NCBI RefSeq assembly: GCF_000467185.1
Contig: NZ_BATM01000007.1
Span: 62,001-126,000, forward strand
Length of the DNA stretch: 64,000 nt
DNA from: Vibrio ezurae NBRC 102218
Lineage (GTDB): Bacteria; Pseudomonadota; Gammaproteobacteria; Enterobacterales; Vibrionaceae
Direction: 5' to 3'
In this document: one piece after another, positions 1 to 64,000 of the stretch
How positions within the stretch are numbered: position 1 is the first letter of the stretch
Layout: every line of letters starts with the position of its first letter
Position numbers and translations under genes: made by a program
The notes under the pieces: generated by a model
Seen by the model: only the letters and a program-made list of their open reading frames with translations
Database searches by the model: none
Told to the model about the DNA's origin: nothing

Positions 1-458
1 GTACTTACATGGTCAACAGACACGACAGCACTTAGTTTACCGCCCACTGCACCATAGTTTTGTGGATTGTCATGACTAGAAAGAACAAAGTTGGCACTAG
101 GTTTAAACTCGTTGATGCCCTCTGTTGGGTCTAGCATTGCATGCAACTCAGAGCGTGCATTTTTTGAATTTGGCGTGGTCATTGCTTTGTTTGGAGCAAC
201 AAAAACCATCGCGCCGGTTTTCTTGTCAGTATAAAACCAATCTGAATGTGTATAGCCTTTATTTAGCTGCTGTACAGAGACTTCCATCACCTGACCTTTA
301 CGTTCAGGCTTAGTATCTTCCATAGGAACGTTCAACATCCATTTAGATAAATCAAAATTTTCAGATGGCGGCTTTTGTGGATTTAATGCTGCTGATGCTA
401 ATGCAGAGCAAGATAAGCCAAGAATGAGAGTAAGTGCTTTTAATTTACAGTTGGACAT
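1..458 (-). CDS. Secreted alginate lyase, PL7 family (5' part, cut by the window edge)
   Basis: This reading frame runs off the left edge; 152 codons are visible. It begins with a signal peptide (residues 1 to about 23, probable cleavage after an Ala-Ser-Ala stretch). Residues 34-45 (NFDLSKWMLNVP) are the typical opening of the PL7 (alginate lyase 2) jelly-roll domain. Residues 96-109 hold the hallmark R-S-E-L segment (R102-L105) that lines the substrate cleft. Members cleave alginate by beta-elimination outside the cell or in the periplasm. The residue after RSEL is His, where many members have Arg. The start is supported by a good AAGGGG ribosome site 6-7 bases upstream. That site touches the end of a 46-bp palindrome, so expression may be controlled there. 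The C-terminal catalytic residues lie outside the window. The family call is firm; substrate preference is unknown. Confidence 0.85.
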   Translation of the reverse strand, partial: MSNCKLKALTLILGLSCSALASAALNPQKPPSENFDLSKWMLNVPMEDTKPERKGQVMEVSVQQLNKGYTHSDWFYTDKKTGAMVFVAPNKAMTTPNSKNARSELHAMLDPTEGINEFKPSANFVLSSHDNPQNYGAVGGKLSAVVSVDHVS

Positions 459-466
459 GGTCACCC

Positions 467-512
467 CTTTGTTTTGTATTATTTTATTACAATAAAATAA
501 TACAAAACAAAG
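467..512. repeat. 46-bp palindrome (22-bp perfect arms, 2-base centre) in the alginate lyase leader
   Basis: Positions 467-488 are the exact reverse complement of 491-512, with only A489 and C490 unpaired. The arms are very AT-rich and contain TTGTATTA and TAATACAA half-sites, as seen in GntR/LacI-type operators. The right-hand end on the minus strand supplies the first bases of the alginate lyase ribosome site. It could therefore be an operator, an mRNA hairpin that hides the ribosome site, or both. Confidence 0.8.
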
Positions 513-535
513 AAGTGTGCCCGAGTTCACACTTC
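512..535. repeat. Second inverted repeat upstream of the alginate lyase gene
   Basis: GAAGTGTG (512-519) and CACACTTC (528-535) are perfect 8-bp arms around an 8-base spacer. The repeat abuts the 46-bp palindrome. It is a candidate operator in the lyase promoter region; no regulator is identified. Confidence 0.5.
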
Positions 536-887
536 GAGATGTTCAGTGGTGGTAGTGGATATACTTTTGACAAGATTCTATGTGTACAATTTCTTATTGA
601 GTGAAGTTATAAGGTGAGTAATAAGTAGGATGGGTAACGCGCTTTATATCTTGATAAAGCAGATCTATAACTAATTGAAATGTAAGTTTTATTGAGGTTT
701 CTGCTTCATTTGTGCCTAACTGCGCAAATTTCACCTTTAGTCTTAGGATCTGTTTGGGTTACCTATCATGATGATAAATTCACCTATAAGGCATCATCGT
801 AATGTTGCGAGCAACCAGAATGGCGAATCGCTGCCGAAGATCTCTGAATAATTAATGCTATTGAAGACAAGGATATTGGCTGAAACG
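536..887. other. Gene-free stretch between the divergent alginate lyase and the accessory block
   Basis: No convincing gene is present. A small inverted repeat, GCTTTAT (641-647) and ATAAAGC (654-660), is visible. The stretch must hold the promoters for both divergent units, but no clear -35/-10 pair stands out. A more GC-rich patch around 795-845 looks unlike its AT-rich surroundings and could be a remnant of something else; this is unproven. Confidence 0.5.
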
Positions 888-1373
888 ATGAACACAGAAA
901 AAAGCACAGCCCTAAGGGTGTGGCATGGAATCAAAGTCTTTTTTAAATGGTTGTGGCTAATGACCATGTTTCTGATAGGCATTTACATCTATTTACTCGT
1001 TCCACTCGAAATGTTCGAATATTCGTATTCACTGGGTGAGCTTGATTTAATCGAGACAGCATACATCGTATTTTTGGTTGTGATTAGTTATAAATATATA
1101 AGGCTCTGTTCACGGGTTAATACATCAGTGGTAAGAAAAGTCATTACTCCATTTGTTCACCAAGCTCACCTAATGTTGCTGTTATCCGCTTTATTTCTGT
1201 TTTGTATAAAAATAGATCCTCAATTGTATTGGGATGATTTAGCTAGGGTGCCACTTTTGGATTTGATCTCATATATCTTGATAGCGGCGACATTTACCTA
1301 TAGCTATCACCGAATTGACTCGCAAAACGATGACCACACAGCAACAGTGCATGCGAAGGGAGCAGTAGAATGA
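888..1373 (+). CDS. Small membrane protein of unknown function (four predicted helices)
   Basis: A 161-residue protein with four hydrophobic segments, at about residues 18-42, 50-70, 90-110 and 126-146. The N-terminus is short and cytosolic, and the tail is polar and charged. I do not recognise a family. I chose the ATG at 888; an in-frame ATG at 855 would add 11 residues, and neither has a strong ribosome site (AAGGA lies 14 bases before 888). Its stop overlaps the next start as ATGA (1370-1373), so it is translationally coupled to the small secreted protein downstream. It is first in a three-gene overlapping set just before the viperin gene, which suggests an accessory or defence role, but that is inference. 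Confidence 0.6.
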   Translation: MNTEKSTALRVWHGIKVFFKWLWLMTMFLIGIYIYLLVPLEMFEYSYSLGELDLIETAYIVFLVVISYKYIRLCSRVNTSVVRKVITPFVHQAHLMLLLSALFLFCIKIDPQLYWDDLARVPLLDLISYILIAATFTYSYHRIDSQNDDHTATVHAKGAVE

Positions 1374-1723
1374 AGCCAATACATTATCTGACGGCGTTTC
1401 TTTTCATTTTTGCTCGTCCTAGCTATGCACTTGTGCATTCGGATGCCAAACCGGGCAGCGTAAAGTTTCTTATTTCTGCTTGTCAGGAGTACACAGAACT
1501 CTATAACAAAAGAGATAACTCACGATTTGGCGCTTTTCTGACTACTTCAAAAGAAGAGAGCTTTCGCGCTGGTTACTGCCTTGGTGCGATAATGCATGCC
1601 AATAGTCAATGTGCTTACCCTCGTTCACCTTCGGTTTATCGTTCGGCAGAAATCATTGCCTCGGTCAGCGTCGAACGTGCGTTTTCCGAAGCTAGGGTGA
1701 TAGAGCACGCCGTATGCCGTTAG
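1370..1723 (+). CDS. Small secreted four-cysteine protein, possibly Rap1a/Tai-like
   Basis: A 117-residue protein with a signal peptide (residues 1-20, cleavage after SYA). The mature part has four cysteines (C38, C70, C81, C116). The spacing FLISAC ... GYCLGAI ... C, followed by a helix and a terminal cysteine, resembles Rap1a/Tai-type periplasmic immunity proteins, which have two disulphides. That resemblance is by eye and weak. It overlaps the upstream membrane protein by 4 bases and the downstream gene by 10 bases, so all three are likely translated as a unit. If it is an immunity-type protein, one would expect a periplasmic or cell-wall-acting partner, and none is recognised here. Confidence 0.55.
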   Translation: MKPIHYLTAFLFIFARPSYALVHSDAKPGSVKFLISACQEYTELYNKRDNSRFGAFLTTSKEESFRAGYCLGAIMHANSQCAYPRSPSVYRSAEIIASVSVERAFSEARVIEHAVCR

Positions 1724-2415
1724 TCACAACCAATCAAGCTGTGAAAGATCTATTTGGTATAGAAGGGAGTGAGTCACTGCGCTCCAAAGCCAATAGTTTT
1801 TTACGCAACCAAGTTATCCCATCCTCATTGATAGTCAGTGATGGGTTTAGCGACGATAGCATGGGAAAGTGGGGTAAGAAGCTATTAAAATCTAAAGCGG
1901 TAGATTGCTTGTTTAACGCGCTAGTGTTGGATGGATTTTTTAACGATACAAAGTTTGTTAAAGCCATTTTTGAACAAGCAGCCGTTAGAGCCGAGAGCGT
2001 TGTTTTGTGTGAGGAGATCTTACTCAAAGCGCAAGCCGTAGAAGCGCCCGCATTGCTATCGCAGGTAGCGCGAGAATTTATTACTCAGCTGAAAGATACG
2101 TCGTTTAATTTACGAGACATCCGTTTAACGTGCCCGTTTTCCGCACAGCGATTGCCACAAATGGATATGGCTTTGCAAAATATAGGGGTGCTGTATCAAT
2201 TACTCCGAGCACAACGCTTATCACTCTCATACAAAGACAAGGTGTTACTTTGTTGGTTGGAGCAAGATTTATCGACGGCTTTTGAACTGGTAGAGCAGAT
2301 AGATTCGGCATTGTTGCAAAGTGACATATTGTTAGCCAACTTGGCACAGCAAGTTCGCCAAGAGTATAAAGAGGGAGAAAGTTTTAATACGCTACTAAAT
2401 TCATTGCCGGACTAA
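1714..2415 (+). CDS. Unknown alpha-helical cytosolic protein
   Basis: A 233-residue protein without signal peptide or membrane segment. It is rich in Leu, Ala, Gln and Glu with a predominantly helical pattern. No catalytic motif or known family is recognised. The start overlaps the end of the previous gene by 10 bases, which argues that the three genes from 888 form one transcript. The 63-base gap to the viperin start contains two inverted repeats. It is most probably part of the same accessory block, but whether it works with the viperin is unknown. Confidence 0.6.
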   Translation: MPLVTTNQAVKDLFGIEGSESLRSKANSFLRNQVIPSSLIVSDGFSDDSMGKWGKKLLKSKAVDCLFNALVLDGFFNDTKFVKAIFEQAAVRAESVVLCEEILLKAQAVEAPALLSQVAREFITQLKDTSFNLRDIRLTCPFSAQRLPQMDMALQNIGVLYQLLRAQRLSLSYKDKVLLCWLEQDLSTAFELVEQIDSALLQSDILLANLAQQVRQEYKEGESFNTLLNSLPD

Positions 2416-2427
2416 AAAACGCTTTTT

Positions 2428-2440
2428 TGTGCACTGCACA
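2428..2440. repeat. 13-bp palindrome in the leader of the viperin gene
   Basis: TGTGCA, one central base, then TGCACA. It lies 38 bases before the viperin start and 13 bases after the stop of the preceding gene. It could be an operator half of the accessory block or chance. Confidence 0.35.
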
Positions 2441-2444
2441 GATT

Positions 2445-2478
2445 AACACTACTTCTACAGACCTAAAGGAGTAGTGTT
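2445..2478 (+). promoter_or_regulatory. Hairpin enclosing the viperin ribosome-binding site
   Basis: AACACTACT (2445-2453) pairs perfectly with AGTAGTGTT (2470-2478), which ends directly at the ATG. The 16-base loop holds most of the AAAGGAG ribosome site. Folded mRNA would place the start codon at the base of a 9-bp stem, so translation could be gated. The pairing is seen in the sequence; the regulatory role is inference. Confidence 0.45.
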
Positions 2479-3359
2479 ATGAACCAAGCAAATCAGTTAG
2501 TTATCAATTATCACATCACCGAAAAATGCAATTACGATTGCCATTATTGTTACGCAAAATGGGCTAAACCCAACGAACTGCATCGCAACTTAGATGACAT
2601 GAAGGCGGTACTGAGAAAGTTAGCGCAATACTTCTTCTCATCGAACCCTATCTGGCAAGAACTGCGCTATGACAGTGTCAGGCTGAATTTTGCTGGTGGA
2701 GACCTTTACTTTTAAAACAACGCTTTATTGATGCACTTGATTACGCTGTTGAACTTGGTTTCAAGACATCCATCATCACCAATGGTCATTTAATTGACGA
2801 TCAATTTATTGCCGAACACAGCCAAAAACTCCAATTATTAGGTATTAGCTATGATTCGTCTCATTTTGAGACGCAGCAGCAAATTGGTCGAGTTACCTCT
2901 AAGAGTCAAAACTTATCTTCAGAGCGTTTACAGTCCATCTTTCAAAATGTGAGGCATTACTCGCCCACTACTGAACTAAAAATCAATACGGTAGTGAATC
3001 AATTTAATCACCAAGAAGATTTCACGAGCTTAATTGGGCATCTTCAACCCGACAAGTGGAAGGTGTTGCGCGTTCTGCCTGTATTCGATTCTATCCAAAC
3101 CATTAGTAATCAAGATTTTGATGCTTTTGTTGCGCGTCATCAGTTGGTGGCGGATGTCATGTCGGTCGAAAATAATGATTCAATGATCAATTCGTATCTG
3201 ATGCTAAGCCCTGACGGCGCGTTTTTCCAAAATGGAAATGATGCACAAGGTTATTTTAAAAGCCGGCCCTTGCTCAGTAGCAAAGTTGAGGTGGCATTGG
3301 CAGAGACAGGGTTTAGTGCGGCGAAATTTGCCCAGCGTTATGAATTGGTGGCGGTATGA
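2479..3359 (+). pseudogene. Prokaryotic viperin (pVip), radical-SAM antiviral enzyme, frameshifted
   Basis: Viperins convert CTP, GTP or UTP to 3'-deoxy-3',4'-didehydro nucleotides that terminate viral RNA synthesis. The first segment (2479-2715) carries the radical-SAM CxxxCxxC as C17NYDC21HYC24, followed by YAKW, and then NFAGGD. It stops early. The rest continues in the -1 frame from about 2703: PLLLKQ, then TNGHLI, GISYDS, a KINTVVNQFN block matching the viperin KINSVINRFN, WKVLRVLPV matching WKVFQCLLI, SYLMLSPDGAFFQN, and a C-terminal ALAETGF. Restoring one C in GACCTTTAC (2701-2709) rejoins the frames and recreates the GGDP motif, giving about 293 residues. So one base was lost, by mutation or read error. 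Without repair neither half should work: the C-terminal half lacks the cluster cysteines. The start has a strong AAAGGAG site 6 bases upstream. Confidence 0.88.
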
Positions 3360-3640
3360 ATCGTCAAAAAATAATTGCGGTCGATGGCGTGAAGATTCCA
3401 GTCATTGCGCCTAAAGGACAGCCTAGAGTCGTTGCTATGACTAAGAGGATGATTTCGAAAATAAGATCGAATGATATTCAGCGGGGTATGAGACCAAAGG
3501 TACTGAAGAAAAATAAAAATTGGTTGAGCTACCGTATTAATCGAAAGTACCGTTTATTGGTGGAGCGAACGCGCAGGAACACCGGCCCTTATTACTGCAT
3601 AAGCCGCACTGAATTTGATTATTGGATCAGTTCTTTGTGA
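3356..3640 (+). CDS. Small RelE/ParE-fold protein coupled to the viperin gene
   Basis: A 94-residue basic protein. The central-to-C-terminal part, with WLSYRINRKYRLLVER followed by a short beta hairpin and SRTEFDYWI, resembles ParE/RelE-type toxin folds, whose core is a strand with an xYRxxV pattern. The N-terminal 45 residues are not typical of RelE. No antitoxin-like partner is seen beside it. The start lies inside the viperin stop (ATGA, 3356-3359), so the two are translationally coupled and probably act together. With the viperin frame broken, ribosomes would reach this gene less efficiently. It may be a toxin or nuclease effector, or an RNA-binding accessory protein. The fold call is by eye. 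Confidence 0.55.
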   Translation: MNRQKIIAVDGVKIPVIAPKGQPRVVAMTKRMISKIRSNDIQRGMRPKVLKKNKNWLSYRINRKYRLLVERTRRNTGPYYCISRTEFDYWISSL

Positions 3641-3677
3641 GTGACATGATGTACGAAAAGCGTGTTTAGGTTTAGGT

Positions 3678-3718
3678 CGAGCCAGCATTTTCGCTGGCTC
3701 GTCAGCGTACAATTTTTT
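3678..3718 (+). terminator. Probable terminator after the viperin block
   Basis: CGAGCCAGC (3678-3686) pairs with GCTGGCTCG (3693-3701) around a 6-base loop, with a T run (3713-3718) 11 bases further on. The stem is strong. The T run is farther away than usual, so efficiency is uncertain. Confidence 0.45.
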
Positions 3719-3776
3719 AGTTTTAGTCCACTGAGTTTAGCTACACTTACTCTATTTACTTCAACGAGAGATTAAT

Positions 3777-4526
3777 ATGCTAAGGATGGCGTTGCTTGGG
3801 GGGCTGATTGTGAGTGCTTCTGTATTTGCCAGTGAGTCTGTTGAGCTTAGGTATCAGTTGCCAAAAGGGAAGGATGAAAAAGCGGCTTACACATTCATTG
3901 TGCAGAGCGGCGTTAATCAGCAGTTCATTGAGTTGCTAGAAGAGGTGCTTCCTTTTCAGCAGTCTATGACACTGATTTATGGCGGTGATGAAGAGGCGCA
4001 TTATGATCCTAATCTGCATACTGTATTCATCCCTTATACTTTTGTGGTTGAAGCGCAGCATTATTTTTCTCAGCACAGACCGCAACAAGAGGTTAAGCAG
4101 GGCGTATTAGATACTTTGATGCATACGTTGTTCCATGAAGCAGGGCATGCATTTGTTGCCGATGCTGAGGTGCCCATTCTTGGACGTGAAGAAGATGCGG
4201 TAGATAACCTCGCAACGATTATTATGCTTGAGTATTTAGAGGACGGCGCCCAAGCGACGATTAATGCTGCGGATATGTTTCGTTATGAGTCTGAAGCGGG
4301 TGGCGAATATTATGACTTTGGTGAATATTCAGGAGAGCATAGCTTTGATCTGCAACGTTATTTCTCTACATTGTGTTTAGTCTATGGCAGTGATCCTAAG
4401 GCTTATGCTGATTTATTAAATGAAGTCGAAGACGATTATCTCCCTGAACAAAAACAGACCTGTGAAGAGACTTATGGGCAGTTGAGTATTAATTGGCACC
4501 GTTATTTAAATGCAGATAAAAATTAG
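3777..4526 (+). CDS. Secreted DUF4344-type putative zinc metallopeptidase
   Basis: A 249-residue protein with a signal peptide (cleavage after VFA, residue 18). Residues 116-128 contain H120-E-A-G-H124, the HExxH zinc site, followed about 20 residues later by REEDAVDNLAT, the arrangement of the DUF4344 family of putative metallopeptidases. Two cysteines near the C-terminus may form a disulphide. The function is unproven in the family; a periplasmic protease is the likely reading. It stands alone between the viperin block and the Tad locus and has its own leader of about 130 bases with an AACGAGAG ribosome site. Confidence 0.75.
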   Translation: MLRMALLGGLIVSASVFASESVELRYQLPKGKDEKAAYTFIVQSGVNQQFIELLEEVLPFQQSMTLIYGGDEEAHYDPNLHTVFIPYTFVVEAQHYFSQHRPQQEVKQGVLDTLMHTLFHEAGHAFVADAEVPILGREEDAVDNLATIIMLEYLEDGAQATINAADMFRYESEAGGEYYDFGEYSGEHSFDLQRYFSTLCLVYGSDPKAYADLLNEVEDDYLPEQKQTCEETYGQLSINWHRYLNADKN

Positions 4527-4714
4527 TATTTTATGCGTATTTATTAGCAAGAGGGATCTGGTTGTCATAGAGAATTCTTATCACTATTAAATGAAACCCA
4601 ATCGTATTTATAATTTTATCTCTTATAAAGAAGTACTGCTTATCTTAAGGATTTTGTTATTACTGTTTTAACTTCTTAAAATAAAGCAACCTTCATCTCT
4701 ATTTTTTAAAAGCA

Positions 4715-4897
4715 ATGCTCACAATATTAAAGCGATTCTTAGCTGACCAACAAGGCGTCACCGCCATCGAATATGGTGTAATGGGGGGTGTCCTAGCCAG
4801 TGTACTTGTTCTGATCATGGGTAATCAGGATAGCGGATTTATTGCTACTCTTTTTACGCTTTACGATAACATTCTCATCGCTATTCAATCTGCATAA
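4715..4897 (+). CDS. flp: Flp-family type IVb pilin (first copy)
   Basis: A 60-residue prepilin. It has a short basic leader (residues 1-14, ending in G14), the processing site G|VTAIEY with Glu at +5 and Tyr at +6 of the mature protein, and then a long hydrophobic helix. This is the pattern cut by the TadV prepilin peptidase. The ribosome site is weak. It is 317 bases upstream of the second pilin gene and may have its own promoter. The two leaders are closely alike, but the mature C-termini differ (TLYDNILIAIQSA here). It could be a minor or alternative pilin. Confidence 0.85.
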   Translation: MLTILKRFLADQQGVTAIEYGVMGGVLASVLVLIMGNQDSGFIATLFTLYDNILIAIQSA

Positions 4898-5220
4898 TAA
4901 ACCATCTGAAACTGTCTATTATTTCAACATTAAAATTTACATATTGATTACACAATATGACATCAAGATTAATGTCCCAAAAATTCAATTATCAGCGCTC
5001 GGTTAAGGTTTGTTGATAAGGGGATAGATTGTGATGCCTATCAATATATCGGTGTAGATTAAACACCTGTTATGACGTGATGTTTGCTTAAATGTTAATG
5101 GATTGTTTCCGCCTCTTATTGTGCTGATTTAGTCTCTCTTGGGGGTTGTTCTTGCTCGATTTATTCTGAATAAGACTTCTGGGGTTTCCCTAACATGATG
5201 ATTTAATAAGGAACATGAAC
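4898..5220. other. Leader between the two flp pilin genes
   Basis: No gene is visible. The stretch is AT-rich and ends with a candidate sigma-54 promoter (5141-5156) and the ribosome site AAGGA at 5208-5212. It probably carries the main control region of the Tad operon. Confidence 0.5.
5141..5156 (+). promoter_or_regulatory. Candidate sigma-54 promoter of the main tad operon
   Basis: GGGGGTTGTTCTTGCT has GG and GC separated by 10 bases and ends in TTGCT, matching the -24/-12 pattern. The expected start of transcription near 5167 would leave a leader of about 50 bases before the second flp gene. An enhancer-binding activator would be needed; none is encoded in the window. By-eye match only. 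Confidence 0.35.
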
Positions 5221-5409
5221 ATGTTTAAAACTTTTCTGACTCGTTTTATTAAAGATGAACGCGGTGTTACTGCGATTGAGTATGGCATTATTGGTGTGGC
5301 TTTGGCTGGTGTACTTGTCATTGTTATGAATACCGGGGCCAGTGCTGATGGTGGATTAGTGAATGCGATAAAAGGCGCATTTCAAGATATGGTGGATGCA
5401 ATGAGTTAA
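5221..5409 (+). CDS. flp: Flp-family type IVb pilin (second copy, probable major pilin)
   Basis: A 62-residue prepilin with leader residues 1-15 ending in Gly, the processing site G|VTAIEY, and a hydrophobic helix. I chose ATG 5221 because AAGGA (5208-5212) lies 8 bases before it; ATG 5215 (two residues longer) is only 2 bases from that site. It directly precedes tadV and has a much better ribosome site than the first copy, so it is the likelier major pilin. The mature protein forms the Flp fibre used for adhesion and biofilm formation. Confidence 0.88.
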   Translation: MFKTFLTRFIKDERGVTAIEYGIIGVALAGVLVIVMNTGASADGGLVNAIKGAFQDMVDAMS

Positions 5410-5427
5410 GGATACTCGGTCATTAAT

Positions 5428-5856
5428 TTGGAATGCATATTAATATTGACACTCTTAGTTATTTGTATAGAAGATATAGTAAAAAGAACTATAACAAATA
5501 AGAGTGTATTCTTTGTTTTTATTATATCATGTATAGTCTCTTTGCATGAGGTTAACATAATTATTAAAAGCTTTCTAATATTGACTGTTATTTCTTTGAC
5601 TGTATATAAATTAAATTTATGGGCGGGAGGGGATAGTAAGCTTCTTATATCTCTCTCCCCTTTATTTTCTCCTGAGCAATGTATGGATGTAATAGTATCG
5701 ATACTTCTATGTGGAGGTGTGTTGTCAGTTTTTTATATGGTAAAAAATAGATTTATTTATAGTAGCAACGTTACTAACTTGCCTTATGGTGTAGCAATCA
5801 TTGGAGGAACTAATCTTTCTCTATATTTCTTTCAGGGATTAGCGGTATATTTATGA
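5428..5856 (+). CDS. tadV: Prepilin peptidase TadV/CpaA
   Basis: A 142-residue membrane aspartic protease that cleaves Flp and the TadE/TadF pseudopilins. The first catalytic Asp is in the ED-x3-R-x-I-x-N segment near residue 15. The second is in AGGDSKLL near residue 68, where the family usually has GxGD; here the first position is Ala. Hydrophobic segments fill the rest. The start is not ATG: TTG at 5428 is the most likely, 15 bases after AAGGA (5408-5412). ATT at 5422 is better spaced but a very rare start. It overlaps rcpC by 4 bases. The gene is much more AT-rich than its neighbours and rich in ATA codons. Confidence 0.8.
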   Translation: MECILILTLLVICIEDIVKRTITNKSVFFVFIISCIVSLHEVNIIIKSFLILTVISLTVYKLNLWAGGDSKLLISLSPLFSPEQCMDVIVSILLCGGVLSVFYMVKNRFIYSSNVTNLPYGVAIIGGTNLSLYFFQGLAVYL

Positions 5857-6716
5857 ACTCAAAGTTTATTTTTATTTTTTCTTTTGTCTTAATTTTTTGT
5901 GCATTATTTGCCGTAGTTAAAAATGTCAATACTCGTGCAGAGATAAAAGCAAAAAAAGAAATGCAAATACAAGCTAAAGAAAAAAAAGAAATAAAATATG
6001 TGCTTTGGCGTAGCAAACGAGAGTTTACTCGAGGTGAAATTATACCTATAAATGGTTTAGAACGTGTGATATTACCAGAAGCAGAAGCGAATACTTTAGG
6101 GGTAAATAATGATGTTGAGCTGGACTTGGTTAACGATAGCAGAGCTAATCATCTTATAGCTAAAGGTGAGTATGTATTCCCTGAGATGTTCACTGTACCA
6201 GATCAACCAGGCTATCTAGATCTTTTAGCATCTGAAGGAATGATCTTATATCCACTCCCTATATCCACCATCAACCTAATCAATAATTATATTCGTCCTG
6301 GGGATATGATTGATATTGTTTCTGTGAGCTCACCACTGACTAATTTAGCCGATACCGGTGCACGTATTACTCAATTTCAAGGGGTAAAAGCTCGCACTAT
6401 TAAACGCGGCGTGCGAGTACTCGCTTTTGAACAAAAACCAGTTGATCCTAAAGAGCAAGGTACGCAAAGTGGTAATTCGCTAAGCCCTAGAGTATCAGCG
6501 TCTGGAAATTCAAAAACAACAGTCGTCATTGAAATAGAGCCTGACTTTGTTTCTCGTCTTTCGTTAGCGCAGCGCACTATGCACTTGGAAATTTACCGCT
6601 CGCAATCAAAGGGTGAAATCCCTCCTGCAAATATGAGTGATGTGATTGAAAATTATCAAGGTATTCGAGAGTTGCGCGGCGCAGAAACCCAGACCACCAA
6701 TGTAGAGGTTTACTAA
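5853..6716 (+). CDS. rcpC: Flp pilus assembly protein RcpC/CpaB
   Basis: A 287-residue periplasmic protein with an N-terminal membrane anchor (residues 4-24), a SAF-like domain at about residues 45-120 and a CpaB-type beta domain at about 120-250 (IRPGDMIDIVSVS is typical). It works with the outer-membrane secretin RcpA in the Tad export channel. It overlaps tadV by 4 bases and rcpA by 1, so translation is coupled. The first third is AT- and Lys-rich like tadV. Confidence 0.85.
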   Translation: MNSKFIFIFSFVLIFCALFAVVKNVNTRAEIKAKKEMQIQAKEKKEIKYVLWRSKREFTRGEIIPINGLERVILPEAEANTLGVNNDVELDLVNDSRANHLIAKGEYVFPEMFTVPDQPGYLDLLASEGMILYPLPISTINLINNYIRPGDMIDIVSVSSPLTNLADTGARITQFQGVKARTIKRGVRVLAFEQKPVDPKEQGTQSGNSLSPRVSASGNSKTTVVIEIEPDFVSRLSLAQRTMHLEIYRSQSKGEIPPANMSDVIENYQGIRELRGAETQTTNVEVY

Positions 6717-8035
6717 TGCTTAATAAATGGTGTAGCAAACTGATATTGGTGTTTTGTTTTATTTCAACACAAGCGTTTGCCTATTTGATTCCGCTAAATG
6801 ATGCTCGCTCAGTACGCACTAAGCAGCAAATTGGCACGGTTTTTATGAGCCAGCCGACGATTGCGGATTATAAAGTGATCAATGAGCGTCAAATTGTCGT
6901 GTTTGGCAGTTCAATTGGTCAGACCCGCTTGATGATTTACGATATTGATGGACGCCTTGTCGTCTCAAGAGTGGTTGAGGTTACTCAGCCCCTTAATAAA
7001 GTTCGTGATGAAATTAAAAAGCGCTATCCAGAACTGGATATCGAAGTCGTTTCTATGGGCTCTAAAGTTGCGGTGAACGGAGTCGTATTCACCGAAAAAC
7101 AACGTGACGGCATTTATGCGTTAGTCGCTAGCATGCTCGACAAACAGCCAGTGGCACGTTTTCCCACTACTGATGCGCCTTTGACAATGGCCGATCCTCA
7201 AACCGAGTTTTATCGAAATAATACCTATGATGGTTTGATTGAAGGCCTAGAAATGAGCTCTCCGTTTCAGGTCAATGTACGTACTACTATTGCCGCGGTA
7301 GGCAGTGAGTTTCGTGAAACGGTGGGCATTGATTGGACTTCGGGGGGATCTCCCGGCGTATTTACTTTCCCCGATCTGACTGCTTCAGATATTTCCGCCA
7401 CTATCACGGCGTTAGCCAATGACAATTTAGGTGAAGTATTGGCGGAGCCAAACTTAACAGTCCTCTCTGGTCAAGAAGCCTCTTTTTTAGTGGGTGGTGA
7501 AATTCCTATGATCACCTCTGACACCAATGGCACAACTATTAGCTTTAAAGAGTTTGGTATTGGCTTAGATATTGCGGCAAAAGTGCATAACGAGCAGGAA
7601 ATACGTTTGCGCGTACAGCCTAGTGTCAGCGTGGTAGAGCAAATCTATAAAACGACCACAGCGGAAGTGCCTCAATTAGCAACGCGTAAAGCTAATACCA
7701 CGATTCAAATCGCCGATGGTCAAACCTTTATGATTGGCGGTTTGATGAATACCGAAGACATTGAATCGCTACAGAAAATCCCTTTATTGGGCGATATCCC
7801 GCTGTTTGGCGCTTTATTTAGTAAAGCGACCACCAATAGAAAAACCACCGAAGTGGTCATTATCGCCACAGTGAATTTGGTTAAGCCAACCAAAGCGAAT
7901 GAATTGGTTATTCCTAGAATCCATAAAACCAACACCTTAAGCCGTTGGATGGGTATGAGTCATGAATTTGCAGAGCAAGATCAACAAAACTCTAATTTGA
8001 TCGAGCTTCTTAATAGTGGAGGTTTTGCACAATGA
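6716..8035 (+). CDS. rcpA: Tad outer-membrane secretin RcpA/CpaC
   Basis: A 439-residue secretin with a signal peptide (cleavage after AFA, about residue 22), a pilus/BON-like N-terminal domain at about 30-120, and a secretin domain at about 185-390. The secretin signature lies at about residues 320-370 (IADGQTFMIGGLMN, then KIPLLGDIPLFGALF). It forms the outer-membrane pore through which the Flp pilus passes. It overlaps rcpB by 4 bases. Confidence 0.92.
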   Translation: MLNKWCSKLILVFCFISTQAFAYLIPLNDARSVRTKQQIGTVFMSQPTIADYKVINERQIVVFGSSIGQTRLMIYDIDGRLVVSRVVEVTQPLNKVRDEIKKRYPELDIEVVSMGSKVAVNGVVFTEKQRDGIYALVASMLDKQPVARFPTTDAPLTMADPQTEFYRNNTYDGLIEGLEMSSPFQVNVRTTIAAVGSEFRETVGIDWTSGGSPGVFTFPDLTASDISATITALANDNLGEVLAEPNLTVLSGQEASFLVGGEIPMITSDTNGTTISFKEFGIGLDIAAKVHNEQEIRLRVQPSVSVVEQIYKTTTAEVPQLATRKANTTIQIADGQTFMIGGLMNTEDIESLQKIPLLGDIPLFGALFSKATTNRKTTEVVIIATVNLVKPTKANELVIPRIHKTNTLSRWMGMSHEFAEQDQQNSNLIELLNSGGFAQ

Positions 8036-8490
8036 AACCCTTATTAATGCTACTGGTACTGGCTATCGCAGGATGTGCAGATCACGCCCTGCAACACCGA
8101 GGTACAGAAACCATTGCTTATCAAGAGCAACATAAGTTTGAGCTGAGCTTTGAATCTTCGGCGCAGAAAATTGAAGTTGAACGTATTCAAGCCATTGTCA
8201 GTCAATTTGATGAAAAACAGGCTCGTTACGATCTTTATGTGCCCGCCCAATTTCAAAAGCAAGGTGAGCAAATTGTGCAGTTTTTAAAGTCAATTCATGT
8301 TCGCCCTGATTGGATAGAAAGCCACTCACAACCCCAAGGGCAATCCCTTACCTTAATGGTTTCGCAATGGCAGTCTGTGCTGGATGATTGCCGTCCTCTG
8401 ACGATCGTAAAGCCTCACCCTCAAGCGGGTTGCGCGGTAGAAACCAATAGAACGATTCAACTTGTTAATCCCGGTACGAGAGTAAATTAA
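8032..8490 (+). CDS. rcpB: Tad pilus lipoprotein RcpB/CpaD-like
   Basis: A 152-residue lipoprotein with a lipobox ending in AIAGC (Cys15). The remainder is a periplasmic domain of the size and position of RcpB/CpaD, the secretin pilotin-like partner. Two further cysteines near residues 123 and 133 may pair. Sequence conservation in this family is low, so the call leans on its place between rcpA and tadZ. Confidence 0.75.
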   Translation: MKPLLMLLVLAIAGCADHALQHRGTETIAYQEQHKFELSFESSAQKIEVERIQAIVSQFDEKQARYDLYVPAQFQKQGEQIVQFLKSIHVRPDWIESHSQPQGQSLTLMVSQWQSVLDDCRPLTIVKPHPQAGCAVETNRTIQLVNPGTRVN

Positions 8491-9758
8491 TGGCCAATAT
8501 GTTCGATCTCTCCGAAGAGCTCTCTCTTGATATAGATAAGAAAAAAGCCGTCACACCAAAAAGTGTTGCGCCAAAACAAAGTGGCGGGGCAACGCTGTTT
8601 TTCTCCGATAACGAATGTAAAGAAGCGGTCATCGAAGCGTATGTTTTCGAAGGCCTAGAAGAACCAAAATGTTTTAAAGGCACTCCTCAACCTGAAAAAG
8701 ATCAAGCATTGGGCGATGTAGTACTAGTGCAACTAACCTCGTCCGTGGATATTGAAGCGGATGCGCAAGAGATCAATGCCACACTGCCTAATAACAAAAC
8801 TGTGATTTTACTGGGGCAAACAGACTCAATTCATGTCTTACGCCGCCTTGAAAAACTCGGTTTTTATTATCTGCCTTGGCCGGTAGATAGAGCAGAGCTA
8901 ATTGAATGTTTAAAGCAAGCCAGCCTTGATGAAAGAAAGCGTTATGAAAGTGGCTATTTTCGAAAAGCAAAGCGCGTTGCGGTCGTTGGCACCAAAGGCG
9001 GTATTGGCACTTCGGTGATTGCAACCGAACTGGGTGCGCTACTGGCTAAAAAAGGCAGTCGTACGATCTTAGTGGATCACCATTATACATTGAGTAATAT
9101 TGATATCATTCTTAGCCAAAAAGATCTTGAGCAAGTCGATGTCAGCAGTATTACTGTTGAACCGAGCAAACTTGATGAAGAATCGGCCACCAGTTACCTC
9201 AATGAAGTAGAACACAATTTCTTTTATCTTGGCTTTACGGGCAAAGATAAAATTGACGAGCTAGAAAAATACACCAATACCATCAGTGATAAATTGGCTC
9301 GCCAAGCCAACTTTATGATCGGCGATTTTTCAGGCTCATTAGATTTCCCGCTAAATTCACAAAAGCTAATGTCTGATAATGATGTGGTTGTGTTGGTGAC
9401 AGAGCCTTCTGTTTCTGGTGTACGAGCTACTCAACGACTGTTAGATAACATTAAAGACATTGCCATTCCACAACTGGTTCGTCCGCGAGTTATGGTGGTG
9501 GTGAATCATCATCGTCCAGAAGGCTCGTTTAACCTTAATCTTGAAGAGGTTGAACGTTTTTTGAAGGTGAAAGCCGATGTTGTGATTCCATTTTACAAAA
9601 CCGCCTCGAAACAGCTTATAGACGGCAAGAAACTGCATCAATTGGAGAAAGGTAAGCAGACACCATTTACTCAATTATCAATGGCGATCAACGGACAAAA
9701 CCCTAATAAAAAATCGGGCTTATTTGCCAAGTTTTCTTTAAAGCGAGGTAAGAAATGA
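8490..9758 (+). CDS. tadZ: TadZ/CpaE, ParA/MinD-type localisation ATPase
   Basis: A 422-residue protein. Residues 20-145 form a receiver-like (ARD) domain and residues 160-400 a MinD/ParA-like ATPase domain. The deviant Walker A reads K169-GGIG-T174-S. The invariant Lys expected at position 174 is replaced by Thr, while the signature Lys169 is kept. TadZ proteins place the Tad machine at a cell pole, and many are atypical ATPases. It overlaps tadA by 4 bases. Confidence 0.88.
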   Translation: MANMFDLSEELSLDIDKKKAVTPKSVAPKQSGGATLFFSDNECKEAVIEAYVFEGLEEPKCFKGTPQPEKDQALGDVVLVQLTSSVDIEADAQEINATLPNNKTVILLGQTDSIHVLRRLEKLGFYYLPWPVDRAELIECLKQASLDERKRYESGYFRKAKRVAVVGTKGGIGTSVIATELGALLAKKGSRTILVDHHYTLSNIDIILSQKDLEQVDVSSITVEPSKLDEESATSYLNEVEHNFFYLGFTGKDKIDELEKYTNTISDKLARQANFMIGDFSGSLDFPLNSQKLMSDNDVVVLVTEPSVSGVRATQRLLDNIKDIAIPQLVRPRVMVVVNHHRPEGSFNLNLEEVERFLKVKADVVIPFYKTASKQLIDGKKLHQLEKGKQTPFTQLSMAINGQNPNKKSGLFAKFSLKRGKK

Positions 9759-11038
9759 GCCTAACCCGTGAATTGTACGAACAATTTAGAGCTAAAATAT
9801 TTGAAGTGATTGATGCGGGCATACTCAATGATATGACCCGCCAAGAGTTGACGGTACAGATAGAACGCGCCATTGGAAAATTGTGCGAAAACTATCCTGT
9901 GCCTGTGCCAGCGGTCACCCGTGCTGAGCTGACAAAAAACTTAGTTGATGAGTTGATTGGTCTAGGGCCACTGCAGCAGTTAATGGAAGATGAATCCATT
10001 TCCGACATCATGGTCAATGGCGTGGATGAGGTATTCATTGAGCGTAATGGTAAGACACAAAAAGCCGATATATCGTTTATCAACCATAAACAGCTGTTAG
10101 AAATTGCTAAGCGAATTGCCAACAATGTCGGTCGCCGTGTGGATGAATCTAGCCCTTTATGTGATGCGCGCCTTGCCGATGGCAGTCGTGTAAACGTGGT
10201 GATTCCGCCTATTGCATTAGATGGAGTTGCCATCTCGATTCGTAAGTTTAAAGAGCAGAAATTAGGTTTGCGTGAGTTAGTGGGCTTTGGCGCCATGTCT
10301 CCTGCTATGGCGCGCGTATTGATGATTGCGGCAAGGTGTCGTTTAAATATTATTATTTCTGGCGGTACGGGCTCAGGTAAAACCACCATGTTAAACGCGC
10401 TTTCTCAATACATTGGGAATGATGAGCGTATTTTAACCATTGAAGATGCCGCCGAACTTCGTATTCAGCAACCGCACGTTGTGCGTCTTGAAACGCGCCC
10501 TGCGAGCACTGAAGGCTCTGGTGCGATCACACAGCGTGATTTAGTGATAAATGCCCTGCGTATGCGCCCCGAGCGTATCATCCTTGGTGAGTGCCGTGGT
10601 GCGGAAGCATTTGAAATGCTCCAAGCTATGAACACAGGCCACGATGGTTCTATGTCCACCTTGCACGCCAATACCCCTCGTGATGCGCTCTCACGTATAG
10701 AGTCTATGGTGATGATGGCCAACCTAGCACTGCCACTGGCGGCGATTCGCCGAACTATTGTCTCTGCGGTGCACTTAGTGATTCAGGTGAACCGCCTGCG
10801 TGATGGCAGTCGTAAAGTCACCAGTATTTCTGAAATCTACGGGCTAGAAGGGGATGCGCCAGTCATGGAAGAGATTTTCCGTTTTGCGCCTGACGATCAA
10901 CAAGGTAAAGACAAAGTGAGTGGTCAATTTGTCACCTCTGGCTTGCCAAGCCGCTCTCAGATTCATATCAGCGCGTCTGAATATGGATTATCTCGTGAAC
11001 TAGAAGCGGCCTTTGAGATGGAAGCGGAGCCAGCATGA
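9755..11038 (+). CDS. tadA: Tad secretion ATPase TadA/CpaF
   Basis: A 427-residue hexameric type II/IV secretion ATPase that powers Flp pilus assembly and, in many Tad systems, retraction. It has an N-terminal helical domain (1-90) and the core with Walker A GGTGSGKTT (G203-T211), an Asp box and Walker B (RIILGECRG, about 270-280), and a His box (STLHANTP). All motifs are intact. It overlaps tadB by 4 bases. Confidence 0.95.
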   Translation: MSLTRELYEQFRAKIFEVIDAGILNDMTRQELTVQIERAIGKLCENYPVPVPAVTRAELTKNLVDELIGLGPLQQLMEDESISDIMVNGVDEVFIERNGKTQKADISFINHKQLLEIAKRIANNVGRRVDESSPLCDARLADGSRVNVVIPPIALDGVAISIRKFKEQKLGLRELVGFGAMSPAMARVLMIAARCRLNIIISGGTGSGKTTMLNALSQYIGNDERILTIEDAAELRIQQPHVVRLETRPASTEGSGAITQRDLVINALRMRPERIILGECRGAEAFEMLQAMNTGHDGSMSTLHANTPRDALSRIESMVMMANLALPLAAIRRTIVSAVHLVIQVNRLRDGSRKVTSISEIYGLEGDAPVMEEIFRFAPDDQQGKDKVSGQFVTSGLPSRSQIHISASEYGLSRELEAAFEMEAEPA

Positions 11039-11946
11039 TGAGTTGGGCGTTGGTGACTATCGTAGTGTTGGGGTTAGGGCTTGCACTCTATCTTAAGCGT
11101 AAGCCTGATCCCCGCTATGTATTTTTAGAGCACGCCACGCAGAAAAAAAGTAAAGAGTTATTAGCGGTTGATATTAAAGGACTCACTAAATCTCAGTTTT
11201 TACAAAGCTTAACCAACTTATGGAATGTTATCTCAGCGGCACTGGGTAAGTTCCCGATCCCTAAAATTATCGCTTTTATTGTAGTGATCAACGGTGTGGC
11301 AGTCTTTATCAACCAGAAGTGGCTGAGCTTTCCACAAACTGAAATTTGTGTTGCCGTCACCGTGCTGGGGTTGTTCTTTGGCATTCGCTCGTTGGTTGAT
11401 AAAAGACGTAAAGCGTTTGATACCGATTTTCCCGATGCATTGAACATTTTAATGAGCGCTGTTACTGCAGGAGAGAGTATTAACGCCGCTTTTGCTTATG
11501 TTTCTCAAGTGTCTGATAACGATGTTGGCCGAGAGTTTAAAGACATTTCTGATCGCATGCGTTTAGGGGAGGAGATCGCGACTATTTTTGAGCGCTCCTG
11601 TAAGCGCTTCCCTTATCCTGCCTTTTTGTTTTTTGTGATTACCATTCGCGCCAACATGGAGCGTGGGGGGCAGTTAAAAAACGTTTTAGGGAAGTTGATT
11701 CGAGTTCTAGTGGAGGCTCGCAATCTAGAAAAGAAAAAGATGGCAATGACCTCAGAAGCTCGTATATCAGCAAAAATTGTCGGTGCCATCCCTTTTTGCT
11801 TTCTTTTACTTCTCAATTGGATTAATCCAAAAGATTTAGAATTTGTGTTGTTTCACCCTGATGGACGATGGATTTTGTACTACCTGCTGATTAGTGAAGG
11901 TACTGGAATGTTCATTGTTTGGTGGTTGGTTAGGAGTGTTCGCTAA
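11035..11946 (+). CDS. tadB: Tad inner-membrane platform protein TadB
   Basis: A 303-residue GspF-like protein with membrane helices near residues 2-20, 78-115, 245-262 and 280-300. The cytosolic T2SSF domain lies at about 135-260 (DFPDALNILMSAVTAGESINAAF). It forms the inner-membrane platform with TadC. The start overlaps tadA by 4 bases, and its stop touches the tadC start. Confidence 0.92.
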   Translation: MMSWALVTIVVLGLGLALYLKRKPDPRYVFLEHATQKKSKELLAVDIKGLTKSQFLQSLTNLWNVISAALGKFPIPKIIAFIVVINGVAVFINQKWLSFPQTEICVAVTVLGLFFGIRSLVDKRRKAFDTDFPDALNILMSAVTAGESINAAFAYVSQVSDNDVGREFKDISDRMRLGEEIATIFERSCKRFPYPAFLFFVITIRANMERGGQLKNVLGKLIRVLVEARNLEKKKMAMTSEARISAKIVGAIPFCFLLLLNWINPKDLEFVLFHPDGRWILYYLLISEGTGMFIVWWLVRSVR

Positions 11947-12788
11947 TGATAATAGCAGTATTTTTTTTGATAGCTTCTGCAATGATTGCTTATGGTATTA
12001 CCTATTATCTTGAGCAAAAAGCGAAGCAATACAAAATCAAAAGTTTTCTCGAAGGGAAGATGCAAATTAACTTTAGTTTTTTTCATGAAATACTCGGCGC
12101 GTTTGGTAAAGGACAACAACGTGAGATTCGAGATAAATTCGAAGATGCGGGTATTTATAATCGCGAACTTTTACGTTATTACACACCAATAAAATTAGGC
12201 TTATTGGCATTATCGGTTATTGGGATATTGTTGTTCGTTCATGAGACAAAAGAGATGATGCTGAGCTTTATGGCGGCGATTATCACGGTAATTGTTATAC
12301 CTGATATGTACTTAGCATGGCGTAAGAAAAAGCTAATCGAAAAGAACTCCCGCCAACTGCCTTATATGATTGACATGATGGCGGTATGCGTACAAACAGG
12401 CATGACATTAGAAGCTGCATTCAGATATTTAGGAGATGAGCTAAAAAGCTTTGATAAAGATTTGTGTTATCAAATCCGAAAAACCTCGGATGCCGCAGAA
12501 GTTAAGGGTATGGAGGCAGCGCTCGTTGACCTCACTAAGCGAGTCCCTACTCCACAAGTTCGTAGTTTTGCGTTAACTCTCACCCAGAATATTCAATACG
12601 GTACATCGGTAGCTCCCGTATTGTCTGATTTAGCGGAAGATTTTCGTAATGAACAAATATTGGTGATGGAAGAAAAAATAGGCAAGTTAGCGGCGAAAAT
12701 GAGTGCGCCATTAATTTTATTTATTATGTTCCCGATTGTTATTTTGATTTTGGCTCCAGGTATTACTCGCATGATGACAGGTAATTAG
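11946..12788 (+). CDS. tadC: Tad inner-membrane platform protein TadC
   Basis: A 280-residue GspF-like protein with hydrophobic helices at about 1-20, 85-120 and 255-275. The T2SSF domain lies at about 140-265 (LPYMIDMMAVCVQTGMTLEAAF). It pairs with TadB. It ends one base before tadD. Confidence 0.92.
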   Translation: MIIAVFFLIASAMIAYGITYYLEQKAKQYKIKSFLEGKMQINFSFFHEILGAFGKGQQREIRDKFEDAGIYNRELLRYYTPIKLGLLALSVIGILLFVHETKEMMLSFMAAIITVIVIPDMYLAWRKKKLIEKNSRQLPYMIDMMAVCVQTGMTLEAAFRYLGDELKSFDKDLCYQIRKTSDAAEVKGMEAALVDLTKRVPTPQVRSFALTLTQNIQYGTSVAPVLSDLAEDFRNEQILVMEEKIGKLAAKMSAPLILFIMFPIVILILAPGITRMMTGN

Positions 12789-12789
12789 C

Positions 12790-13854
12790 ATGAAGTATTT
12801 AATTATTGTTTTAGCTCTGCTTGTCACTGGGTGTACGACGACAAATAAGGTCTCAGAACAGCAGGCAATTAATCAATTTACTGTAAGTCAAAATTATCCA
12901 GGCTTAATTGAGTTTTATAAAAAGAAAGTGATTAATGATCAAAATGACTGGCAAGCACAGCAAGACTTAGCGCAGGCATATTTAAGCTACGGCGATCTTG
13001 AATCGGCGGACTTTTATATTCAAAGAGTGTTGTCGCTATCTACAAAACCTTCCGCGACCGCCTATTTTATCAAAGGGCAAGTTTTAGCGCGCAATTTAGA
13101 TTTTAACAGTGCATTAGGCAAATATCAGCAAGCTATTAATAAGGGGTTAGACAGCGCCGAAGTGTACATGCAGCAGGGGATTGCCCTTGCCCAAACCAAG
13201 CAGTATCCAAAGGCTATCGATAGCTTTAATGAGGCGAGATTGCGCGGTTATGACGATGTAAGTGTTAAAAATAATATCGCTATGGTGCACATCTATCAGC
13301 GAGATTATCAATCGGCTATCGATATTTTACTGCCACTTTATGAAAAAGATTCAAGCAATGAAACGGTTAATGCCAATTTAGAAATTAGCATGCTGAAGCA
13401 AAAGAAAGAGAAGCAAGGTGAAAACTCTTCTTTACTCACCGATACGGGTTCTATTGATGAAAATGCAGATAGTTCTGTGGTGCCTTCAAAAAGTGATGTT
13501 GTCAGTGATGATGTGGAAGTCACAAGCATTTCAGCTGAAGAGTTTTTTACCGCTCAGTCTGTTGAACAAAAGTCTCAAACAGAATCTGTAAAAAAGAGTG
13601 CTGCAAAGTCTAAAAGAACCTATCACATTCAGCTAGGGGCTTACGACACCATGGCAGAGGCACTGGAAAAAAGAAACGGCTTATTGAGCACTCAACTGCC
13701 AATTACGATTCGTCCTGTAGAGCTGCAAAACTCTGAAACTTGGTATCGATTGCTCAGCGGTAATTTTGCCTCTTATCGACAAGCGATGAGTTTTGCTAAG
13801 CAACACCAAGAAATATTAAACCCCCATGAATATTTTATTCAAGTAACTCGATAA
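12790..13854 (+). CDS. tadD: TadD lipoprotein with TPR repeats and a C-terminal SPOR domain
   Basis: A 354-residue lipoprotein with lipobox LVTGC (Cys15). Tetratricopeptide repeats span about residues 40-195, a Ser/Glu-rich linker about 200-275, and a SPOR domain about 278-350 (TYHIQLGAYDTMAEA ... WYRLLSGNFASYRQA). TadD is the likely assembly lipoprotein for the secretin. The SPOR domain, which binds denuded peptidoglycan, is an extension beyond the usual TPR-only TadD and could anchor or time Tad assembly at septal or polar wall. Confidence 0.88.
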   Translation: MKYLIIVLALLVTGCTTTNKVSEQQAINQFTVSQNYPGLIEFYKKKVINDQNDWQAQQDLAQAYLSYGDLESADFYIQRVLSLSTKPSATAYFIKGQVLARNLDFNSALGKYQQAINKGLDSAEVYMQQGIALAQTKQYPKAIDSFNEARLRGYDDVSVKNNIAMVHIYQRDYQSAIDILLPLYEKDSSNETVNANLEISMLKQKKEKQGENSSLLTDTGSIDENADSSVVPSKSDVVSDDVEVTSISAEEFFTAQSVEQKSQTESVKKSAAKSKRTYHIQLGAYDTMAEALEKRNGLLSTQLPITIRPVELQNSETWYRLLSGNFASYRQAMSFAKQHQEILNPHEYFIQVTR

Positions 13855-13867
13855 GTGGTTGGCATTA

Positions 13868-14341
13868 ATGAATAAGCAAAAAGGCGTGATATCAATTGAA
13901 TTTGGCTTAGGAGGGTTTGCTCTTTTCTTCGTATTGTTCGCTGTTTTTGAAATGGCGCGCTTTGGCTATACGGTGAATATGACCGATACCACGTTGTCGG
14001 AAAGTACGCGAAAAGTGCGAATCTTTGATGGTCAAACATTGGAAGTGGCGTATGAAGATCGCCGAAAAAACATATTTCAAGATGATGACTCTTTTTGGAA
14101 TCAAATAGGCTTGGTCAGCGCTGATAATTTTGACTTTGCTATTGTCCGGTATGCATCCTTGTCAGATGTCGCTAAAGAGGTTGAAGAGAGAGGCTGCTAT
14201 GAACGTTGCCCTATTGTTGTGTATGAGTTGACCTACCGTTATCGCCCCGTGTTGTTTGAGACTTTGCTTCCTTCAGCTGATATCACACGCCGCATTATGA
14301 CAGTGCAAGAGCACGAAGGTTGGGAAGATGAAGATGCATAG
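13868..14341 (+). CDS. tadE: TadE pseudopilin
   Basis: A 157-residue protein starting at ATG 13868; an in-frame TTG at 13859 is possible but less likely. A short leader ends in Gly6, followed by VISIEF (Glu at +5) and a hydrophobic helix. This is the prepilin-like TadE signature processed by TadV. The C-terminal periplasmic part contains a Cys pair near residue 115. It overlaps tadF by 14 bases. Confidence 0.85.
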   Translation: MNKQKGVISIEFGLGGFALFFVLFAVFEMARFGYTVNMTDTTLSESTRKVRIFDGQTLEVAYEDRRKNIFQDDDSFWNQIGLVSADNFDFAIVRYASLSDVAKEVEERGCYERCPIVVYELTYRYRPVLFETLLPSADITRRIMTVQEHEGWEDEDA

Positions 14342-14861
14342 TCGAGATCTGCAAAAAGGTGGTTTTACTGTCGAAGCGGTATTTGGCATGACAGTGTTGG
14401 TCATCATGATGTTTTTTATCGCCGATTTAACCCAAATGATTTCAGCCAAGACGCAAGCAAGCCGAGTGAGTTATTCATTGGCAACGGCAACAAAAGAAAG
14501 AAGCCGATTTTTTGAGGGTAGACACAGTCTCAATCAAGCTGACTTTGATGTGATTAATGAAATAGCCGCCGATTTATTGCAACGCCAAGCGCCGGAAAAA
14601 CGCGATGGTTATGGGTTAATGGTTGAAGGCTATACCGATGCAGGCCCGAATATTATTCCCTTTAGTAAAAACTTAGACAGTGGAGAGGCGTGCGAACCAC
14701 AAACCTCCATTGCCGATTTAGGTCACTTGCGCCCAGAGCGTGAAGACGGTGTTACTTTCCCTATTTATCAAGTCACTGTGTGCTTGAAAATGGAAGGTTT
14801 CTCTCAATATTTCCCCGGAATGAGGTATGTCAATAGCTCATCGGTGTTACCGGGAAGGTAA
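14328..14861 (+). CDS. tadF: TadF pseudopilin
   Basis: A 177-residue pseudopilin-like protein. Near residues 10-18 the motif KGGFTVEA gives a Gly cleavage site with Glu at +5, followed by a hydrophobic helix to about residue 37. The periplasmic domain has two cysteines, as usual. It overlaps tadE; ATG 14334 is an alternative start two codons in. Confidence 0.82.
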   Translation: MKMHSRDLQKGGFTVEAVFGMTVLVIMMFFIADLTQMISAKTQASRVSYSLATATKERSRFFEGRHSLNQADFDVINEIAADLLQRQAPEKRDGYGLMVEGYTDAGPNIIPFSKNLDSGEACEPQTSIADLGHLRPEREDGVTFPIYQVTVCLKMEGFSQYFPGMRYVNSSSVLPGR

Positions 14862-14877
14862 ACAAGGAAGGTAGGGT

Positions 14878-16383
14878 ATGAAGAATTTTAAGCGTCAAAA
14901 AGGTGTGGCGGTAATTATTGTCGCCTTAAGTATGGTGGCAATTGGTGGTATGGCGCAGTTGACTATCGAAGGCGGTCGAATGATCCAAGAGCGAGATCGA
15001 TTAGCCGATGCTACAGAAGCAGCCACCCTAGCCGTTGCGATTGCCAACCGTACTGGACCACATGTGTCAGATGAGCTTGCTCGTAGCTATCTCGAAACTT
15101 ACCTGCCTAATATAAAGATTGATGATGTGACAGTAACTCGTACTGAAGGTGAAGAAAAGGTCGATGGTGACCAACTCTATTATGTCCAGTATGAGGTGGG
15201 TGCAGATGTGGGCTTGGAGCGACAAATGGGCTTTATTGATAGTTCGTCAGACACTTCATCTTATCAAGTCGGTAATGATGCTATGGCGCGAACTTATATG
15301 TTGCCGTCTGATTTGGATCTGGTGTTTGTGGCCGATTTTTCTGCGTCGATGAAAGAACCATGGGGTGATGACGGAAAAACACAGCTACAACATTTAAAAG
15401 AGCAAGTGGATATTATTTCTGAAGACTTGCTTTTTAGCAGTGCGACTAATGCTGGTTATGCTCACCGAATCGGTTTTGTACCTTTTAATATGAGAACTAT
15501 TGAAGATCTAAATGGTACACATCGTTGTGTAACTGAGCTTGAATATAAATCAATTGATGGCGTGGTATATAACAAAATTAATTGGGAACTCTGGGGAAAG
15601 GAAGATTCTTCAATAGTGAGCCAGTGTGCTCGTAATAACAATAACAATAACAATAACAATAACAATACATCGAATTGCCCTTCTGACTTGCCTCAAGCTC
15701 ATGCAAAAGCAATTCAAAGTATTTTTAGTAAATCTTCTTCAGAAACAAAGTATAACTCGGTTCGTTGGCCAGATCCTTTGGGCTACGTAGATATTGAAAA
15801 GACGGTCGCTAATTGGAATAAAACAAAAACTACTTTGCTGTCCCTACACCCTGTAGCATCTAGTTCAGGTTTAAAGCTATTTTCTGGCAGTATGTGCGGT
15901 AGTAAAGAGGATTTCTATACGATACCTCTTTCGTTGCAGAAGCCAGATATTGAGGATATGAAAGCTGGCGGTGGCACGGCAGTTTATCAAGGATTAATTC
16001 GTGCAGCACAAATTCTTGCTGATGGACGTTCTAATCTTGATCCTGATAAACTCGAAAAATATCATGAACGGGCTCAAATGCTATTGATTCTTAGTGATGG
16101 GGGAGAGGACCCGTTTGAAGAAACCTTTACAAGCCTTGTGAATGAAGGGCTTTGTGTCAATATTCGAAAGCACTTTAACGATCATGATAGCCCTCTATAT
16201 ATTGGTGTCATTGGAATCAATTTCGATGCGTCAAAACAACCTGGTTTTCAAAAATGTGCAGGTGGTGAAGAAAACATTATCGATGTAAGCAAGAGCGATG
16301 AGCTACTCGAAAAAATCAAAGAACTAATCCAAAAAGGTGCCGCTACCAATGGAGTTTCTCGTTTATATGATAAAAATCTCTAG
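14878..16383 (+). CDS. tadG: TadG, von Willebrand A domain pilus protein
   Basis: A 501-residue protein with an N-terminal TadE/G-like membrane helix (8-28). A vWA domain starts at about residue 140 with the metal-binding D-F-S-A-S (DxSxS) site and reaches the C-terminus (LLILSDGGEDPF). An insertion at about residues 250-270 contains 11 consecutive Asn residues encoded by alternating AAT/AAC codons. TadG is anchored in the inner membrane and is needed for pilus assembly or adhesion. It has a good ribosome site (AAGGAAGG) after tadF. Confidence 0.88.
   Translation: MKNFKRQKGVAVIIVALSMVAIGGMAQLTIEGGRMIQERDRLADATEAATLAVAIANRTGPHVSDELARSYLETYLPNIKIDDVTVTRTEGEEKVDGDQLYYVQYEVGADVGLERQMGFIDSSSDTSSYQVGNDAMARTYMLPSDLDLVFVADFSASMKEPWGDDGKTQLQHLKEQVDIISEDLLFSSATNAGYAHRIGFVPFNMRTIEDLNGTHRCVTELEYKSIDGVVYNKINWELWGKEDSSIVSQCARNNNNNNNNNNNTSNCPSDLPQAHAKAIQSIFSKSSSETKYNSVRWPDPLGYVDIEKTVANWNKTKTTLLSLHPVASSSGLKLFSGSMCGSKEDFYTIPLSLQKPDIEDMKAGGGTAVYQGLIRAAQILADGRSNLDPDKLEKYHERAQMLLILSDGGEDPFEETFTSLVNEGLCVNIRKHFNDHDSPLYIGVIGINFDASKQPGFQKCAGGEENIIDVSKSDELLEKIKELIQKGAATNGVSRLYDKNL
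15634..15666 (+). repeat. AAT/AAC hexanucleotide repeat inside tadG
   Basis: Eleven codons alternate AAT and AAC, encoding poly-Asn. As a 6-base repeat (about 5.5 units) it can change length by slippage without shifting the frame, so it may give size variants of TadG. Confidence 0.9.
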
Positions 16384-16390
16384 GAGCACT

Positions 16391-17032
16391 ATGAAATTTT
16401 CTTTCGCCCCTTTTATTGTGTGCTTAGCAATGGCTTCAATGCCTGCTATTGCGGCCAATGACATGAATGACAAAATTGAACAACTTTGCGCAACAGAGCA
16501 TATGCTGATTAAACATTCAGTGAGTATTGGTCAGGCAAACGCGGTTGCTGGTAATAGGGCGCAGCATTATCAAATTCAACCGGCATTGACTGAGCAACAA
16601 AAAGCGAATTTAGAAACGACCAAGGTAAGCCTAGGTGATGATTGCTTAGAGTACTTGAGTCAACAACAAGTGCTTTCTGTTGATGCAAAAGGCGTGATCG
16701 CGAGAGTTTATTTTAATTTTGATAATAGTGAGCTCACAGAAACATCAAAATTAACCCTGACAGCACTAGCTGAGCGTATGCAGTCATTAAATGAAGTGCC
16801 TATACTCAATGTGGTGGGGCATACCGATAATGTCGGCTCAGAAAGTTACAACCAAGAGTTAGGCAAACACAGAGCGATGTCGAGCAAAGTGTTTCTTGTT
16901 GAGTCAGGTATGGAGAAAGAGGTGCTAGAGCCTCGCTCTGCAGGGTTTCATCAACCACTGCAAGATAACCAGTCAGAACAGGGGCGTGCGACAAACAGAC
17001 GGGTTGAAATTGTCGTGGCTGATCACTTTTAA
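16391..17032 (+). CDS. OmpA-domain protein of the tad locus
   Basis: A 213-residue protein with a signal peptide (cleavage after IAA, about residue 21) and a C-terminal OmpA peptidoglycan-binding domain at about 105-210 (VYFNFDNSEL, VVGHTDNVGS, NRRVEIVV). The start at 16391 is set by AGGAG 5 bases upstream; a longer in-frame start at 16337 lies inside tadG and spoils the signal peptide. It ends the tad operon and probably ties the apparatus to the cell wall. A terminator follows. Confidence 0.87.
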   Translation: MKFSFAPFIVCLAMASMPAIAANDMNDKIEQLCATEHMLIKHSVSIGQANAVAGNRAQHYQIQPALTEQQKANLETTKVSLGDDCLEYLSQQQVLSVDAKGVIARVYFNFDNSELTETSKLTLTALAERMQSLNEVPILNVVGHTDNVGSESYNQELGKHRAMSSKVFLVESGMEKEVLEPRSAGFHQPLQDNQSEQGRATNRRVEIVVADHF

Positions 17033-17052
17033 TACCGATTGATGTGAACGAT

Positions 17053-17093
17053 AAACAAGTGTTCTTAGCTCGCCTAGGAACACTTGTTTTCTT
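17053..17093 (+). terminator. Rho-independent terminator of the tad operon
   Basis: AAACAAGTGTTC (17053-17064) pairs with GAACACTTGTTT (17078-17089), followed by a T-rich run. The pairing continues inward through TTAG/CTA. Confidence 0.8.
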
Positions 17094-17116
17094 ATTTATA
17101 GGCATGATTTTCATTT

Positions 17117-18502
17117 ATGGGATTGTTGAAAAAACGATACGCTTTAAGCTCGATAGTATTGGCTATTATTGCTTTATTCAGTTTTAACCTTTTATTGCTA
17201 CCTGATAAACAGGTGCTCTTGTATGATTCTAAGCGTTTGTTTTTATGTGCTATCTCAGTATATGTAGCCATGAGAGTGATGCTTTCATACCATTTTAGAC
17301 AAAGGCTGCTTAGTCGATTTATCTGTAGTAGTGGCTTAGTCAAAGCGATTGTCGTGATCTTTTTTAGCTTTGCTTTTTTTGCTGATGTACTCGGCATGTT
17401 CCCTTATAAAGCCATCCCCCTATATTTTTATTTCTTTGGTTTGTGTTTTCTCACTCTTGCTTTCTCTTTAGAGAGACCATCGGCGATCAGCTTTCGACTG
17501 TTTTCATGGATTATTGGGCTGTGTTTCTTCTCAGTATTTATCGGGCATACGGTTGCCACTTTTTATGGTGAAGGCTCGACGATTTTCATGATTCTCAGCT
17601 ATGTGAATCCTAGGTTTTTAAATCAGGTGCAAGTGTGGTTAATCATCCCATCACTGTACATTGCGCTGGTGTCTAAACAGCGCATGGCGTATTTATTCCC
17701 CGTATTAAACTTTGCCATGATGTTTGCCTTAGATGCGAGAGGGCTTGCGATAGCATCTTTTGGTGGGGTGGTATTGTGGATGATGATCGAAAAGCATCAG
17801 AGGTGGCACATTGCCAAGACAACGATTATCTCGCTTGTTATAGGGTTGATGGTTGCGGTGATTTTTTTAACGCCGCTGCCGAGTTATTTAGTGCATGGAG
17901 ACCTATCTCGCTCGCTACTTGATATGCGAGATACGACCAATGGTCGTTTGCTTGTATGGCGCAATGCCATTGAAATGTCTCAATTCTGGGGGCTAGGCGG
18001 GGATGGGTATATATGTACATCCATTTTAGAAATCCGCCCACACAATTCAGTGCTCAGTGTTTTATTAAACTGGGGGGCTGTTCCTGCGATCTGTTATTTG
18101 GCGTTAGTCTTCATTTTATTGAAGCAAGTTGTGTTTGAGAGAAGTCGACGATACAGGATTATTGGTTTATCACTATTGTCTGGTCTTGCGCTGAGTCTGG
18201 TGTCTGCCGTTCTCGATTCTCCTTTCAGCCTACTGCTTGCTTGTCTATTTACCGGCTGGTTTTGTGGAAGAACGCAATGTGCTACCGCGAAAGGGTATCC
18301 GTTGTGGCGGCATGGGTTACTCATCGTTACGTCTATGCTTGTCGTCACCTCCATTGCATACAAAGTCACAGACCGAGTCAAAAATGATTTTTATCTAGCA
18401 CAAGTAGGAGAGGTTTTAGTGCCACAATTTTGGCTTGGCAATAATTGCCCGGATATTAGACATGTCCAAACCACTCCTGTAAATCCAGCTGAATTGCAGT
18501 GA
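17117..18502 (+). CDS. O-antigen ligase/polymerase-like membrane protein
   Basis: A 461-residue protein with about ten to twelve hydrophobic helices. A periplasmic loop near residues 265-315 contains R-x6-W-x-A then R307-P-H-N-S-V-L, the HN motif of the Wzy_C/O-antigen ligase superfamily. Members join or polymerise lipid-linked glycans, or transfer them to proteins (PglL-type pilin O-glycosylation). It sits directly after the Tad terminator with no other glycan genes nearby, so an oligosaccharyltransferase acting on Tad pilins or secreted proteins is attractive but unproven. No strong ribosome site is visible. Confidence 0.65.
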   Translation: MGLLKKRYALSSIVLAIIALFSFNLLLLPDKQVLLYDSKRLFLCAISVYVAMRVMLSYHFRQRLLSRFICSSGLVKAIVVIFFSFAFFADVLGMFPYKAIPLYFYFFGLCFLTLAFSLERPSAISFRLFSWIIGLCFFSVFIGHTVATFYGEGSTIFMILSYVNPRFLNQVQVWLIIPSLYIALVSKQRMAYLFPVLNFAMMFALDARGLAIASFGGVVLWMMIEKHQRWHIAKTTIISLVIGLMVAVIFLTPLPSYLVHGDLSRSLLDMRDTTNGRLLVWRNAIEMSQFWGLGGDGYICTSILEIRPHNSVLSVLLNWGAVPAICYLALVFILLKQVVFERSRRYRIIGLSLLSGLALSLVSAVLDSPFSLLLACLFTGWFCGRTQCATAKGYPLWRHGLLIVTSMLVVTSIAYKVTDRVKNDFYLAQVGEVLVPQFWLGNNCPDIRHVQTTPVNPAELQ

Positions 18503-18517
18503 AATTGATATCTTATT

Positions 18518-18555
18518 GAGCGGGATTGTTCGTAACAACTGTAACAATCTCGCTT
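18518..18555 (+). terminator. Terminator-like hairpin after the O-antigen ligase-like gene
   Basis: GAGCGGGATTGTT (18518-18530) pairs with AACAATCTCGCTT (18543-18555) with one G-T pair. T content downstream is moderate. Confidence 0.55.
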
Positions 18556-18755
18556 TGCTTCAAATTATTGATTTTTATAACAATTACCTTATAGAAATAT
18601 GCATCAAAACACTGTATAAACGATTAATTATTTCACCCATCAATAACACTGGTGCATATTCATACATCCAGTGAACATAATAAAAACCAACCAAAAATCA
18701 ATAGATAGTCAGTTGATATATTTGAGCAGTATAAATATTTGGATATGGGAATGTC

Positions 18756-19658
18756 ATGATTGAAGCAATTGAAGCTTTCATATTAGCAGCCGAACATAAT
18801 TCGTTCAGTATTGCTGCAAAAAAGCAGGGTAAAAGTCAATCAGCGGTTAGCCAACTTATCCATAATCTAGAGATCGATCTGGGTTATGAGTTGTTTGATC
18901 GTCGAGGGCGCTTTATTTCCTTAAATGATAATGGGCAGGCTTTGTTAAAGCAGGCGCGCATGGTTAAAGCACAGTATTCACGCTTTGTGCTACATGCTGA
19001 ACAACTTAAAACGAATCAAAAACAAAGGATTAATATCGGTATTGATCCATTACTTTGTCCTAAAAACACCACTCGACTGATACAACAATTTGAAGTGACT
19101 TTTTCTTCAGTTGAGGTGCACTTGGTTTATCGTGACAGTCAGTCATTAAACGAGTTACTGCTAGCAAAAGAGCTGGATATCGTGATTGGTGGCAACGACG
19201 CTTTTTTACCAGCCTCTGAGTATCATACTGAAAGCATAGGGACTGTAGAGAACGTTTGGATTGCAAAAGAAGATGCCATTCAGCGCATAAACTCGGCAGA
19301 GCAATTGTTTGAGTTGAGCACGTATCGCTATTTGATACCACCGCAATTTGAGACTGAATCGCTAAAGGCGATCACAGAGATAGCGTCAGTTTGGCGCATT
19401 GATGATATTCATACCTTGTTTAAGATGTGTGAGTCAGGTTCAAACATTGCTTGTATTCCACATAATGCACTGGCTGCATTGCCAATGCATGAAGAGTTAC
19501 GTGTCGTCTCTTCTCGTTTGCTGCCTAAAGTGAAAAAGGGGCTAGTCTTGAGCTGGCATCTTGATACTCGTACCGCTCCTTTTTGTAAATGGATTAGTCA
19601 ATCCTTGCAACAGAAAACGCACAATCACAAAGTGAGTAGGGTGCTGGAGACGGCATAA
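18756..19658 (+). CDS. LysR-family transcription regulator
   Basis: A 300-residue protein with an N-terminal winged helix-turn-helix (about 15-60, NSFSIAAKKQGKSQSAVSQLIHNLE is the classic LysR helix pair) and a C-terminal ligand-binding domain (about 90-290). The target is unknown. It stands alone on the plus strand, between the ligase-like gene and ccmA, with a 250-base AT-rich leader. It is not divergent from a neighbour, so its target cannot be guessed from context. Confidence 0.85.
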   Translation: MIEAIEAFILAAEHNSFSIAAKKQGKSQSAVSQLIHNLEIDLGYELFDRRGRFISLNDNGQALLKQARMVKAQYSRFVLHAEQLKTNQKQRINIGIDPLLCPKNTTRLIQQFEVTFSSVEVHLVYRDSQSLNELLLAKELDIVIGGNDAFLPASEYHTESIGTVENVWIAKEDAIQRINSAEQLFELSTYRYLIPPQFETESLKAITEIASVWRIDDIHTLFKMCESGSNIACIPHNALAALPMHEELRVVSSRLLPKVKKGLVLSWHLDTRTAPFCKWISQSLQQKTHNHKVSRVLETA

Positions 19659-19686
19659 AGCCCCTCATTTATATCAGTAACAAGCC

Positions 19687-19713
19687 AAAGCCTAGTCATG
19701 ACTAGGCTTTTTT
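19687..19713 (+). terminator. Terminator after the LysR gene
   Basis: Positions 19687-19710 form a perfect 24-bp palindrome centred on CATG, running into a T run. It separates the LysR gene from the ccm operon. Confidence 0.8.
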
Positions 19714-19901
19714 GACTCTATGTTTGAGTAAATTGTCGTTGGATAAGTCTTACTGAAAAGCCAGAAGTTTGATGAGGTTCAAATCGTTGTGAGCTTGTTA
19801 CTGAAATTAGGCGATTTTGATTATAAGTTAATCGCTTAAACGTTATGGGCGTTAACAGCTTGTGATAGTATATTGACTCTTTTTCATAGATGAATGTGTT
19901 G

Positions 19902-20519
19902 ATGTTACAGGTTACCGGACTATCTGCTATTAGAGATGAAAGAATATTGTTTGAAGACCTGTCTTTTTCTATGAAGGCGGGAGATCTTGTACAGATTGAA
20001 GGACGAAATGGTACAGGCAAAACAACGCTGTTACGCATCGTTGCAGGGCTAGGTGATAAAGAAGCGGGTGAGATTGAATGGAAGCAACAGTCCATTTTTT
20101 CTGACAGAGACAGCTTTCACCAAGACTTGCTATTTCTCGGGCATCAAACTGGGGTTAAGCGAGATCTTAGCGCATTCGAAAACTTGTCTTTTTATCTGAA
20201 CATCAGCGGCCAGTCGTACACTCATGATGAAGTATGGCAGGCGCTCACTAAAGTGGGATTGGCCGGACGAGAAGATGTGCCTGTAGCGCAGTTGTCTGCT
20301 GGGCAGCAGCGACGCGTGGCGCTGGCTCGATTATGGCTGAGTCAGCACCCTTTATGGATTTTAGATGAGCCGTTGACCGCGATTGATAAGCAAGGGGTTA
20401 AGGTTTTAGAACAGTTGTTTTTACAACATACGAAACAAGGGGGCATGGTACTTTTGACCACCCATCAAGATATGTTCGAAAACTGCCATACCCTGCGTAA
20501 GATAAGGTTGGGACACTAA
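19902..20519 (+). CDS. ccmA: Cytochrome c maturation ABC ATPase CcmA
   Basis: A 205-residue ATPase with Walker [10 protein letters not shown] (about 32-40), signature LSAGQQRR (about 130) and Walker B LWILDEP. With CcmB and CcmC it powers release of haem-loaded CcmE. I chose ATG 19902 because family members begin ML-x-V; ATG 19890 would add four residues. It overlaps ccmB by 1 base, and the nine ccm genes follow with overlaps or short gaps. Confidence 0.93.
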
Positions 20520-21187
20520 TGCTAGGTCACATGTGGGCGATCATTCGTCGTGAGTTGCTGATTGCGTTTAGGCGTAGAGCCGACATCTTTAATCCGCTGT
20601 GGTTCTTTATCATTGTCATCACTTTATTCCCTTTAGGTATTGGTCCTGAACCTAATCTTTTAGCCAGAATTGCCCCCGGTGTGGTCTGGGTAGCTGCGCT
20701 TCTAGCGGCACTATTGTCACTTGAACGCTTGTTTCGTGATGACTATCAAGACGGGGCTCTTGAGCAGTTAATGTTGATGCCACTGCCTCTACCTTTGGTT
20801 GTCATTTCAAAAGTGATTGCCCATTGGATACTGACCGGGCTGCCTCTTATTTTGATAAGCCCACTGCTGGCGATACTGCTCAGCCTGAGTTGGGATGCAT
20901 GGATTGCTGTGGTCATCACCTTATTACTAGGGACACCTACATTAAGCTTTCTTGGCGCCATTGGCGTTGCCCTTACTGTAGGGCTACAAAAAGGAGGCGT
21001 GCTGCTGAGTCTTTTAATTCTGCCTTTGTATATTCCCGTACTTATCTTCGCAACGTCGGCTATTGATACCGCAGGTATGGGCGGTGCGTATAACGGGCAA
21101 CTTGCAATCATGGCGGCGATTTTGGTTGGCTCAATAACATTAACACCTTTTGCAACCAGCGCGGCATTACGCGTGTCGGTCAATTAA
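20519..21187 (+). CDS. ccmB: CcmB, haem exporter membrane subunit
   Basis: A 222-residue integral membrane protein with about six helices and the typical N-terminus of a cytosolic basic stretch (ELLIAFRRRADIFNPLWFF). It is the permease partner of CcmA. It is second in the operon. Confidence 0.93.
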   Translation: MLGHMWAIIRRELLIAFRRRADIFNPLWFFIIVITLFPLGIGPEPNLLARIAPGVVWVAALLAALLSLERLFRDDYQDGALEQLMLMPLPLPLVVISKVIAHWILTGLPLILISPLLAILLSLSWDAWIAVVITLLLGTPTLSFLGAIGVALTVGLQKGGVLLSLLILPLYIPVLIFATSAIDTAGMGGAYNGQLAIMAAILVGSITLTPFATSAALRVSVN

Positions 21188-21214
21188 CTTAAATTTTCTC
21201 TGAGAGTAAACAAC

Positions 21215-21964
21215 ATGTGGAAGTGGCTCCATCCTTACGCTAAATCTGAGGCAACTTATAACCTTTGTGGCAAGTTGCAACCTTGGTTCACTGTTTTAGC
21301 TTGCCTTTTTCTTGCCTGTGGCAGTGTGTGGGGTTTGGCATTTGCGCCAAGCGACTATCAACAAGGGGACAGCTTTAGAATCATTTATATTCATGTGCCT
21401 TCTGCTATTTGGTCTATGGGTGCTTATATGGCAATGGCTATTGCAGCATTTATTGGCCTCGTTTGGCAGTTAAGGCTTGCCAGTCTTGCGGCATTGGCTA
21501 TTGCACCTATAGGGGCGGTGTTTACGTTTATTGCTCTTGTCACCGGTGCCGTCTGGGGGAAACCTATGTGGGGAACGTGGTGGGTATGGGATGCTCGCTT
21601 AACCTCCGAACTGGTGTTGCTGTTCTTATATCTTGGTGTGATTGGCTTATATCACGCTTTTGATGACCAAAAAACGGCAGCGAAAGCGGCAGGCATTCTG
21701 GCTGTTGTGGGCGTGATTAACTTACCGATTATTCATTTTTCAGTGGAGTGGTGGAATACCCTTCATCAAGGCGCAACCATCACCAAGTTTGCTAAACCTT
21801 CTATTTCTAACGATATGTTGTGGCCTTTATTACTGAATATTTTCGGCTTTGCCTTCTTCTTAGGCTCAGTCACTATGATCCGTTTTCGAACTGCGATTTT
21901 GCAAAAAGAAGGTCACAGACCTTGGGTGCAAGAACTCGCGAAACGTACTTTTATCAAAGGGTAA
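21215..21964 (+). CDS. ccmC: CcmC, haem-handling membrane protein
   Basis: A 249-residue membrane protein with six helices and the tryptophan-rich WWD motif in the second periplasmic loop (WGTWWVWDARLT, about residues 118-130), flanked by conserved histidines (YIHVPSA; NTLHQG). It attaches haem to CcmE. Confidence 0.95.
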   Translation: MWKWLHPYAKSEATYNLCGKLQPWFTVLACLFLACGSVWGLAFAPSDYQQGDSFRIIYIHVPSAIWSMGAYMAMAIAAFIGLVWQLRLASLAALAIAPIGAVFTFIALVTGAVWGKPMWGTWWVWDARLTSELVLLFLYLGVIGLYHAFDDQKTAAKAAGILAVVGVINLPIIHFSVEWWNTLHQGATITKFAKPSISNDMLWPLLLNIFGFAFFLGSVTMIRFRTAILQKEGHRPWVQELAKRTFIKG

Positions 21965-21967
21965 AGC

Positions 21968-22174
21968 ATGCATTTTGATTCTTTTTCAGAGCTATTGTTA
22001 ATGGGAGGCTATGCTTCCTATGTTTGGGGTGCCTTTGTGATTACGTTTGGCGCTTTAGGATTAATTTTCGTATCAAGCTGTTTGAGTAATACAGCCACAT
22101 TAAAAGAAGTGAAAAATAAGATGGATCGTCAAGCACGAATTGATGCTGCTAAGAATATGGAGAACACGCTATGA
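21968..22174 (+). CDS. ccmD: CcmD, small membrane subunit
   Basis: A 68-residue protein with a single membrane helix (about 17-38) preceded by the family's [11 protein letters not shown] segment and followed by a charged tail. It stabilises the CcmABC-CcmE complex and overlaps ccmE by 4 bases. Confidence 0.92.
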
Positions 22175-22656
22175 ACCCTAGACGTAAAAAAAGAATGGGC
22201 TTGATAGTCGCTCTATTAGTGGGGCTGAGTTTGACAGTCGGTTTGATGTTGTACGCACTTAATCAAAATATGGACCTTTTTTACACGCCAACAGAGTTGG
22301 TGAACGGAAAGCCGAACGGTGAAAAACCAGAAGTTGGACAACGCCTTCGCATAGGCGGAATGGTAGTGGCCGGCACGGTATCACGTGACCCTCAATCGTT
22401 ACGCGTTTCATTTGATGTGGCGGATGTTGGCCCATCGGTCACAGTCTTGTACGACGGCATTTTGCCTGATTTGTTCCGTGAAGGGCAGGGTATCGTCGCG
22501 CAAGGTGTGCTAGTGAATAGCCACACCGTAGAAGCGTTTGAAGTTCTAGCCAAGCACGATGAAGAATATATGCCACCAGAAGTTGCTGAAGCAATGAAAG
22601 TGACTCACGCACCTCTTCAATATACTGAAGAACAAAAACAAGGAAGCGGTCAATGA
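22171..22656 (+). CDS. ccmE: CcmE, periplasmic haem chaperone
   Basis: A 161-residue protein with an N-terminal membrane anchor (about 9-29) and an OB-fold domain. The haem-binding His129 is in the [12 protein letters not shown] motif, with the following Tyr also conserved. It carries haem from CcmC to CcmF. It overlaps ccmF by 4 bases. Confidence 0.95.
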
Positions 22657-24611
22657 TTGCTGAGTTAGGGCATTTTGCTCTTATCGTCTCACTGGCGCTG
22701 GCGGTACTGCTCAGCGTATTGCCTCTTTGGGGGGCATCAAAGAATAATGCGTTGTTGATGAATACCGCCAGACCTCTGTCTTGGGGGATGTTCATTTTAC
22801 TGGGCATTTCGTTCTACATCTTATGTTGGTCGTTCTATCACAACGATTTCACTTTGCAGTACGTTGCAAGCAACTCAAACAGTAACCTTCCGTGGTACTA
22901 CCGAATTACCGCGGTTTGGGGAGCCCATGAAGGTTCTTTATTACTTTGGGTGCTAATACAAGCGGCTTGGACTGTTGCGGTAGCAAGCCTGAGCCGAGGT
23001 ATGCCACAAGAGTCGGTTGCGCGAGTGTTGGCGGTTATGGGGATGATTACAGTCGGTTTCTTGCTGTTTATCATTATGACCTCTAACCCATTTGATAGAA
23101 CGTTGCCACATTTCCCTGTGGACGGGCGGGATCTCAACCCGTTATTGCAAGACCCAGGACTGATTATCCATCCGCCGATGTTATATATGGGCTATGTTGG
23201 CTTCTCTGTGGCATTTGCGTTTGCGATTGCTTCTTTGATGGCTGGACGTTTGGATACTGCATGGGCGCGTTGGTCTAGGCCGTGGACGATTGCGGCATGG
23301 TCATTCTTAACAGTAGGCATTGCACTCGGTTCTTGGTGGGCGTATTACGAACTTGGCTGGGGCGGCTGGTGGTTCTGGGACCCAGTAGAGAATGCTTCTT
23401 TCATGCCATGGCTAGCGGGCACGGCATTAATGCACTCATTGGCGGTAACAGAGAAACGCGGCACGTTTAAAGCGTGGACGGTATTACTGGCCATTTCTGC
23501 TTTCTCGTTAAGTTTACTTGGCACTTTTTTAGTTCGTTCTGGCATTTTGGTATCCGTACACGCCTTTGCCTCAGATCCTGCGCGTGGCATGTTCATTCTG
23601 GCATTCCTTGTGGTGGTGATTGGTGGCTCATTGCTGCTGTTTGCTCTAAAAGGAGCATCGGTACGAGTTCGTGGCAATTTTGACTTGGTGTCGCGAGAGA
23701 ACGCCTTACTGGCAAATAACGTGTTATTAGTGGCGGCGCTGGTGGTTGTATTAGTGGGTACCTTGTTGCCGCTCGTGCATAAACAATTAGGTTTAGGCTC
23801 TGTCTCGATTGGCGCGCCTTTCTTTAATATGTTGTTTACGTGGTTAATGGTGCCATTTGCCTTCTTGCTTGGCATTGGTCCATTGATGCGCTGGAAGCGC
23901 GATAGCATTAAAAACTTTGCTAAGCCATTATTGGTCAGTGGCGCTATTTCACTCTCTTTGGCCGCGATAATGGTTTGGCTATTGAGTGAACGCTTTACCG
24001 GACTGGCATTCCTTGGCTGGGTGATGGCGCTGTGGATTGTTTGCCTGCACGTTTTTGAGTTGCATCAGCGTGTGACGCACCGCCATTCTTTCGCGCAGGG
24101 GCTCACTAAGCTTCCACGTAGCCATTGGGCAATGATGAGTGCGCATATTGGCCTTGCGGTGAGCGTTATTGGTATTGCGATGGTGCAAAACTACAGTATC
24201 GAACGTGATGTGCGGTTGGCTCCCGGCGAGAATTTCAATATTGAAGGTTACAACTTCCATTTTGAAAACCTAAGAGACAATGATGGTCCAAACTATGACG
24301 GTTACATTGCTGATTTTAAAGTGACTAAAGACGGTAAGTACATCAATACCTTGCACGCAGAGAAACGTTTTTACACCACCGCGCGCTCCATGATGACGGA
24401 AGCGGCGATTGATGCAGGCGTTACCCGCGATCTTTATATCGCAATGGGTGAAAAGCTGGATGACGGCGTATCTTGGGCGGTGCGTATCTACTACAAACCG
24501 TTTGTGCGTTGGATTTGGGCGGGTAGCTTATTGATGGCACTTGGTGGCGCGATTGCTATTAGTGACAGACGCTATCGTTTTCGCAGTAAAACCATACGTA
24601 AGGAGTCGTAA
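22653..24611 (+). CDS. ccmF: CcmF, cytochrome c haem lyase subunit
   Basis: A 652-residue polytopic membrane protein of normal length. It has the WWD motif ([14 protein letters not shown], about residues 235-248) and conserved haem-ligand histidines in the periplasmic loops. With CcmH and CcmI it transfers haem to apocytochrome c. Its stop overlaps the ccmG start by 1 base. Confidence 0.95.
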
Positions 24612-25165
24612 TGAATAAGAAAGTATTATTTGTACCTCTGATCTTATTTATGGCGTTGGCAATTGTGTTTGCCACTCAGTTAACACGTAATGCAGGCGGT
24701 GACGATCCTACCAAGCTTGAGTCAGTATTGATTGGTAAAAGCGTGCCTGTATTTAAGTTGGAAGATCTAGAAACCGAAGGTTTGCTGCATGATCAAGCGA
24801 TTTTTACCGGTCAGCCTTTACTGCTTAATGTATGGGCAACTTGGTGCCCCACTTGTTACGCCGAGCATCAATATTTAAATGAGTTGTCGGCTCAGGGCGT
24901 TAAAATCATTGGTTTGAACTATAAAGATGACCGTGGTAAGGCCATTAAATGGCTGCAAGAGTTAGGCAACCCTTACATGGTGAGTCTATTTGATGGCAAA
25001 GGCATGTTGGGGTTAGATTTAGGCGTTTATGGCGCACCAGAGACGTTCTTAATTGATGCCAATGGTGTAATTCAATATCGTCATGTGGGTGATGTGAACG
25101 TCAAAAACTGGCAAGAAAAGTTAGGGCCTATGTATCAGAAAATGCTGGATGAGGTGAAATCATGA
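24611..25165 (+). CDS. ccmG: CcmG/DsbE, thiol:disulphide interchange protein
   Basis: A 184-residue membrane-anchored thioredoxin-fold protein. The active site is W78-C79-P-T-C82, and the conserved GAPE loop (YGAPETF) lies near residue 144. It reduces apocytochrome c cysteines before haem attachment. It overlaps ccmH by 4 bases. Confidence 0.94.
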   Translation: MNKKVLFVPLILFMALAIVFATQLTRNAGGDDPTKLESVLIGKSVPVFKLEDLETEGLLHDQAIFTGQPLLLNVWATWCPTCYAEHQYLNELSAQGVKIIGLNYKDDRGKAIKWLQELGNPYMVSLFDGKGMLGLDLGVYGAPETFLIDANGVIQYRHVGDVNVKNWQEKLGPMYQKMLDEVKS

Positions 25166-25638
25166 AAAAGTGGTTTATCGCGACTATCGCCTCGATGATG
25201 TTCAGCTTTGCCGCGCATGCGGTGATTGAAGTGCATGAGTTTGATACTCCAGAGCAAGAATTACAATTTCAAGAATTGAACCACACTTTGCGTTGCCCTA
25301 AGTGTCAAAATAATACCATTGGGGATTCGAATGCTGAGTTGGCGTTAGATCTTCGTCAGAAAGTGTATGAGATGACCAAAGAGGGAAAGTCAAAACAAGA
25401 AATTGTGGATTATATGGTGGCGCGCTATGGCAACTTTGTGACCTATAAACCTCCGTTTACTGCGGCGACGGCTATTTTGTGGTTAGGCCCTGTGCTGGTG
25501 GTGCTCATTGGTTTTGGTTTCATTCTCACAAGAAGCCGACGTAAACCTGCGAAAGTGGCAACAAAAGCCGCGTTAAGTGAAGAAGAGCAGCAACGCTTAA
25601 ATGCTTTGCTAAAAGACGATAATGGAGACAACAAATAA
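25162..25638 (+). CDS. ccmH: CcmH, apocytochrome c thiol reductase
   Basis: A 158-residue protein with a signal sequence, the redox motif RC45PKC48QNNTIGDSNA and a C-terminal membrane helix (about 99-120). It is the short, split type of CcmH, with CcmI encoded separately downstream. Confidence 0.94.
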   Translation: MKKWFIATIASMMFSFAAHAVIEVHEFDTPEQELQFQELNHTLRCPKCQNNTIGDSNAELALDLRQKVYEMTKEGKSKQEIVDYMVARYGNFVTYKPPFTAATAILWLGPVLVVLIGFGFILTRSRRKPAKVATKAALSEEEQQRLNALLKDDNGDNK

Positions 25639-26858
25639 TGACGTTGTTTTGGATTTCTACCTTAGTTATTGTCCTGTTTGCAGCGGCCTTAATTATTATT
25701 CCTCTGGTTAGAAAGCACGTAGTGAACGATGTTGAACGTCGTGACGAGTTAAACAAAACCATCTTTAGAGAGCGTGTAGCTGAGCTTGCGGTTGAAGACG
25801 AAGAGGGCATTGTGGTCGATAAAGAAGAGTTGATTGTCGACCTTAAGCAGGCACTGCTGGATGATATTCCTGCGGAAAAACAATTGGCTTCTACCAAGTT
25901 GAGCTCACCCATACTCGTCGCAATCGTGTCAGCAGTATTGTTGCTTGGTGTTTCTTATGGTTTTTATGCCAAATACGGCGCGATCAATGAAGTTAAACAT
26001 TGGCAAGAGGTCAGTGCCAACTTACCCGCCCTGAGTAAGAAACTTATGGACGCCAATGGACAATCGATGACAGAGCAAGAGCTGAATGACCTGACGCTGG
26101 CTTTGCGAACGAATCTACATAAAAACAGTAATGATGCGACGGGCTGGTTATTGCTGGGGCGTATTGGCCTTGCCAATCGCGATCTGCAAACGGCGATGGG
26201 AGCAATGAAACGTGCTCGTCAATTAGAGCCTGATAACGTGGATATTCAATTAGGTTTAGCTCAAGCATTGACCTTGTCAAACGACGAGGTAGATCAACTT
26301 GAAGCGGAGCGCTTATTACACGGCTTACTGCGTCAAGACTATGTTGATTTGCGAGTCTTTTCTTTGTTAGCATTCAGTGCCTTTGAAAAACAAGATTATG
26401 CTGGTGCGATTCGATACTGGCGAACAATGCAACAGCTCATTGGGCCAGAAGATAGCCGCTATGAGATGTTAGAACGCAGCATTAATAGTGCTCGTAGTAA
26501 ACTCGGTGATACGGCGGTAGCCGCCCCTGGAGCTTTACGTATTGGCATTTCGGTTGCTGATAATGTGTCGCTGCCAGAGCAGGGTGTATTAATTGTTTCT
26601 GTGCACCGTGAAGATGGTTCACCTATGCCTATTGCAGCTGCACGTTATGGGCTAGGTACTTTTCCCCGCATGATCATGATAGATGATGGTAATAGCATGC
26701 TTGAAGGCGTGAAATTATCGAGTTTAGATAAACTGATTGTCCGTGCACGCATTGATACTGACGGTAATGTTGCGACCAAAGATGGCGATTGGTATGGCGA
26801 AAGTGCTGTTACTGCGAAGGGAGAAGATGTAACTTTAGTCATTAATGGTCAATACTAA
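25638..26858 (+). CDS. ccmI: CcmI, apocytochrome c chaperone
   Basis: A 406-residue protein with two N-terminal membrane helices (about 3-23 and 94-112), TPR repeats (about 150-270) and a C-terminal periplasmic domain. It presents apocytochrome c to CcmFH. It is the last gene of the operon, and a clear terminator follows. Confidence 0.93.
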   Translation: MTLFWISTLVIVLFAAALIIIPLVRKHVVNDVERRDELNKTIFRERVAELAVEDEEGIVVDKEELIVDLKQALLDDIPAEKQLASTKLSSPILVAIVSAVLLLGVSYGFYAKYGAINEVKHWQEVSANLPALSKKLMDANGQSMTEQELNDLTLALRTNLHKNSNDATGWLLLGRIGLANRDLQTAMGAMKRARQLEPDNVDIQLGLAQALTLSNDEVDQLEAERLLHGLLRQDYVDLRVFSLLAFSAFEKQDYAGAIRYWRTMQQLIGPEDSRYEMLERSINSARSKLGDTAVAAPGALRIGISVADNVSLPEQGVLIVSVHREDGSPMPIAAARYGLGTFPRMIMIDDGNSMLEGVKLSSLDKLIVRARIDTDGNVATKDGDWYGESAVTAKGEDVTLVINGQY

Positions 26859-26869
26859 TTATTAATGAC

Positions 26870-26902
26870 AGGTGTAGTGGTATCATCACTACACCTAATT
26901 TT
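26870..26902 (+). terminator. Terminator of the ccm operon
   Basis: AGGTGTAGTG (26870-26879) and CACTACACCT (26887-26896) form a perfect 10-bp stem with a 7-base loop, followed by AATTTT. Confidence 0.8.
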
Positions 26903-26930
26903 ATCATTCGAAAGGGAACGGATATCCTAC

Positions 26931-27677
26931 ATGCGAAAAATCTGGATATTAATTGTACTATTAATGGCTGGCTGTGCTTCTCACCCTCAACAAGAGAGTG
27001 CCGAGGCTGACAGTAACGTTAATGACCCTTTCGAAGGTTTTAACCGTATTATGTGGGATTTTAACTACGAAATCCTCGATCCATATTTAGTGCGCCCTGT
27101 ATCGCTAACCTACACAGGTTACACTCCGCGTTTTATTCGAACGGGCATCAGCAACTTCTTAGCTAACCTTGATGAACCGGCAAGTATGGTCAATAACTTG
27201 CTGATGGGAAATGGCACGCTTGCATTAACTCATTTAAATCGTTTTTGGATAAACACCACCTTTGGTGTTGCTGGCCTTTATGATGCGGCCTCTCAAGGGG
27301 GAATAGCCCGCCAAGATGAGCGCGCTTTTGGCGACGTATTGGGTCACTGGGGCGTAGGCAACGGTTGGTACTTTGTTTTCCCAGGTTACGGCCCTTGGTC
27401 GCTGCGAGAGGCTGGTGATTTTGCAGATGGAGCGTATCCGCCACTGTCTTTCTTAAACTTCTGGGCTGGCTTAGGGAAATGGGTCTTTGAAGGTATGGAA
27501 ACCCGCTCAGCGCTCGTGTCTCAAGAAAGTACCTTAGAAAACTCTCCTGATCCGTATGTGCTCACTCGAGATGTCTTCTTACAACGCAGAGCCTATAAAG
27601 CTGAAGTTTCCGACCAAGAGGCTGTCGATGATGATCAAGAAGATTATCTGGATGACTATTTGGATGACGATTTGTAA
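26931..27677 (+). CDS. mlaA: MlaA (VacJ), outer-membrane lipid asymmetry lipoprotein
   Basis: A 248-residue lipoprotein with lipobox LMAGC (Cys15) and the MlaA domain (NDPFEGFNRIMWDFN, about 31-45; GNGWYFVFPGYGP). It extracts misplaced phospholipid from the outer leaflet and passes it to MlaC. The start at 26931 gives an intact lipoprotein signal; the in-frame ATG at 26865 lies in the ccm terminator region. The C-terminus is strongly acidic (repeated DD/DY). Confidence 0.93.
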   Translation: MRKIWILIVLLMAGCASHPQQESAEADSNVNDPFEGFNRIMWDFNYEILDPYLVRPVSLTYTGYTPRFIRTGISNFLANLDEPASMVNNLLMGNGTLALTHLNRFWINTTFGVAGLYDAASQGGIARQDERAFGDVLGHWGVGNGWYFVFPGYGPWSLREAGDFADGAYPPLSFLNFWAGLGKWVFEGMETRSALVSQESTLENSPDPYVLTRDVFLQRRAYKAEVSDQEAVDDDQEDYLDDYLDDDL

Positions 27678-27744
27678 ATCACCGCTGTAAAATTTGCAGA
27701 CAAATGCCCATAGACGTGTAATCCTTCTGTGATGTTAGCGACTA

Positions 27745-27770
27745 GGGAAGTGTGCTTCCTTGTACTTCCC
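27745..27770 (+). terminator. Possible terminator after mlaA
   Basis: GGGAAGT (27745-27751) and ACTTCCC (27764-27770) form a 7-bp stem, but without a real T run. Confidence 0.35.
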
Positions 27771-27802
27771 TCGTTGCTTGTTTAACAGACTCTAGGTTTT
27801 TT

Positions 27803-28489
27803 ATGCATCTTGAAAAATTCTCCGATATCTATCATCGAGCTTCTGTACGCAAAGGTGGGGACACTCAGCTTGAACTTCGATTGACTCATCCTTTATCTTC
27901 CGAACAAATAAAACATATTCCTGATGATCGCTGGCTTTCAGAATTTAGCATGAAGGTGTTTCAGTGCGGTATTTCATGGAAGGTAGTCAGAGACAAATGG
28001 CCGAACTTTGAAGAGTTATTTTTTGAATTTAAGCCCGAATTGTTGTTGATGCTTTCCGATGAGCATTGGGAAATCAAAGCCAAAGAGCCGAAAATCATTC
28101 GCCACTTAGCCAAAGTGATGACGATTAAAAGCAACGCCGAAATGCTAATGAACGCTCGACTAGAACACGGCTCTTTTTCACAAATGGTCGCAAGTTGGCC
28201 GGCAGAGCGTATTACCGAATTGTGGGATTACCTGAAGAAAAATGGCAGTCGCTTAGGGGGCAATACCGGTGCTTATGCGTTAAGACAAATGGGCGTAGAT
28301 ACTTTTATTTTATCGTCAGATGTCGAAGGTTATCTGCGTAGTTACGACATTATTGATGGTGGTCGTGACACCAAGAAATCGCGTCTAGCGGCGAATAAAG
28401 CCTTTTGTCATTGGCAGAAAGAGTCAGGCAGAAGTATGGGTGAGATCAGTCAGATCATTGCGTTTAGCTGTGGGGATAACCGAGTGTAG
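27803..28489 (+). CDS. DNA-3-methyladenine glycosylase I family protein
   Basis: A 228-residue base-excision repair protein of the adenine glycosylase (Tag) family (FSMKVFQCGISWKVVRDKWPNF and RLGGNTGAYALRQMGVDTF are the recognisable cores). It lacks the N-terminal Cys/His zinc ligands of E. coli Tag, so it belongs to a divergent clade. I chose ATG 27803; the upstream in-frame ATG at 27752 lies in the mlaA terminator region. Confidence 0.85.
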   Translation: MHLEKFSDIYHRASVRKGGDTQLELRLTHPLSSEQIKHIPDDRWLSEFSMKVFQCGISWKVVRDKWPNFEELFFEFKPELLLMLSDEHWEIKAKEPKIIRHLAKVMTIKSNAEMLMNARLEHGSFSQMVASWPAERITELWDYLKKNGSRLGGNTGAYALRQMGVDTFILSSDVEGYLRSYDIIDGGRDTKKSRLAANKAFCHWQKESGRSMGEISQIIAFSCGDNRV

Positions 28490-28518
28490 TGGCTTGGTGA
28501 TATTGACTTGCTAGAGAC

Positions 28519-28554
28519 AAAAAAGGTGTTAAGAGAAATCTTAACACCTTTTTT
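28519..28554. terminator. Bidirectional terminator between the glycosylase and fadL
   Basis: Sixteen-base perfect arms (28519-28534 and 28539-28554) around GAAA, with A and T runs on the two sides. It serves both converging genes. Confidence 0.92.
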
Positions 28555-28584
28555 AATTCTAGCTAAATCGCTGATAAGTTGCGA

Positions 28585-29841
28585 TTAGAAGCTTTGGCTG
28601 TACTGTAGACCCACTAGGATTGCATCAGCACGAGTGGTTGCAGAAAGTACCGTTGCTTGGCCTGTAGAGTCAAGTTCGTTAACTTGTTGATCTGCACCAA
28701 TTAGGTAAGTAATACCGAAGTCCAGTGTAGAGTCTGGAGTGAAGTGGTAGCTTGCACCCGCAGATAACCAGTTACGGTCTGAATCTGGTACTGCGATAGA
28801 CGTTAACTCGTCTTGAGCACTGGTATCGTGCATGTAACCCGTACGCAGTTCAACTTTCTCTGTAACATACCAAGTACCACCGATAGCGAAGTGCCATCCG
28901 TCTTGCCATTGGTATTGCTTGTTGTATTCGCCTTGCTGTATACCTGCGTTTAGGTTATGGAAGTCGATTTCATCGAATGCACTCCAACCAATCCATTGTA
29001 CAGAGTAGTGTACAGCGAAGTCAGTGTCTTTGATGCGGTTGTAACCTGAGAATTCAACCATATCTGGTAGAGGAAGATCAATTTTTTGATTCTTATCGTC
29101 TTCTACTGAGATATCAGGGGAGTAACGGTAAGATAGACCCCAGCGGTTGTTTTTATCGAGCTCGTAAACAGTACCAACATTAAAGCCTACTGCCCAGCCG
29201 TCAGCATCTTCAACGTCGACAAATTGTTGACCAGCATATTGAGGTGGTAATAGTCCGGCTGCAATAAGCTCGTTCGTACCACGGCGGAATGTACCTTGAC
29301 CATAAATCACATCAAGACCCGCACCGAAGCTCCACTGCTCGTTTAAGCGGTATGAACCAGATAGACCAAAGTTCATGCTCTTAATATCAGTTTCGCCGCC
29401 GTATGCTGAGTTAGTATAAGTTTGGCTACCTGAGAAATCAGTGCTCGTACCAAAGTTAGAATAAGCGTTTACACCTACCGCAAACTTATCGTTGATCGGC
29501 ACGATAAGATGGATGTTAGGTGCAACTGAAGTTCCGCCCACATCATTGTAATCATCGTTACCAGCTTGAGCACCAGTATACTGTGCGTCAGTAACCGCAA
29601 TATCAGTAATGATTGTCTCGAAACCAAGCGATAAAGAGGTTTTATCAAAAAGGGCCATTGTTGCTGGGTTACGAGCCATAGAAGACGCGTTATCTGCGAT
29701 TACAGCGTCACCGGCAAATGCACGGCCAATACCTGTGGCTGATTGTGCGTTAAGTTGGAAGCCTGCAGCATGTGCTTGTGAAGTCGCTGCTACAACAGCA
29801 ACTGCAAGTAGAGAGCGTGTAAGGGTACGCGTCTTATTCAT
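28585..29841 (-). CDS. fadL: FadL long-chain fatty acid outer-membrane transporter
   Basis: A 418-residue beta-barrel with a signal peptide (cleavage near residue 25, after AHA). The mature N-terminus AGFQLNAQSATGIGRAF and the NPATM motif are typical of FadL. The C-terminus ends in Phe, as in outer-membrane porins. It imports exogenous fatty acids for beta-oxidation or membrane lipid synthesis. AAGGAA lies 8 bases before the start, and a FadR-like operator lies about 95 bases upstream, consistent with control with fadIJ. Confidence 0.93.
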   Translation of the reverse strand: MNKTRTLTRSLLAVAVVAATSQAHAAGFQLNAQSATGIGRAFAGDAVIADNASSMARNPATMALFDKTSLSLGFETIITDIAVTDAQYTGAQAGNDDYNDVGGTSVAPNIHLIVPINDKFAVGVNAYSNFGTSTDFSGSQTYTNSAYGGETDIKSMNFGLSGSYRLNEQWSFGAGLDVIYGQGTFRRGTNELIAAGLLPPQYAGQQFVDVEDADGWAVGFNVGTVYELDKNNRWGLSYRYSPDISVEDDKNQKIDLPLPDMVEFSGYNRIKDTDFAVHYSVQWIGWSAFDEIDFHNLNAGIQQGEYNKQYQWQDGWHFAIGGTWYVTEKVELRTGYMHDTSAQDELTSIAVPDSDRNWLSAGASYHFTPDSTLDFGITYLIGADQQVNELDSTGQATVLSATTRADAILVGLQYSQSF

Positions 29842-29933
29842 GGATAATTTCCTTATGTTTTACGCCAAAATCCTAGCGTATCAACCGGTCTTAAATTTCT
29901 AAGTCGGGTGATACTATGGCTAAATATAGTTTT

Positions 29934-29950
29934 AACAACTCAGACCACTA
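29934..29950 (-). promoter_or_regulatory. FadR-like operator upstream of fadL
   Basis: Read on the minus strand, the site is TAGTGGTCTGAGTTGTT. It matches the core TGGTCYGA and the TGTT end of the FadR consensus AnCTGGTCYGAYnTGTT, differing mainly in the first bases and one position of the right half. It lies about 95-110 bases before the fadL start. Match by eye. Confidence 0.5.
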
Positions 29951-30071
29951 GTAAAAATAGTTCGTTTGTTCATTTTTGCGACAAAATAGGCGCAAATTTA
30001 GAGATTTATTGTGATTCTTAGAGTGATTGCTCTAAATCAATGATTGATTAGATAAATTGCGGAAAATTGAT

Positions 30072-30102
30072 AACCCCTTAACATATATGAACGTAAGGGG
30101 TT
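30072..30102 (-). terminator. Terminator after the anti-sigma gene
   Basis: AACCCCTTA (30072-30080) and TAAGGGGTT (30094-30102) form a 9-bp stem downstream of the minus-strand sigma/anti-sigma pair. The T tract is weak. Confidence 0.6.
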
Positions 30103-30122
30103 GAAATTATTGGTCAAATTAT

Positions 30123-30845
30123 TTAGGAAAGTGGTTTTATGATTTCTGATAACTGTTTTGCAATATTGGTAACATTTTCTCCTTGCTCACCCACAAGTAT
30201 CATGGAGGCAGAGCCAATGGGCATTACGGTTCCGGACAACTTATTTTCGTTAAAGTTCACTAGGTGATCGGAGCTCACATTGGTAATAAACAGCGTAATT
30301 CGCCCCTTTTCGCCCTGAAAAACCATATGTAAGGCATTACTTCCACCAAATCCGCAGTGATTTAGGTAATACACATGGTAGGGGAAGCTTTCACTAAACT
30401 GATAGGCAAAAGGCGTGAGTTTGGCATTAATTTGGCTCGACTTTACCTGCTCATCCAGATGATCGGTAAAAGAGCGCTCATCGATTACGTGTTTAATTGC
30501 GGTATCGGCTAAACTGGCATGAGCGTTTGAGACAAGAGCTGGTGACCAATTCAATTGACCCACTAAAATACCTACCGCAAATGCAACCGATGCAGCAACC
30601 GCTAAACTGCGCTTGGCAAAAGTAGGGCGTATAACGTTGCCTTCACTGCTTTGATTGAACAAAATCTTATCGGCTAAGTTATCAGGCACGTCAACACGCA
30701 TTGCCTGTTCAATTCTGGCATCTAAGTTCAGTACATCGTCAGTAAACTTGGCATTTTGTTCACTGCTGGCAATCGCATTAAGTAGTTCTTCGTCTCTGGC
30801 TTTTGGATCCGACATAATGCGGCGGCGAAATTCTAAATCATCCAT
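30123..30845 (-). CDS. DUF3379 anti-sigma-type membrane protein
   Basis: A 240-residue protein with an N-terminal cytosolic part (1-80), one membrane helix (about 82-100) and a periplasmic domain. This organisation and the DUF3379 type fit an anti-sigma factor for the ECF sigma factor directly upstream, whose end it overlaps by 8 bases. GGGGAGG lies about 4 bases before the start. The signal it senses is unknown. Confidence 0.8.
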   Translation of the reverse strand: MDDLEFRRRIMSDPKARDEELLNAIASSEQNAKFTDDVLNLDARIEQAMRVDVPDNLADKILFNQSSEGNVIRPTFAKRSLAVAASVAFAVGILVGQLNWSPALVSNAHASLADTAIKHVIDERSFTDHLDEQVKSSQINAKLTPFAYQFSESFPYHVYYLNHCGFGGSNALHMVFQGEKGRITLFITNVSSDHLVNFNENKLSGTVMPIGSASMILVGEQGENVTNIAKQLSEIIKPLS

Positions 30846-31419
30846 TTTGCCTCCCCTGATTTGAAGTGGTTGAGTCCAGTAATTCTTTAAGTTGATTTCT
30901 TGCTCTAAATAGGCGCGTCATGACGGTATTTTTATTGAGGTCTAAGATATCCCCAATTTCTTCACCACTGAACCCTCCCACGACCTGTAAAAATAACGGT
31001 TCACGATATTCCAGATCTAGGCGCATAATTTGAGCTTGTAACCACTCACTTTGGTGAAACCCATCATCACTAATATGGGCTTCATTTCCTGGATCATCGA
31101 TATCGACAAGATCCAGCTGTTTTCTTTCAAAGCGACGTGCATTTTCGCGTCTTAATATTGTAATAAGCCACGATTTGGCCGCTTTCTCATCTAAAAGTGA
31201 GTCGAGAGCTTTCCATGCTCGTAAACAGGTTTCTTGTACCAGATCTTCGGCAATCGAACGATCTTTACACAACCAGTAAGCGTAGCGAAACAGATCTCGG
31301 TGATAAGCGCGTACCAGCGCTTCATATCTTCTTTGTTTATCCATATTAGAGTCGACCCGAGATAACGATGTTTTCTTTCGAGATTTCGCATTTCTGTCGA
31401 AAATCTTCATTAGTGCCAC
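30838..31419 (-). CDS. ECF-type RNA polymerase sigma factor
   Basis: A 193-residue group IV sigma factor. The sigma-2 region is about 27-95 (YRDLFRYAYWL-type core, RSIAEDLVQETCLRAW) and the sigma-4 region about 130-185 (LDLEYREPLFLQVVGGFSGEEIGDIL, a helix-turn-helix). The start codon is GTG at 31419, supported by AAGGAG five bases upstream. It is cotranscribed with the DUF3379 protein. The pair lies between fadL and fadIJ, as is common in vibrios, but a role in fatty-acid metabolism is not established. Confidence 0.87.
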   Translation of the reverse strand: MALMKIFDRNAKSRKKTSLSRVDSNMDKQRRYEALVRAYHRDLFRYAYWLCKDRSIAEDLVQETCLRAWKALDSLLDEKAAKSWLITILRRENARRFERKQLDLVDIDDPGNEAHISDDGFHQSEWLQAQIMRLDLEYREPLFLQVVGGFSGEEIGDILDLNKNTVMTRLFRARNQLKELLDSTTSNQGRQNG

Positions 31420-31569
31420 ATAAACTCCTTAGCTATGTGTGTCTAGATGACTATGAACTTTACAAGAATATAACGTTGACGCAAATACTAAATAACAAGG
31501 AGTTGAATACTTCTACGCAACCCTAATGGTGATATTGCGCACATTTAATGGCTAATTCATTCGCAGACT

Positions 31570-31597
31570 TTGATTTTGTTAACAATTTTATTACAAT
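31570..31597 (+). promoter_or_regulatory. Probable sigma-70 promoter of fadIJ
   Basis: TTGATT (31570-31575), 16 bases, then TACAAT (31592-31597). It ends one base before the FadR-like site, which would cover the start of transcription. Confidence 0.55.
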
Positions 31598-31598
31598 G

Positions 31599-31615
31599 AT
31601 GAGGTCTGACCTCTC
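31599..31615 (+). promoter_or_regulatory. FadR-like operator at the fadI promoter
   Basis: ATGAGGTCTGACCTCTC matches about 13 of 17 positions of the FadR consensus, including the GGTCTGACC core, and is itself nearly palindromic. Its place directly downstream of the -10 fits repression of fadIJ that is relieved by long-chain acyl-CoA. By-eye match. Confidence 0.6.
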
Positions 31616-31630
31616 AACTAAGGAAGTGCA

Positions 31631-32938
31631 ATGGGATTACAGCAGTTAACGACTCGGCAGGGAGATAGAGTAGCAGTGGTGGCAGGGCTAAGAACGCCGT
31701 TTGCCAGACAAAGCACTGAGCTTAAAGAGTTGCCGGCATTAGATCTTGGTAAGATGGTCGTCAGTGAGATGCTCGCTCGTACCGATATTGATGCCTCTTT
31801 GATTGAGCAGGTTGTGTTTGGGCAAGTGATTCAGATGCCAGCTGCACCAAATATCGCGCGAGAAATTGTATTGGGTACCGGAATGAACATCAACACCGAT
31901 GCCTACAGTGTTACACGTGCGTGTGCCACTAGTTTTCAAGCAACCGCTAATGTGGTGGAGTCGATAGTGGCAGGCAACATTGAAGTGGGTATTGCCGGAG
32001 GCGCAGATTCATCATCAGTGTTGCCGATTGGCGTGAGCAAATCTTTGGCAGCTAATTTACTGGCTCTGAGTAAAACGCGCACTTTGGCGCAGAAGCTAAA
32101 AGTAGTCAGCCGTCTCAAAATGAAAGATCTTATGCCTGTCCCTCCAGCGGTAGCCGAGTATTCCACTGGCCTATCTATGGGGCAAACCGCCGAGCAGATG
32201 GCAAAATCTCACGCTATTTCTCGGGCAGATCAAGATGCACTGGCGCATCGTTCGCATGCGTTTGCGGCTAATGCATGGAATGAAGGGAAAATTCGCGACG
32301 AAGTCATGACTGCGTATCCAGAACCTTATAAAAAGTGCATTGATACAGACAATAATATCCGCTTTGATTCCACCATCGAAGGCTACGCTAAATTACGACC
32401 TGCTTTTGACCGTCAATTTGGCTCTGTGACAGCAGCAAACTCAACGCCGCTGACCGACGGCGCAGCCGCTATTATGCTAATGACAGAAAGTAAAGCCAAA
32501 GCACTAGGACTTGAGGTGCTGGGATACATTCGCTCTTATGCGTTTTCCGCAACTGGAGTGGAAAAAGATATGCTGATGGGCCCTTCTTACGCTACACCGA
32601 TTGCATTGGATCGTGCTGGGCTGACTTTAAATGATCTGACTTTAATCGATATGCACGAAGCTTTTGCCGCTCAAGCTTTAGCGAACGTAAAAATGTTTGC
32701 CAGCAATAAATTTGCTCAACAAAAACTCGGACGAGATAAAGCGATTGGCGAAATAGATATGGATAAATTCAATGTTTTGGGAGGCTCGATAGCCTACGGG
32801 CACCCGTTTGCGGCAACCGGGGCTCGTATGATTACCCAAACATTGCGAGAGCTGAAACGTAGGGGCGGAGGTCTTGCTCTTAATACCGCTTGTGCTGCGG
32901 GTGGACTTGGCGCGGCAATGATTTTGGAGGTGGAATAA
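31631..32938 (+). CDS. fadI: FadI, 3-ketoacyl-CoA thiolase
   Basis: A 435-residue thiolase, beta subunit of the FadIJ complex. The acyl-accepting Cys98 is in TRACATS; the C-terminal [10 protein letters not shown] and CAAGG motifs supply the His and second Cys. It performs the last step of beta-oxidation. AAGGAAG lies before the start. It overlaps fadJ by 1 base. Confidence 0.95.
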
Positions 32939-35049
32939 TGAGCGAGCTTAAAACCTTTAATTTGCGTATAGATGAAGATCAATTGGCTTGGTTATCGATT
33001 GATGTGCAAGGTGAGAAAATGAATACCTTGCAGGCTGCTTTCGCCGATGAAATGAGTGATATCCTAGCGCAGTTAGAACAGAAAAAGTCAGAAATAAAAG
33101 GGCTTATTATTCATTCGTTAAAGCCTGATAATTTTATTGCAGGCGCTGACGTCAGAATGTTAGATGCGTGCAAAACGGCCACTCAAGCCACTCAATTGGC
33201 GACCACGGGCCAAGAGATGTTTGCCAAGCTCGGTGATTTTCCGTTTTCTGTTGTTGCAGCTATTCATGGGCCTTGTTTAGGGGGCGGCTTGGAGCTGGCT
33301 CTTGCCTGTGATTATCGTGTTTGTAGTGAAGATGATATTACTCGTTTAGGTTTACCTGAGGTTCAATTAGGCTTGCTACCCGGATCTGGCGGTACGCAAC
33401 GATTGCCTAGGCTAATCGGGCTGATGCCGTCATTGGATTTAATTCTTACGGGCAAACAAGTCCGCGCGAAGAAAGCCAAAAAACTGGGGCTGGTGGACGC
33501 GAGTGTACCAACCAGTATATTTCTCGATGTTGCTAAGTCCTATGCATTAAAATCCAAAACGAAACGCAAATCTCCTGCGAAAGAGAAGCTGATTTCCAGT
33601 ATCGGCTTGAGTCGCAAAGTCATCTTTGATCAAGCGGCAAAGAAAACTCAGCAGAAAACTCGTGGTAACTATCCCGCTACGGAAAAAATTCTTGAAGTGA
33701 TGCAATTTGGTTTAGAAAAGGGCTTGAAAAAAGGGCTAGAAAAGGAAGCCTTAGAGTTTGGTCATTTGGTGATGACCGCTGAATCAAAGGCGTTACGGTC
33801 TTTGTTTTTTGCCACAACAGAAATGAAAAAAGAACACTTTGGCAATGCCACACCAGCAACAGTCAATCAGGTTGGTGTATTGGGTGGCGGCTTAATGGGA
33901 GCAGGCATTGCACATGTATCACTTGCGAAAGCGAAATGTGTGGTTAACTTAAAAGACGTGGCGCAAGACGGGGTATTAAATGCGCTTAGTTACAATTACA
34001 AATTATTAGAAAAACAGCGTAAGCGTCGCATTTTATCTAAAGCGCAAGTGCAATCAAAAATGTCACAGCTTCGCGGTGGCACTGACTACCTAGGTTTTAA
34101 TAAAGCAGATGTTGTGATTGAGGCGGTGTTTGAAGACCTTTCGTTGAAACAAAGTATGGTGCAAGACATTGAGCAGAAGTGTCCAGAAAGCACCATTTTT
34201 GCGTCCAATACATCCTCACTCCCTATCTATCAGATAGCGGAAGGTGCAAAAAGACCTGAAAATATTGTCGGTTTACACTATTTTAGCCCAGCTGAAAAAA
34301 TGCCATTAGTGGAGGTGATTCCTCACGCAACCACTTCGGCGGAAACCGTGGCAACCGTCGTGGCTCTTGCTCGAAAACAAGGTAAAACGCCAATCGTGGT
34401 GAAGGACAGCGCCGGTTTCTATGTAAATCGAATTTTAGCCCCTTACATGAATGAAGCGGCGCAAGTATTAATGGCGGAACAAGAGATTGAGCATATTGAT
34501 AATGCGTTGCTGAACTTTGGCTTCCCTGTAGGGCCGATTACTTTGCTCGATGAGGTGGGCGTGGATATTGGCGCTAAGATAATGCCTATTTTAGTGAGCG
34601 AATTAGGCAAGCGCTTCCAAGGACCGGACCTATTTGATGTGCTGCTTAATGATGGACGCATTGGACGTAAAGTCGGTAAAGGCTTTTACCAATATAAAGG
34701 CAAGGATAAGAAAGTCGACAAATCGGTATATAAGCTGCTTAAACTGACTCCGTCACGCAGTATTGCCGAAGAAGACATAGCCCTTCGCTGTGTGATTCCT
34801 TTGCTCAATGAAGCGGTGCGCTGTTTAGATGAAGGCATCATTGCCAGTGCCCGAGATGGAGATATTGGCGCTATTTTTGGTATTGGATTCCCACCGTTTA
34901 GTGGCGGACCATTTAGGTTTATGGATACTTACGGCCTAGATAAGTTAGTCGAGAAAATGCAGCAGTTTGAGCTAACCTACGGTGAGCGATTTGAGCCGTG
35001 CCAAGGGCTGATTGATCGAGTAGAGTCAGGGAAAACATTCTATAGCTAA
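32938..35049 (+). CDS. fadJ: FadJ, multifunctional beta-oxidation alpha subunit
   Basis: A 703-residue protein with an enoyl-CoA hydratase domain (about 1-190; [23 protein letters not shown]) and 3-hydroxyacyl-CoA dehydrogenase domains (about 300-690; [16 protein letters not shown] site, [14 protein letters not shown]). The start at 32938 gives the standard length; an in-frame start at 32890 would lie inside fadI. It forms a complex with FadI. Confidence 0.95.
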
Positions 35050-35083
35050 GTATTACGGATAGTACCGCATTTCAAGCAACAGC

Positions 35084-35116
35084 AAGGGAAGCCGATATTA
35101 TATCGTCTTCCCTTTT
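35084..35116. terminator. Bidirectional terminator between fadJ and the thrE-like gene
   Basis: AAGGGAAG (35084-35091) plus CGATA pair with TATCG plus CTTCCCTT (35107-35114), with one mismatch. T-rich flank on the plus strand. Confidence 0.7.
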
Positions 35117-35131
35117 GCTTTTTATCTGGTT

Positions 35132-36310
35132 CTATCTTTCTATTTTGGGTGAATAGATAGAGTAGGCGGTAATTTGACCGGCCATGATAGCGGCAAACAT
35201 AAATAGCGCTGATAAGCCGATGCTTGGGATGGGTAAAATGGGTTGCTCAAATACCGATTGGCTAGCGCTTACTAACACGCGGCTTCCCGGAACCAAGATA
35301 ATGATGCCTTGCAGTATGTAAATAGAACCGGTTAGGTGCATCCTCTTCGCCATCCAAGTGCCGTATAGAGTAATGATCACGGTCGTTAGCCATGTACCAA
35401 CAATCCAACCACTGCCAAATCCTAGATAATATGGACCCCACATGCCCAATATAGCCACTGGAAATCCTAATAGCATGTCCTTTGGTCTAGCATTAAAAAT
35501 GATTCCGATAGCAAGGGAAATCACAGGTAGCCCCGCAATGTGCATCCAAGTTGGCACGTCATTGGTATAAGTTAAATAGTCACTGACACCCCACATCGTT
35601 TCGCCGATGTGCAGACCCATAAAAATACCGATAAAGAGCTTTATGAGGGTGAGCATACTTTGTCCGAGCAAGCTGGTTCCCGAAACCAGGTCATTAAAGG
35701 CTAAACACTCTAATGCGTTGGCAATCGACAACCCAGGAACAAAGAGCACCACTGCCGCAATGCATAAAGCATAGACAGGAATGGGGTAGCCTAAGCTACT
35801 AATACCGGCTACGCAGATTCCGGTTAGCAATGCCGCAATAAACTCGACAGCAATAGTGCGACGTCCTGTGAGCACCTGCTGACATCCCCATACCAACAAG
35901 CCGAGAATAGTGGCAAAGCCAATAGCTTCTAACGTGCTGCCTATTAACAGTAGGTAGGCGGGTGGGATGGATAGGTTGGCGAGCGCCACCGCCCACTTCG
36001 GGTAATGAAACGGCGTTTGTGATATCTCGCTATCCGAACGTTCAAGTCGCCCTATGGTTTGTGCGAGAAGACTTAGGTCAATAGAGGCGGGTTCTAAGCG
36101 CTTCATAATGACTTTATTATTGTCTTCTGGAAACTGATAGTTGATGGATGTCGGTAGTGCTTGTACCATCGAAGGCATACCTTGCTGGCGTGCATAATGC
36201 TGAGTGAATTTTTCGACCTTGTATGGCGGGCAACCACTGCGGTGCAAGGTATTTCCAAACTCAACGATGTCATCGAGTGACGGTTGATTGGACAATTTTG
36301 GGTTGGGCAT
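35132..36310 (-). CDS. ThrE-type threonine/serine exporter
   Basis: A 392-residue protein with an N-terminal ThrE domain (about 10-240) and a C-terminal ThrE_2-like membrane half (about 260-385), together about ten helices. The conserved N-terminal FGNTLHRSGCPPYKVE segment is typical. Likely exports Thr/Ser or related small solutes; the substrate is unproven. Confidence 0.8.
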   Translation of the reverse strand: MPNPKLSNQPSLDDIVEFGNTLHRSGCPPYKVEKFTQHYARQQGMPSMVQALPTSINYQFPEDNNKVIMKRLEPASIDLSLLAQTIGRLERSDSEISQTPFHYPKWAVALANLSIPPAYLLLIGSTLEAIGFATILGLLVWGCQQVLTGRRTIAVEFIAALLTGICVAGISSLGYPIPVYALCIAAVVLFVPGLSIANALECLAFNDLVSGTSLLGQSMLTLIKLFIGIFMGLHIGETMWGVSDYLTYTNDVPTWMHIAGLPVISLAIGIIFNARPKDMLLGFPVAILGMWGPYYLGFGSGWIVGTWLTTVIITLYGTWMAKRMHLTGSIYILQGIIILVPGSRVLVSASQSVFEQPILPIPSIGLSALFMFAAIMAGQITAYSIYSPKIER

Positions 36311-36394
36311 AGCGAGATACTAAAGGTATAAGGGCAAAGTAGCGCGAATGTATCAGATAACCATCAATCGCGCCAAATTCTTGCCCCAGCTTTG

Positions 36395-39172
36395 TTACCC
36401 CAGTTCAATATCTTTCGGCATTAGCTGAAACTCTTCAATTGAGCCAATTTCTTGGCCCAGTTGCAACGGTGGTGCATCGTGGTGTTGATTACCTTGGGTG
36501 TGCATCACCAGTCTGTTTGCGGTTCTAGGTTTGAGCTGGTTTACCACAAAGCGAATCATATCGACGCGAGTTAAAGTGCGAATATGCTCAACAACCAATT
36601 CTCGGTTATTAAACTCTTTGTCTTTGTTGCCGATGGATACCCAAAGCCTTTGGCCTTTGGTTCTTAGGTTATTATCGGGCGCCATGATTTGGTTCAATAA
36701 GCCTTGTTTGCTGTTTTGCCATTGGGCTTCAGTGAGTTCAAGGAGCACCATATAAAAGGCATTGAGAAATTCATCGATAGAAGCGACCAAATCAATAGGC
36801 GCAGCGACAGGTGATTGCACATAAATGACAATCCCTGGTATACGATTAAGTGGCATGTTTCCCGTGCCTACCATATAACCGAGTTGTTGTTTGGTACGAA
36901 TTTCATTGAAAAACGCGGATGACATTAAGTGGTTCGCAAGGGTAAAGGTGGCAATGGTGCCTGTTTGTGAATCTGTTCCTTGATAGTAAATGGCAACAGC
37001 AGAGTCATCTTGATCGCAGTGAATTTCATGTTGAAATGTACCATTGTTTCCGAGTTTAACTAAGGGTCTGAGTGACTCTTTGTATTTTTGATTATCAACA
37101 CGCAAAGCGTCTTTTAGCTCGTCCGCAATGCCCTGCGCCGCCTCTTGAGTCCAGTCGCCAAACACAAACATCTCAACATACAACTTGCCTAATAGAGTTG
37201 ATACAAATTCAGGCAGCTCTTCGATGCTCACTTCTTCTAAGGCTTTGGCTAATACACCCGCAGGAGGGTTGTTGGGTTGTAGGATTCCTGATAGATGATT
37301 GAACAGTTGTGAGAGGGGACGGTCTTTGCTGGCATTGCGAAGTTTCCGCAGCATTTGGGTTTTGATGGTATCAAAACGCTGCTGCTCGAAATGGCGAGCT
37401 GCGAACTTTTCTAGAATCATATGCAGTAGCTGAGGCTGCTTTTCACTAAAACCTGAGATAGCTAAGGTTAGACCGCCTTGGTGCGCATAGATGTTATAGC
37501 TCATGCCTGCAATTTCAGCTTGATAGGACTGCCTTGATAAGGACTCCATAAACAGCTCAACACACAGGCGCAACTTAATGATATTTTGCGGTGTATTGAC
37601 CGAGCAAGGGCTATCAATAGCAATATACAGCGACCCTTTTGGCACGCGAAATTCAGGCTCTTGCAAATGCCATAAACGAAAGCCGGGTAACTCTTCAATC
37701 AAACGGGGCAGTGATTGCTCTGTTTGCAGTGGTTTTGGATCTAAGTTGTAACAGATAAACGGGTTTTTGCTTGGCAGGGCAAACTCAGCAAAATGGGTTG
37801 GGTTCTTCCAACGTTGAATTTGTGCATCGCTGAATTTTTGAGCGGAATAGGGCGTGAAATACCACTTTGCTTGTCGATCATATTCAAGCTCTTTTGCTGT
37901 CACCCATACTCGTAAGTTTTCTACGCAGAAGTAGGGGATAAAGCTTTCAATTAATGAGCGGTCAAATTCACTCATACGATAGTCACCATATAAGACTTCT
38001 TGTATGGGGAAGCGCTGCATACTCATGACAAGGTAGCTAGCGAGATCGATGGCTTTTACGGATTCTTGAAAACGGAAAGCCGACTCCATGACCGCTTGTT
38101 TTTCTACGTAGCGCCAAGATTCAATCCCTTGCTCAAAGACGAGCTTCATATACGAGAAAATCGCTTCAACAATGTCGTCGATATGTTGTAGCCCTTCTGC
38201 GGTAAGCAGGCACCCAATAGTGAATTCACGGAAGTTACTGCCACTGATGCCACCGCCAGCGGCCAGTGATGTCACCCAGTTTTTGTTTTTGAGTAATAAG
38301 GTCAGACTTCCCGGACCCTCATATCCGATAAGGTGAGCAAAATACGATAAAGGTTTCGTGGCGTAATGTTGCTCCATATTGGGAAAAGAAAACGACAGGC
38401 TTAATTTTCGTGCGTCTTTTTCCGGTTCAACCTGCACATAAAGCTGTTGCTCATTTTGTGTTAACAGCGCAGTCGTGACGGTTTTTGCGTGCAGGTGATT
38501 ATTTTTCACAGCACTAAATAAGCGAGTTGCCATCGTTTCGAGTTCATCTAACGATTGCGGCCCCACTAACACCACACTCATCAGATCGGCAGAATAGTGG
38601 CTTTGATAGAATTGAATGATTTCATCGCGAATAGACCCGCTTTCTCTGTCACACAGCGTTTCTTCGTTACCTACAGAGAACTTGGCAAAGGGGTGCTGTT
38701 GATTGACGAGCTCTTTTTGAACTTGATAAAAACGACGTGAATCGTCGTGTATTTTCATTTGATATTCAGAGTTTACGGCTTGTCGCTCTTTGTCTAAGGC
38801 TTCTTGGTTAAATAGGGGAGAGACAAAGAACTGGCTAAACCGAGAGAGGGCCTGTTCAAAAAACTCAGGAATTACATCAAAAAAGAAACAGGTATGTTCG
38901 GTGCCAGTCCATGCATTATTGCTGCCACCGTGTTGGCTAATGAAGGTTTGGAACTCACCAACGCGTGGATAGTCTTTTGTGCCAAGAAACAGCATATGTT
39001 CAAGGTAGTGAGCCAGCCCTTCTCGATCGGCTGGGTCATCAAAGTGTCCCACTCTCACCGCCAGTGATGCAGCAGAACGTTGTACTGCCTGATCTTGAAC
39101 CAGTATCACGTTGATTTGATTGTCTAAGGTGATGTCACGATAGTGATTTTTATCATTCGGACTTTGATGCAC
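36395..39172 (-). CDS. Insulinase-like M16 zinc protease (pitrilysin type)
   Basis: A 925-residue M16 metalloprotease. The inverted zinc motif is H55-Y-L-E-H59, followed by the downstream Glu in the RQAVNSEYQ helix. Four homologous M16 domains fit the length, as in protease III/insulysin. No signal peptide is evident at the N-terminus, unlike periplasmic E. coli PtrA, so the enzyme may be cytosolic. It degrades short peptides. Confidence 0.88.
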   Translation of the reverse strand: MHQSPNDKNHYRDITLDNQINVILVQDQAVQRSAASLAVRVGHFDDPADREGLAHYLEHMLFLGTKDYPRVGEFQTFISQHGGSNNAWTGTEHTCFFFDVIPEFFEQALSRFSQFFVSPLFNQEALDKERQAVNSEYQMKIHDDSRRFYQVQKELVNQQHPFAKFSVGNEETLCDRESGSIRDEIIQFYQSHYSADLMSVVLVGPQSLDELETMATRLFSAVKNNHLHAKTVTTALLTQNEQQLYVQVEPEKDARKLSLSFSFPNMEQHYATKPLSYFAHLIGYEGPGSLTLLLKNKNWVTSLAAGGGISGSNFREFTIGCLLTAEGLQHIDDIVEAIFSYMKLVFEQGIESWRYVEKQAVMESAFRFQESVKAIDLASYLVMSMQRFPIQEVLYGDYRMSEFDRSLIESFIPYFCVENLRVWVTAKELEYDRQAKWYFTPYSAQKFSDAQIQRWKNPTHFAEFALPSKNPFICYNLDPKPLQTEQSLPRLIEELPGFRLWHLQEPEFRVPKGSLYIAIDSPCSVNTPQNIIKLRLCVELFMESLSRQSYQAEIAGMSYNIYAHQGGLTLAISGFSEKQPQLLHMILEKFAARHFEQQRFDTIKTQMLRKLRNASKDRPLSQLFNHLSGILQPNNPPAGVLAKALEEVSIEELPEFVSTLLGKLYVEMFVFGDWTQEAAQGIADELKDALRVDNQKYKESLRPLVKLGNNGTFQHEIHCDQDDSAVAIYYQGTDSQTGTIATFTLANHLMSSAFFNEIRTKQQLGYMVGTGNMPLNRIPGIVIYVQSPVAAPIDLVASIDEFLNAFYMVLLELTEAQWQNSKQGLLNQIMAPDNNLRTKGQRLWVSIGNKDKEFNNRELVVEHIRTLTRVDMIRFVVNQLKPRTANRLVMHTQGNQHHDAPPLQLGQEIGSIEEFQLMPKDIELG

Positions 39173-39389
39173 AGAGAGGCTCTCCTTGAATTACCTAAGC
39201 CCAGAGTTGTAAAACATGATATTTTAAAACTGGCAAAGATAAACTATTGTTTTATCTGTTAAGTATGGCGGAGCAATACTTTCTAGCAAACTTTAAAATA
39301 CATTTTTATTGAAATGCTGTCTTAATCAGAGAATTGCATGGGTATTATGGTGTATTCTTTGAGCAGACAGCCACAAGTTTAGGACAAAA

Positions 39390-39854
39390 ATGAACGTATA
39401 TATTATGCGCCATGGAGAAGCAGGAAGCTTTGCATCAAGTGATGCTGAACGCACTTTGACCGTGCGCGGAGAGGAACAATCATTGCTAGTGGCTGAAGCC
39501 GTGGTAAAACAAGGTGTTTCTCATTTTGATTTGGTCTTGGTCAGCCCCTACATTAGAGCACAACAAACTTGGGATGTGATTAAAGGGCTTTTTAGCGCAG
39601 ACAAAGTGGAAGAGTGTGCTGATATTACGCCTTATGGACATTCTGAAGATGTCTATCAATACGTTTGTGCTTTAGCTGACGTGCAAAAGCCTCAGTCAGT
39701 ATTATTGGTTTCTCATCTGCCTTTGGTGGGCTATCTTACCGCTGAGTTTGTGAACGATATGTCAGCGCCAATGTTCCCCACTTCAGGGTTTGCTGCGATT
39801 GATTTTGATCTTGAAAGTGCCAACGGTGAGTTGATGTGGCACCTTGCTCCGTAA
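39390..39854 (+). CDS. sixA: SixA phosphohistidine phosphatase
   Basis: A 154-residue histidine phosphatase with the catalytic R7-H8-G motif and second His in VSHLPLVG. It dephosphorylates phosphohistidine proteins, in E. coli ArcB and the nitrogen PTS. It is a single gene with a strong terminator after it. Confidence 0.92.
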   Translation: MNVYIMRHGEAGSFASSDAERTLTVRGEEQSLLVAEAVVKQGVSHFDLVLVSPYIRAQQTWDVIKGLFSADKVEECADITPYGHSEDVYQYVCALADVQKPQSVLLVSHLPLVGYLTAEFVNDMSAPMFPTSGFAAIDFDLESANGELMWHLAP

Positions 39855-39874
39855 GGTTGAAGGCTGAATAACAA

Positions 39875-39914
39875 AATGAAAAACGGCGTCCTATTTAGGT
39901 CGCCGTTTTTCATT
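39875..39914. terminator. Bidirectional terminator between sixA and smrB
   Basis: Fourteen-bp perfect stem (39875-39888 and 39901-39914) with A and T runs on the two sides. Confidence 0.88.
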
Positions 39915-40001
39915 GAACTCATCCCAAAGCGCATGCGCCTTTAAAAGAAAGTAAAAGGTTGGACAAGCGCACACAAGCCTCTTTCGGGGCTTTCACTGCA
40001 C

Positions 40002-40532
40002 TTACTTTTCAGGGATGGACAGCAGCACAAGCAATGCACCACTCCCGCCAAATTCTAATGGCGCTTGATGATAGGCCATCACATCTGGGTGTTGAGCCAG
40101 CCACAGTGGCACTTTTTGTTTTAAAATATGTTTGCCGATACCGTGCATAACACTCGCACAATGCACATTGTGTTTGATGCAATGCGCAATCATGGCGCCT
40201 AACTCACGTTTTGCTTCCATTTGGGTCATGCCGTGCATGTCTAAATAGACATCGGGTACATACACGCCGCGACGCAATCTTTTCACTTCATACTTAGAGA
40301 CATCGCTGCGAGCATAACGGGTTGGCCCATCTTCATTCAGCAGCGGCTCAAATTCGTCAGAGAAGTAAAATTCGTTGTCTTTTGCTTCTCTATCAAACCT
40401 TTGTTGCTGTTTTTGTTTTGTTTCTCTTTTTGGCGCTTGGATTATGGTATCCTGTTGTAACTTTTTAACGCCTTGTACTGCTTCTTTAAACAAAGAAAAG
40501 TCATCAATTGTTGGCTTGTCTGATTTGTTCAT
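40002..40532 (-). CDS. smrB: SmrB, Smr-domain ribosome-rescue endonuclease
   Basis: A 176-residue protein with an N-terminal charged helical part and a C-terminal Smr domain at about 95-172 (LDMHGMTQMEAK, VMHGIGKHILK, GGSGALLVLL). SmrB cleaves mRNA between collided ribosomes. It is divergent from prmB by about 60 bases, the usual arrangement in gammaproteobacteria. Confidence 0.92.
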   Translation of the reverse strand: MNKSDKPTIDDFSLFKEAVQGVKKLQQDTIIQAPKRETKQKQQQRFDREAKDNEFYFSDEFEPLLNEDGPTRYARSDVSKYEVKRLRRGVYVPDVYLDMHGMTQMEAKRELGAMIAHCIKHNVHCASVMHGIGKHILKQKVPLWLAQHPDVMAYHQAPLEFGGSGALLVLLSIPEK

Positions 40533-40593
40533 GGGATAAAGTTTCTGATCTATCTTTGGTTGAGCAGTATTGTAGCGCTTTTTGGAGAAACTT

Positions 40594-41526
40594 TTGGATA
40601 AGATTTTTGTAGATGAAGCAGTGTCGGAACTTCACACACTGCAAGACATGATTCGTTGGACTGTCAGCCGATTTAATGCTGCGGGCTTATTTTACGGTCA
40701 CGGCACGGATAATGCGTGGGACGAAGCGGTTCAATTAATTTTGCCTTCACTCTATTTACCTCTCGATGTTCCATCGCATGTATTGAACTCTCGCTTAACC
40801 AGCAGTGAGCGTTTGCGTGTGGTAGAGCGAGTTATTCAGCGTATTAACGAACGTACACCTACCGCTTATTTGACCAACAAAGCATGGTTTTGTGGCATGG
40901 AGTTCTTTGTTGATGAGCGCGTATTGGTGCCTCGTTCACCGATTGGTGAATTAATTGAACATCAGTTTCAACCTTGGTTAATTGAGCAACCGACTCGCAT
41001 CATGGATATGTGCACGGGCAGTGGCTGTATTGCGATTGCTTGTGGACACGCTTTCCCTGAAGCGGAAGTTGATGCTATTGATATTTCAGGCGATGCCTTA
41101 GAAGTCGCAGAGCAAAATATCCAAGATCATGGGCTTGAAGCGCAAGTGACCCCAATTCGCTCTGATCTGTTCCGTGATTTGGTGCAAGAGAAATACGATC
41201 TTATCGTGACCAATCCGCCGTATGTGGATGAAGAAGACATGAACAGTCTTCCTGATGAGTTTAAGCATGAACCTGAACTTGGTTTAGCGGCGGGCACCGA
41301 TGGTTTGAAATTGGTGCGTCGCATTTTAGCCAATGCACCAAACTATCTCAGCGACAACGGTATTTTGATCTGTGAAGTGGGTAACTCCATGGTACATATG
41401 ATTGAGCAATACCCGCAGATCCCATTTACTTGGATTGAGTTTGAAAACGGCGGTCACGGCGTATTTATGCTCACTAAAGAGCAGTTGTTGGCCTGTGCTG
41501 ACGAATTTGCACTTTATATCGATTAA
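40594..41526 (+). CDS. prmB: PrmB, ribosomal protein uL3 glutamine methyltransferase
   Basis: A 310-residue SAM methyltransferase with motif [13 protein letters not shown] (about 133-144) and NPPYVDEED (about 205). It methylates Gln150 of L3. The start is TTG at 40594: GGAG sits 6 bases before it and the protein then begins [10 protein letters not shown], like relatives that begin MDKIF. The TTG at 40582 overlaps the ribosome site. Confidence 0.92.
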
Positions 41527-41546
41527 TCTAAACGGATAAATGACAT

Positions 41547-41573
41547 AACGGCACCCACAAGGGTGTCGTTTTG
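41547..41573 (+). terminator. Terminator after prmB
   Basis: ACGGCACCC and GGGTGTCGT pair around ACAA (one G-T), followed by TTTTG. Confidence 0.75.
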
Positions 41574-41667
41574 GGTTTACACAGTACAAAGCGCTTTACA
41601 ATAGAGTGTGATAAAGCCAGTATGAAAGGCATTAGACCGTTTAAAACAGACTTACAATGAGGAAGTA

Positions 41668-42756
41668 ATGGCAGGAAACAGCATTGGCCAGCATTTTCGC
41701 GTAACCACTTTTGGTGAAAGCCACGGTATCGCACTGGGTTGTATTATTGATGGATGCCCTCCAGGCTTAGCATTGGAAGAGGCTGATCTGCAAAAAGATT
41801 TAGATCGTCGTCGTCCGGGAACCTCTCGCTACACCACAGCACGTCGCGAACCCGATGAAGTAAAAATTCTTTCAGGTGTTTTTGAAGGCAAGACTACAGG
41901 CACTTCGATAGGACTTTTGATTGAAAACACCGATCAGCGTTCTAAAGATTACTCTGAGATAAAAGATAAATTCCGTCCGGGTCATGCCGATTACACTTAT
42001 CACCAAAAATACGGTGTGCGTGATTACCGAGGTGGTGGCCGCTCTTCTGCTCGTGAAACCGCAATGCGCGTTGCCGCAGGTGCAGTGGCTAAAAAATACT
42101 TAGCGCAAGAGTTTGGCGTTGAAGTGCGTGCGTATTTGACGCAAATGGGCGATGTGAAAGTCGATACTATCGATTTTGAAGAAATTGAAAATAACCCGTT
42201 TTTCTCACCAGATGCCGCCGCGGTAGATAAATTTGACCAACTGATCCGCGATTTGAAAAAAGACGGCGATTCTGTTGGGGCTAAATTACAGGTGGTGGCT
42301 AAGCGCGTACCTGTCGGTTTAGGCGAGCCTATCTTTGATCGCTTAGATGCGGATATTGCACATGCATTAATGAGCATCAATGCGGTAAAAGGCGTTGAAA
42401 TTGGCGATGGCTTTGAAGTGGCCGCACAAAAGGGCAGTCAGCACCGAGATGAGCTGACTCCTGATGGCTTTGCCTCTAACCACGCGGGTGGCATTTTAGG
42501 CGGCATTTCCACAGGCCAAGACATTGTGGCAAATATTGCGCTTAAACCAACATCCAGCATTACTGTGCCGGGGAATACGATTAACCGTCAAGGTGAAGCG
42601 ACACAACTTATCACTAAAGGTCGTCACGACCCTTGTGTGGGTATTCGCGCGGTGCCGATTGCTGAAGCGATGCTGGCGATTGTATTGCTCGATCATTTAT
42701 TGCGCCACCGTGGTCAAAACCATGGCGTTGCAACTGAAACACCCAAAATAGTGTAA
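41668..42756 (+). CDS. aroC: AroC, chorismate synthase
   Basis: A 362-residue enzyme that makes chorismate from EPSP with reduced FMN. All three signatures are present: [18 protein letters not shown] (15-32), [19 protein letters not shown] (about 125-145) and [17 protein letters not shown] near the C-terminus. AGGAAG lies before the start. A terminator follows. Confidence 0.96.
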
Positions 42757-42766
42757 ATTAGAATAT

Positions 42767-42815
42767 AGGATCTAGATGTAACTCGGTTAATCCGGCGATA
42801 TCTAGGTCCTTTTTT
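42767..42815 (+). terminator. Terminator after aroC
   Basis: AGGATCTAGAT (42767-42777) pairs with ATATCTAGGTCCT with one mismatch or bulge, followed by six T. Confidence 0.7.
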
Positions 42816-42847
42816 CTCTCTAGCTCCTTTCTTTTTAAGACTTTTCC

Positions 42848-43375
42848 ATGCACGACTACAACGACCTTATTTCTATCTTTGATAGCACTTTTTATACCGA
42901 CTTTAATACGCGCTTAGTATTGGGTGGTGATGAGCCTATTTATCTGCCAGCGGATGCCGAATTTGACTATCACCGCATTATTTTTGCCAGAGGTTTTTAC
43001 GCTTCAGCGCTGCATGAAATTGCGCATTGGTGCGTTGCTGGAGCAAAACGACGACTGTTAGAAGATTTTGGTTATTGGTATGAACCTGATGGTCGTGATG
43101 CCGATACTCAGGCACAATTTGAAGTGGTCGAGATCCGCCCACAAGCATACGAGTGGATTTTGGCACAAAGTGCAGGGTTTCGTTTTCAAGTCAGTTGTGA
43201 CAATCTCAGTGGAGACTTTGAGCCCGATCGTTTGGCGTTCACACAAAAAGTTTACCAAGAGGTTCTCGACATTTTAGAGAAAGGCTTGCCAACTAGGGTA
43301 GAGATGCTTTCTAATGCGCTTCGGGATTTTTATCGTATCCCTCCACTTACTCAGGAAGATTTTAAGGTACTTTGA
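42848..43375 (+). CDS. epmC: EpmC, elongation factor P hydroxylase
   Basis: A 175-residue YfcM/EpmC protein with the HEIAHW metal site (about 57-62) and the following GAKRR and GYWYEPDGRD segments. It hydroxylates the beta-lysyl-lysine of EF-P. It is followed three bases later by yfcL, as in E. coli. Confidence 0.92.
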   Translation: MHDYNDLISIFDSTFYTDFNTRLVLGGDEPIYLPADAEFDYHRIIFARGFYASALHEIAHWCVAGAKRRLLEDFGYWYEPDGRDADTQAQFEVVEIRPQAYEWILAQSAGFRFQVSCDNLSGDFEPDRLAFTQKVYQEVLDILEKGLPTRVEMLSNALRDFYRIPPLTQEDFKVL

Positions 43376-43378
43376 ACC

Positions 43379-43645
43379 ATGATTTTACAACTCGAAGAAC
43401 AGTTACTTGACACGATTGACCAAACCGTTGCCACTGCGTCGGATGACGAGCTGTTTGCGGGGGGCTATTTACGTGGTCATATTTCTTTAGCCGCAGCGGA
43501 TTGTGAATACGAAGCCGTAACAGATATTGCGGTATTCAAACAAAAAATAGAACAAAGCCTTGCGGATGCGCAATCAGAGCTAACCCCTGCCGATCGCGTT
43601 ATTGTCGCGGATATGTGGGACAACTTGTCTAAAGCTCTAGCGTAA
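43379..43645 (+). CDS. yfcL: YfcL family protein
   Basis: An 88-residue acidic, helical protein of the YfcL family (DELFAGGYLRGHISLA is the conserved core). The function is unknown. It is cotranscribed with epmC. Confidence 0.85.
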   Translation: MILQLEEQLLDTIDQTVATASDDELFAGGYLRGHISLAAADCEYEAVTDIAVFKQKIEQSLADAQSELTPADRVIVADMWDNLSKALA

Positions 43646-43717
43646 TCTTTTCGCTTTGTTACTCACTTAGCGCTCATTTATATTGATTAATGAGTCGCTT
43701 GAGCGTGAATGATAGGT

Positions 43718-43752
43718 AGGCTGTGAATCAAAGCGATTCACAGCCTATTTTT
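43718..43752 (+). terminator. Terminator after yfcL
   Basis: Perfect 12-bp stem (43718-43729 and 43735-43746) with a 5-base loop and then ATTTTTA. Confidence 0.88.
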
Positions 43753-43931
43753 ATGGGCTTTGCCTATGGATACCAATCGTACTCAATAACAGCGCATTCC
43801 AGCTTGTGATTACTTTTCCTTGTTCTGGAGCATTTATCCTGCGCTATTTCGGAGCACTTACTGGGTGTGATTGCTCTTCGTTTAGTGCAGAATGTCAGTG
43901 TTAAATGGACATTAACAACAGGGAATCCGTT

Positions 43932-44468
43932 ATGAAAATTATTGCCTTTGCCGCCAGTACCAGTTCAAAGTCAATTAACAAAGTATTGGTGACTTATGTG
44001 GCTCATCAATTACCCAACGCAGATGTCGAGGTGCTGGACCTCATTGATTATCCGGCGCCCATTTTTAGTGAAGATACTGAAAAAGAGATTGGGCATTCTG
44101 AATCGGCGAAAAAGCTACTGGCTAAATTAGGTCGAGCGGATGCGATTATTGTCTCTTTTGCTGAGCACAATGGCAGTTATACCGCGGCTTATAAAAATCT
44201 GTTTGATTGGGCAACTCGCATCGAGCGCAGCGTTTTTCACAATAAACCTGTGTTGTATATGGCAACATCTCCCGGCCCTGGTGGAGGCAAATCTGTATTA
44301 GCCGCCGCTGTGAGCTCAGCGCCGTATTTTGGCGCAGAGGTGAAAGCCTCACTATCGGTACCGAGTTTTTATGATGCATTTGATGTTCAAGCCAATGAGT
44401 TTAAGAATGCGCAGTTAAAGCAGCAAGTGACGCAGGCATTGGATGCGCTTGTGGCTGAGCTAGGTTAG
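43932..44468 (+). CDS. NADPH-dependent FMN reductase family protein
   Basis: A 178-residue flavodoxin-like reductase (N-terminal AASTSSKSINK phosphate-binding loop; ATSPGPGGGKSVL). It probably reduces FMN or a quinone/azo substrate. The start at 43932 is chosen because AGGGAA lies about 8 bases before it; an in-frame ATG at 43905 adds nine residues. Confidence 0.85.
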   Translation: MKIIAFAASTSSKSINKVLVTYVAHQLPNADVEVLDLIDYPAPIFSEDTEKEIGHSESAKKLLAKLGRADAIIVSFAEHNGSYTAAYKNLFDWATRIERSVFHNKPVLYMATSPGPGGGKSVLAAAVSSAPYFGAEVKASLSVPSFYDAFDVQANEFKNAQLKQQVTQALDALVAELG

Positions 44469-44485
44469 TCGAGAGATGAAATCAG

Positions 44486-44510
44486 CAATGGGCTCTTTAT
44501 GAGCCCATTG
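44486..44510. terminator. Hairpin between converging genes (flavin reductase and mnmC)
   Basis: CAATGGGCTC and GAGCCCATTG form a perfect 10-bp stem with a 5-base loop. No T run on either side, so termination may be inefficient. Confidence 0.55.
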
Positions 44511-44537
44511 TGGTAGGTATGTTGCGATAGGCCAAAT

Positions 44538-46643
44538 CTAGTTTGTTGGTCGCGAAAGAGGTCGACCTTTAATGAGCTTTCTTACCCACATGCGACTTGG
44601 GTGCAGTGAGTTTAATGTTGAGGCGGACATTGGCATTGGATAGCCCAACATTTGTGAGGCCAATACTTCTGCACTTAACGGCGCTGAGGTGAGGCCTCTT
44701 GAGCCAAGACCGATTAAGCAAAATAGATTGTTATATTGGCTTACTGTGGCGTATGGCACGTTTTTTTGCGCTGTTTTTTGTGGGCTCAAATTGGCGTATT
44801 GTTCTACTATGTCTGCAAACTTCCCAACATTGCCGACAAAAGGCAGATGATCTCTGGATACTGAGCGTATGCCTTGTCTTGCGTCCTTCGCACTCACATC
44901 CACCTCGTTAGGCCAGCTTTGCTCGGGAAGGCACTGTTGCAATTTAGAAGCGTTTTGCTGTTGGTGCTGCTCATTGTAATCCGTGCTGTGATCGCGGCTG
45001 TCATAGCTTGCGCCAATGCAGTGTTGGCCTAGTGGGCTTGCCGGGGTTAAGTAACCGTCGTAGCACAGTACGGTATTTAACTTTTGCAGCTGAGCTGTTG
45101 TAGGGATATGGCTCACTTGTCCTTTTACTTTGCCAAGGGGAATGGACTGAGCTTGAGTAAACTCATCAAAGCTGTGTCCATTTGCAATGACTACCGCCGT
45201 GTATTGCTGTTGACTATGTCGCGTATTGTCTGGTTCGTCCGCGTGCTTGTCCATTTGCTGACTGCTGACAAGCCAACCTTGTTCGTTTTGTTCTAAATGG
45301 GTCACTTTACACGGCTGTTTTAGCGTTAACTGCTGCTGTTTCATCAGCAATTCAATAATGCCCTGCGTACATTGTGCCGGCGATAGCCAGCCACCTTGCG
45401 GGTAAAACACCGAACGATAAGTGCAATCTAGCCCGATTGCTTGGGCGGTTTGCTCTGCGTCAAGTTGAGTGATGAGTTGCTCTGGATATTGCCCTTGAAC
45501 AAGGCGTGATAGCTTAGTGTGTTCTGCGTCATTCCAAAGTAGCTGGGTGACGCCACACCAGTGGTGATCAAAGGGAACTTTATCTGCTACTTGATCGTAG
45601 AATTGACGGGCGAAGACAAAACCGTTTGCAAACACTTGAGAAACTGCGTTTTGCTCACTATTTAGTAGAGGATAGAGTGCCCCTTGTCGATTACCTGATG
45701 CACCTTGCGCAAGTTGCTCATCTTGGCAATACAGTGTCACCTGTGCCCCTTTTTGTACTAACGAGTAAGCAAGGCAAGCACTGGCTACGCCACCGCCAAT
45801 GATGGCAATATTGTCAGTCTCAGTTGTTTCAGATTCAGAACTGAATCGTGAAGTAAGAGGTTCTCGTGCAAAAAGAGGGGATATATTGCTATACGCTTGT
45901 TTGTCGCGCATAGTGCCAACAATCATATCGCGTTTGTGACCGAAGCCTTTGGCTTTAGTCATGTCAAAGCCTGCTTCAATCAATCCACGACGAACAAATC
46001 CCGCTGCGGTAAAGGTGGCAACCGTACACTCTTGTTTTGCCAGTTTTGCCATACCGTTAAACAAATCCTGATTCCACATTTCCGGGTTTTTACTCGGTGC
46101 AAAGCCATCTAAGAACCAAGCGTCGACAATCCCTGAATGATAAGTGGGTACATCAGGAAGATTATCTTTGATATCCCCCAGCCATAGGTCTAAAGTGATA
46201 GCGCCATCAGCAAGAATCAGGCGATGGCACCCAGCAAGCGCCATAGGGTAGTGCTGTTGTAATTCAGCGGCATAGTTTGCCAGTTCTGGCCATGCTTTAT
46301 GTGCTTGTTGCAGGTCACTTAAGGTGACAGGGTATTTTTCAAAGCTGATAAAATGCAGTTGAGTGAGGGGCGCTTGTGGATATTGTGCTCTAAATAACTC
46401 AAACTCTTTCCAGACAGCGAGAAAGTTTAGCCCTGTGCCAAAGCCAGTTTCCGCAATAACAAAACGGGATTGGTTGAACGTTGGCCAGCGAACAGGCAGT
46501 TGATTTTGGGTGAGAAACACATAACGAGTCTCAGCAAGACCATCGTTGTTCGAGAAGTAGACATCATCGAATTGCTCTGATACCGGGGTTCCGGAGTCAT
46601 TCCAATCGAGTTGAGCGTGTTTAATTTTTGGCATATAGATCAT
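44538..46643 (-). CDS. mnmC: MnmC, bifunctional tRNA U34 modification enzyme
   Basis: A 701-residue fusion. The N-terminal methyltransferase (about 1-240; ETGFGTGLNFLAVW, WFLDGFAPSKNPEMW) and C-terminal FAD oxidoreductase (about 270-680; IIGGGVASACLAYSL) make mnm5s2U34 in tRNA. An internal ATG three codons in (46634) is an alternative start. It lies divergent from fabB, a typical gammaproteobacterial arrangement. Confidence 0.94.
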   Translation of the reverse strand: MIYMPKIKHAQLDWNDSGTPVSEQFDDVYFSNNDGLAETRYVFLTQNQLPVRWPTFNQSRFVIAETGFGTGLNFLAVWKEFELFRAQYPQAPLTQLHFISFEKYPVTLSDLQQAHKAWPELANYAAELQQHYPMALAGCHRLILADGAITLDLWLGDIKDNLPDVPTYHSGIVDAWFLDGFAPSKNPEMWNQDLFNGMAKLAKQECTVATFTAAGFVRRGLIEAGFDMTKAKGFGHKRDMIVGTMRDKQAYSNISPLFAREPLTSRFSSESETTETDNIAIIGGGVASACLAYSLVQKGAQVTLYCQDEQLAQGASGNRQGALYPLLNSEQNAVSQVFANGFVFARQFYDQVADKVPFDHHWCGVTQLLWNDAEHTKLSRLVQGQYPEQLITQLDAEQTAQAIGLDCTYRSVFYPQGGWLSPAQCTQGIIELLMKQQQLTLKQPCKVTHLEQNEQGWLVSSQQMDKHADEPDNTRHSQQQYTAVVIANGHSFDEFTQAQSIPLGKVKGQVSHIPTTAQLQKLNTVLCYDGYLTPASPLGQHCIGASYDSRDHSTDYNEQHQQQNASKLQQCLPEQSWPNEVDVSAKDARQGIRSVSRDHLPFVGNVGKFADIVEQYANLSPQKTAQKNVPYATVSQYNNLFCLIGLGSRGLTSAPLSAEVLASQMLGYPMPMSASTLNSLHPSRMWVRKLIKGRPLSRPTN

Positions 46644-46753
46644 AGAATGAGACGTTAACTGAAGTGATTGTACAAATATCTAGGAAAGCTGACCACTTGA
46701 TCCTCTCTTTCTAGGTATTATCTAGCGGAAAATTTGAATTATAGGAATGTCAC

Positions 46754-47965
46754 ATGAAACGAGTCGTGATCACTGGTATGGGTATTGTTTCCAGTATCGG
46801 TAACAACGTCGAAGAAGTACTAGAGTCTCTAAAAGCTGGCAAATCTGGTATCGAAGCCTCAGAACAATTTAAAGAAAAAGGGCTACGTTCACAGGTTTGG
46901 GGTAGCTTGAAGATCAATCCAGCGGAACACATTGACCGTAAACAAATGCGTTTCATGGGTGATGCTGCGGCGTATGCGTTCATTTCTATGGAGCAAGCAA
47001 TTGCTGATTCTGGTTTGGCTCCTGAGCAGGTGTCTAACGAACGCACGGGTATCGTAGCCGGTTCTGGCGGTGCATCGTCTCTAAACCAAGTGGCAGCAGT
47101 TGATATTCTAAGAGAAAAAAGCGTTAAACGAGTGGGTCCATACATGGTCACTCGTACAATGGGTTCTACTGTATCCGCTTGTTTGGCAACGCCGTTTAAA
47201 ATTAAAGGCGTGAACTACTCAATGAGTTCTGCATGTTCAACTTCAGCTCACTGTATCGGTCACGCGATGGAGCTTATCCAACTTGGCAAACAAGACGTGG
47301 TCTTTGCTGGTGGCGGTGAAGAACTGGACTACAGCATGTCTATGATGTTTGACGCTATGGGCGCACTATCGACTAAATACAACGATGAGCCAACTCGCGC
47401 ATCACGCACTTATGATGCAAACCGTGACGGTTTCGTTATCTCTGGTGGCGGCGGTATGATGGTTATCGAAGAACTAGAGCATGCACTTGCTCGTGGCGCT
47501 AAGATTTACGGTGAACTTGTTGGCTACGGCGCAAACTCAGATGGTCACGACATGGTGGCTCCATCAGGTGAAGGCGCAGTACGTTGTATGAAGATGGCAC
47601 TGCAAAATGTAGATTCTGTGGATTACGTGAACACTCACGGCACATCAACGCCTGTAGGTGATGTGAAAGAGCTTGGCGCTATCCAAGAAGTCTTTGGCGG
47701 TAACAGCCCTGCAATTTCAGCCACTAAAGCGATGACAGGTCACGCACTAGGTGCTGCTGGCGTACACGAAGCGATCTACACCGCATTAATGCTAGAGCAC
47801 GGTTTTGTTGCACCAAGCATCAACATCGAAACGCTAGATGAAGCGGCTGCAGGTCTTGATATCGTGACTGAAAAACGCGACCAAGAACTGAAAACTGTAA
47901 TGTCAAACAGCTTCGGCTTTGGCGGCACTAACGCAACATTGGTATTTAAAAAGTACGAAGGTTAA
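46754..47965 (+). CDS. fabB: FabB, 3-oxoacyl-ACP synthase I
   Basis: A 403-residue condensing enzyme with nucleophile Cys161 in [19 protein letters not shown] (His) and TGHALGAAG (His). It is essential for unsaturated fatty-acid elongation. TAGGAA ribosome site before the start. In E. coli FadR activates fabB; here I see only a weak FadR-like match at about 46690. Confidence 0.96.
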
Positions 47966-48007
47966 TCCTTTAGGCTCAATTAAATACAAAAAAGCACATA
48001 AATAATG

Positions 48008-48040
48008 AGACCCGACAGGCATAGCTTGTCGGGTCTTTTG
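48008..48040 (+). terminator. Terminator after fabB
   Basis: AGACCCGACA (48008-48017) and TGTCGGGTCT (48027-48036) form a perfect 10-bp stem followed by TTTTG. Confidence 0.9.
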
Positions 48041-48086
48041 TTTATGATTATTCTGTTACTTATTCAAATCAGCTGAAGTATTACCA

Positions 48087-49220
48087 ATGAAAATCGTAAT
48101 TGATGAAAATATGCCGTATGCCAAAGAACTGTTTGGCAAGTTGGGTGAGGTTGTCGCCTTATCGGGACGCACAATCAGTGCTGACGACTTAGTGGACGTA
48201 GACGCGCTAATGATTCGCTCCGTCACTAAGGTCAATCAAGCATTGCTGGAAAAAGCCAATAAACTGAAATTTGTCGGCACCGCTACCGCAGGATATGACC
48301 ACCTTGATCAGCAAGCCTTACAAAACAAAGGTGTGGCGTACACACATGCACCGGGTTGTAACAAGGTTGGCGTGGCGGAATACGTGATTTCATCGTTAAT
48401 GGTACTGGCTCAGCAACAAGGCTTCTCAATTTTTGATAAAACCGTGGGTATTATCGGTGCTGGGCAGGTAGGCAGTTATCTGGCGAAATGTCTGCAAGGC
48501 ATTGGCATTAAAGTGTTAATTAATGACCCGTTAAAAGAAGCAGAAGGCGACCCACGTCAATTTATACCAGTGAATGAACTGCTTGAGCGCAGTGATGTGA
48601 TTTCTCTGCACACGCCAATTACGCGAGACGGTGAATACCCAACCCATCACTTAATTGATAGCAAGCGTTTACAGGCAATGCGACCTGAGCAGATTTTAAT
48701 TAATGCCGCTCGCGGCCCTGTAGTGGATAACCAAGCCCTAAAACAGCGTTTACAACTAAACGATGGTTTTACCGCGGTATTAGACGTGTTTGAATTTGAG
48801 CCAGAAGTGGACTTAGAGTTATTGCCACTGCTTGCGTTTGCTACTCCGCATGTTGCAGGCTACGGTTTAGAAGGTAAAGCGCGCGGCACAACCATGATCT
48901 TTAATTCATTTTGCCAGCACATTAACAGCCCGTTAGCAGTGGGCGCCGATGAGTTATTGCCGACCGCTCCCGTGCCAAAAATGCATTTATCACGCCAGTG
49001 GGACGAAGCAACACTGCACAACCTCACACAATTGATTTATGATGTGCGCAAAGACGATGCACTGTTTCGCCGCGAAATCGGTAAAACAGGGGCATTTGAT
49101 AAGATGCGTAAAGAGTATTGGGACCGCCGTGAGTATGGTGCGGTGACGCTCACAGGCGATGCGTCTTGTAATTTGCAACCCTTGCAAGAGCTAGGATTTA
49201 AGGTAGAGGTAGGTCAATGA
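48087..49220 (+). CDS. pdxB: PdxB, erythronate-4-phosphate dehydrogenase
   Basis: A 377-residue D-2-hydroxyacid dehydrogenase for pyridoxal phosphate synthesis ([20 protein letters not shown] loop at about 120-136; [10 protein letters not shown]). The C-terminal PdxB dimerisation domain (about 285-375) sets it apart from other family members. It overlaps asd by 4 bases. Confidence 0.94.
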
Positions 49221-50230
49221 GTCAACAATTTAATGTCGCCATTTTAGGCGCAACAGGCGCTGTCGGTGAAACACTTTTAGACGTTCTAAAAGAAAGAGAG
49301 TTTCCGATTGGCGAACTGCATCTACTGGCCAGTGAACGCAGTAAGGGTAAAACTTACCGCTTTGATGGCAAAAGTATTGAAGTACAAGACGTGGCTGAGT
49401 TCGATTGGTCTCAAGTGCACATTGCGCTATTTTCAGCAGGCAGTGAATTGTCTGAAAAATGGGCGCCTATTGCCGCAGACGAAGGCGTAGTGGTTATCGA
49501 CAATACTTCACAGTTCCGTTATGACTACGATGTGCCGCTCGTGGTACCTGAAGTCAACCCTGAAGCCATTGCCGAGTTTCGTAACCGCAACATCATTGCA
49601 AACCCAAACTGTTCTACCATTCAAATGCTAGTGGCATTGAAGCCTATCCATGATGAAGTGGGTATTGAGCGCATTAACGTATCGACTTACCAGTCAGTGG
49701 CGGGTGCGGGTAAAGCAGGCATTGATGAGCTTGCAGGCCAAACGGCGAAGCTATTAAACGGTCGACCTGTAGAAGCGGAAGCGTTCTCACAGCAAATTGC
49801 GTTTAACTGTATTCCACAAATTGATACCTTTATGGACAACGGTTACACCAAAGAAGAGATGAAGATGGTTTGGGAAACCCAGAAAATCTTTAACGACCCT
49901 TCTATCATGGTGAACCCAACGTGTGTTCGTGTGCCTGTATTCTATGGTCATGCTGAAGCAGTACACCTAGAAACGCGTGCCCCGATTGATGCAGAGCAAG
50001 CGGTACAGTTACTTGAGCAAACCGATGGCATTGAAGTGTTCCACGGTCAAGATTTCCCAACTCAAGTTCGTGACGCCGGCGGTAAAGATCATGTCATGGT
50101 AGGACGTATCCGTAATGATATTAGCCATCACAGCGGCCTAAACATGTGGGTTGTCGCGGATAACGTGCGTAAAGGCGCCGCGACTAACGCAGTGCAAATT
50201 GCAGAACTATTGATTCGTGACTACTTTTAA
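49217..50230 (+). CDS. asd: Aspartate-semialdehyde dehydrogenase
   Basis: A 337-residue enzyme of Lys/Met/Thr and diaminopimelate synthesis. The NADP loop GATGAVGE (11-18) and catalytic Cys in NPNCSTIQ (about 130-137) are intact, so it is not the inactive Usg paralogue found at the same place in E. coli. Vibrios often have a second asd elsewhere. Confidence 0.9.
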
Positions 50231-50265
50231 ACAATAAAGCACTTAATTGCGATTCATTGTTTGAA

Positions 50266-50310
50266 GAAAAAGCCATTGGTGAGTTGACTTGCCGATGGCT
50301 TTTTTATTTT
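50266..50310 (+). terminator. Terminator after asd
   Basis: AAAAAGCCAT and ATGGCTTTTTT pair around an 18-base loop that itself contains partial pairing (TGG/CCG); a long T run follows. Confidence 0.8.
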
Positions 50311-50444
50311 TGGTAACTCAAGAACCACTACTTGACCCGTAATCCAATTTTAGGCACATTTTTGAGGTAAATAATCACTCGATAGTTGTCTTTTGCGCAA
50401 AACTTTAGCAAATTAATACTATTCACCGCTTAAGGGAAATCTAG

Positions 50445-52166
50445 TTGCGAACTCAAATGGAATTGTATCGTCGTACTCTTATTATCATCGCGTGTTTGTG
50501 CTTCTCTATCGTGTCGCATGCCGAAGAAATTCGTCTTGTTGGGCCCTCTGGGCAAGTGCAAGCTGTCCCCACTTATGTGGTTCCTGATTTACTCGATGGG
50601 ACAGCGCTGAATCGCGATCAAAATAAATTATCCAGTCAACGTACTTATGGTCCTACCGCCATCAATGAAACCTTGTGGTCAATCGGTCAAACCGTAAGAA
50701 GCAGTGAAAAGCAATCCGTATACAAAGTGATACTGGCTATCTACAAAAATAACTTAGTGGACTTTGAAGATAGAAATATCCATTTGCTTAAGCCGGGCAG
50801 TATCATCACTCTTCCTAGCGACGCTGACATTGACAAGCAAAGTGTTGCAGAAGCCGTACGTTTATTGAAGATTCATGCACAAAAGCCAAGCTATTTGGCG
50901 AAAGTAGCGCAAGATAACGCGCCAACGCAAATTCATGTTCAGGATTTAGGTGCTCGCCAGATCCAACAAAAGCAAATCGAGTTTCTTCAGCAGCAGTTGC
51001 AATCTTCTCAACAAGAGTTCAGCTCATTGCGACAAAATAATCAGGATCTTCTGACAGCGCTAGGCTCTATTCGCACCGATGTTGTACAACTAAAAGGGCA
51101 GTTGGATTTAGAAACTCAACGACGTGCGAACGCTGAGCATATTTTAAAGACGCAAAGTGGTACTAACACTCAGCCTAGTACAACAGCAGGCTCTCATCTA
51201 TTAACCAATGTATGGGTAATAGTGGCATTGTCAGCAGCTGTGACGGCGTTGATCATGTTATTAATCATCAAGATGACGTTGTCCGTCAGACCTGTTCCTC
51301 AAATTGGCAACGATCCTACTGAGCCTAAAGCGCTCAATCCCGCTCCCACCGTGAAAGGCGATAATGATCCTGAAATAGAAAATGTGGAACTGAGTGAGAC
51401 ACTCACTTCCACAGAGCAACCGCAGGAAGTAAGTATCGAAACGCCTTATCAAGTAGAGATACCGCAAAGTACGGTGAATCCCCTAGATAAAGAGTTTGAA
51501 CAAGAGCTGGACAAAATACTGGCGGTAAAAGAGGCTGACTCTGAGGTTTCTGAGTCGTCGCGTGATGACGCATCACTATCGTCACAGGAAGAGGACACCG
51601 ATGAGCCGCAACCTCATTTGCAAGAGGTTGTGAATGTGGTGGACTTGCCAGAATATGGCGAACGAGAAGCCTTAGCGGATGCTAAAAAAGAAGCATTAGC
51701 TTTATTAGCAGAAGACGATATTGATGTCAGCGATATTGCGGATAACACACAGGAAAATGAATCGACTTCCTCGCTTAATGCTGAAGCGCAAACGGTGGCT
51801 GCCAGTGACGAGCTTGCAAACCATGAGGCCGACAGTGAGGAAGAGAGTGCTGAACCAGCGTCCACGCCGTATAAGTCCATTGACGAGGTTATTGCTGAGG
51901 CGGATGCCGAGCCTATCACCAATGTGGATGATGAAGAGCTTGATCTGCGAGTGGGGCTAGAAGAGTTTCCGGACGTGATTGGTAAAGTTGAGCTTAAAGA
52001 CGTCGATGTTGAAGGGGAGTTGTCCAGTCAAATTGACTTGGCATCTGTGTATATACAGATGAATGATATGACCCACGCCAGTAAGCTATTGCGTGATGTG
52101 ATTAAAAAGGGCAACGATCATCAACAGCAACGTGCGCAAAAGCTGCTAGATTCAATTCATTCTTAA
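50445..52166 (+). CDS. FimV/HubP-like polar landmark protein, short form
   Basis: A 573-residue protein with a signal peptide (1-26), a LysM-type peptidoglycan-binding part (about 65-130, INETLWSIGQ, LKPGSIITLP), a coiled coil (about 175-235), a membrane helix (about 254-278), a strongly acidic region (300-510) and the C-terminal FimV helix pair (about 525-570). HubP recruits ParA-type ATPases to the cell pole. The start is TTG at 50445 (AAGGGA 7 bases upstream); ATG at 50457 is 19 bases away. At 573 residues it is much shorter than the well-known V. cholerae HubP, because the acidic repeat array is reduced. Confidence 0.85.
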   Translation: MRTQMELYRRTLIIIACLCFSIVSHAEEIRLVGPSGQVQAVPTYVVPDLLDGTALNRDQNKLSSQRTYGPTAINETLWSIGQTVRSSEKQSVYKVILAIYKNNLVDFEDRNIHLLKPGSIITLPSDADIDKQSVAEAVRLLKIHAQKPSYLAKVAQDNAPTQIHVQDLGARQIQQKQIEFLQQQLQSSQQEFSSLRQNNQDLLTALGSIRTDVVQLKGQLDLETQRRANAEHILKTQSGTNTQPSTTAGSHLLTNVWVIVALSAAVTALIMLLIIKMTLSVRPVPQIGNDPTEPKALNPAPTVKGDNDPEIENVELSETLTSTEQPQEVSIETPYQVEIPQSTVNPLDKEFEQELDKILAVKEADSEVSESSRDDASLSSQEEDTDEPQPHLQEVVNVVDLPEYGEREALADAKKEALALLAEDDIDVSDIADNTQENESTSSLNAEAQTVAASDELANHEADSEEESAEPASTPYKSIDEVIAEADAEPITNVDDEELDLRVGLEEFPDVIGKVELKDVDVEGELSSQIDLASVYIQMNDMTHASKLLRDVIKKGNDHQQQRAQKLLDSIHS

Positions 52167-52234
52167 TAAGAAATTGAGACCCTTAAAGGCTTCGTTTATA
52201 CTGCCGAGCCTAATTTCTAACTGGATTATTTCTG

Positions 52235-53020
52235 ATGAGAATCGCACTTGGCATCGAATACGATGGTGCAAAATACTATGGCTGGCAAAGACAAAACGAT
52301 TTTGACTCTGTTCAGGGGCGTTTAGAGAAAGCACTATCGATAGTAGCGAATCATCCAGTAGAGGTTCAATGCGCAGGCCGCACTGATGCTGGTGTACACG
52401 GTACGGGGCAGGTGGTGCATTTTGATACCACGGCGTCTCGCAAAATGCTGGCGTGGCAAATGGGTGTGAATGCCAATATGCCCAGTGACATCGCCGTACG
52501 TTGGGCAACCGAAGTTTCTGATGAGTTTCATGCCCGCTTTAGCGCAACCGCCAGACGTTATCGCTACATTATTTACAACCATTCGTTACGCCCTGCTATC
52601 TTAGCCAAAGGCGTCAGCCATTATCACGGCGACCTTGATGTTGAGAAAATGCATCAAGCAGCGCAATCTCTGCTAGGTGAGAACGACTTTAGTTCATTTA
52701 GAGCGGCTCACTGTCAATCACTGAGCCCATTTCGTAATATGATGCACATAGAAGTCACGCGTCATAGTCAATATATAGTGGTGGATATTAAGGCAAATGC
52801 TTTTGTGCATCACATGGTTCGCAATATTGTTGGCAGCTTGCTGGTGGTGGGACGTGGTGAGCAACCTGTCGAGTGGATAGGCTGGTTATTGGCACAAAAA
52901 AATCGTTCATTAGCGGGCGCAACGGCAAAAGCGCATGGGCTGTATTTAGTCAGAGTGGATTATCCTGATGAATTCGCTATACCAGAGTTTCCTATGGGAC
53001 CCTTGTTTTTACCTGAATAA
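52235..53020 (+). CDS. truA: TruA, tRNA pseudouridine synthase
   Basis: A 261-residue enzyme that makes pseudouridine 38-40 in tRNA. The catalytic Asp51 is in GRTDAGVH. A normal length, no oddities. Confidence 0.95.
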
Positions 53021-53030
53021 ATGTGATGAA

Positions 53031-53052
53031 AGGCTAAATTAGCCTCAATTTT
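53031..53052 (+). terminator. Weak terminator after truA
   Basis: AGGCTAA, one base, TTAGCCT, then CAATTTTG. Confidence 0.45.
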
Positions 53053-53194
53053 GCGTCATTTTATTGTCATAATTAAGTATTAAGGGATAGGTACAACCAG
53101 TTTTTTATCTACACTTGAGTAGATCTATGGTTTAATCCTTGCAAATTATCAACCTCTTGCCTTTGGGGCGAGAGCTTAATGAAAAAGGTCTTTC

Positions 53195-54118
53195 ATGAGT
53201 TGGCTTGAGAAGATTTTCAATAAAAGCAGTATTTCACCGTCTCGCAAGGCGAATGTTCCAGAAGGTGTATGGACGAAATGTACCTCTTGTGAACAAGTTT
53301 TGTACCAAGCTGAGCTACAGCGTAATCTAGAAGTATGTCCTAAATGTGATCATCACATGCGTATTTCTGCTCGCATGCGCCTTGACAGCTTTTTAGATGC
53401 AGACGGCCGTGAAGAACTAGGCGCCGAATTAGAGCCTAAAGATAAATTAAAATTTAAAGATACCAAACGTTACAAAGATCGTATTACGGCTTATCAAAAG
53501 AGCAGTGGCGAAAAAGACGCCTTGATTGCGATGAAAGGAACGTTAAACGACATGCCTATCGTGGCGTGTGCGATGGAATTTAAGTTCATGGGCGGATCTA
53601 TGGGTTCGGTTGTGGGTGCACGTTTTGTTCGTGCGGTAGATGCTGCCATCGAAAACAACTGTGGCATGGTGTGTTTCTCTGCCAGTGGTGGTGCGCGCAT
53701 GCAAGAGGCGTTAATGTCTTTGATGCAAATGGCTAAAACCAGTGCTGCACTAGAGCGCCTTTCTAAGAAAGGTCTACCGTTTATCTCAGTAATGACCGAT
53801 CCGACTATGGGTGGCGTTTCAGCAAGTTTTGCTATGTTAGGTGACATCAATATTGGTGAACCTCGCGCGGTTATCGGTTTTGCGGGTCGTCGCGTTATCG
53901 AACAAACGGTTCGTGAAGACTTACCTGAAGGCTTCCAAACCAGTGAGTTCTTACTTGAGCATGGTGCAATCGATATGATTGTTGACCGTCGCGAAATGCG
54001 TCAGTGTGTCGGAAACTTAGTGGCAAAAATGACTAATTATCCAACACCGGTTGCGACTTCTGGGCACAAAGGCTCAAAAGAGGCTCAATACGAAGTACCC
54101 GTAGCGCCAGAAAAATAG
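53195..54118 (+). CDS. accD: AccD, acetyl-CoA carboxylase carboxyltransferase beta subunit
   Basis: A 307-residue protein. The N-terminal zinc ribbon has C29, C32, C48 and C51; the carboxyltransferase core follows ([34 protein letters not shown]). It works with AccA to make malonyl-CoA. A ribosome site GAAAAAGG lies before the start. Confidence 0.95.
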
Positions 54119-54159
54119 TACAGTACTCATTATCTACAGTTTTAGCGTTTAATAGATTG

Positions 54160-55434
54160 ATGAGTTCATATATCCCACAAGCCACATCATCCCTTAAGGT
54201 GTGGCTTGATTATTTACAGTCCATTCATACCAGTGCTATCGATCTTGGTCTTGATCGCATTTCTCAAGTTGCTCAAAAAGCGACTCCAAGCTTAACTAAG
54301 CCAGCGCCCAAAGTGATCACCGTTGCCGGTACTAATGGCAAGGGCTCTACTTGCGCCATAATGGAAGCCATATTGCTCGATGCGGGTTACAGCGTCGGCG
54401 TTTATAGCTCACCTCATTTAATTCGTTATAACGAACGTGTGCGTATTAACGGGCAAGAGTTGGATGATGAGCAGCATGTCTCGGCCTTTTGCGCTATCGA
54501 AGCTCTGCGCGGCGAGATTAGCTTAAGTTTCTTTGAGTACGCGACATTAGCGGCTTTGCATTTGTTCCAAGAGCAAAAAGTGGATGTAGTACTGCTTGAA
54601 GTGGGGTTAGGCGGACGCTTAGATGCCACCAACATCGTTGATCACGACGTCAGTGTGATCACCAGTTTAGCCATTGATCATGTGGATTGGCTCGGCGATG
54701 ACATTAATGTGATTGGCTATGAAAAGGCGGGCATTTTCCGTGCAGGTAAACCCGCGATTTGTGGTCAACCCGATGCGCCGATGACCGTTGCGGCTCACGC
54801 TGATGATATTGGCGCAAAACTATACCAAGTGGGTTATCAGTATTCGTACCAAGAGCAAGGTGCGCAGTGGGATTGGCAGTCAGGCAGTTTTGACGTGAAA
54901 GACTTACCCAAACCAAACCTGCCGTTAGCAAACGCTGCAACCGCATTGATGGCTCTAGGTGTATCCGAGTTAGACCTGACTGACGTCAATATCGTGAATG
55001 GATTGAAAAACGCCCAACTGGCAGGAAGAATGCAGTTTTTGTCACAACAGCCAACCGTGATTTTGGATGTGGCGCATAATCCACATTCTGCGCAGTATCT
55101 GGTTGCTCAATTACAGCAACGTTACCCACAAAAGAAAATTCGCGCTGTGATTGGTATGTTGCATGATAAAGACGTGGCATCGACGCTAGATGTATTATCG
55201 GGTTGTACTGAGCATTGGTATCCTGCATCTCTTGAGGGCCCACGCGCCGCATCGGCACAAGAGTTATGTCAATACCTTGCTCAAGGCACCCAAGCTTATG
55301 ATAACCCTGTCGCGGCCTTTGAACAGGCCCTGAGCGATGCTGACAAAGACGACATTGTCGTTGTTATGGGTTCATTTTTTACCGTAGGGGCCGTGTTAGA
55401 GCACTGGCAAACAAGGAGAAACAATGGCGAGTAA
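54160..55434 (+). CDS. folC: FolC, dihydrofolate/folylpolyglutamate synthase
   Basis: A 424-residue Mur-ligase-type enzyme with the P-loop GTNGKGST (about 55-62) and LEVGLGGRLDATN. It adds Glu to dihydropteroate and folates. The start is ATG 54160; the TTG one codon earlier is unneeded. It overlaps dedD by 11 bases. Confidence 0.94.
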   Translation: MSSYIPQATSSLKVWLDYLQSIHTSAIDLGLDRISQVAQKATPSLTKPAPKVITVAGTNGKGSTCAIMEAILLDAGYSVGVYSSPHLIRYNERVRINGQELDDEQHVSAFCAIEALRGEISLSFFEYATLAALHLFQEQKVDVVLLEVGLGGRLDATNIVDHDVSVITSLAIDHVDWLGDDINVIGYEKAGIFRAGKPAICGQPDAPMTVAAHADDIGAKLYQVGYQYSYQEQGAQWDWQSGSFDVKDLPKPNLPLANAATALMALGVSELDLTDVNIVNGLKNAQLAGRMQFLSQQPTVILDVAHNPHSAQYLVAQLQQRYPQKKIRAVIGMLHDKDVASTLDVLSGCTEHWYPASLEGPRAASAQELCQYLAQGTQAYDNPVAAFEQALSDADKDDIVVVMGSFFTVGAVLEHWQTRRNNGE

Positions 55435-56050
55435 ATTTCAAAGTCGCTTAGTCGGAACCATAGTATTGGTTGCTGTAGGGGTAATTGTACTTCCTGATAT
55501 ATTGGACGGTGAAAAATCGCACTATCAAGAAGAAACGGTCGCCATTCCTATCAAGCCTCAGCTTGAATCAGAAGTCGAATCATTTGCAGTGCTTGATCCT
55601 GTCGAAGAAGACGTATCTTTACCACCAGAGCCTGTAGAGGAAGTGATTCCTGAGCACAATGCGAAGCATAAAGCTGAGCCGGTGAAGCACGAAGCCAAAG
55701 CCACTCACTCGCATGCGACGGCGCCCAAACACGAAGTGAAGCATACCACCACACACAAAAAAGAAGTGGTGAAAGTGAAAGAAGCTAAAGTCGTGGAGCG
55801 CAATCATTATCAAGACAGTGCTTGGATTATTCAGCTTGTCTCACTAAGAAATGCTGAAAACGCTGAGAAGATGGCAAAAGATCTGCAAAAAAGCGGTTAT
55901 CGAGCCAGTGTGGTGAAAGCGAATAACTTTTATCGCGTGATTGTAGGGCCAGATGTTTCTCGTTCAAAACTGGAAGCGGAACTGCCGAAACTAAATAAAC
56001 TGCTTGGCGCAAATGGTCAGATTCAGACATTTAAGCCACTAAAACCATAA
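55424..56050 (+). CDS. dedD: DedD, SPOR-domain cell-division protein
   Basis: A 208-residue bitopic protein with a membrane helix (about 8-28), a Lys/His/Glu-rich linker and a C-terminal SPOR domain (about 128-203). It acts at the division septum. Its start is inside folC. Confidence 0.9.
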   Translation: MASKFQSRLVGTIVLVAVGVIVLPDILDGEKSHYQEETVAIPIKPQLESEVESFAVLDPVEEDVSLPPEPVEEVIPEHNAKHKAEPVKHEAKATHSHATAPKHEVKHTTTHKKEVVKVKEAKVVERNHYQDSAWIIQLVSLRNAENAEKMAKDLQKSGYRASVVKANNFYRVIVGPDVSRSKLEAELPKLNKLLGANGQIQTFKPLKP

Positions 56051-56065
56051 AGAAAACGTTTGCGT
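56050..56065 (+). promoter_or_regulatory. PurR operator of cvpA-purF
   Basis: AAGAAAACGTTTGCGT matches 14 of 16 positions of the PurR palindrome ACGCAAACGTTTGCGT. Position, 49 bases before cvpA, fits repression of the cvpA-purF operon by purines. Confidence 0.8.
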
Positions 56066-56113
56066 CGCGCATTTTTCTGTTAGAATGCGCGCCAGCATGA
56101 GGAAGTAAAGCTC

Positions 56114-56611
56114 ATGAATTGGATAGATTTTACTATTTTAGGTGTGATCGGCTTATCTGCGCTGATCAGCTTGGTACGAGGTTTTGTTAAGGAAGCCCTG
56201 TCTTTAGTGATTTGGTTTGGCGCCTTTTTTATTGCCAGCCAATATTACACAAAACTCGCGGTGTACTTTACAAACATCCAAGACAATATGATTCGAAATG
56301 GAGCTGCGGTAGCCGCTTTGTTTGTTGCAACATTGGTTGTTGGTGCTGTAATCAATTACACCATCGCTCAATTAGTGCAAAAGACCGGTTTGTCAGGAAC
56401 AGATCGCGTGCTTGGAGTTGTATTTGGTACTTTACGTGGCGTACTTATCGTCGCTGCCGTACTGTTCTTTATGGATGCATTCACCAGTCTTTCAAATGCC
56501 GACTGGTGGCGCCAATCGCAGTTGATCCCAGAGTTTAGTCGTCTGATCGCACCGTTTTTCGAACATCTTAAAGAAACGTCAAGCTTTTTATCCGGCGTGG
56601 GTAAAGCTTAA
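56114..56611 (+). CDS. cvpA: CvpA family membrane protein
   Basis: A 165-residue membrane protein with four helices and the CvpA signature FTILGVIGLSALISLVRGF and GTDRVLGVVFGTLRG. It is linked to colicin V production and envelope homeostasis. AGGAAG precedes the start. It is the first gene of the PurR-controlled operon. Confidence 0.93.
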   Translation: MNWIDFTILGVIGLSALISLVRGFVKEALSLVIWFGAFFIASQYYTKLAVYFTNIQDNMIRNGAAVAALFVATLVVGAVINYTIAQLVQKTGLSGTDRVLGVVFGTLRGVLIVAAVLFFMDAFTSLSNADWWRQSQLIPEFSRLIAPFFEHLKETSSFLSGVGKA

Positions 56612-56632
56612 ACCAATACTGAGGGTTTAGAC

Positions 56633-58150
56633 ATGTGTGGTATTGTTGGAATTGTAGGCACAACTCCTGTTAATCAATCGATTTATGATGCGCTTACGGT
56701 TTTGCAGCATCGTGGCCAAGATGCAGCGGGTATTGTTACCATAAATAGCAATCGTTTTCGTCTACGTAAAGCGAACGGCTTGGTTAAGGATGTGTTTGAA
56801 GTAAAACACATGCAACGCTTACAAGGTAACGTGGGAATTGGGCATGTTCGCTACCCAACCGCAGGAAGCTCAAGTGCTTCAGAAGCTCAACCTTTCTACG
56901 TAAACTCACCTTTTGGTATTACGCTCGCGCACAACGGTAACCTTACCAACGCTGCCGAAGTGCGTCAGAACCTATTTGAGAAAGACCGTCGTCATGTAAA
57001 CACCACTTCTGATTCAGAAGTACTATTGAATGTATTGGCTCATAACATCGATATGACCAAAACCTTTAATATTACTGAGAAAGACGTGTTTGATGCGGTA
57101 GAGCGTGTACATCAAACCATTCGTGGTGCGTACGCGGTTACGGCAATGATCATTGGTCACGGCATGGTGGCTTTCCGCGATCCAAACGGCATTCGTCCTC
57201 TTTGTTTAGGCAAACGTGAAGTTGAAGGCGCTACTGAATACATGGTAGCTTCTGAGTCTGTAGCACTCGATGCGGTAGGCTTTGACTTCATGCGTGATGT
57301 GGCCCCTGGTGAAGCGGTTTACATTACCTTTGATGGTCAGCTGTACACACAGCAATGTGCGCACAACCCTCAATTGAATCCATGTATCTTTGAATTCGTT
57401 TACTTTGCTCGTCCAGATTCATTTATCGACAAGATTTCTGTATACAGTGCTCGCGTTGAAATGGGTAACAAATTGGGTGAGAAAATCAAACGTGAATGGA
57501 GTGATTTGGATATCGATGTGGTTATCCCAATCCCTGAAACATCGTGTGATATCGCACTGCAAATTGCGCAAATCATTGATAAGCCATACCGCCAAGGTTT
57601 TGTGAAAAACCGTTATGTTGGCCGTACCTTTATCATGCCAGGTCAGCAACAACGTAAGAAATCAGTACGTCGTAAGCTCAATGCTATCCGCTCTGAGTTT
57701 AAAGGCAAAAACGTATTACTTGTTGATGACTCTATTGTTCGCGGTACAACGTCTGAGCAAATCATCGAAATGGCGCGTGATTCTGGTGCAAACAAGGTTT
57801 ACATCGTATCAGCGGCTCCTGAGGTTCGTTTCCCGAACGTATATGGCATCGACATGCCAAGTGCTAACGAATTAATTGCGCACGGACGTGAAGTAGACGA
57901 AATCTCGGCACTGATCGGCGCTGATGGCCTGATGTTCCAATCCATTGAAGATTTAGTCTCAGCGGTTGGTCTAGGTAACCCTGATATCAATACCTTTGAA
58001 ACATCGGTATTTAGCGGTCAATATGTGACTGGTGATGTGGATCAGAAGTATCTGGATTTCCTAGATTCACTTCGTTCAGATGATGCCAAACTTGAGCAAA
58101 ACATTGCCCAAGATCTTGCTAACTTGGAAATGTATAACGAAGGCGCTTAA
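56633..58150 (+). CDS. purF: PurF, amidophosphoribosyltransferase
   Basis: A 505-residue enzyme of the first committed step in purine synthesis. The N-terminal glutamine amidotransferase starts with MCGIVGIVG (Cys2 is the nucleophile after Met removal), and the PRPP loop is [14 protein letters not shown] (about 362-375). Last gene of the cvpA-purF operon. Confidence 0.96.
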
Positions 58151-58193
58151 GCTCTTTCGCTTTCTAATTCTAAGTATTCGCAAACAGAATCAT

Positions 58194-58223
58194 AAACCAG
58201 TGGCTTAGGCTGCTGGTTTTTTT
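58194..58223 (+). terminator. Terminator after purF
   Basis: AAACCAG and CTGGTTT pair around a 12-base loop, followed by more T. Confidence 0.65.
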
Positions 58224-58247
58224 ATGTTTGATAGAATGACTGATAAC

Positions 58248-58284
58248 AAAAAGGCTCAGCAATTGTGCATTGCTGAGCCTTTTT
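58248..58284. terminator. Bidirectional terminator between purF and the LysR gene
   Basis: Perfect 16-bp arms (58248-58263 and 58269-58284) around TGTGC, with A and T runs at the two ends. Confidence 0.92.
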
Positions 58285-58340
58285 ATATCAGTGGTGATTC
58301 AATATCAGCTGCGATGGAGATGGAACTTCATCGCGGACAA

Positions 58341-59228
58341 TTAATTGAAGTAATCTCTGATGTAATCGATGAACAAACGTGTTTTCTCAGGGATATGGTC
58401 TTTATGGTTGTAGAGCATAAAGATATCACGAGGGTTAGCTGTCCACTCTGGAAGCACTTGTACAAGGCCGCCATTTTCGATGTGATGGTCAACCATAACA
58501 TCAGGCACTAGGGCAATACCTACGCCACAAGAACAAGCGTGTCGTACTACGTTAAGATCGGAAGCTTCTAACTTACCTTTCTCTTTATTCACTACCGTTT
58601 CACCGTGAACGTTCACCAGAGACCAATGAGTCAAAGGCAAGCCTTTTAGCAAAGAGTGACCGGAAAGATCTTCGGCGTGTTGTAAAGAAGCGGTGTTCGA
58701 TTTTAGGTAGTCAGGGCTAGCCACTAAAATATCTTTTACTTCTGTCAGCTTTCTTGCGATTAGGTTTGAATCGCGCTGTGGACCAACTCGGAAAATCATG
58801 TCCCATTCTGTAGGGTCAAGCTCATCCGCTCTGTTGGTCATGTTAAGGTCTATTTGAATATCAGGGTAAGTGGTCATGAACCCTTCAATAAGAGGCATTA
58901 ACATACGCTTAGTTAAGTTCGCTGGAGAAGACACGCGTAAACGACCTGCGGCTCCTCTGCACTCTTCACCAAGCTCTACAGCAGAACTAGAGAGTTGTTT
59001 GAGTAATGGACCACATTGCTCATAAAAGCGTTGTCCTGCTTCTGTTAGCGTCAATTTGCGAGCGTGTCTATTCAACAGTCGTAAGTCGATAGCATCTTCT
59101 AATGCTTGTATGCGTCTAGTGATAGTTGCAACCGGAATTCGAGTTGCGCGTGACGTAGCTGTATAGCTTCCATGCTCCACGACTTGGCGGAACAGATTGA
59201 GGTCATCAAGTTTCATTGTGTCTTTCAT
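58341..59228 (-). CDS. LysR-family transcription regulator
   Basis: A 295-residue regulator. The helix-turn-helix is near residues 20-45 (GSYTATSRATRIPVATITRRIQ) and the ligand domain covers about 95-290. The start may be four codons later (59216), where relatives begin MKLDDLNLF. It is divergent from the RssB-like gene with a 173-base AT-rich gap. Target unknown. Confidence 0.87.
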   Translation of the reverse strand: MKDTMKLDDLNLFRQVVEHGSYTATSRATRIPVATITRRIQALEDAIDLRLLNRHARKLTLTEAGQRFYEQCGPLLKQLSSSAVELGEECRGAAGRLRVSSPANLTKRMLMPLIEGFMTTYPDIQIDLNMTNRADELDPTEWDMIFRVGPQRDSNLIARKLTEVKDILVASPDYLKSNTASLQHAEDLSGHSLLKGLPLTHWSLVNVHGETVVNKEKGKLEASDLNVVRHACSCGVGIALVPDVMVDHHIENGGLVQVLPEWTANPRDIFMLYNHKDHIPEKTRLFIDYIRDYFN

Positions 59229-59401
59229 GATCTAGATATGCACTCACTTATATGAGGGGGTAAACCCTATGGGCCAGGTGATTAAGTGTTTATTATCAAT
59301 CAGTTTACACAATTTGTCGTTAAAATAAGTCATTTATCTTTGTTATTATTTCAACAGACATCTAATGTTATAGCTAAATAGGTAGACTTAAAGAGCTTAA
59401 A

Positions 59402-60505
59402 GTGCACGTACAAAGCATCGTAGTGGAACCGCAAATGATTGAAAAACAAGCCGGAGATGTACTAATCCTAGATGACGACGTCGTTTTTAGGAAGTTAGTC
59501 AGTTCGTTATTAAAGGCAAAAAATTATCGTACCTTTGAAGCAGATAATGGGCTAGTTGGCCTACAACATCTCGCAAAACAAGTTCCAGATCTAGTGATTT
59601 GTGACATAGAAATGCCTGTACTAGACGGAATTGAGTTTGTCGAAGAGGTCAGTCACCAATATCCTTCTTTGCCAATGATTGTGATTTCCGGCACCGACAA
59701 AATATCAGTTGTCGCAAAGGCCCTCAAGTTTGGAATCAAAGATTTCGTTACTAAACCGATTGTAAATCCAAGCCATTTACTCAAAACCGTTGAAAGCACC
59801 TTGTTGGAAGCGAAGGATTCTGTCAATGCTGGGCGGGATTTTACTAGCCAATGGTTTCAGTTAAATCAGCAAGGGGAGTTGCCAGAAGATCAGGAACTTC
59901 ATTGGCATTTAGAGTATTTGCACAACCATCCGCACATCTCTCGAGAATTGCTACAAGCATTAGCGCCAGAGAACAAAACCGAACAGGGCGTATGGCAGTG
60001 TCACTTCCAAGTGTTACAAAGCCTAGAGAGTATGCCATTGGTGTTCGATTATGCGTGGAGCATGAACGGGCAGTTTTTATTTTATGTATTGGACTCTGAT
60101 TCGAGTGAGCAATACGGGGTATCAACCACCTTGCTGATTAGAGCATTGTTTAATGATTATATTCGTAGCCAAGAAGGGCAAGTATTTCATGTGCACGATC
60201 TGTTAGAAACCTTAAACAAGGGAATTCGTTGCGCAGAGTATGGTGAGCCGATCAATGCCATTATTGGATTGGCTAATTTCCCGAACCAAGAGTTGCAAGT
60301 ATTAAATGTGGGATTGAATGGCGTGTGGAGTACTCCGGACTCAAAAGGGGCGCTGAGTTCCTTGTCTTCTTCTATTCGCTTAGGTGAAGAGGGCGATTTT
60401 GCTCCGCATCATCTTGCATTGTCACGAACAGGACGCAATGCATTTAGGTTAAGTGGTTTATCGCACGCGAACTGCCAAATTGTCATTGAAGGAAAAGAGT
60501 CTTAG
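59402..60505 (+). CDS. RssB-like response regulator with a PP2C-like C-terminal domain
   Basis: A 367-residue protein with an N-terminal receiver domain (about 17-135; acidic pocket D24-D26, phosphoacceptor D68 in LVICDIEMP, Lys in TKP) and a C-terminal domain at about 195-360 that looks like a PP2C/SpoIIE phosphatase fold. This is the layout of RssB, the adaptor that delivers RpoS to ClpXP; whether the vibrio protein does this is unproven. The start is GTG at 59402; ATG at 59435 is an alternative. Confidence 0.8.
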   Translation: MHVQSIVVEPQMIEKQAGDVLILDDDVVFRKLVSSLLKAKNYRTFEADNGLVGLQHLAKQVPDLVICDIEMPVLDGIEFVEEVSHQYPSLPMIVISGTDKISVVAKALKFGIKDFVTKPIVNPSHLLKTVESTLLEAKDSVNAGRDFTSQWFQLNQQGELPEDQELHWHLEYLHNHPHISRELLQALAPENKTEQGVWQCHFQVLQSLESMPLVFDYAWSMNGQFLFYVLDSDSSEQYGVSTTLLIRALFNDYIRSQEGQVFHVHDLLETLNKGIRCAEYGEPINAIIGLANFPNQELQVLNVGLNGVWSTPDSKGALSSLSSSIRLGEEGDFAPHHLALSRTGRNAFRLSGLSHANCQIVIEGKES

Positions 60506-60574
60506 GATCCGCTTCTTTTTTTTAGCCAGTTCAGATACTCTTCCGAGCAGTATTATAGTAAACATGGATATGGC

Positions 60575-60985
60575 TTGGTGGACAGTGCAAGCTCCTCTGT
60601 AAAAAGAGTATTTTTAGTCGGTATTGGGGTTGTCAGTTTAATATTGGGGATTCTAGGAATAGTATTGCCTCTTTTGCCTACAACGCCGTTCGTATTGCTA
60701 TCTAGCGCGTGCTTTATGCGCGCGTCACCTCGTTTGAACCGTCGCTTGATGGAACACCCCACTTTTGGCCCTATCATTGACAATTGGCAGCGCAATAGAA
60801 GCATGAAACCTTCCATCAAACGAAAAGCCTATATCATGATGTTGGTCAGCTTTTCAATTTCGATTTATTTTGCCCCCATTGTATGGGTTAAAGGTATGTT
60901 GCTTGTGTTGATGATTGGATTATTCGTTATGATAAGACGATTACCTGAAGGCCCAGAGCTATCAAGGGATGAAAACTTGAGTTAG
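60575..60985 (+). CDS. ybaN: YbaN family (DUF454) inner-membrane protein
   Basis: A 136-residue protein with two or three membrane helices (about 12-40 and 85-118) and the family core LGILGIVLPLLPTTPFVLLSSACFMRASP. Function unknown. The start is TTG at 60575 or GTG at 60578; no in-frame ATG exists nearby. It precedes apt and dnaX as in E. coli. Confidence 0.85.
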   Translation: MVDSASSSVKRVFLVGIGVVSLILGILGIVLPLLPTTPFVLLSSACFMRASPRLNRRLMEHPTFGPIIDNWQRNRSMKPSIKRKAYIMMLVSFSISIYFAPIVWVKGMLLVLMIGLFVMIRRLPEGPELSRDENLS

Positions 60986-61248
60986 ACCAAAGAGTCACTT
61001 GCTCAAAATTGATAAACTCACTAATATGACATCCACTTATATCAATCTGGCAGGACCATGATTAACCTTGCACGAGATTGATATCAATTAACCCAATCTT
61101 ATAGTAAATCTCAATTCGCACACGCCTATTAATCCGTGACAGTTTGACGGAGTCTGCCGATATGATTTGGCGACTGTCGTGACTCGAACAAGGCGTGAAT
61201 GTAGAGAGACTGAATAGTTGGGCACTGAGACAAACAGTAAGAATAATT

Positions 61249-61794
61249 ATGAATAATGAAAAACAAGCTCTGATTCAAGCCAGTATTAAAAGCATCGTTG
61301 ACTACCCAAAGCCAGGTATCTTGTTCCGTGATGTGACCAGCTTAATGGAAGACGCAGCCGCCTACAAAGCGACGATTGAAATGTTCATTGAACGTTACCA
61401 AGGCATGGGCTTTACTAAAGTAGTCGGTACTGAAGCTCGCGGCTTTTTGTTTGGCGCCCCTTTGGCTCTAGAATTAGGTATTGGTTTTGTCCCAGTGCGT
61501 AAGCCGGGTAAATTACCAAGAAAAACGATTTCTCAATCTTATGAACTAGAATACGGCACTGACGTATTAGAAATTCATACTGATGCGATTGTAGAAGGCG
61601 ACAAAGTACTAGTAGTAGACGATTTACTTGCAACTGGCGGCACGATTGAAGCGACCACAAAACTGATTCGTCAGCTTGGTGGTGTGGTTGAGCATGCGGC
61701 TTTTGTGATTAACCTGCCAGAAATTGGTGGTGGTGAGCGCATTGAAAAGCTGGGCATTGAAGTCTTTAGCCTATGTGAATTTGACGGACACTAA
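61249..61794 (+). CDS. apt: Apt, adenine phosphoribosyltransferase
   Basis: A 181-residue enzyme that salvages adenine to AMP. It has [14 protein letters not shown] (about 20-33) and the PRPP loop [13 protein letters not shown] (about 122-134). I chose ATG 61249, which gives the family length; an in-frame start at 61195 adds 18 atypical residues. The 263-base gap before it holds a 12-bp palindrome ATTGATATCAAT (61077-61088) and nothing else clear. Confidence 0.93.
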
Positions 61795-61819
61795 TTGACA
61801 AGCCCTATCAGGATAATTA

Positions 61820-63931
61820 ATGAGTTATTTAGCGTTAGCGCGTAAGTGGCGACCTAAGCAATTTAATGAAGTTGTTGGACAAGAGCACGTTTTAACCGCG
61901 TTAGGTAATGCACTTGATCAAAATCGACTCCATCATGCTTATTTATTAAGTGGTACTCGTGGTGTAGGTAAAACGACGATAGGTCGATTGCTTGCCAAAG
62001 GACTGAACTGCGAAACGGGCATTACGTCAACCCCTTGTGGTCAATGTCAAAGCTGTATTGAAATCGATCAAGGTCGTTTTGTCGACCTGTTGGAAATTGA
62101 TGCAGCCTCTCGCACGAAAGTTGAGGATACTCGCGACCTGCTAGACAATGTGCAATACAAACCGGCTCGGGGACGCTTTAAAGTGTACCTGATCGATGAA
62201 GTGCACATGTTATCTAAGCACAGTTTTAATGCGCTTCTAAAAACGCTTGAAGAACCGCCTGAATATGTGAAGTTCTTATTAGCGACCACAGATCCTCAAA
62301 AACTGCCCGTCACTATTTTATCTCGCTGTCTTCAATTTCATTTGAAACCAATCAGTGTTGAAAATATTCAACAGCAATTGGATCATGTTCTGGAGCAAGA
62401 GGGCGTTGCCCGTGAAGAGCGTGCTCTTGGTATGTTGGCACATGCAGCTGATGGTAGTATGCGTGATGCACTGAGTTTGTCAGACCAAGCAATTGCCTTG
62501 GGCAATGGTGCGGTGGTTACTGAGCAAGTCTCTAGAATGCTGGGCACTCTTGATAGTGAGCAAGCGCTATACCTTATTGAAGCTATTATCAAACGCCAAG
62601 CTTCTACGAGTTTAGATGCGTTAGAACAATTGGCGAATAATGGCGTGGACTGGGATGGGCTATTACAAAAGCTTGCTATGCAATTGCATCGCATTGCTAT
62701 GTATCAAGCTTTGCCTGCAACGCTGGATGTGACGCACTTAGACGCAGAGAGAGTGCAGCACCTTGCCGCAGAAATTCCCCCACAAGACGTGCAGCTGTAT
62801 TACCAAATTGCTTTGAAGGGACGCAAAGAGTTATCCATTGCGCCAACAGAGCGAGCGGGTGCAGAAATGACTCTGTTGCGAATGCTTGCGTTTGCTCCGC
62901 AAGGAAAACCCGCGGCCAATACTATTTCTACACAAAGCCAAGCCTTGGCAACGCCATTGCAGTCACTGCCTATCGTGGATGTGGCTCCAGCGGCGGAAAG
63001 ACCTTCTCCGCTGCAACAGGCTAAAAAAGTGGTTGAGCAAGCGCCTAGCGTAAGCAGCGCGCCAAGTCCGTCTGTTGAGCGTGCTCATATATCACGCGCT
63101 GATGCGCCAAGCCCTAATATGATGCGCGATACCCCAAATGTGCCCGTTAGCCCGCAGGCTCAGCCGTCACAGGGTAATTCGCCAATGGCTGACGCACCTT
63201 CTGCGACTCCTGAAGGGCCGAAACACTCATTAGTTGGACTACGCCATCAACTTCGCTCTAAACGTCAAAGCAAATCATCAATACAAGGTGATAGCAATGT
63301 AAAAAAGGGTGAAGCAACACCGACAGGCAAAAAGGAAAGTGTTTTACAGCGCGTGACACAGCAGCACCCGCCTAAAGCACCGTCCCAGTCAGTGTTGCAG
63401 CAACAAGTGGATACCAGTAATCAGCCGTATCAATGGCAAGCATCAGAAACCTTTCAGCCCGAGGAAAAAAAGCCGAGCTTAACGCCGGCTTTATTGAAAA
63501 AAGCCTTAGAGCATGAAAAAACACCCGAAATGGTGGATAAGTTACTTAACGAGTCTGTAGAAAAAGACAGTTGGAGCGCACTGATTGCCAAATTGAACAC
63601 TGCAAAACTGGTCGAACAGTTGGCCTTAAATTCTCATTATGAAGAAAATGACAGTGGCATAGTGCTGCATTTAAGAGCAAGTCAAAAACACCTTGATAGT
63701 GAAAAGTCACGCCACGAACTCGCCTCAGCACTTTCTGCTGTGACAGGGCAACAGCGTGCTATTCACGTTCAGATTGACGAGCAAGGTCAAACACCACTTG
63801 AACTGCGTGAAATTTTGTATCAAGCCAAGCTCGAAAAGGCGTTTGAAAGTTTAGAAAATGACGAGCACATCAAATTTATTGAAGCCCGCTTTTCAGCTGA
63901 GCTTGATAGAGAGAGTGTTCGCCCAATTTAG
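61820..63931 (+). CDS. dnaX: DnaX, DNA polymerase III tau subunit (and gamma by frameshift)
   Basis: A 703-residue clamp-loader subunit. The AAA+ core (1-370) has Walker A GTRGVGKTT (about 45-53), a zinc module with four Cys (CETGITSTPCGQCQSC) and Walker B LIDEVHML. A Pro/Ser/Gln-rich linker (about 375-550) leads to the tau C-terminal domains that bind DnaB and the polymerase alpha subunit. A -1 frameshift site at codons 494-496 would end translation after 497 residues, making gamma. AGGA lies 8 bases before the ATG. Confidence 0.95.
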   Translation: MSYLALARKWRPKQFNEVVGQEHVLTALGNALDQNRLHHAYLLSGTRGVGKTTIGRLLAKGLNCETGITSTPCGQCQSCIEIDQGRFVDLLEIDAASRTKVEDTRDLLDNVQYKPARGRFKVYLIDEVHMLSKHSFNALLKTLEEPPEYVKFLLATTDPQKLPVTILSRCLQFHLKPISVENIQQQLDHVLEQEGVAREERALGMLAHAADGSMRDALSLSDQAIALGNGAVVTEQVSRMLGTLDSEQALYLIEAIIKRQASTSLDALEQLANNGVDWDGLLQKLAMQLHRIAMYQALPATLDVTHLDAERVQHLAAEIPPQDVQLYYQIALKGRKELSIAPTERAGAEMTLLRMLAFAPQGKPAANTISTQSQALATPLQSLPIVDVAPAAERPSPLQQAKKVVEQAPSVSSAPSPSVERAHISRADAPSPNMMRDTPNVPVSPQAQPSQGNSPMADAPSATPEGPKHSLVGLRHQLRSKRQSKSSIQGDSNVKKGEATPTGKKESVLQRVTQQHPPKAPSQSVLQQQVDTSNQPYQWQASETFQPEEKKPSLTPALLKKALEHEKTPEMVDKLLNESVEKDSWSALIAKLNTAKLVEQLALNSHYEENDSGIVLHLRASQKHLDSEKSRHELASALSAVTGQQRAIHVQIDEQGQTPLELREILYQAKLEKAFESLENDEHIKFIEARFSAELDRESVRPI
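63285..63312 (+). promoter_or_regulatory. Programmed -1 frameshift site in dnaX
   Basis: The slippery heptamer A AAA AAG (63301-63307) is in the correct frame (GTA AAA AAG GGT). AAGGTG (63285-63290), a Shine-Dalgarno-like stimulator, ends 10 bases before it. After slippage the next codons are GGG and TGA (63310-63312), so gamma would end in Lys-Lys-Gly. In E. coli the site is the same heptamer followed by GAG and TGA. A downstream stem is not obvious. Confidence 0.85.
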
Positions 63932-64000
63932 GGTTGAAATGGGGTAGAATAGCCCCCACTTTTAATAGTAATTATCAATACCGATATCAAAGAGAGATTC
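63932..64000. other. Right edge, downstream of dnaX
   Basis: A short AT-rich leader with GGGG/CCCC arms (63950s) and a TAGAAT -10-like element. It is probably the promoter region for the next gene (ybaB would be expected), which lies outside the window. Confidence 0.4.

Follow-up and report, generated by a model that had tools for sequence, protein, structure and literature searches.

Has the viperin gene of Vibrio ezurae NBRC 102218 been disabled by a single recent mutation, and if so, what does the break say about the genes around it? Prokaryotic viperin (pVip) was reportedly described by Bernheim and colleagues in 2021. In PMC10865869 and PMC10732462, intact viperin is described as converting CTP, UTP or GTP to a ddh-nucleotide by which phage RNA chains are terminated. 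SAM is cleaved by the Fe–S cluster, whose ligands come from CxxxCxxC, and the resulting radical makes the ddh-NTP from the NTP. Within the window, the whole stretch of 64 000 nt that was analysed, a prokaryotic viperin is encoded at 2479–3359 in two frames (Table 1). The first runs from an ATG at 2479 to a premature TAA at 2713–2715 (78 aa), and the −1 frame is open from 2673 to a stop at 3357–3359.

Table 1. Features of the viperin locus, in window coordinates
Feature	Coordinates	Strand	Basis
Membrane protein u172	885..1373	+	Homologues in the module of relatives; no family match
Small protein u117	1370..1723	+	Conserved GYCLG and Cys residues
233-aa protein u233, module marker gene	1714..2415	+	24 of 329 Vibrionaceae genomes
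Viperin N-terminal fragment with CxxxCxxC iron–sulfur motif	2479..2715	+	ORF translation; NF038283, 71.5 bits; PADLOC pVip
Single-base deletion site, Glu codon of the GGEP motif	2699..2705	+	DNA alignment with 7 relatives
Viperin C-terminal part, −1 frame	2703..3359	+	NF038283, 248.2 bits over positions 65–281
RelE/ParE-like gene	3356..3640	+	Pfam PF24732 ParE_like, 38.1 bits (cut-off 24.4)

An earlier note on this DNA had called the gene a viperin from the motifs CNYDCHYC, KINTVVNQFN and WKVLRV. All three are present in the translations, CNYDCHYC in the N fragment, and the family assignment was borne out by profile comparison; both halves match NCBIfam NF038283 and both are called pVip by PADLOC. 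The N half covers positions 1–64 of this profile and the C half the positions that follow, so that jointly they make up one complete viperin. By itself the C half scores above the cut-off of 180 bits, against 84.5 bits with the eukaryote-type viperin model and 25.4 bits with the next family; another radical-SAM family was therefore rejected for it. The intact viperin of Vibrio halioticoli NBRC 102217 (G063) reaches 337.4 bits with the same profile and matches solved structures among the PDB sequences (7n7h and others). The gene is single-copy, with no second viperin in the window genome (G000), and a search of genome contigs with the C half returned one locus only, that of V. halioticoli.

Aligned with the viperin DNA of two close relatives, G098 and V. 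halioticoli, each of which has one open frame, the window gene shows a sole gap, of one base. Identical positions number 847 of 881 with G098 and 819 of 881 with V. halioticoli (96 % and 93 %). The earlier claim of a gene broken by one missing base thus held, yet two details did not. The base had been placed at 2703–2704, and the alignment gap falls in the Glu codon instead; the repaired motif had been given as a conserved GGDP, whereas GGEP is read in all seven aligned relatives, so GGDP is not the family motif. GGEP is also found in the three distant relatives whose frame was read (L010, L012 and L014). A GGE motif within an uninterrupted frame is not found in the window viperin: the 78-residue fragment keeps the CxxxCxxC loop but lacks the GGE motif along with the remaining barrel. 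Viperin was found in 24 of 329 Vibrionaceae genomes, in 25 copies, and the window copy is the only broken one. The other 24 have open frames of 297 to 367 codons, the G053 copy including a run of N; stops flagged in five of the matches proved, on the ORFs, to be the proteins' own termini at the close of the match.

Programmed −1 ribosomal frameshifting would join both frames and give the protein at a low level, and the geometry would permit it, since the frames overlap from 2673 to 2712 and a −1 shift anywhere in that interval joins them. However, none of the 14 in-frame heptamers in the overlap fits X_XXY_YYZ, and the other 24 family copies consist of one frame (that of G053 with its run of N). 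Lack of a slippery heptamer and the single open frame in relatives led to rejection of this explanation, which is considered highly improbable. Just as improbable, and likewise rejected, is that the fragments are made separately as a split enzyme or that the C-terminal part functions alone. The small number of nonsynonymous changes in the C-terminal frame speaks for such a product, but an early restart codon is absent from the second frame: positions 2703–3000 contain no ATG, TTG or CTG, the first GTG lies at 2949, where visual inspection revealed no ribosome-binding site, and a start there would yield 136 aa without much of the domain.

That the missing base is a sequencing or assembly error, and the viperin intact, was among the options of the earlier note. 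The genome is a draft in 67 contigs, of which C61 holds the window, with completeness at 100 and contamination at 0.15; the lesion is one base in one genome, and the remainder of the gene is constrained and carries no second lesion. Against this, the deletion site is not a long homopolymer, and a survey of the 151 kb contig flagged 4 of 123 genes tested against G098, with viperin the only clear frame break; these 123 are part of the 221 ORFs called in the G098 stretch, the remainder having no adequate contig match. The three other flags are an over-extended start, a stop three residues before the end and an ORF judged probably spurious (2 stops in 198 residues). In the reverse survey of G098, a two-contig genome, 6 of 122 carried a raw flag, 1 of them by frame. 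A 627-aa gene beyond the window (C61: 138711–140594) is frame-broken in G098. One clear frame break in 123 genes indicates that the window assembly is not rich in frame errors, and PMC9252829 reports that defence genes are often annotated as pseudogenes. The error option is weakened accordingly and is regarded as unlikely, a single wrong base being still possible. As sequenced, the frameshift stands, though taken alone it is nothing unusual.

The rest of the gene bears on the age of the break. Between G098 and V. halioticoli, the two parts of viperin have dN/dS values of 0.04 and 0.10; between the window and G098 the values are 0 and 0.08. Of the seven codon changes on the window branch, 5 are synonymous and 2 nonsynonymous. 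A simple neutral count puts P at about 0.005, on these few changes and with V. halioticoli as outgroup in a region that recombined. The other module genes in the window are open, with dN/dS of 0.12–0.21 against G098. As the window branch was mostly under constraint, the break would be late, and the conservation of the remaining codons suggests that the lesion is young, in agreement with the recent inactivation proposed earlier. A cost of carriage, raised in the same note, may have selected for the loss. The reading preferred here, which is probably correct, is that viperin lost one base recently in the lineage of the window, for whose species one genome was compared, and is now a null allele.

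The similarity of the window to G098 is not uniform along the locus. Over 1401–2800 the two are 96.5–99.5 % identical, with G098 and V. halioticoli at 84–95 %; over 401–800 and 3601–4400 the window and G098 are 72–80 % identical, with G098 and V. halioticoli at 88–96 %. Synonymous distances between the window and G098 agree with this, at 0.046 for u233 and 0.079 for u117. Genes flanking the cassette stand at 0.47 to 1.0, and the 122 contig ORFs compared have a median of 0.82. Among these 122, u233 ranks 7th and u117 12th lowest, and the others that low are mostly very conserved genes. Low synonymous distance is thus not special to the cassette, and the case for exchange rests on the three-way identity pattern. 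This pattern makes it probable that, at some time later than the species split, the window and G098 lineages exchanged the cassette core.

Four genes accompany viperin in the window, and three of them have no match of weight in the libraries searched; the set of libraries varied among genes of both module forms. The start of u172 was put at 885, probably correctly, because relatives align from that point on rather than from 855. The protein has four hydrophobic segments by crude hydropathy and no family match in Pfam, NCBIfam, PADLOC or PHROGs (Pfam DUF2339, E 0.02, is below the cut-off). In u117 the GYCLG motif and Cys residues are conserved across 14 sequences drawn from the two forms of the module (alignment A2), and the N-terminus resembles a signal peptide by eye only; the protein is perhaps exported. 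Comparison of u117 and u233 with Pfam, NCBIfam, PHROGs and the PDB sequences gave no substantial match to a family or a solved structure for either protein, and PADLOC gave none for u117. A PADLOC match of u233 to HerA (E 0.0007, 16 bits) was taken as chance, as were weak matches to DnaB_2 and HVO_0513_N. Predicted folds from two-row alignments have a mean pLDDT of 46.5 for u233 and 45.5 for u117, too poor for a fold search.

The ATG of the RelE/ParE-like gene overlaps the viperin stop by 4 bases. Searched as a profile (A3), it is weakly similar to YoeB toxin (E 0.0029) and to 7bwf (E 0.0025), an entry that bears the label RelB. No antitoxin family match was found among its neighbours, and u233 could be proposed as its antitoxin only as speculation. 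Further along the window, a putative DUF4344 metallopeptidase is encoded at 3777–4526 (PF14247, 215 bits), adjoined from 4715 on by genes that look by eye like those of Tad/Flp pili.

In a context that the earlier note passed over, the same genes recur in a fixed order in relatives: membrane protein, u117, u233, viperin (optional), RelE/ParE-like gene and nucleotide kinase (optional). A profile of u233 finds the module in 24 of 329 Vibrionaceae genomes, from 4 of 13 genera, and a single-sequence search of 368 further genomes sampled from the class found u233 in none. Plasmids, phages and viral contigs likewise gave nothing for u233, viral contigs nothing for u117 and phages nothing for viperin; 14 plasmid records carry viperin, at less than 60 % identity. 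A phage or plasmid origin was rejected on these grounds.

Viperin directly follows u233 in 15 of the 24 modules. It is absent there in the other nine (G070, G110, G200, G079, G056, G069, G007, G605 and G668), whose genomes have no viperin match at E 1e-10. All 14 viperins at least 52 % identical to the window C half sit in the module, as does that of G651 (40 %); the other 10 copies lie outside it. In the viperin-bearing form, a membrane protein homologue is directly upstream in 14 of 15 (G651 being the exception), u117 is recognized in all 15 and the RelE/ParE-like gene in 13. The last of these counts is to be read with G651, which has none; G632, where the contig end cuts off the RelE/ParE-like and kinase region; G217, called by likeness to the gene of G122 (Pfam 23.3, just under the cut-off of 24.4); and G040, whose gene was dropped from one ORF map by an overlap filter and is visible in another. 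In the viperin-less form, all 9 modules have the membrane protein and 8 have u117; the tools recognized the RelE/ParE-like gene in 6, and a seventh (G110) was identified by eye. The membrane proteins of the two forms are related (hhalign probability 95.5, E 1.4e-8).

In a tree of u233 (23 rows), viperin-bearing modules occupy one side of a branch (97/98), and one change is needed; the tree holds 23 of the 24 genomes, G651 has a very long branch in it, and the program warned that long branches meet. G007 was excluded because its u233 is split: the homologue, in a viperin-less module, lies over two frames at about 7513–8213 of L068.

Several loci carry other genes in or near the module. Type I restriction genes, among ORFs picked by eye and then tested, lie near or adjoin it in five loci (L023, L100, L066, L067 and L068). 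An ORF of 65–70 aa stands between viperin and the ParE-like gene in L102, L103 and L105 (G682, G669 and G663). In L105, ORFs of 98, 115 and 514 aa at 3410–5707, IS66-like by eye, sit between the ParE-like gene and the kinase. A TniQ gene (PF06527) at 13593–15320 of L102 is about 4.5 kb from the module, which may thus ride in a Tn7-like element there.

A kinase gene lies downstream in 8 of the 15 viperin-bearing modules (G152, G053, G040, G122, G217, G682, G669 and G663). PADLOC VakA matches those of G152 (229 bits) and G040 (204 bits); for that of G122 the best model is PDC-M51B. No close relative of this kinase was found in the window genome, G098 or V. halioticoli at E 1e-10, a search that matched in all five other genomes searched and that would miss a distant kinase, its weakest matches being at E 1e-11. 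Likewise, none was seen in the stretch read of G602, G611 and G651. As the viperins of G098 and V. halioticoli are still constrained, viperin seems to function in these two genomes without the kinase. Apart from the module, a distant viperin (40 %) is located beside VakA at 7013–11431 of L070 (G216), where the gene beside viperin matches the PADLOC ‘Ankyrin’ model PDLC02908 at 1307 bits.

Compared with known systems, the window gene resembles pVip (NF038283; PADLOC PDLC02904/PDLC02903) in spanning the full profile across its two halves and in having CxxxCxxC; it differs in its broken frame, in the affected GGE codon and in having no kinase neighbour in its genome. Viperins beside the toxin genes hicA or relE are already in print, in PMC10865869, and the RelE/ParE-like gene directly after the window viperin is of this kind. 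The window adds the membrane protein, u117 and u233 to what the text of section 10 of that paper describes, and overlap with the present locus is possible. The modules of some relatives resemble the pairing of pVip with a kinase (VakA PDLC02911; PDC-M51B) in carrying such a kinase downstream, whereas the genomes of the window, G098 and V. halioticoli are without such a gene. The viperin-less four-gene module of Vibrionaceae shares the gene order of the window, with u117 and u233 standing between a related membrane protein and, in most cases, the ParE-like gene; the window differs from it in the (broken) viperin between u233 and the ParE-like gene. The module is unnamed in Pfam, NCBIfam, PHROGs and PADLOC. 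Among the literature titles and abstract openings searched, none names it, there being no name to search for, and no mention of viperin was found in passages of PMC11980606. The module may be a further, so far unnamed variant of defence linked to viperin.

If viperin is indeed a recent null allele in this lineage, the window strain would make no ddh-nucleotide product. The genome would have passed from the form of the module with viperin to the one without it, its backbone genes left open as in the natural viperin-less modules. Loss of the kinase in the common ancestor would be an earlier step, and exchange of the cassette core with the sister species would have preceded the viperin break. Additionally, the early stop may reduce translation of the overlapping RelE/ParE-like gene.

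A broader possibility is that Vibrionaceae have an immune module into which viperin plugs as an effector. The membrane protein and its perhaps exported partner would sense envelope events, and u233 would couple or restrain the system. By default the effector would be the RelE-like toxin, to which viperin, whether accompanied by its kinase or not, would be added. Both states of the module exist in nature; the kinase would have been lost first in the clade of the window, and the window would capture the switch from viperin-bearing to viperin-less just after it happened. The proposal is a tentative one and on balance doubtful.

The context of the broken defence gene is of more interest than the break itself. 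The break matters because it stands beside intact sister copies and would mark one step of defence turnover, in which the kinase went and then viperin. The module brings viperin together with a membrane protein and a RelE/ParE-like gene, and it would offer a concrete set of genes for asking how bacterial viperins are triggered and kept harmless.
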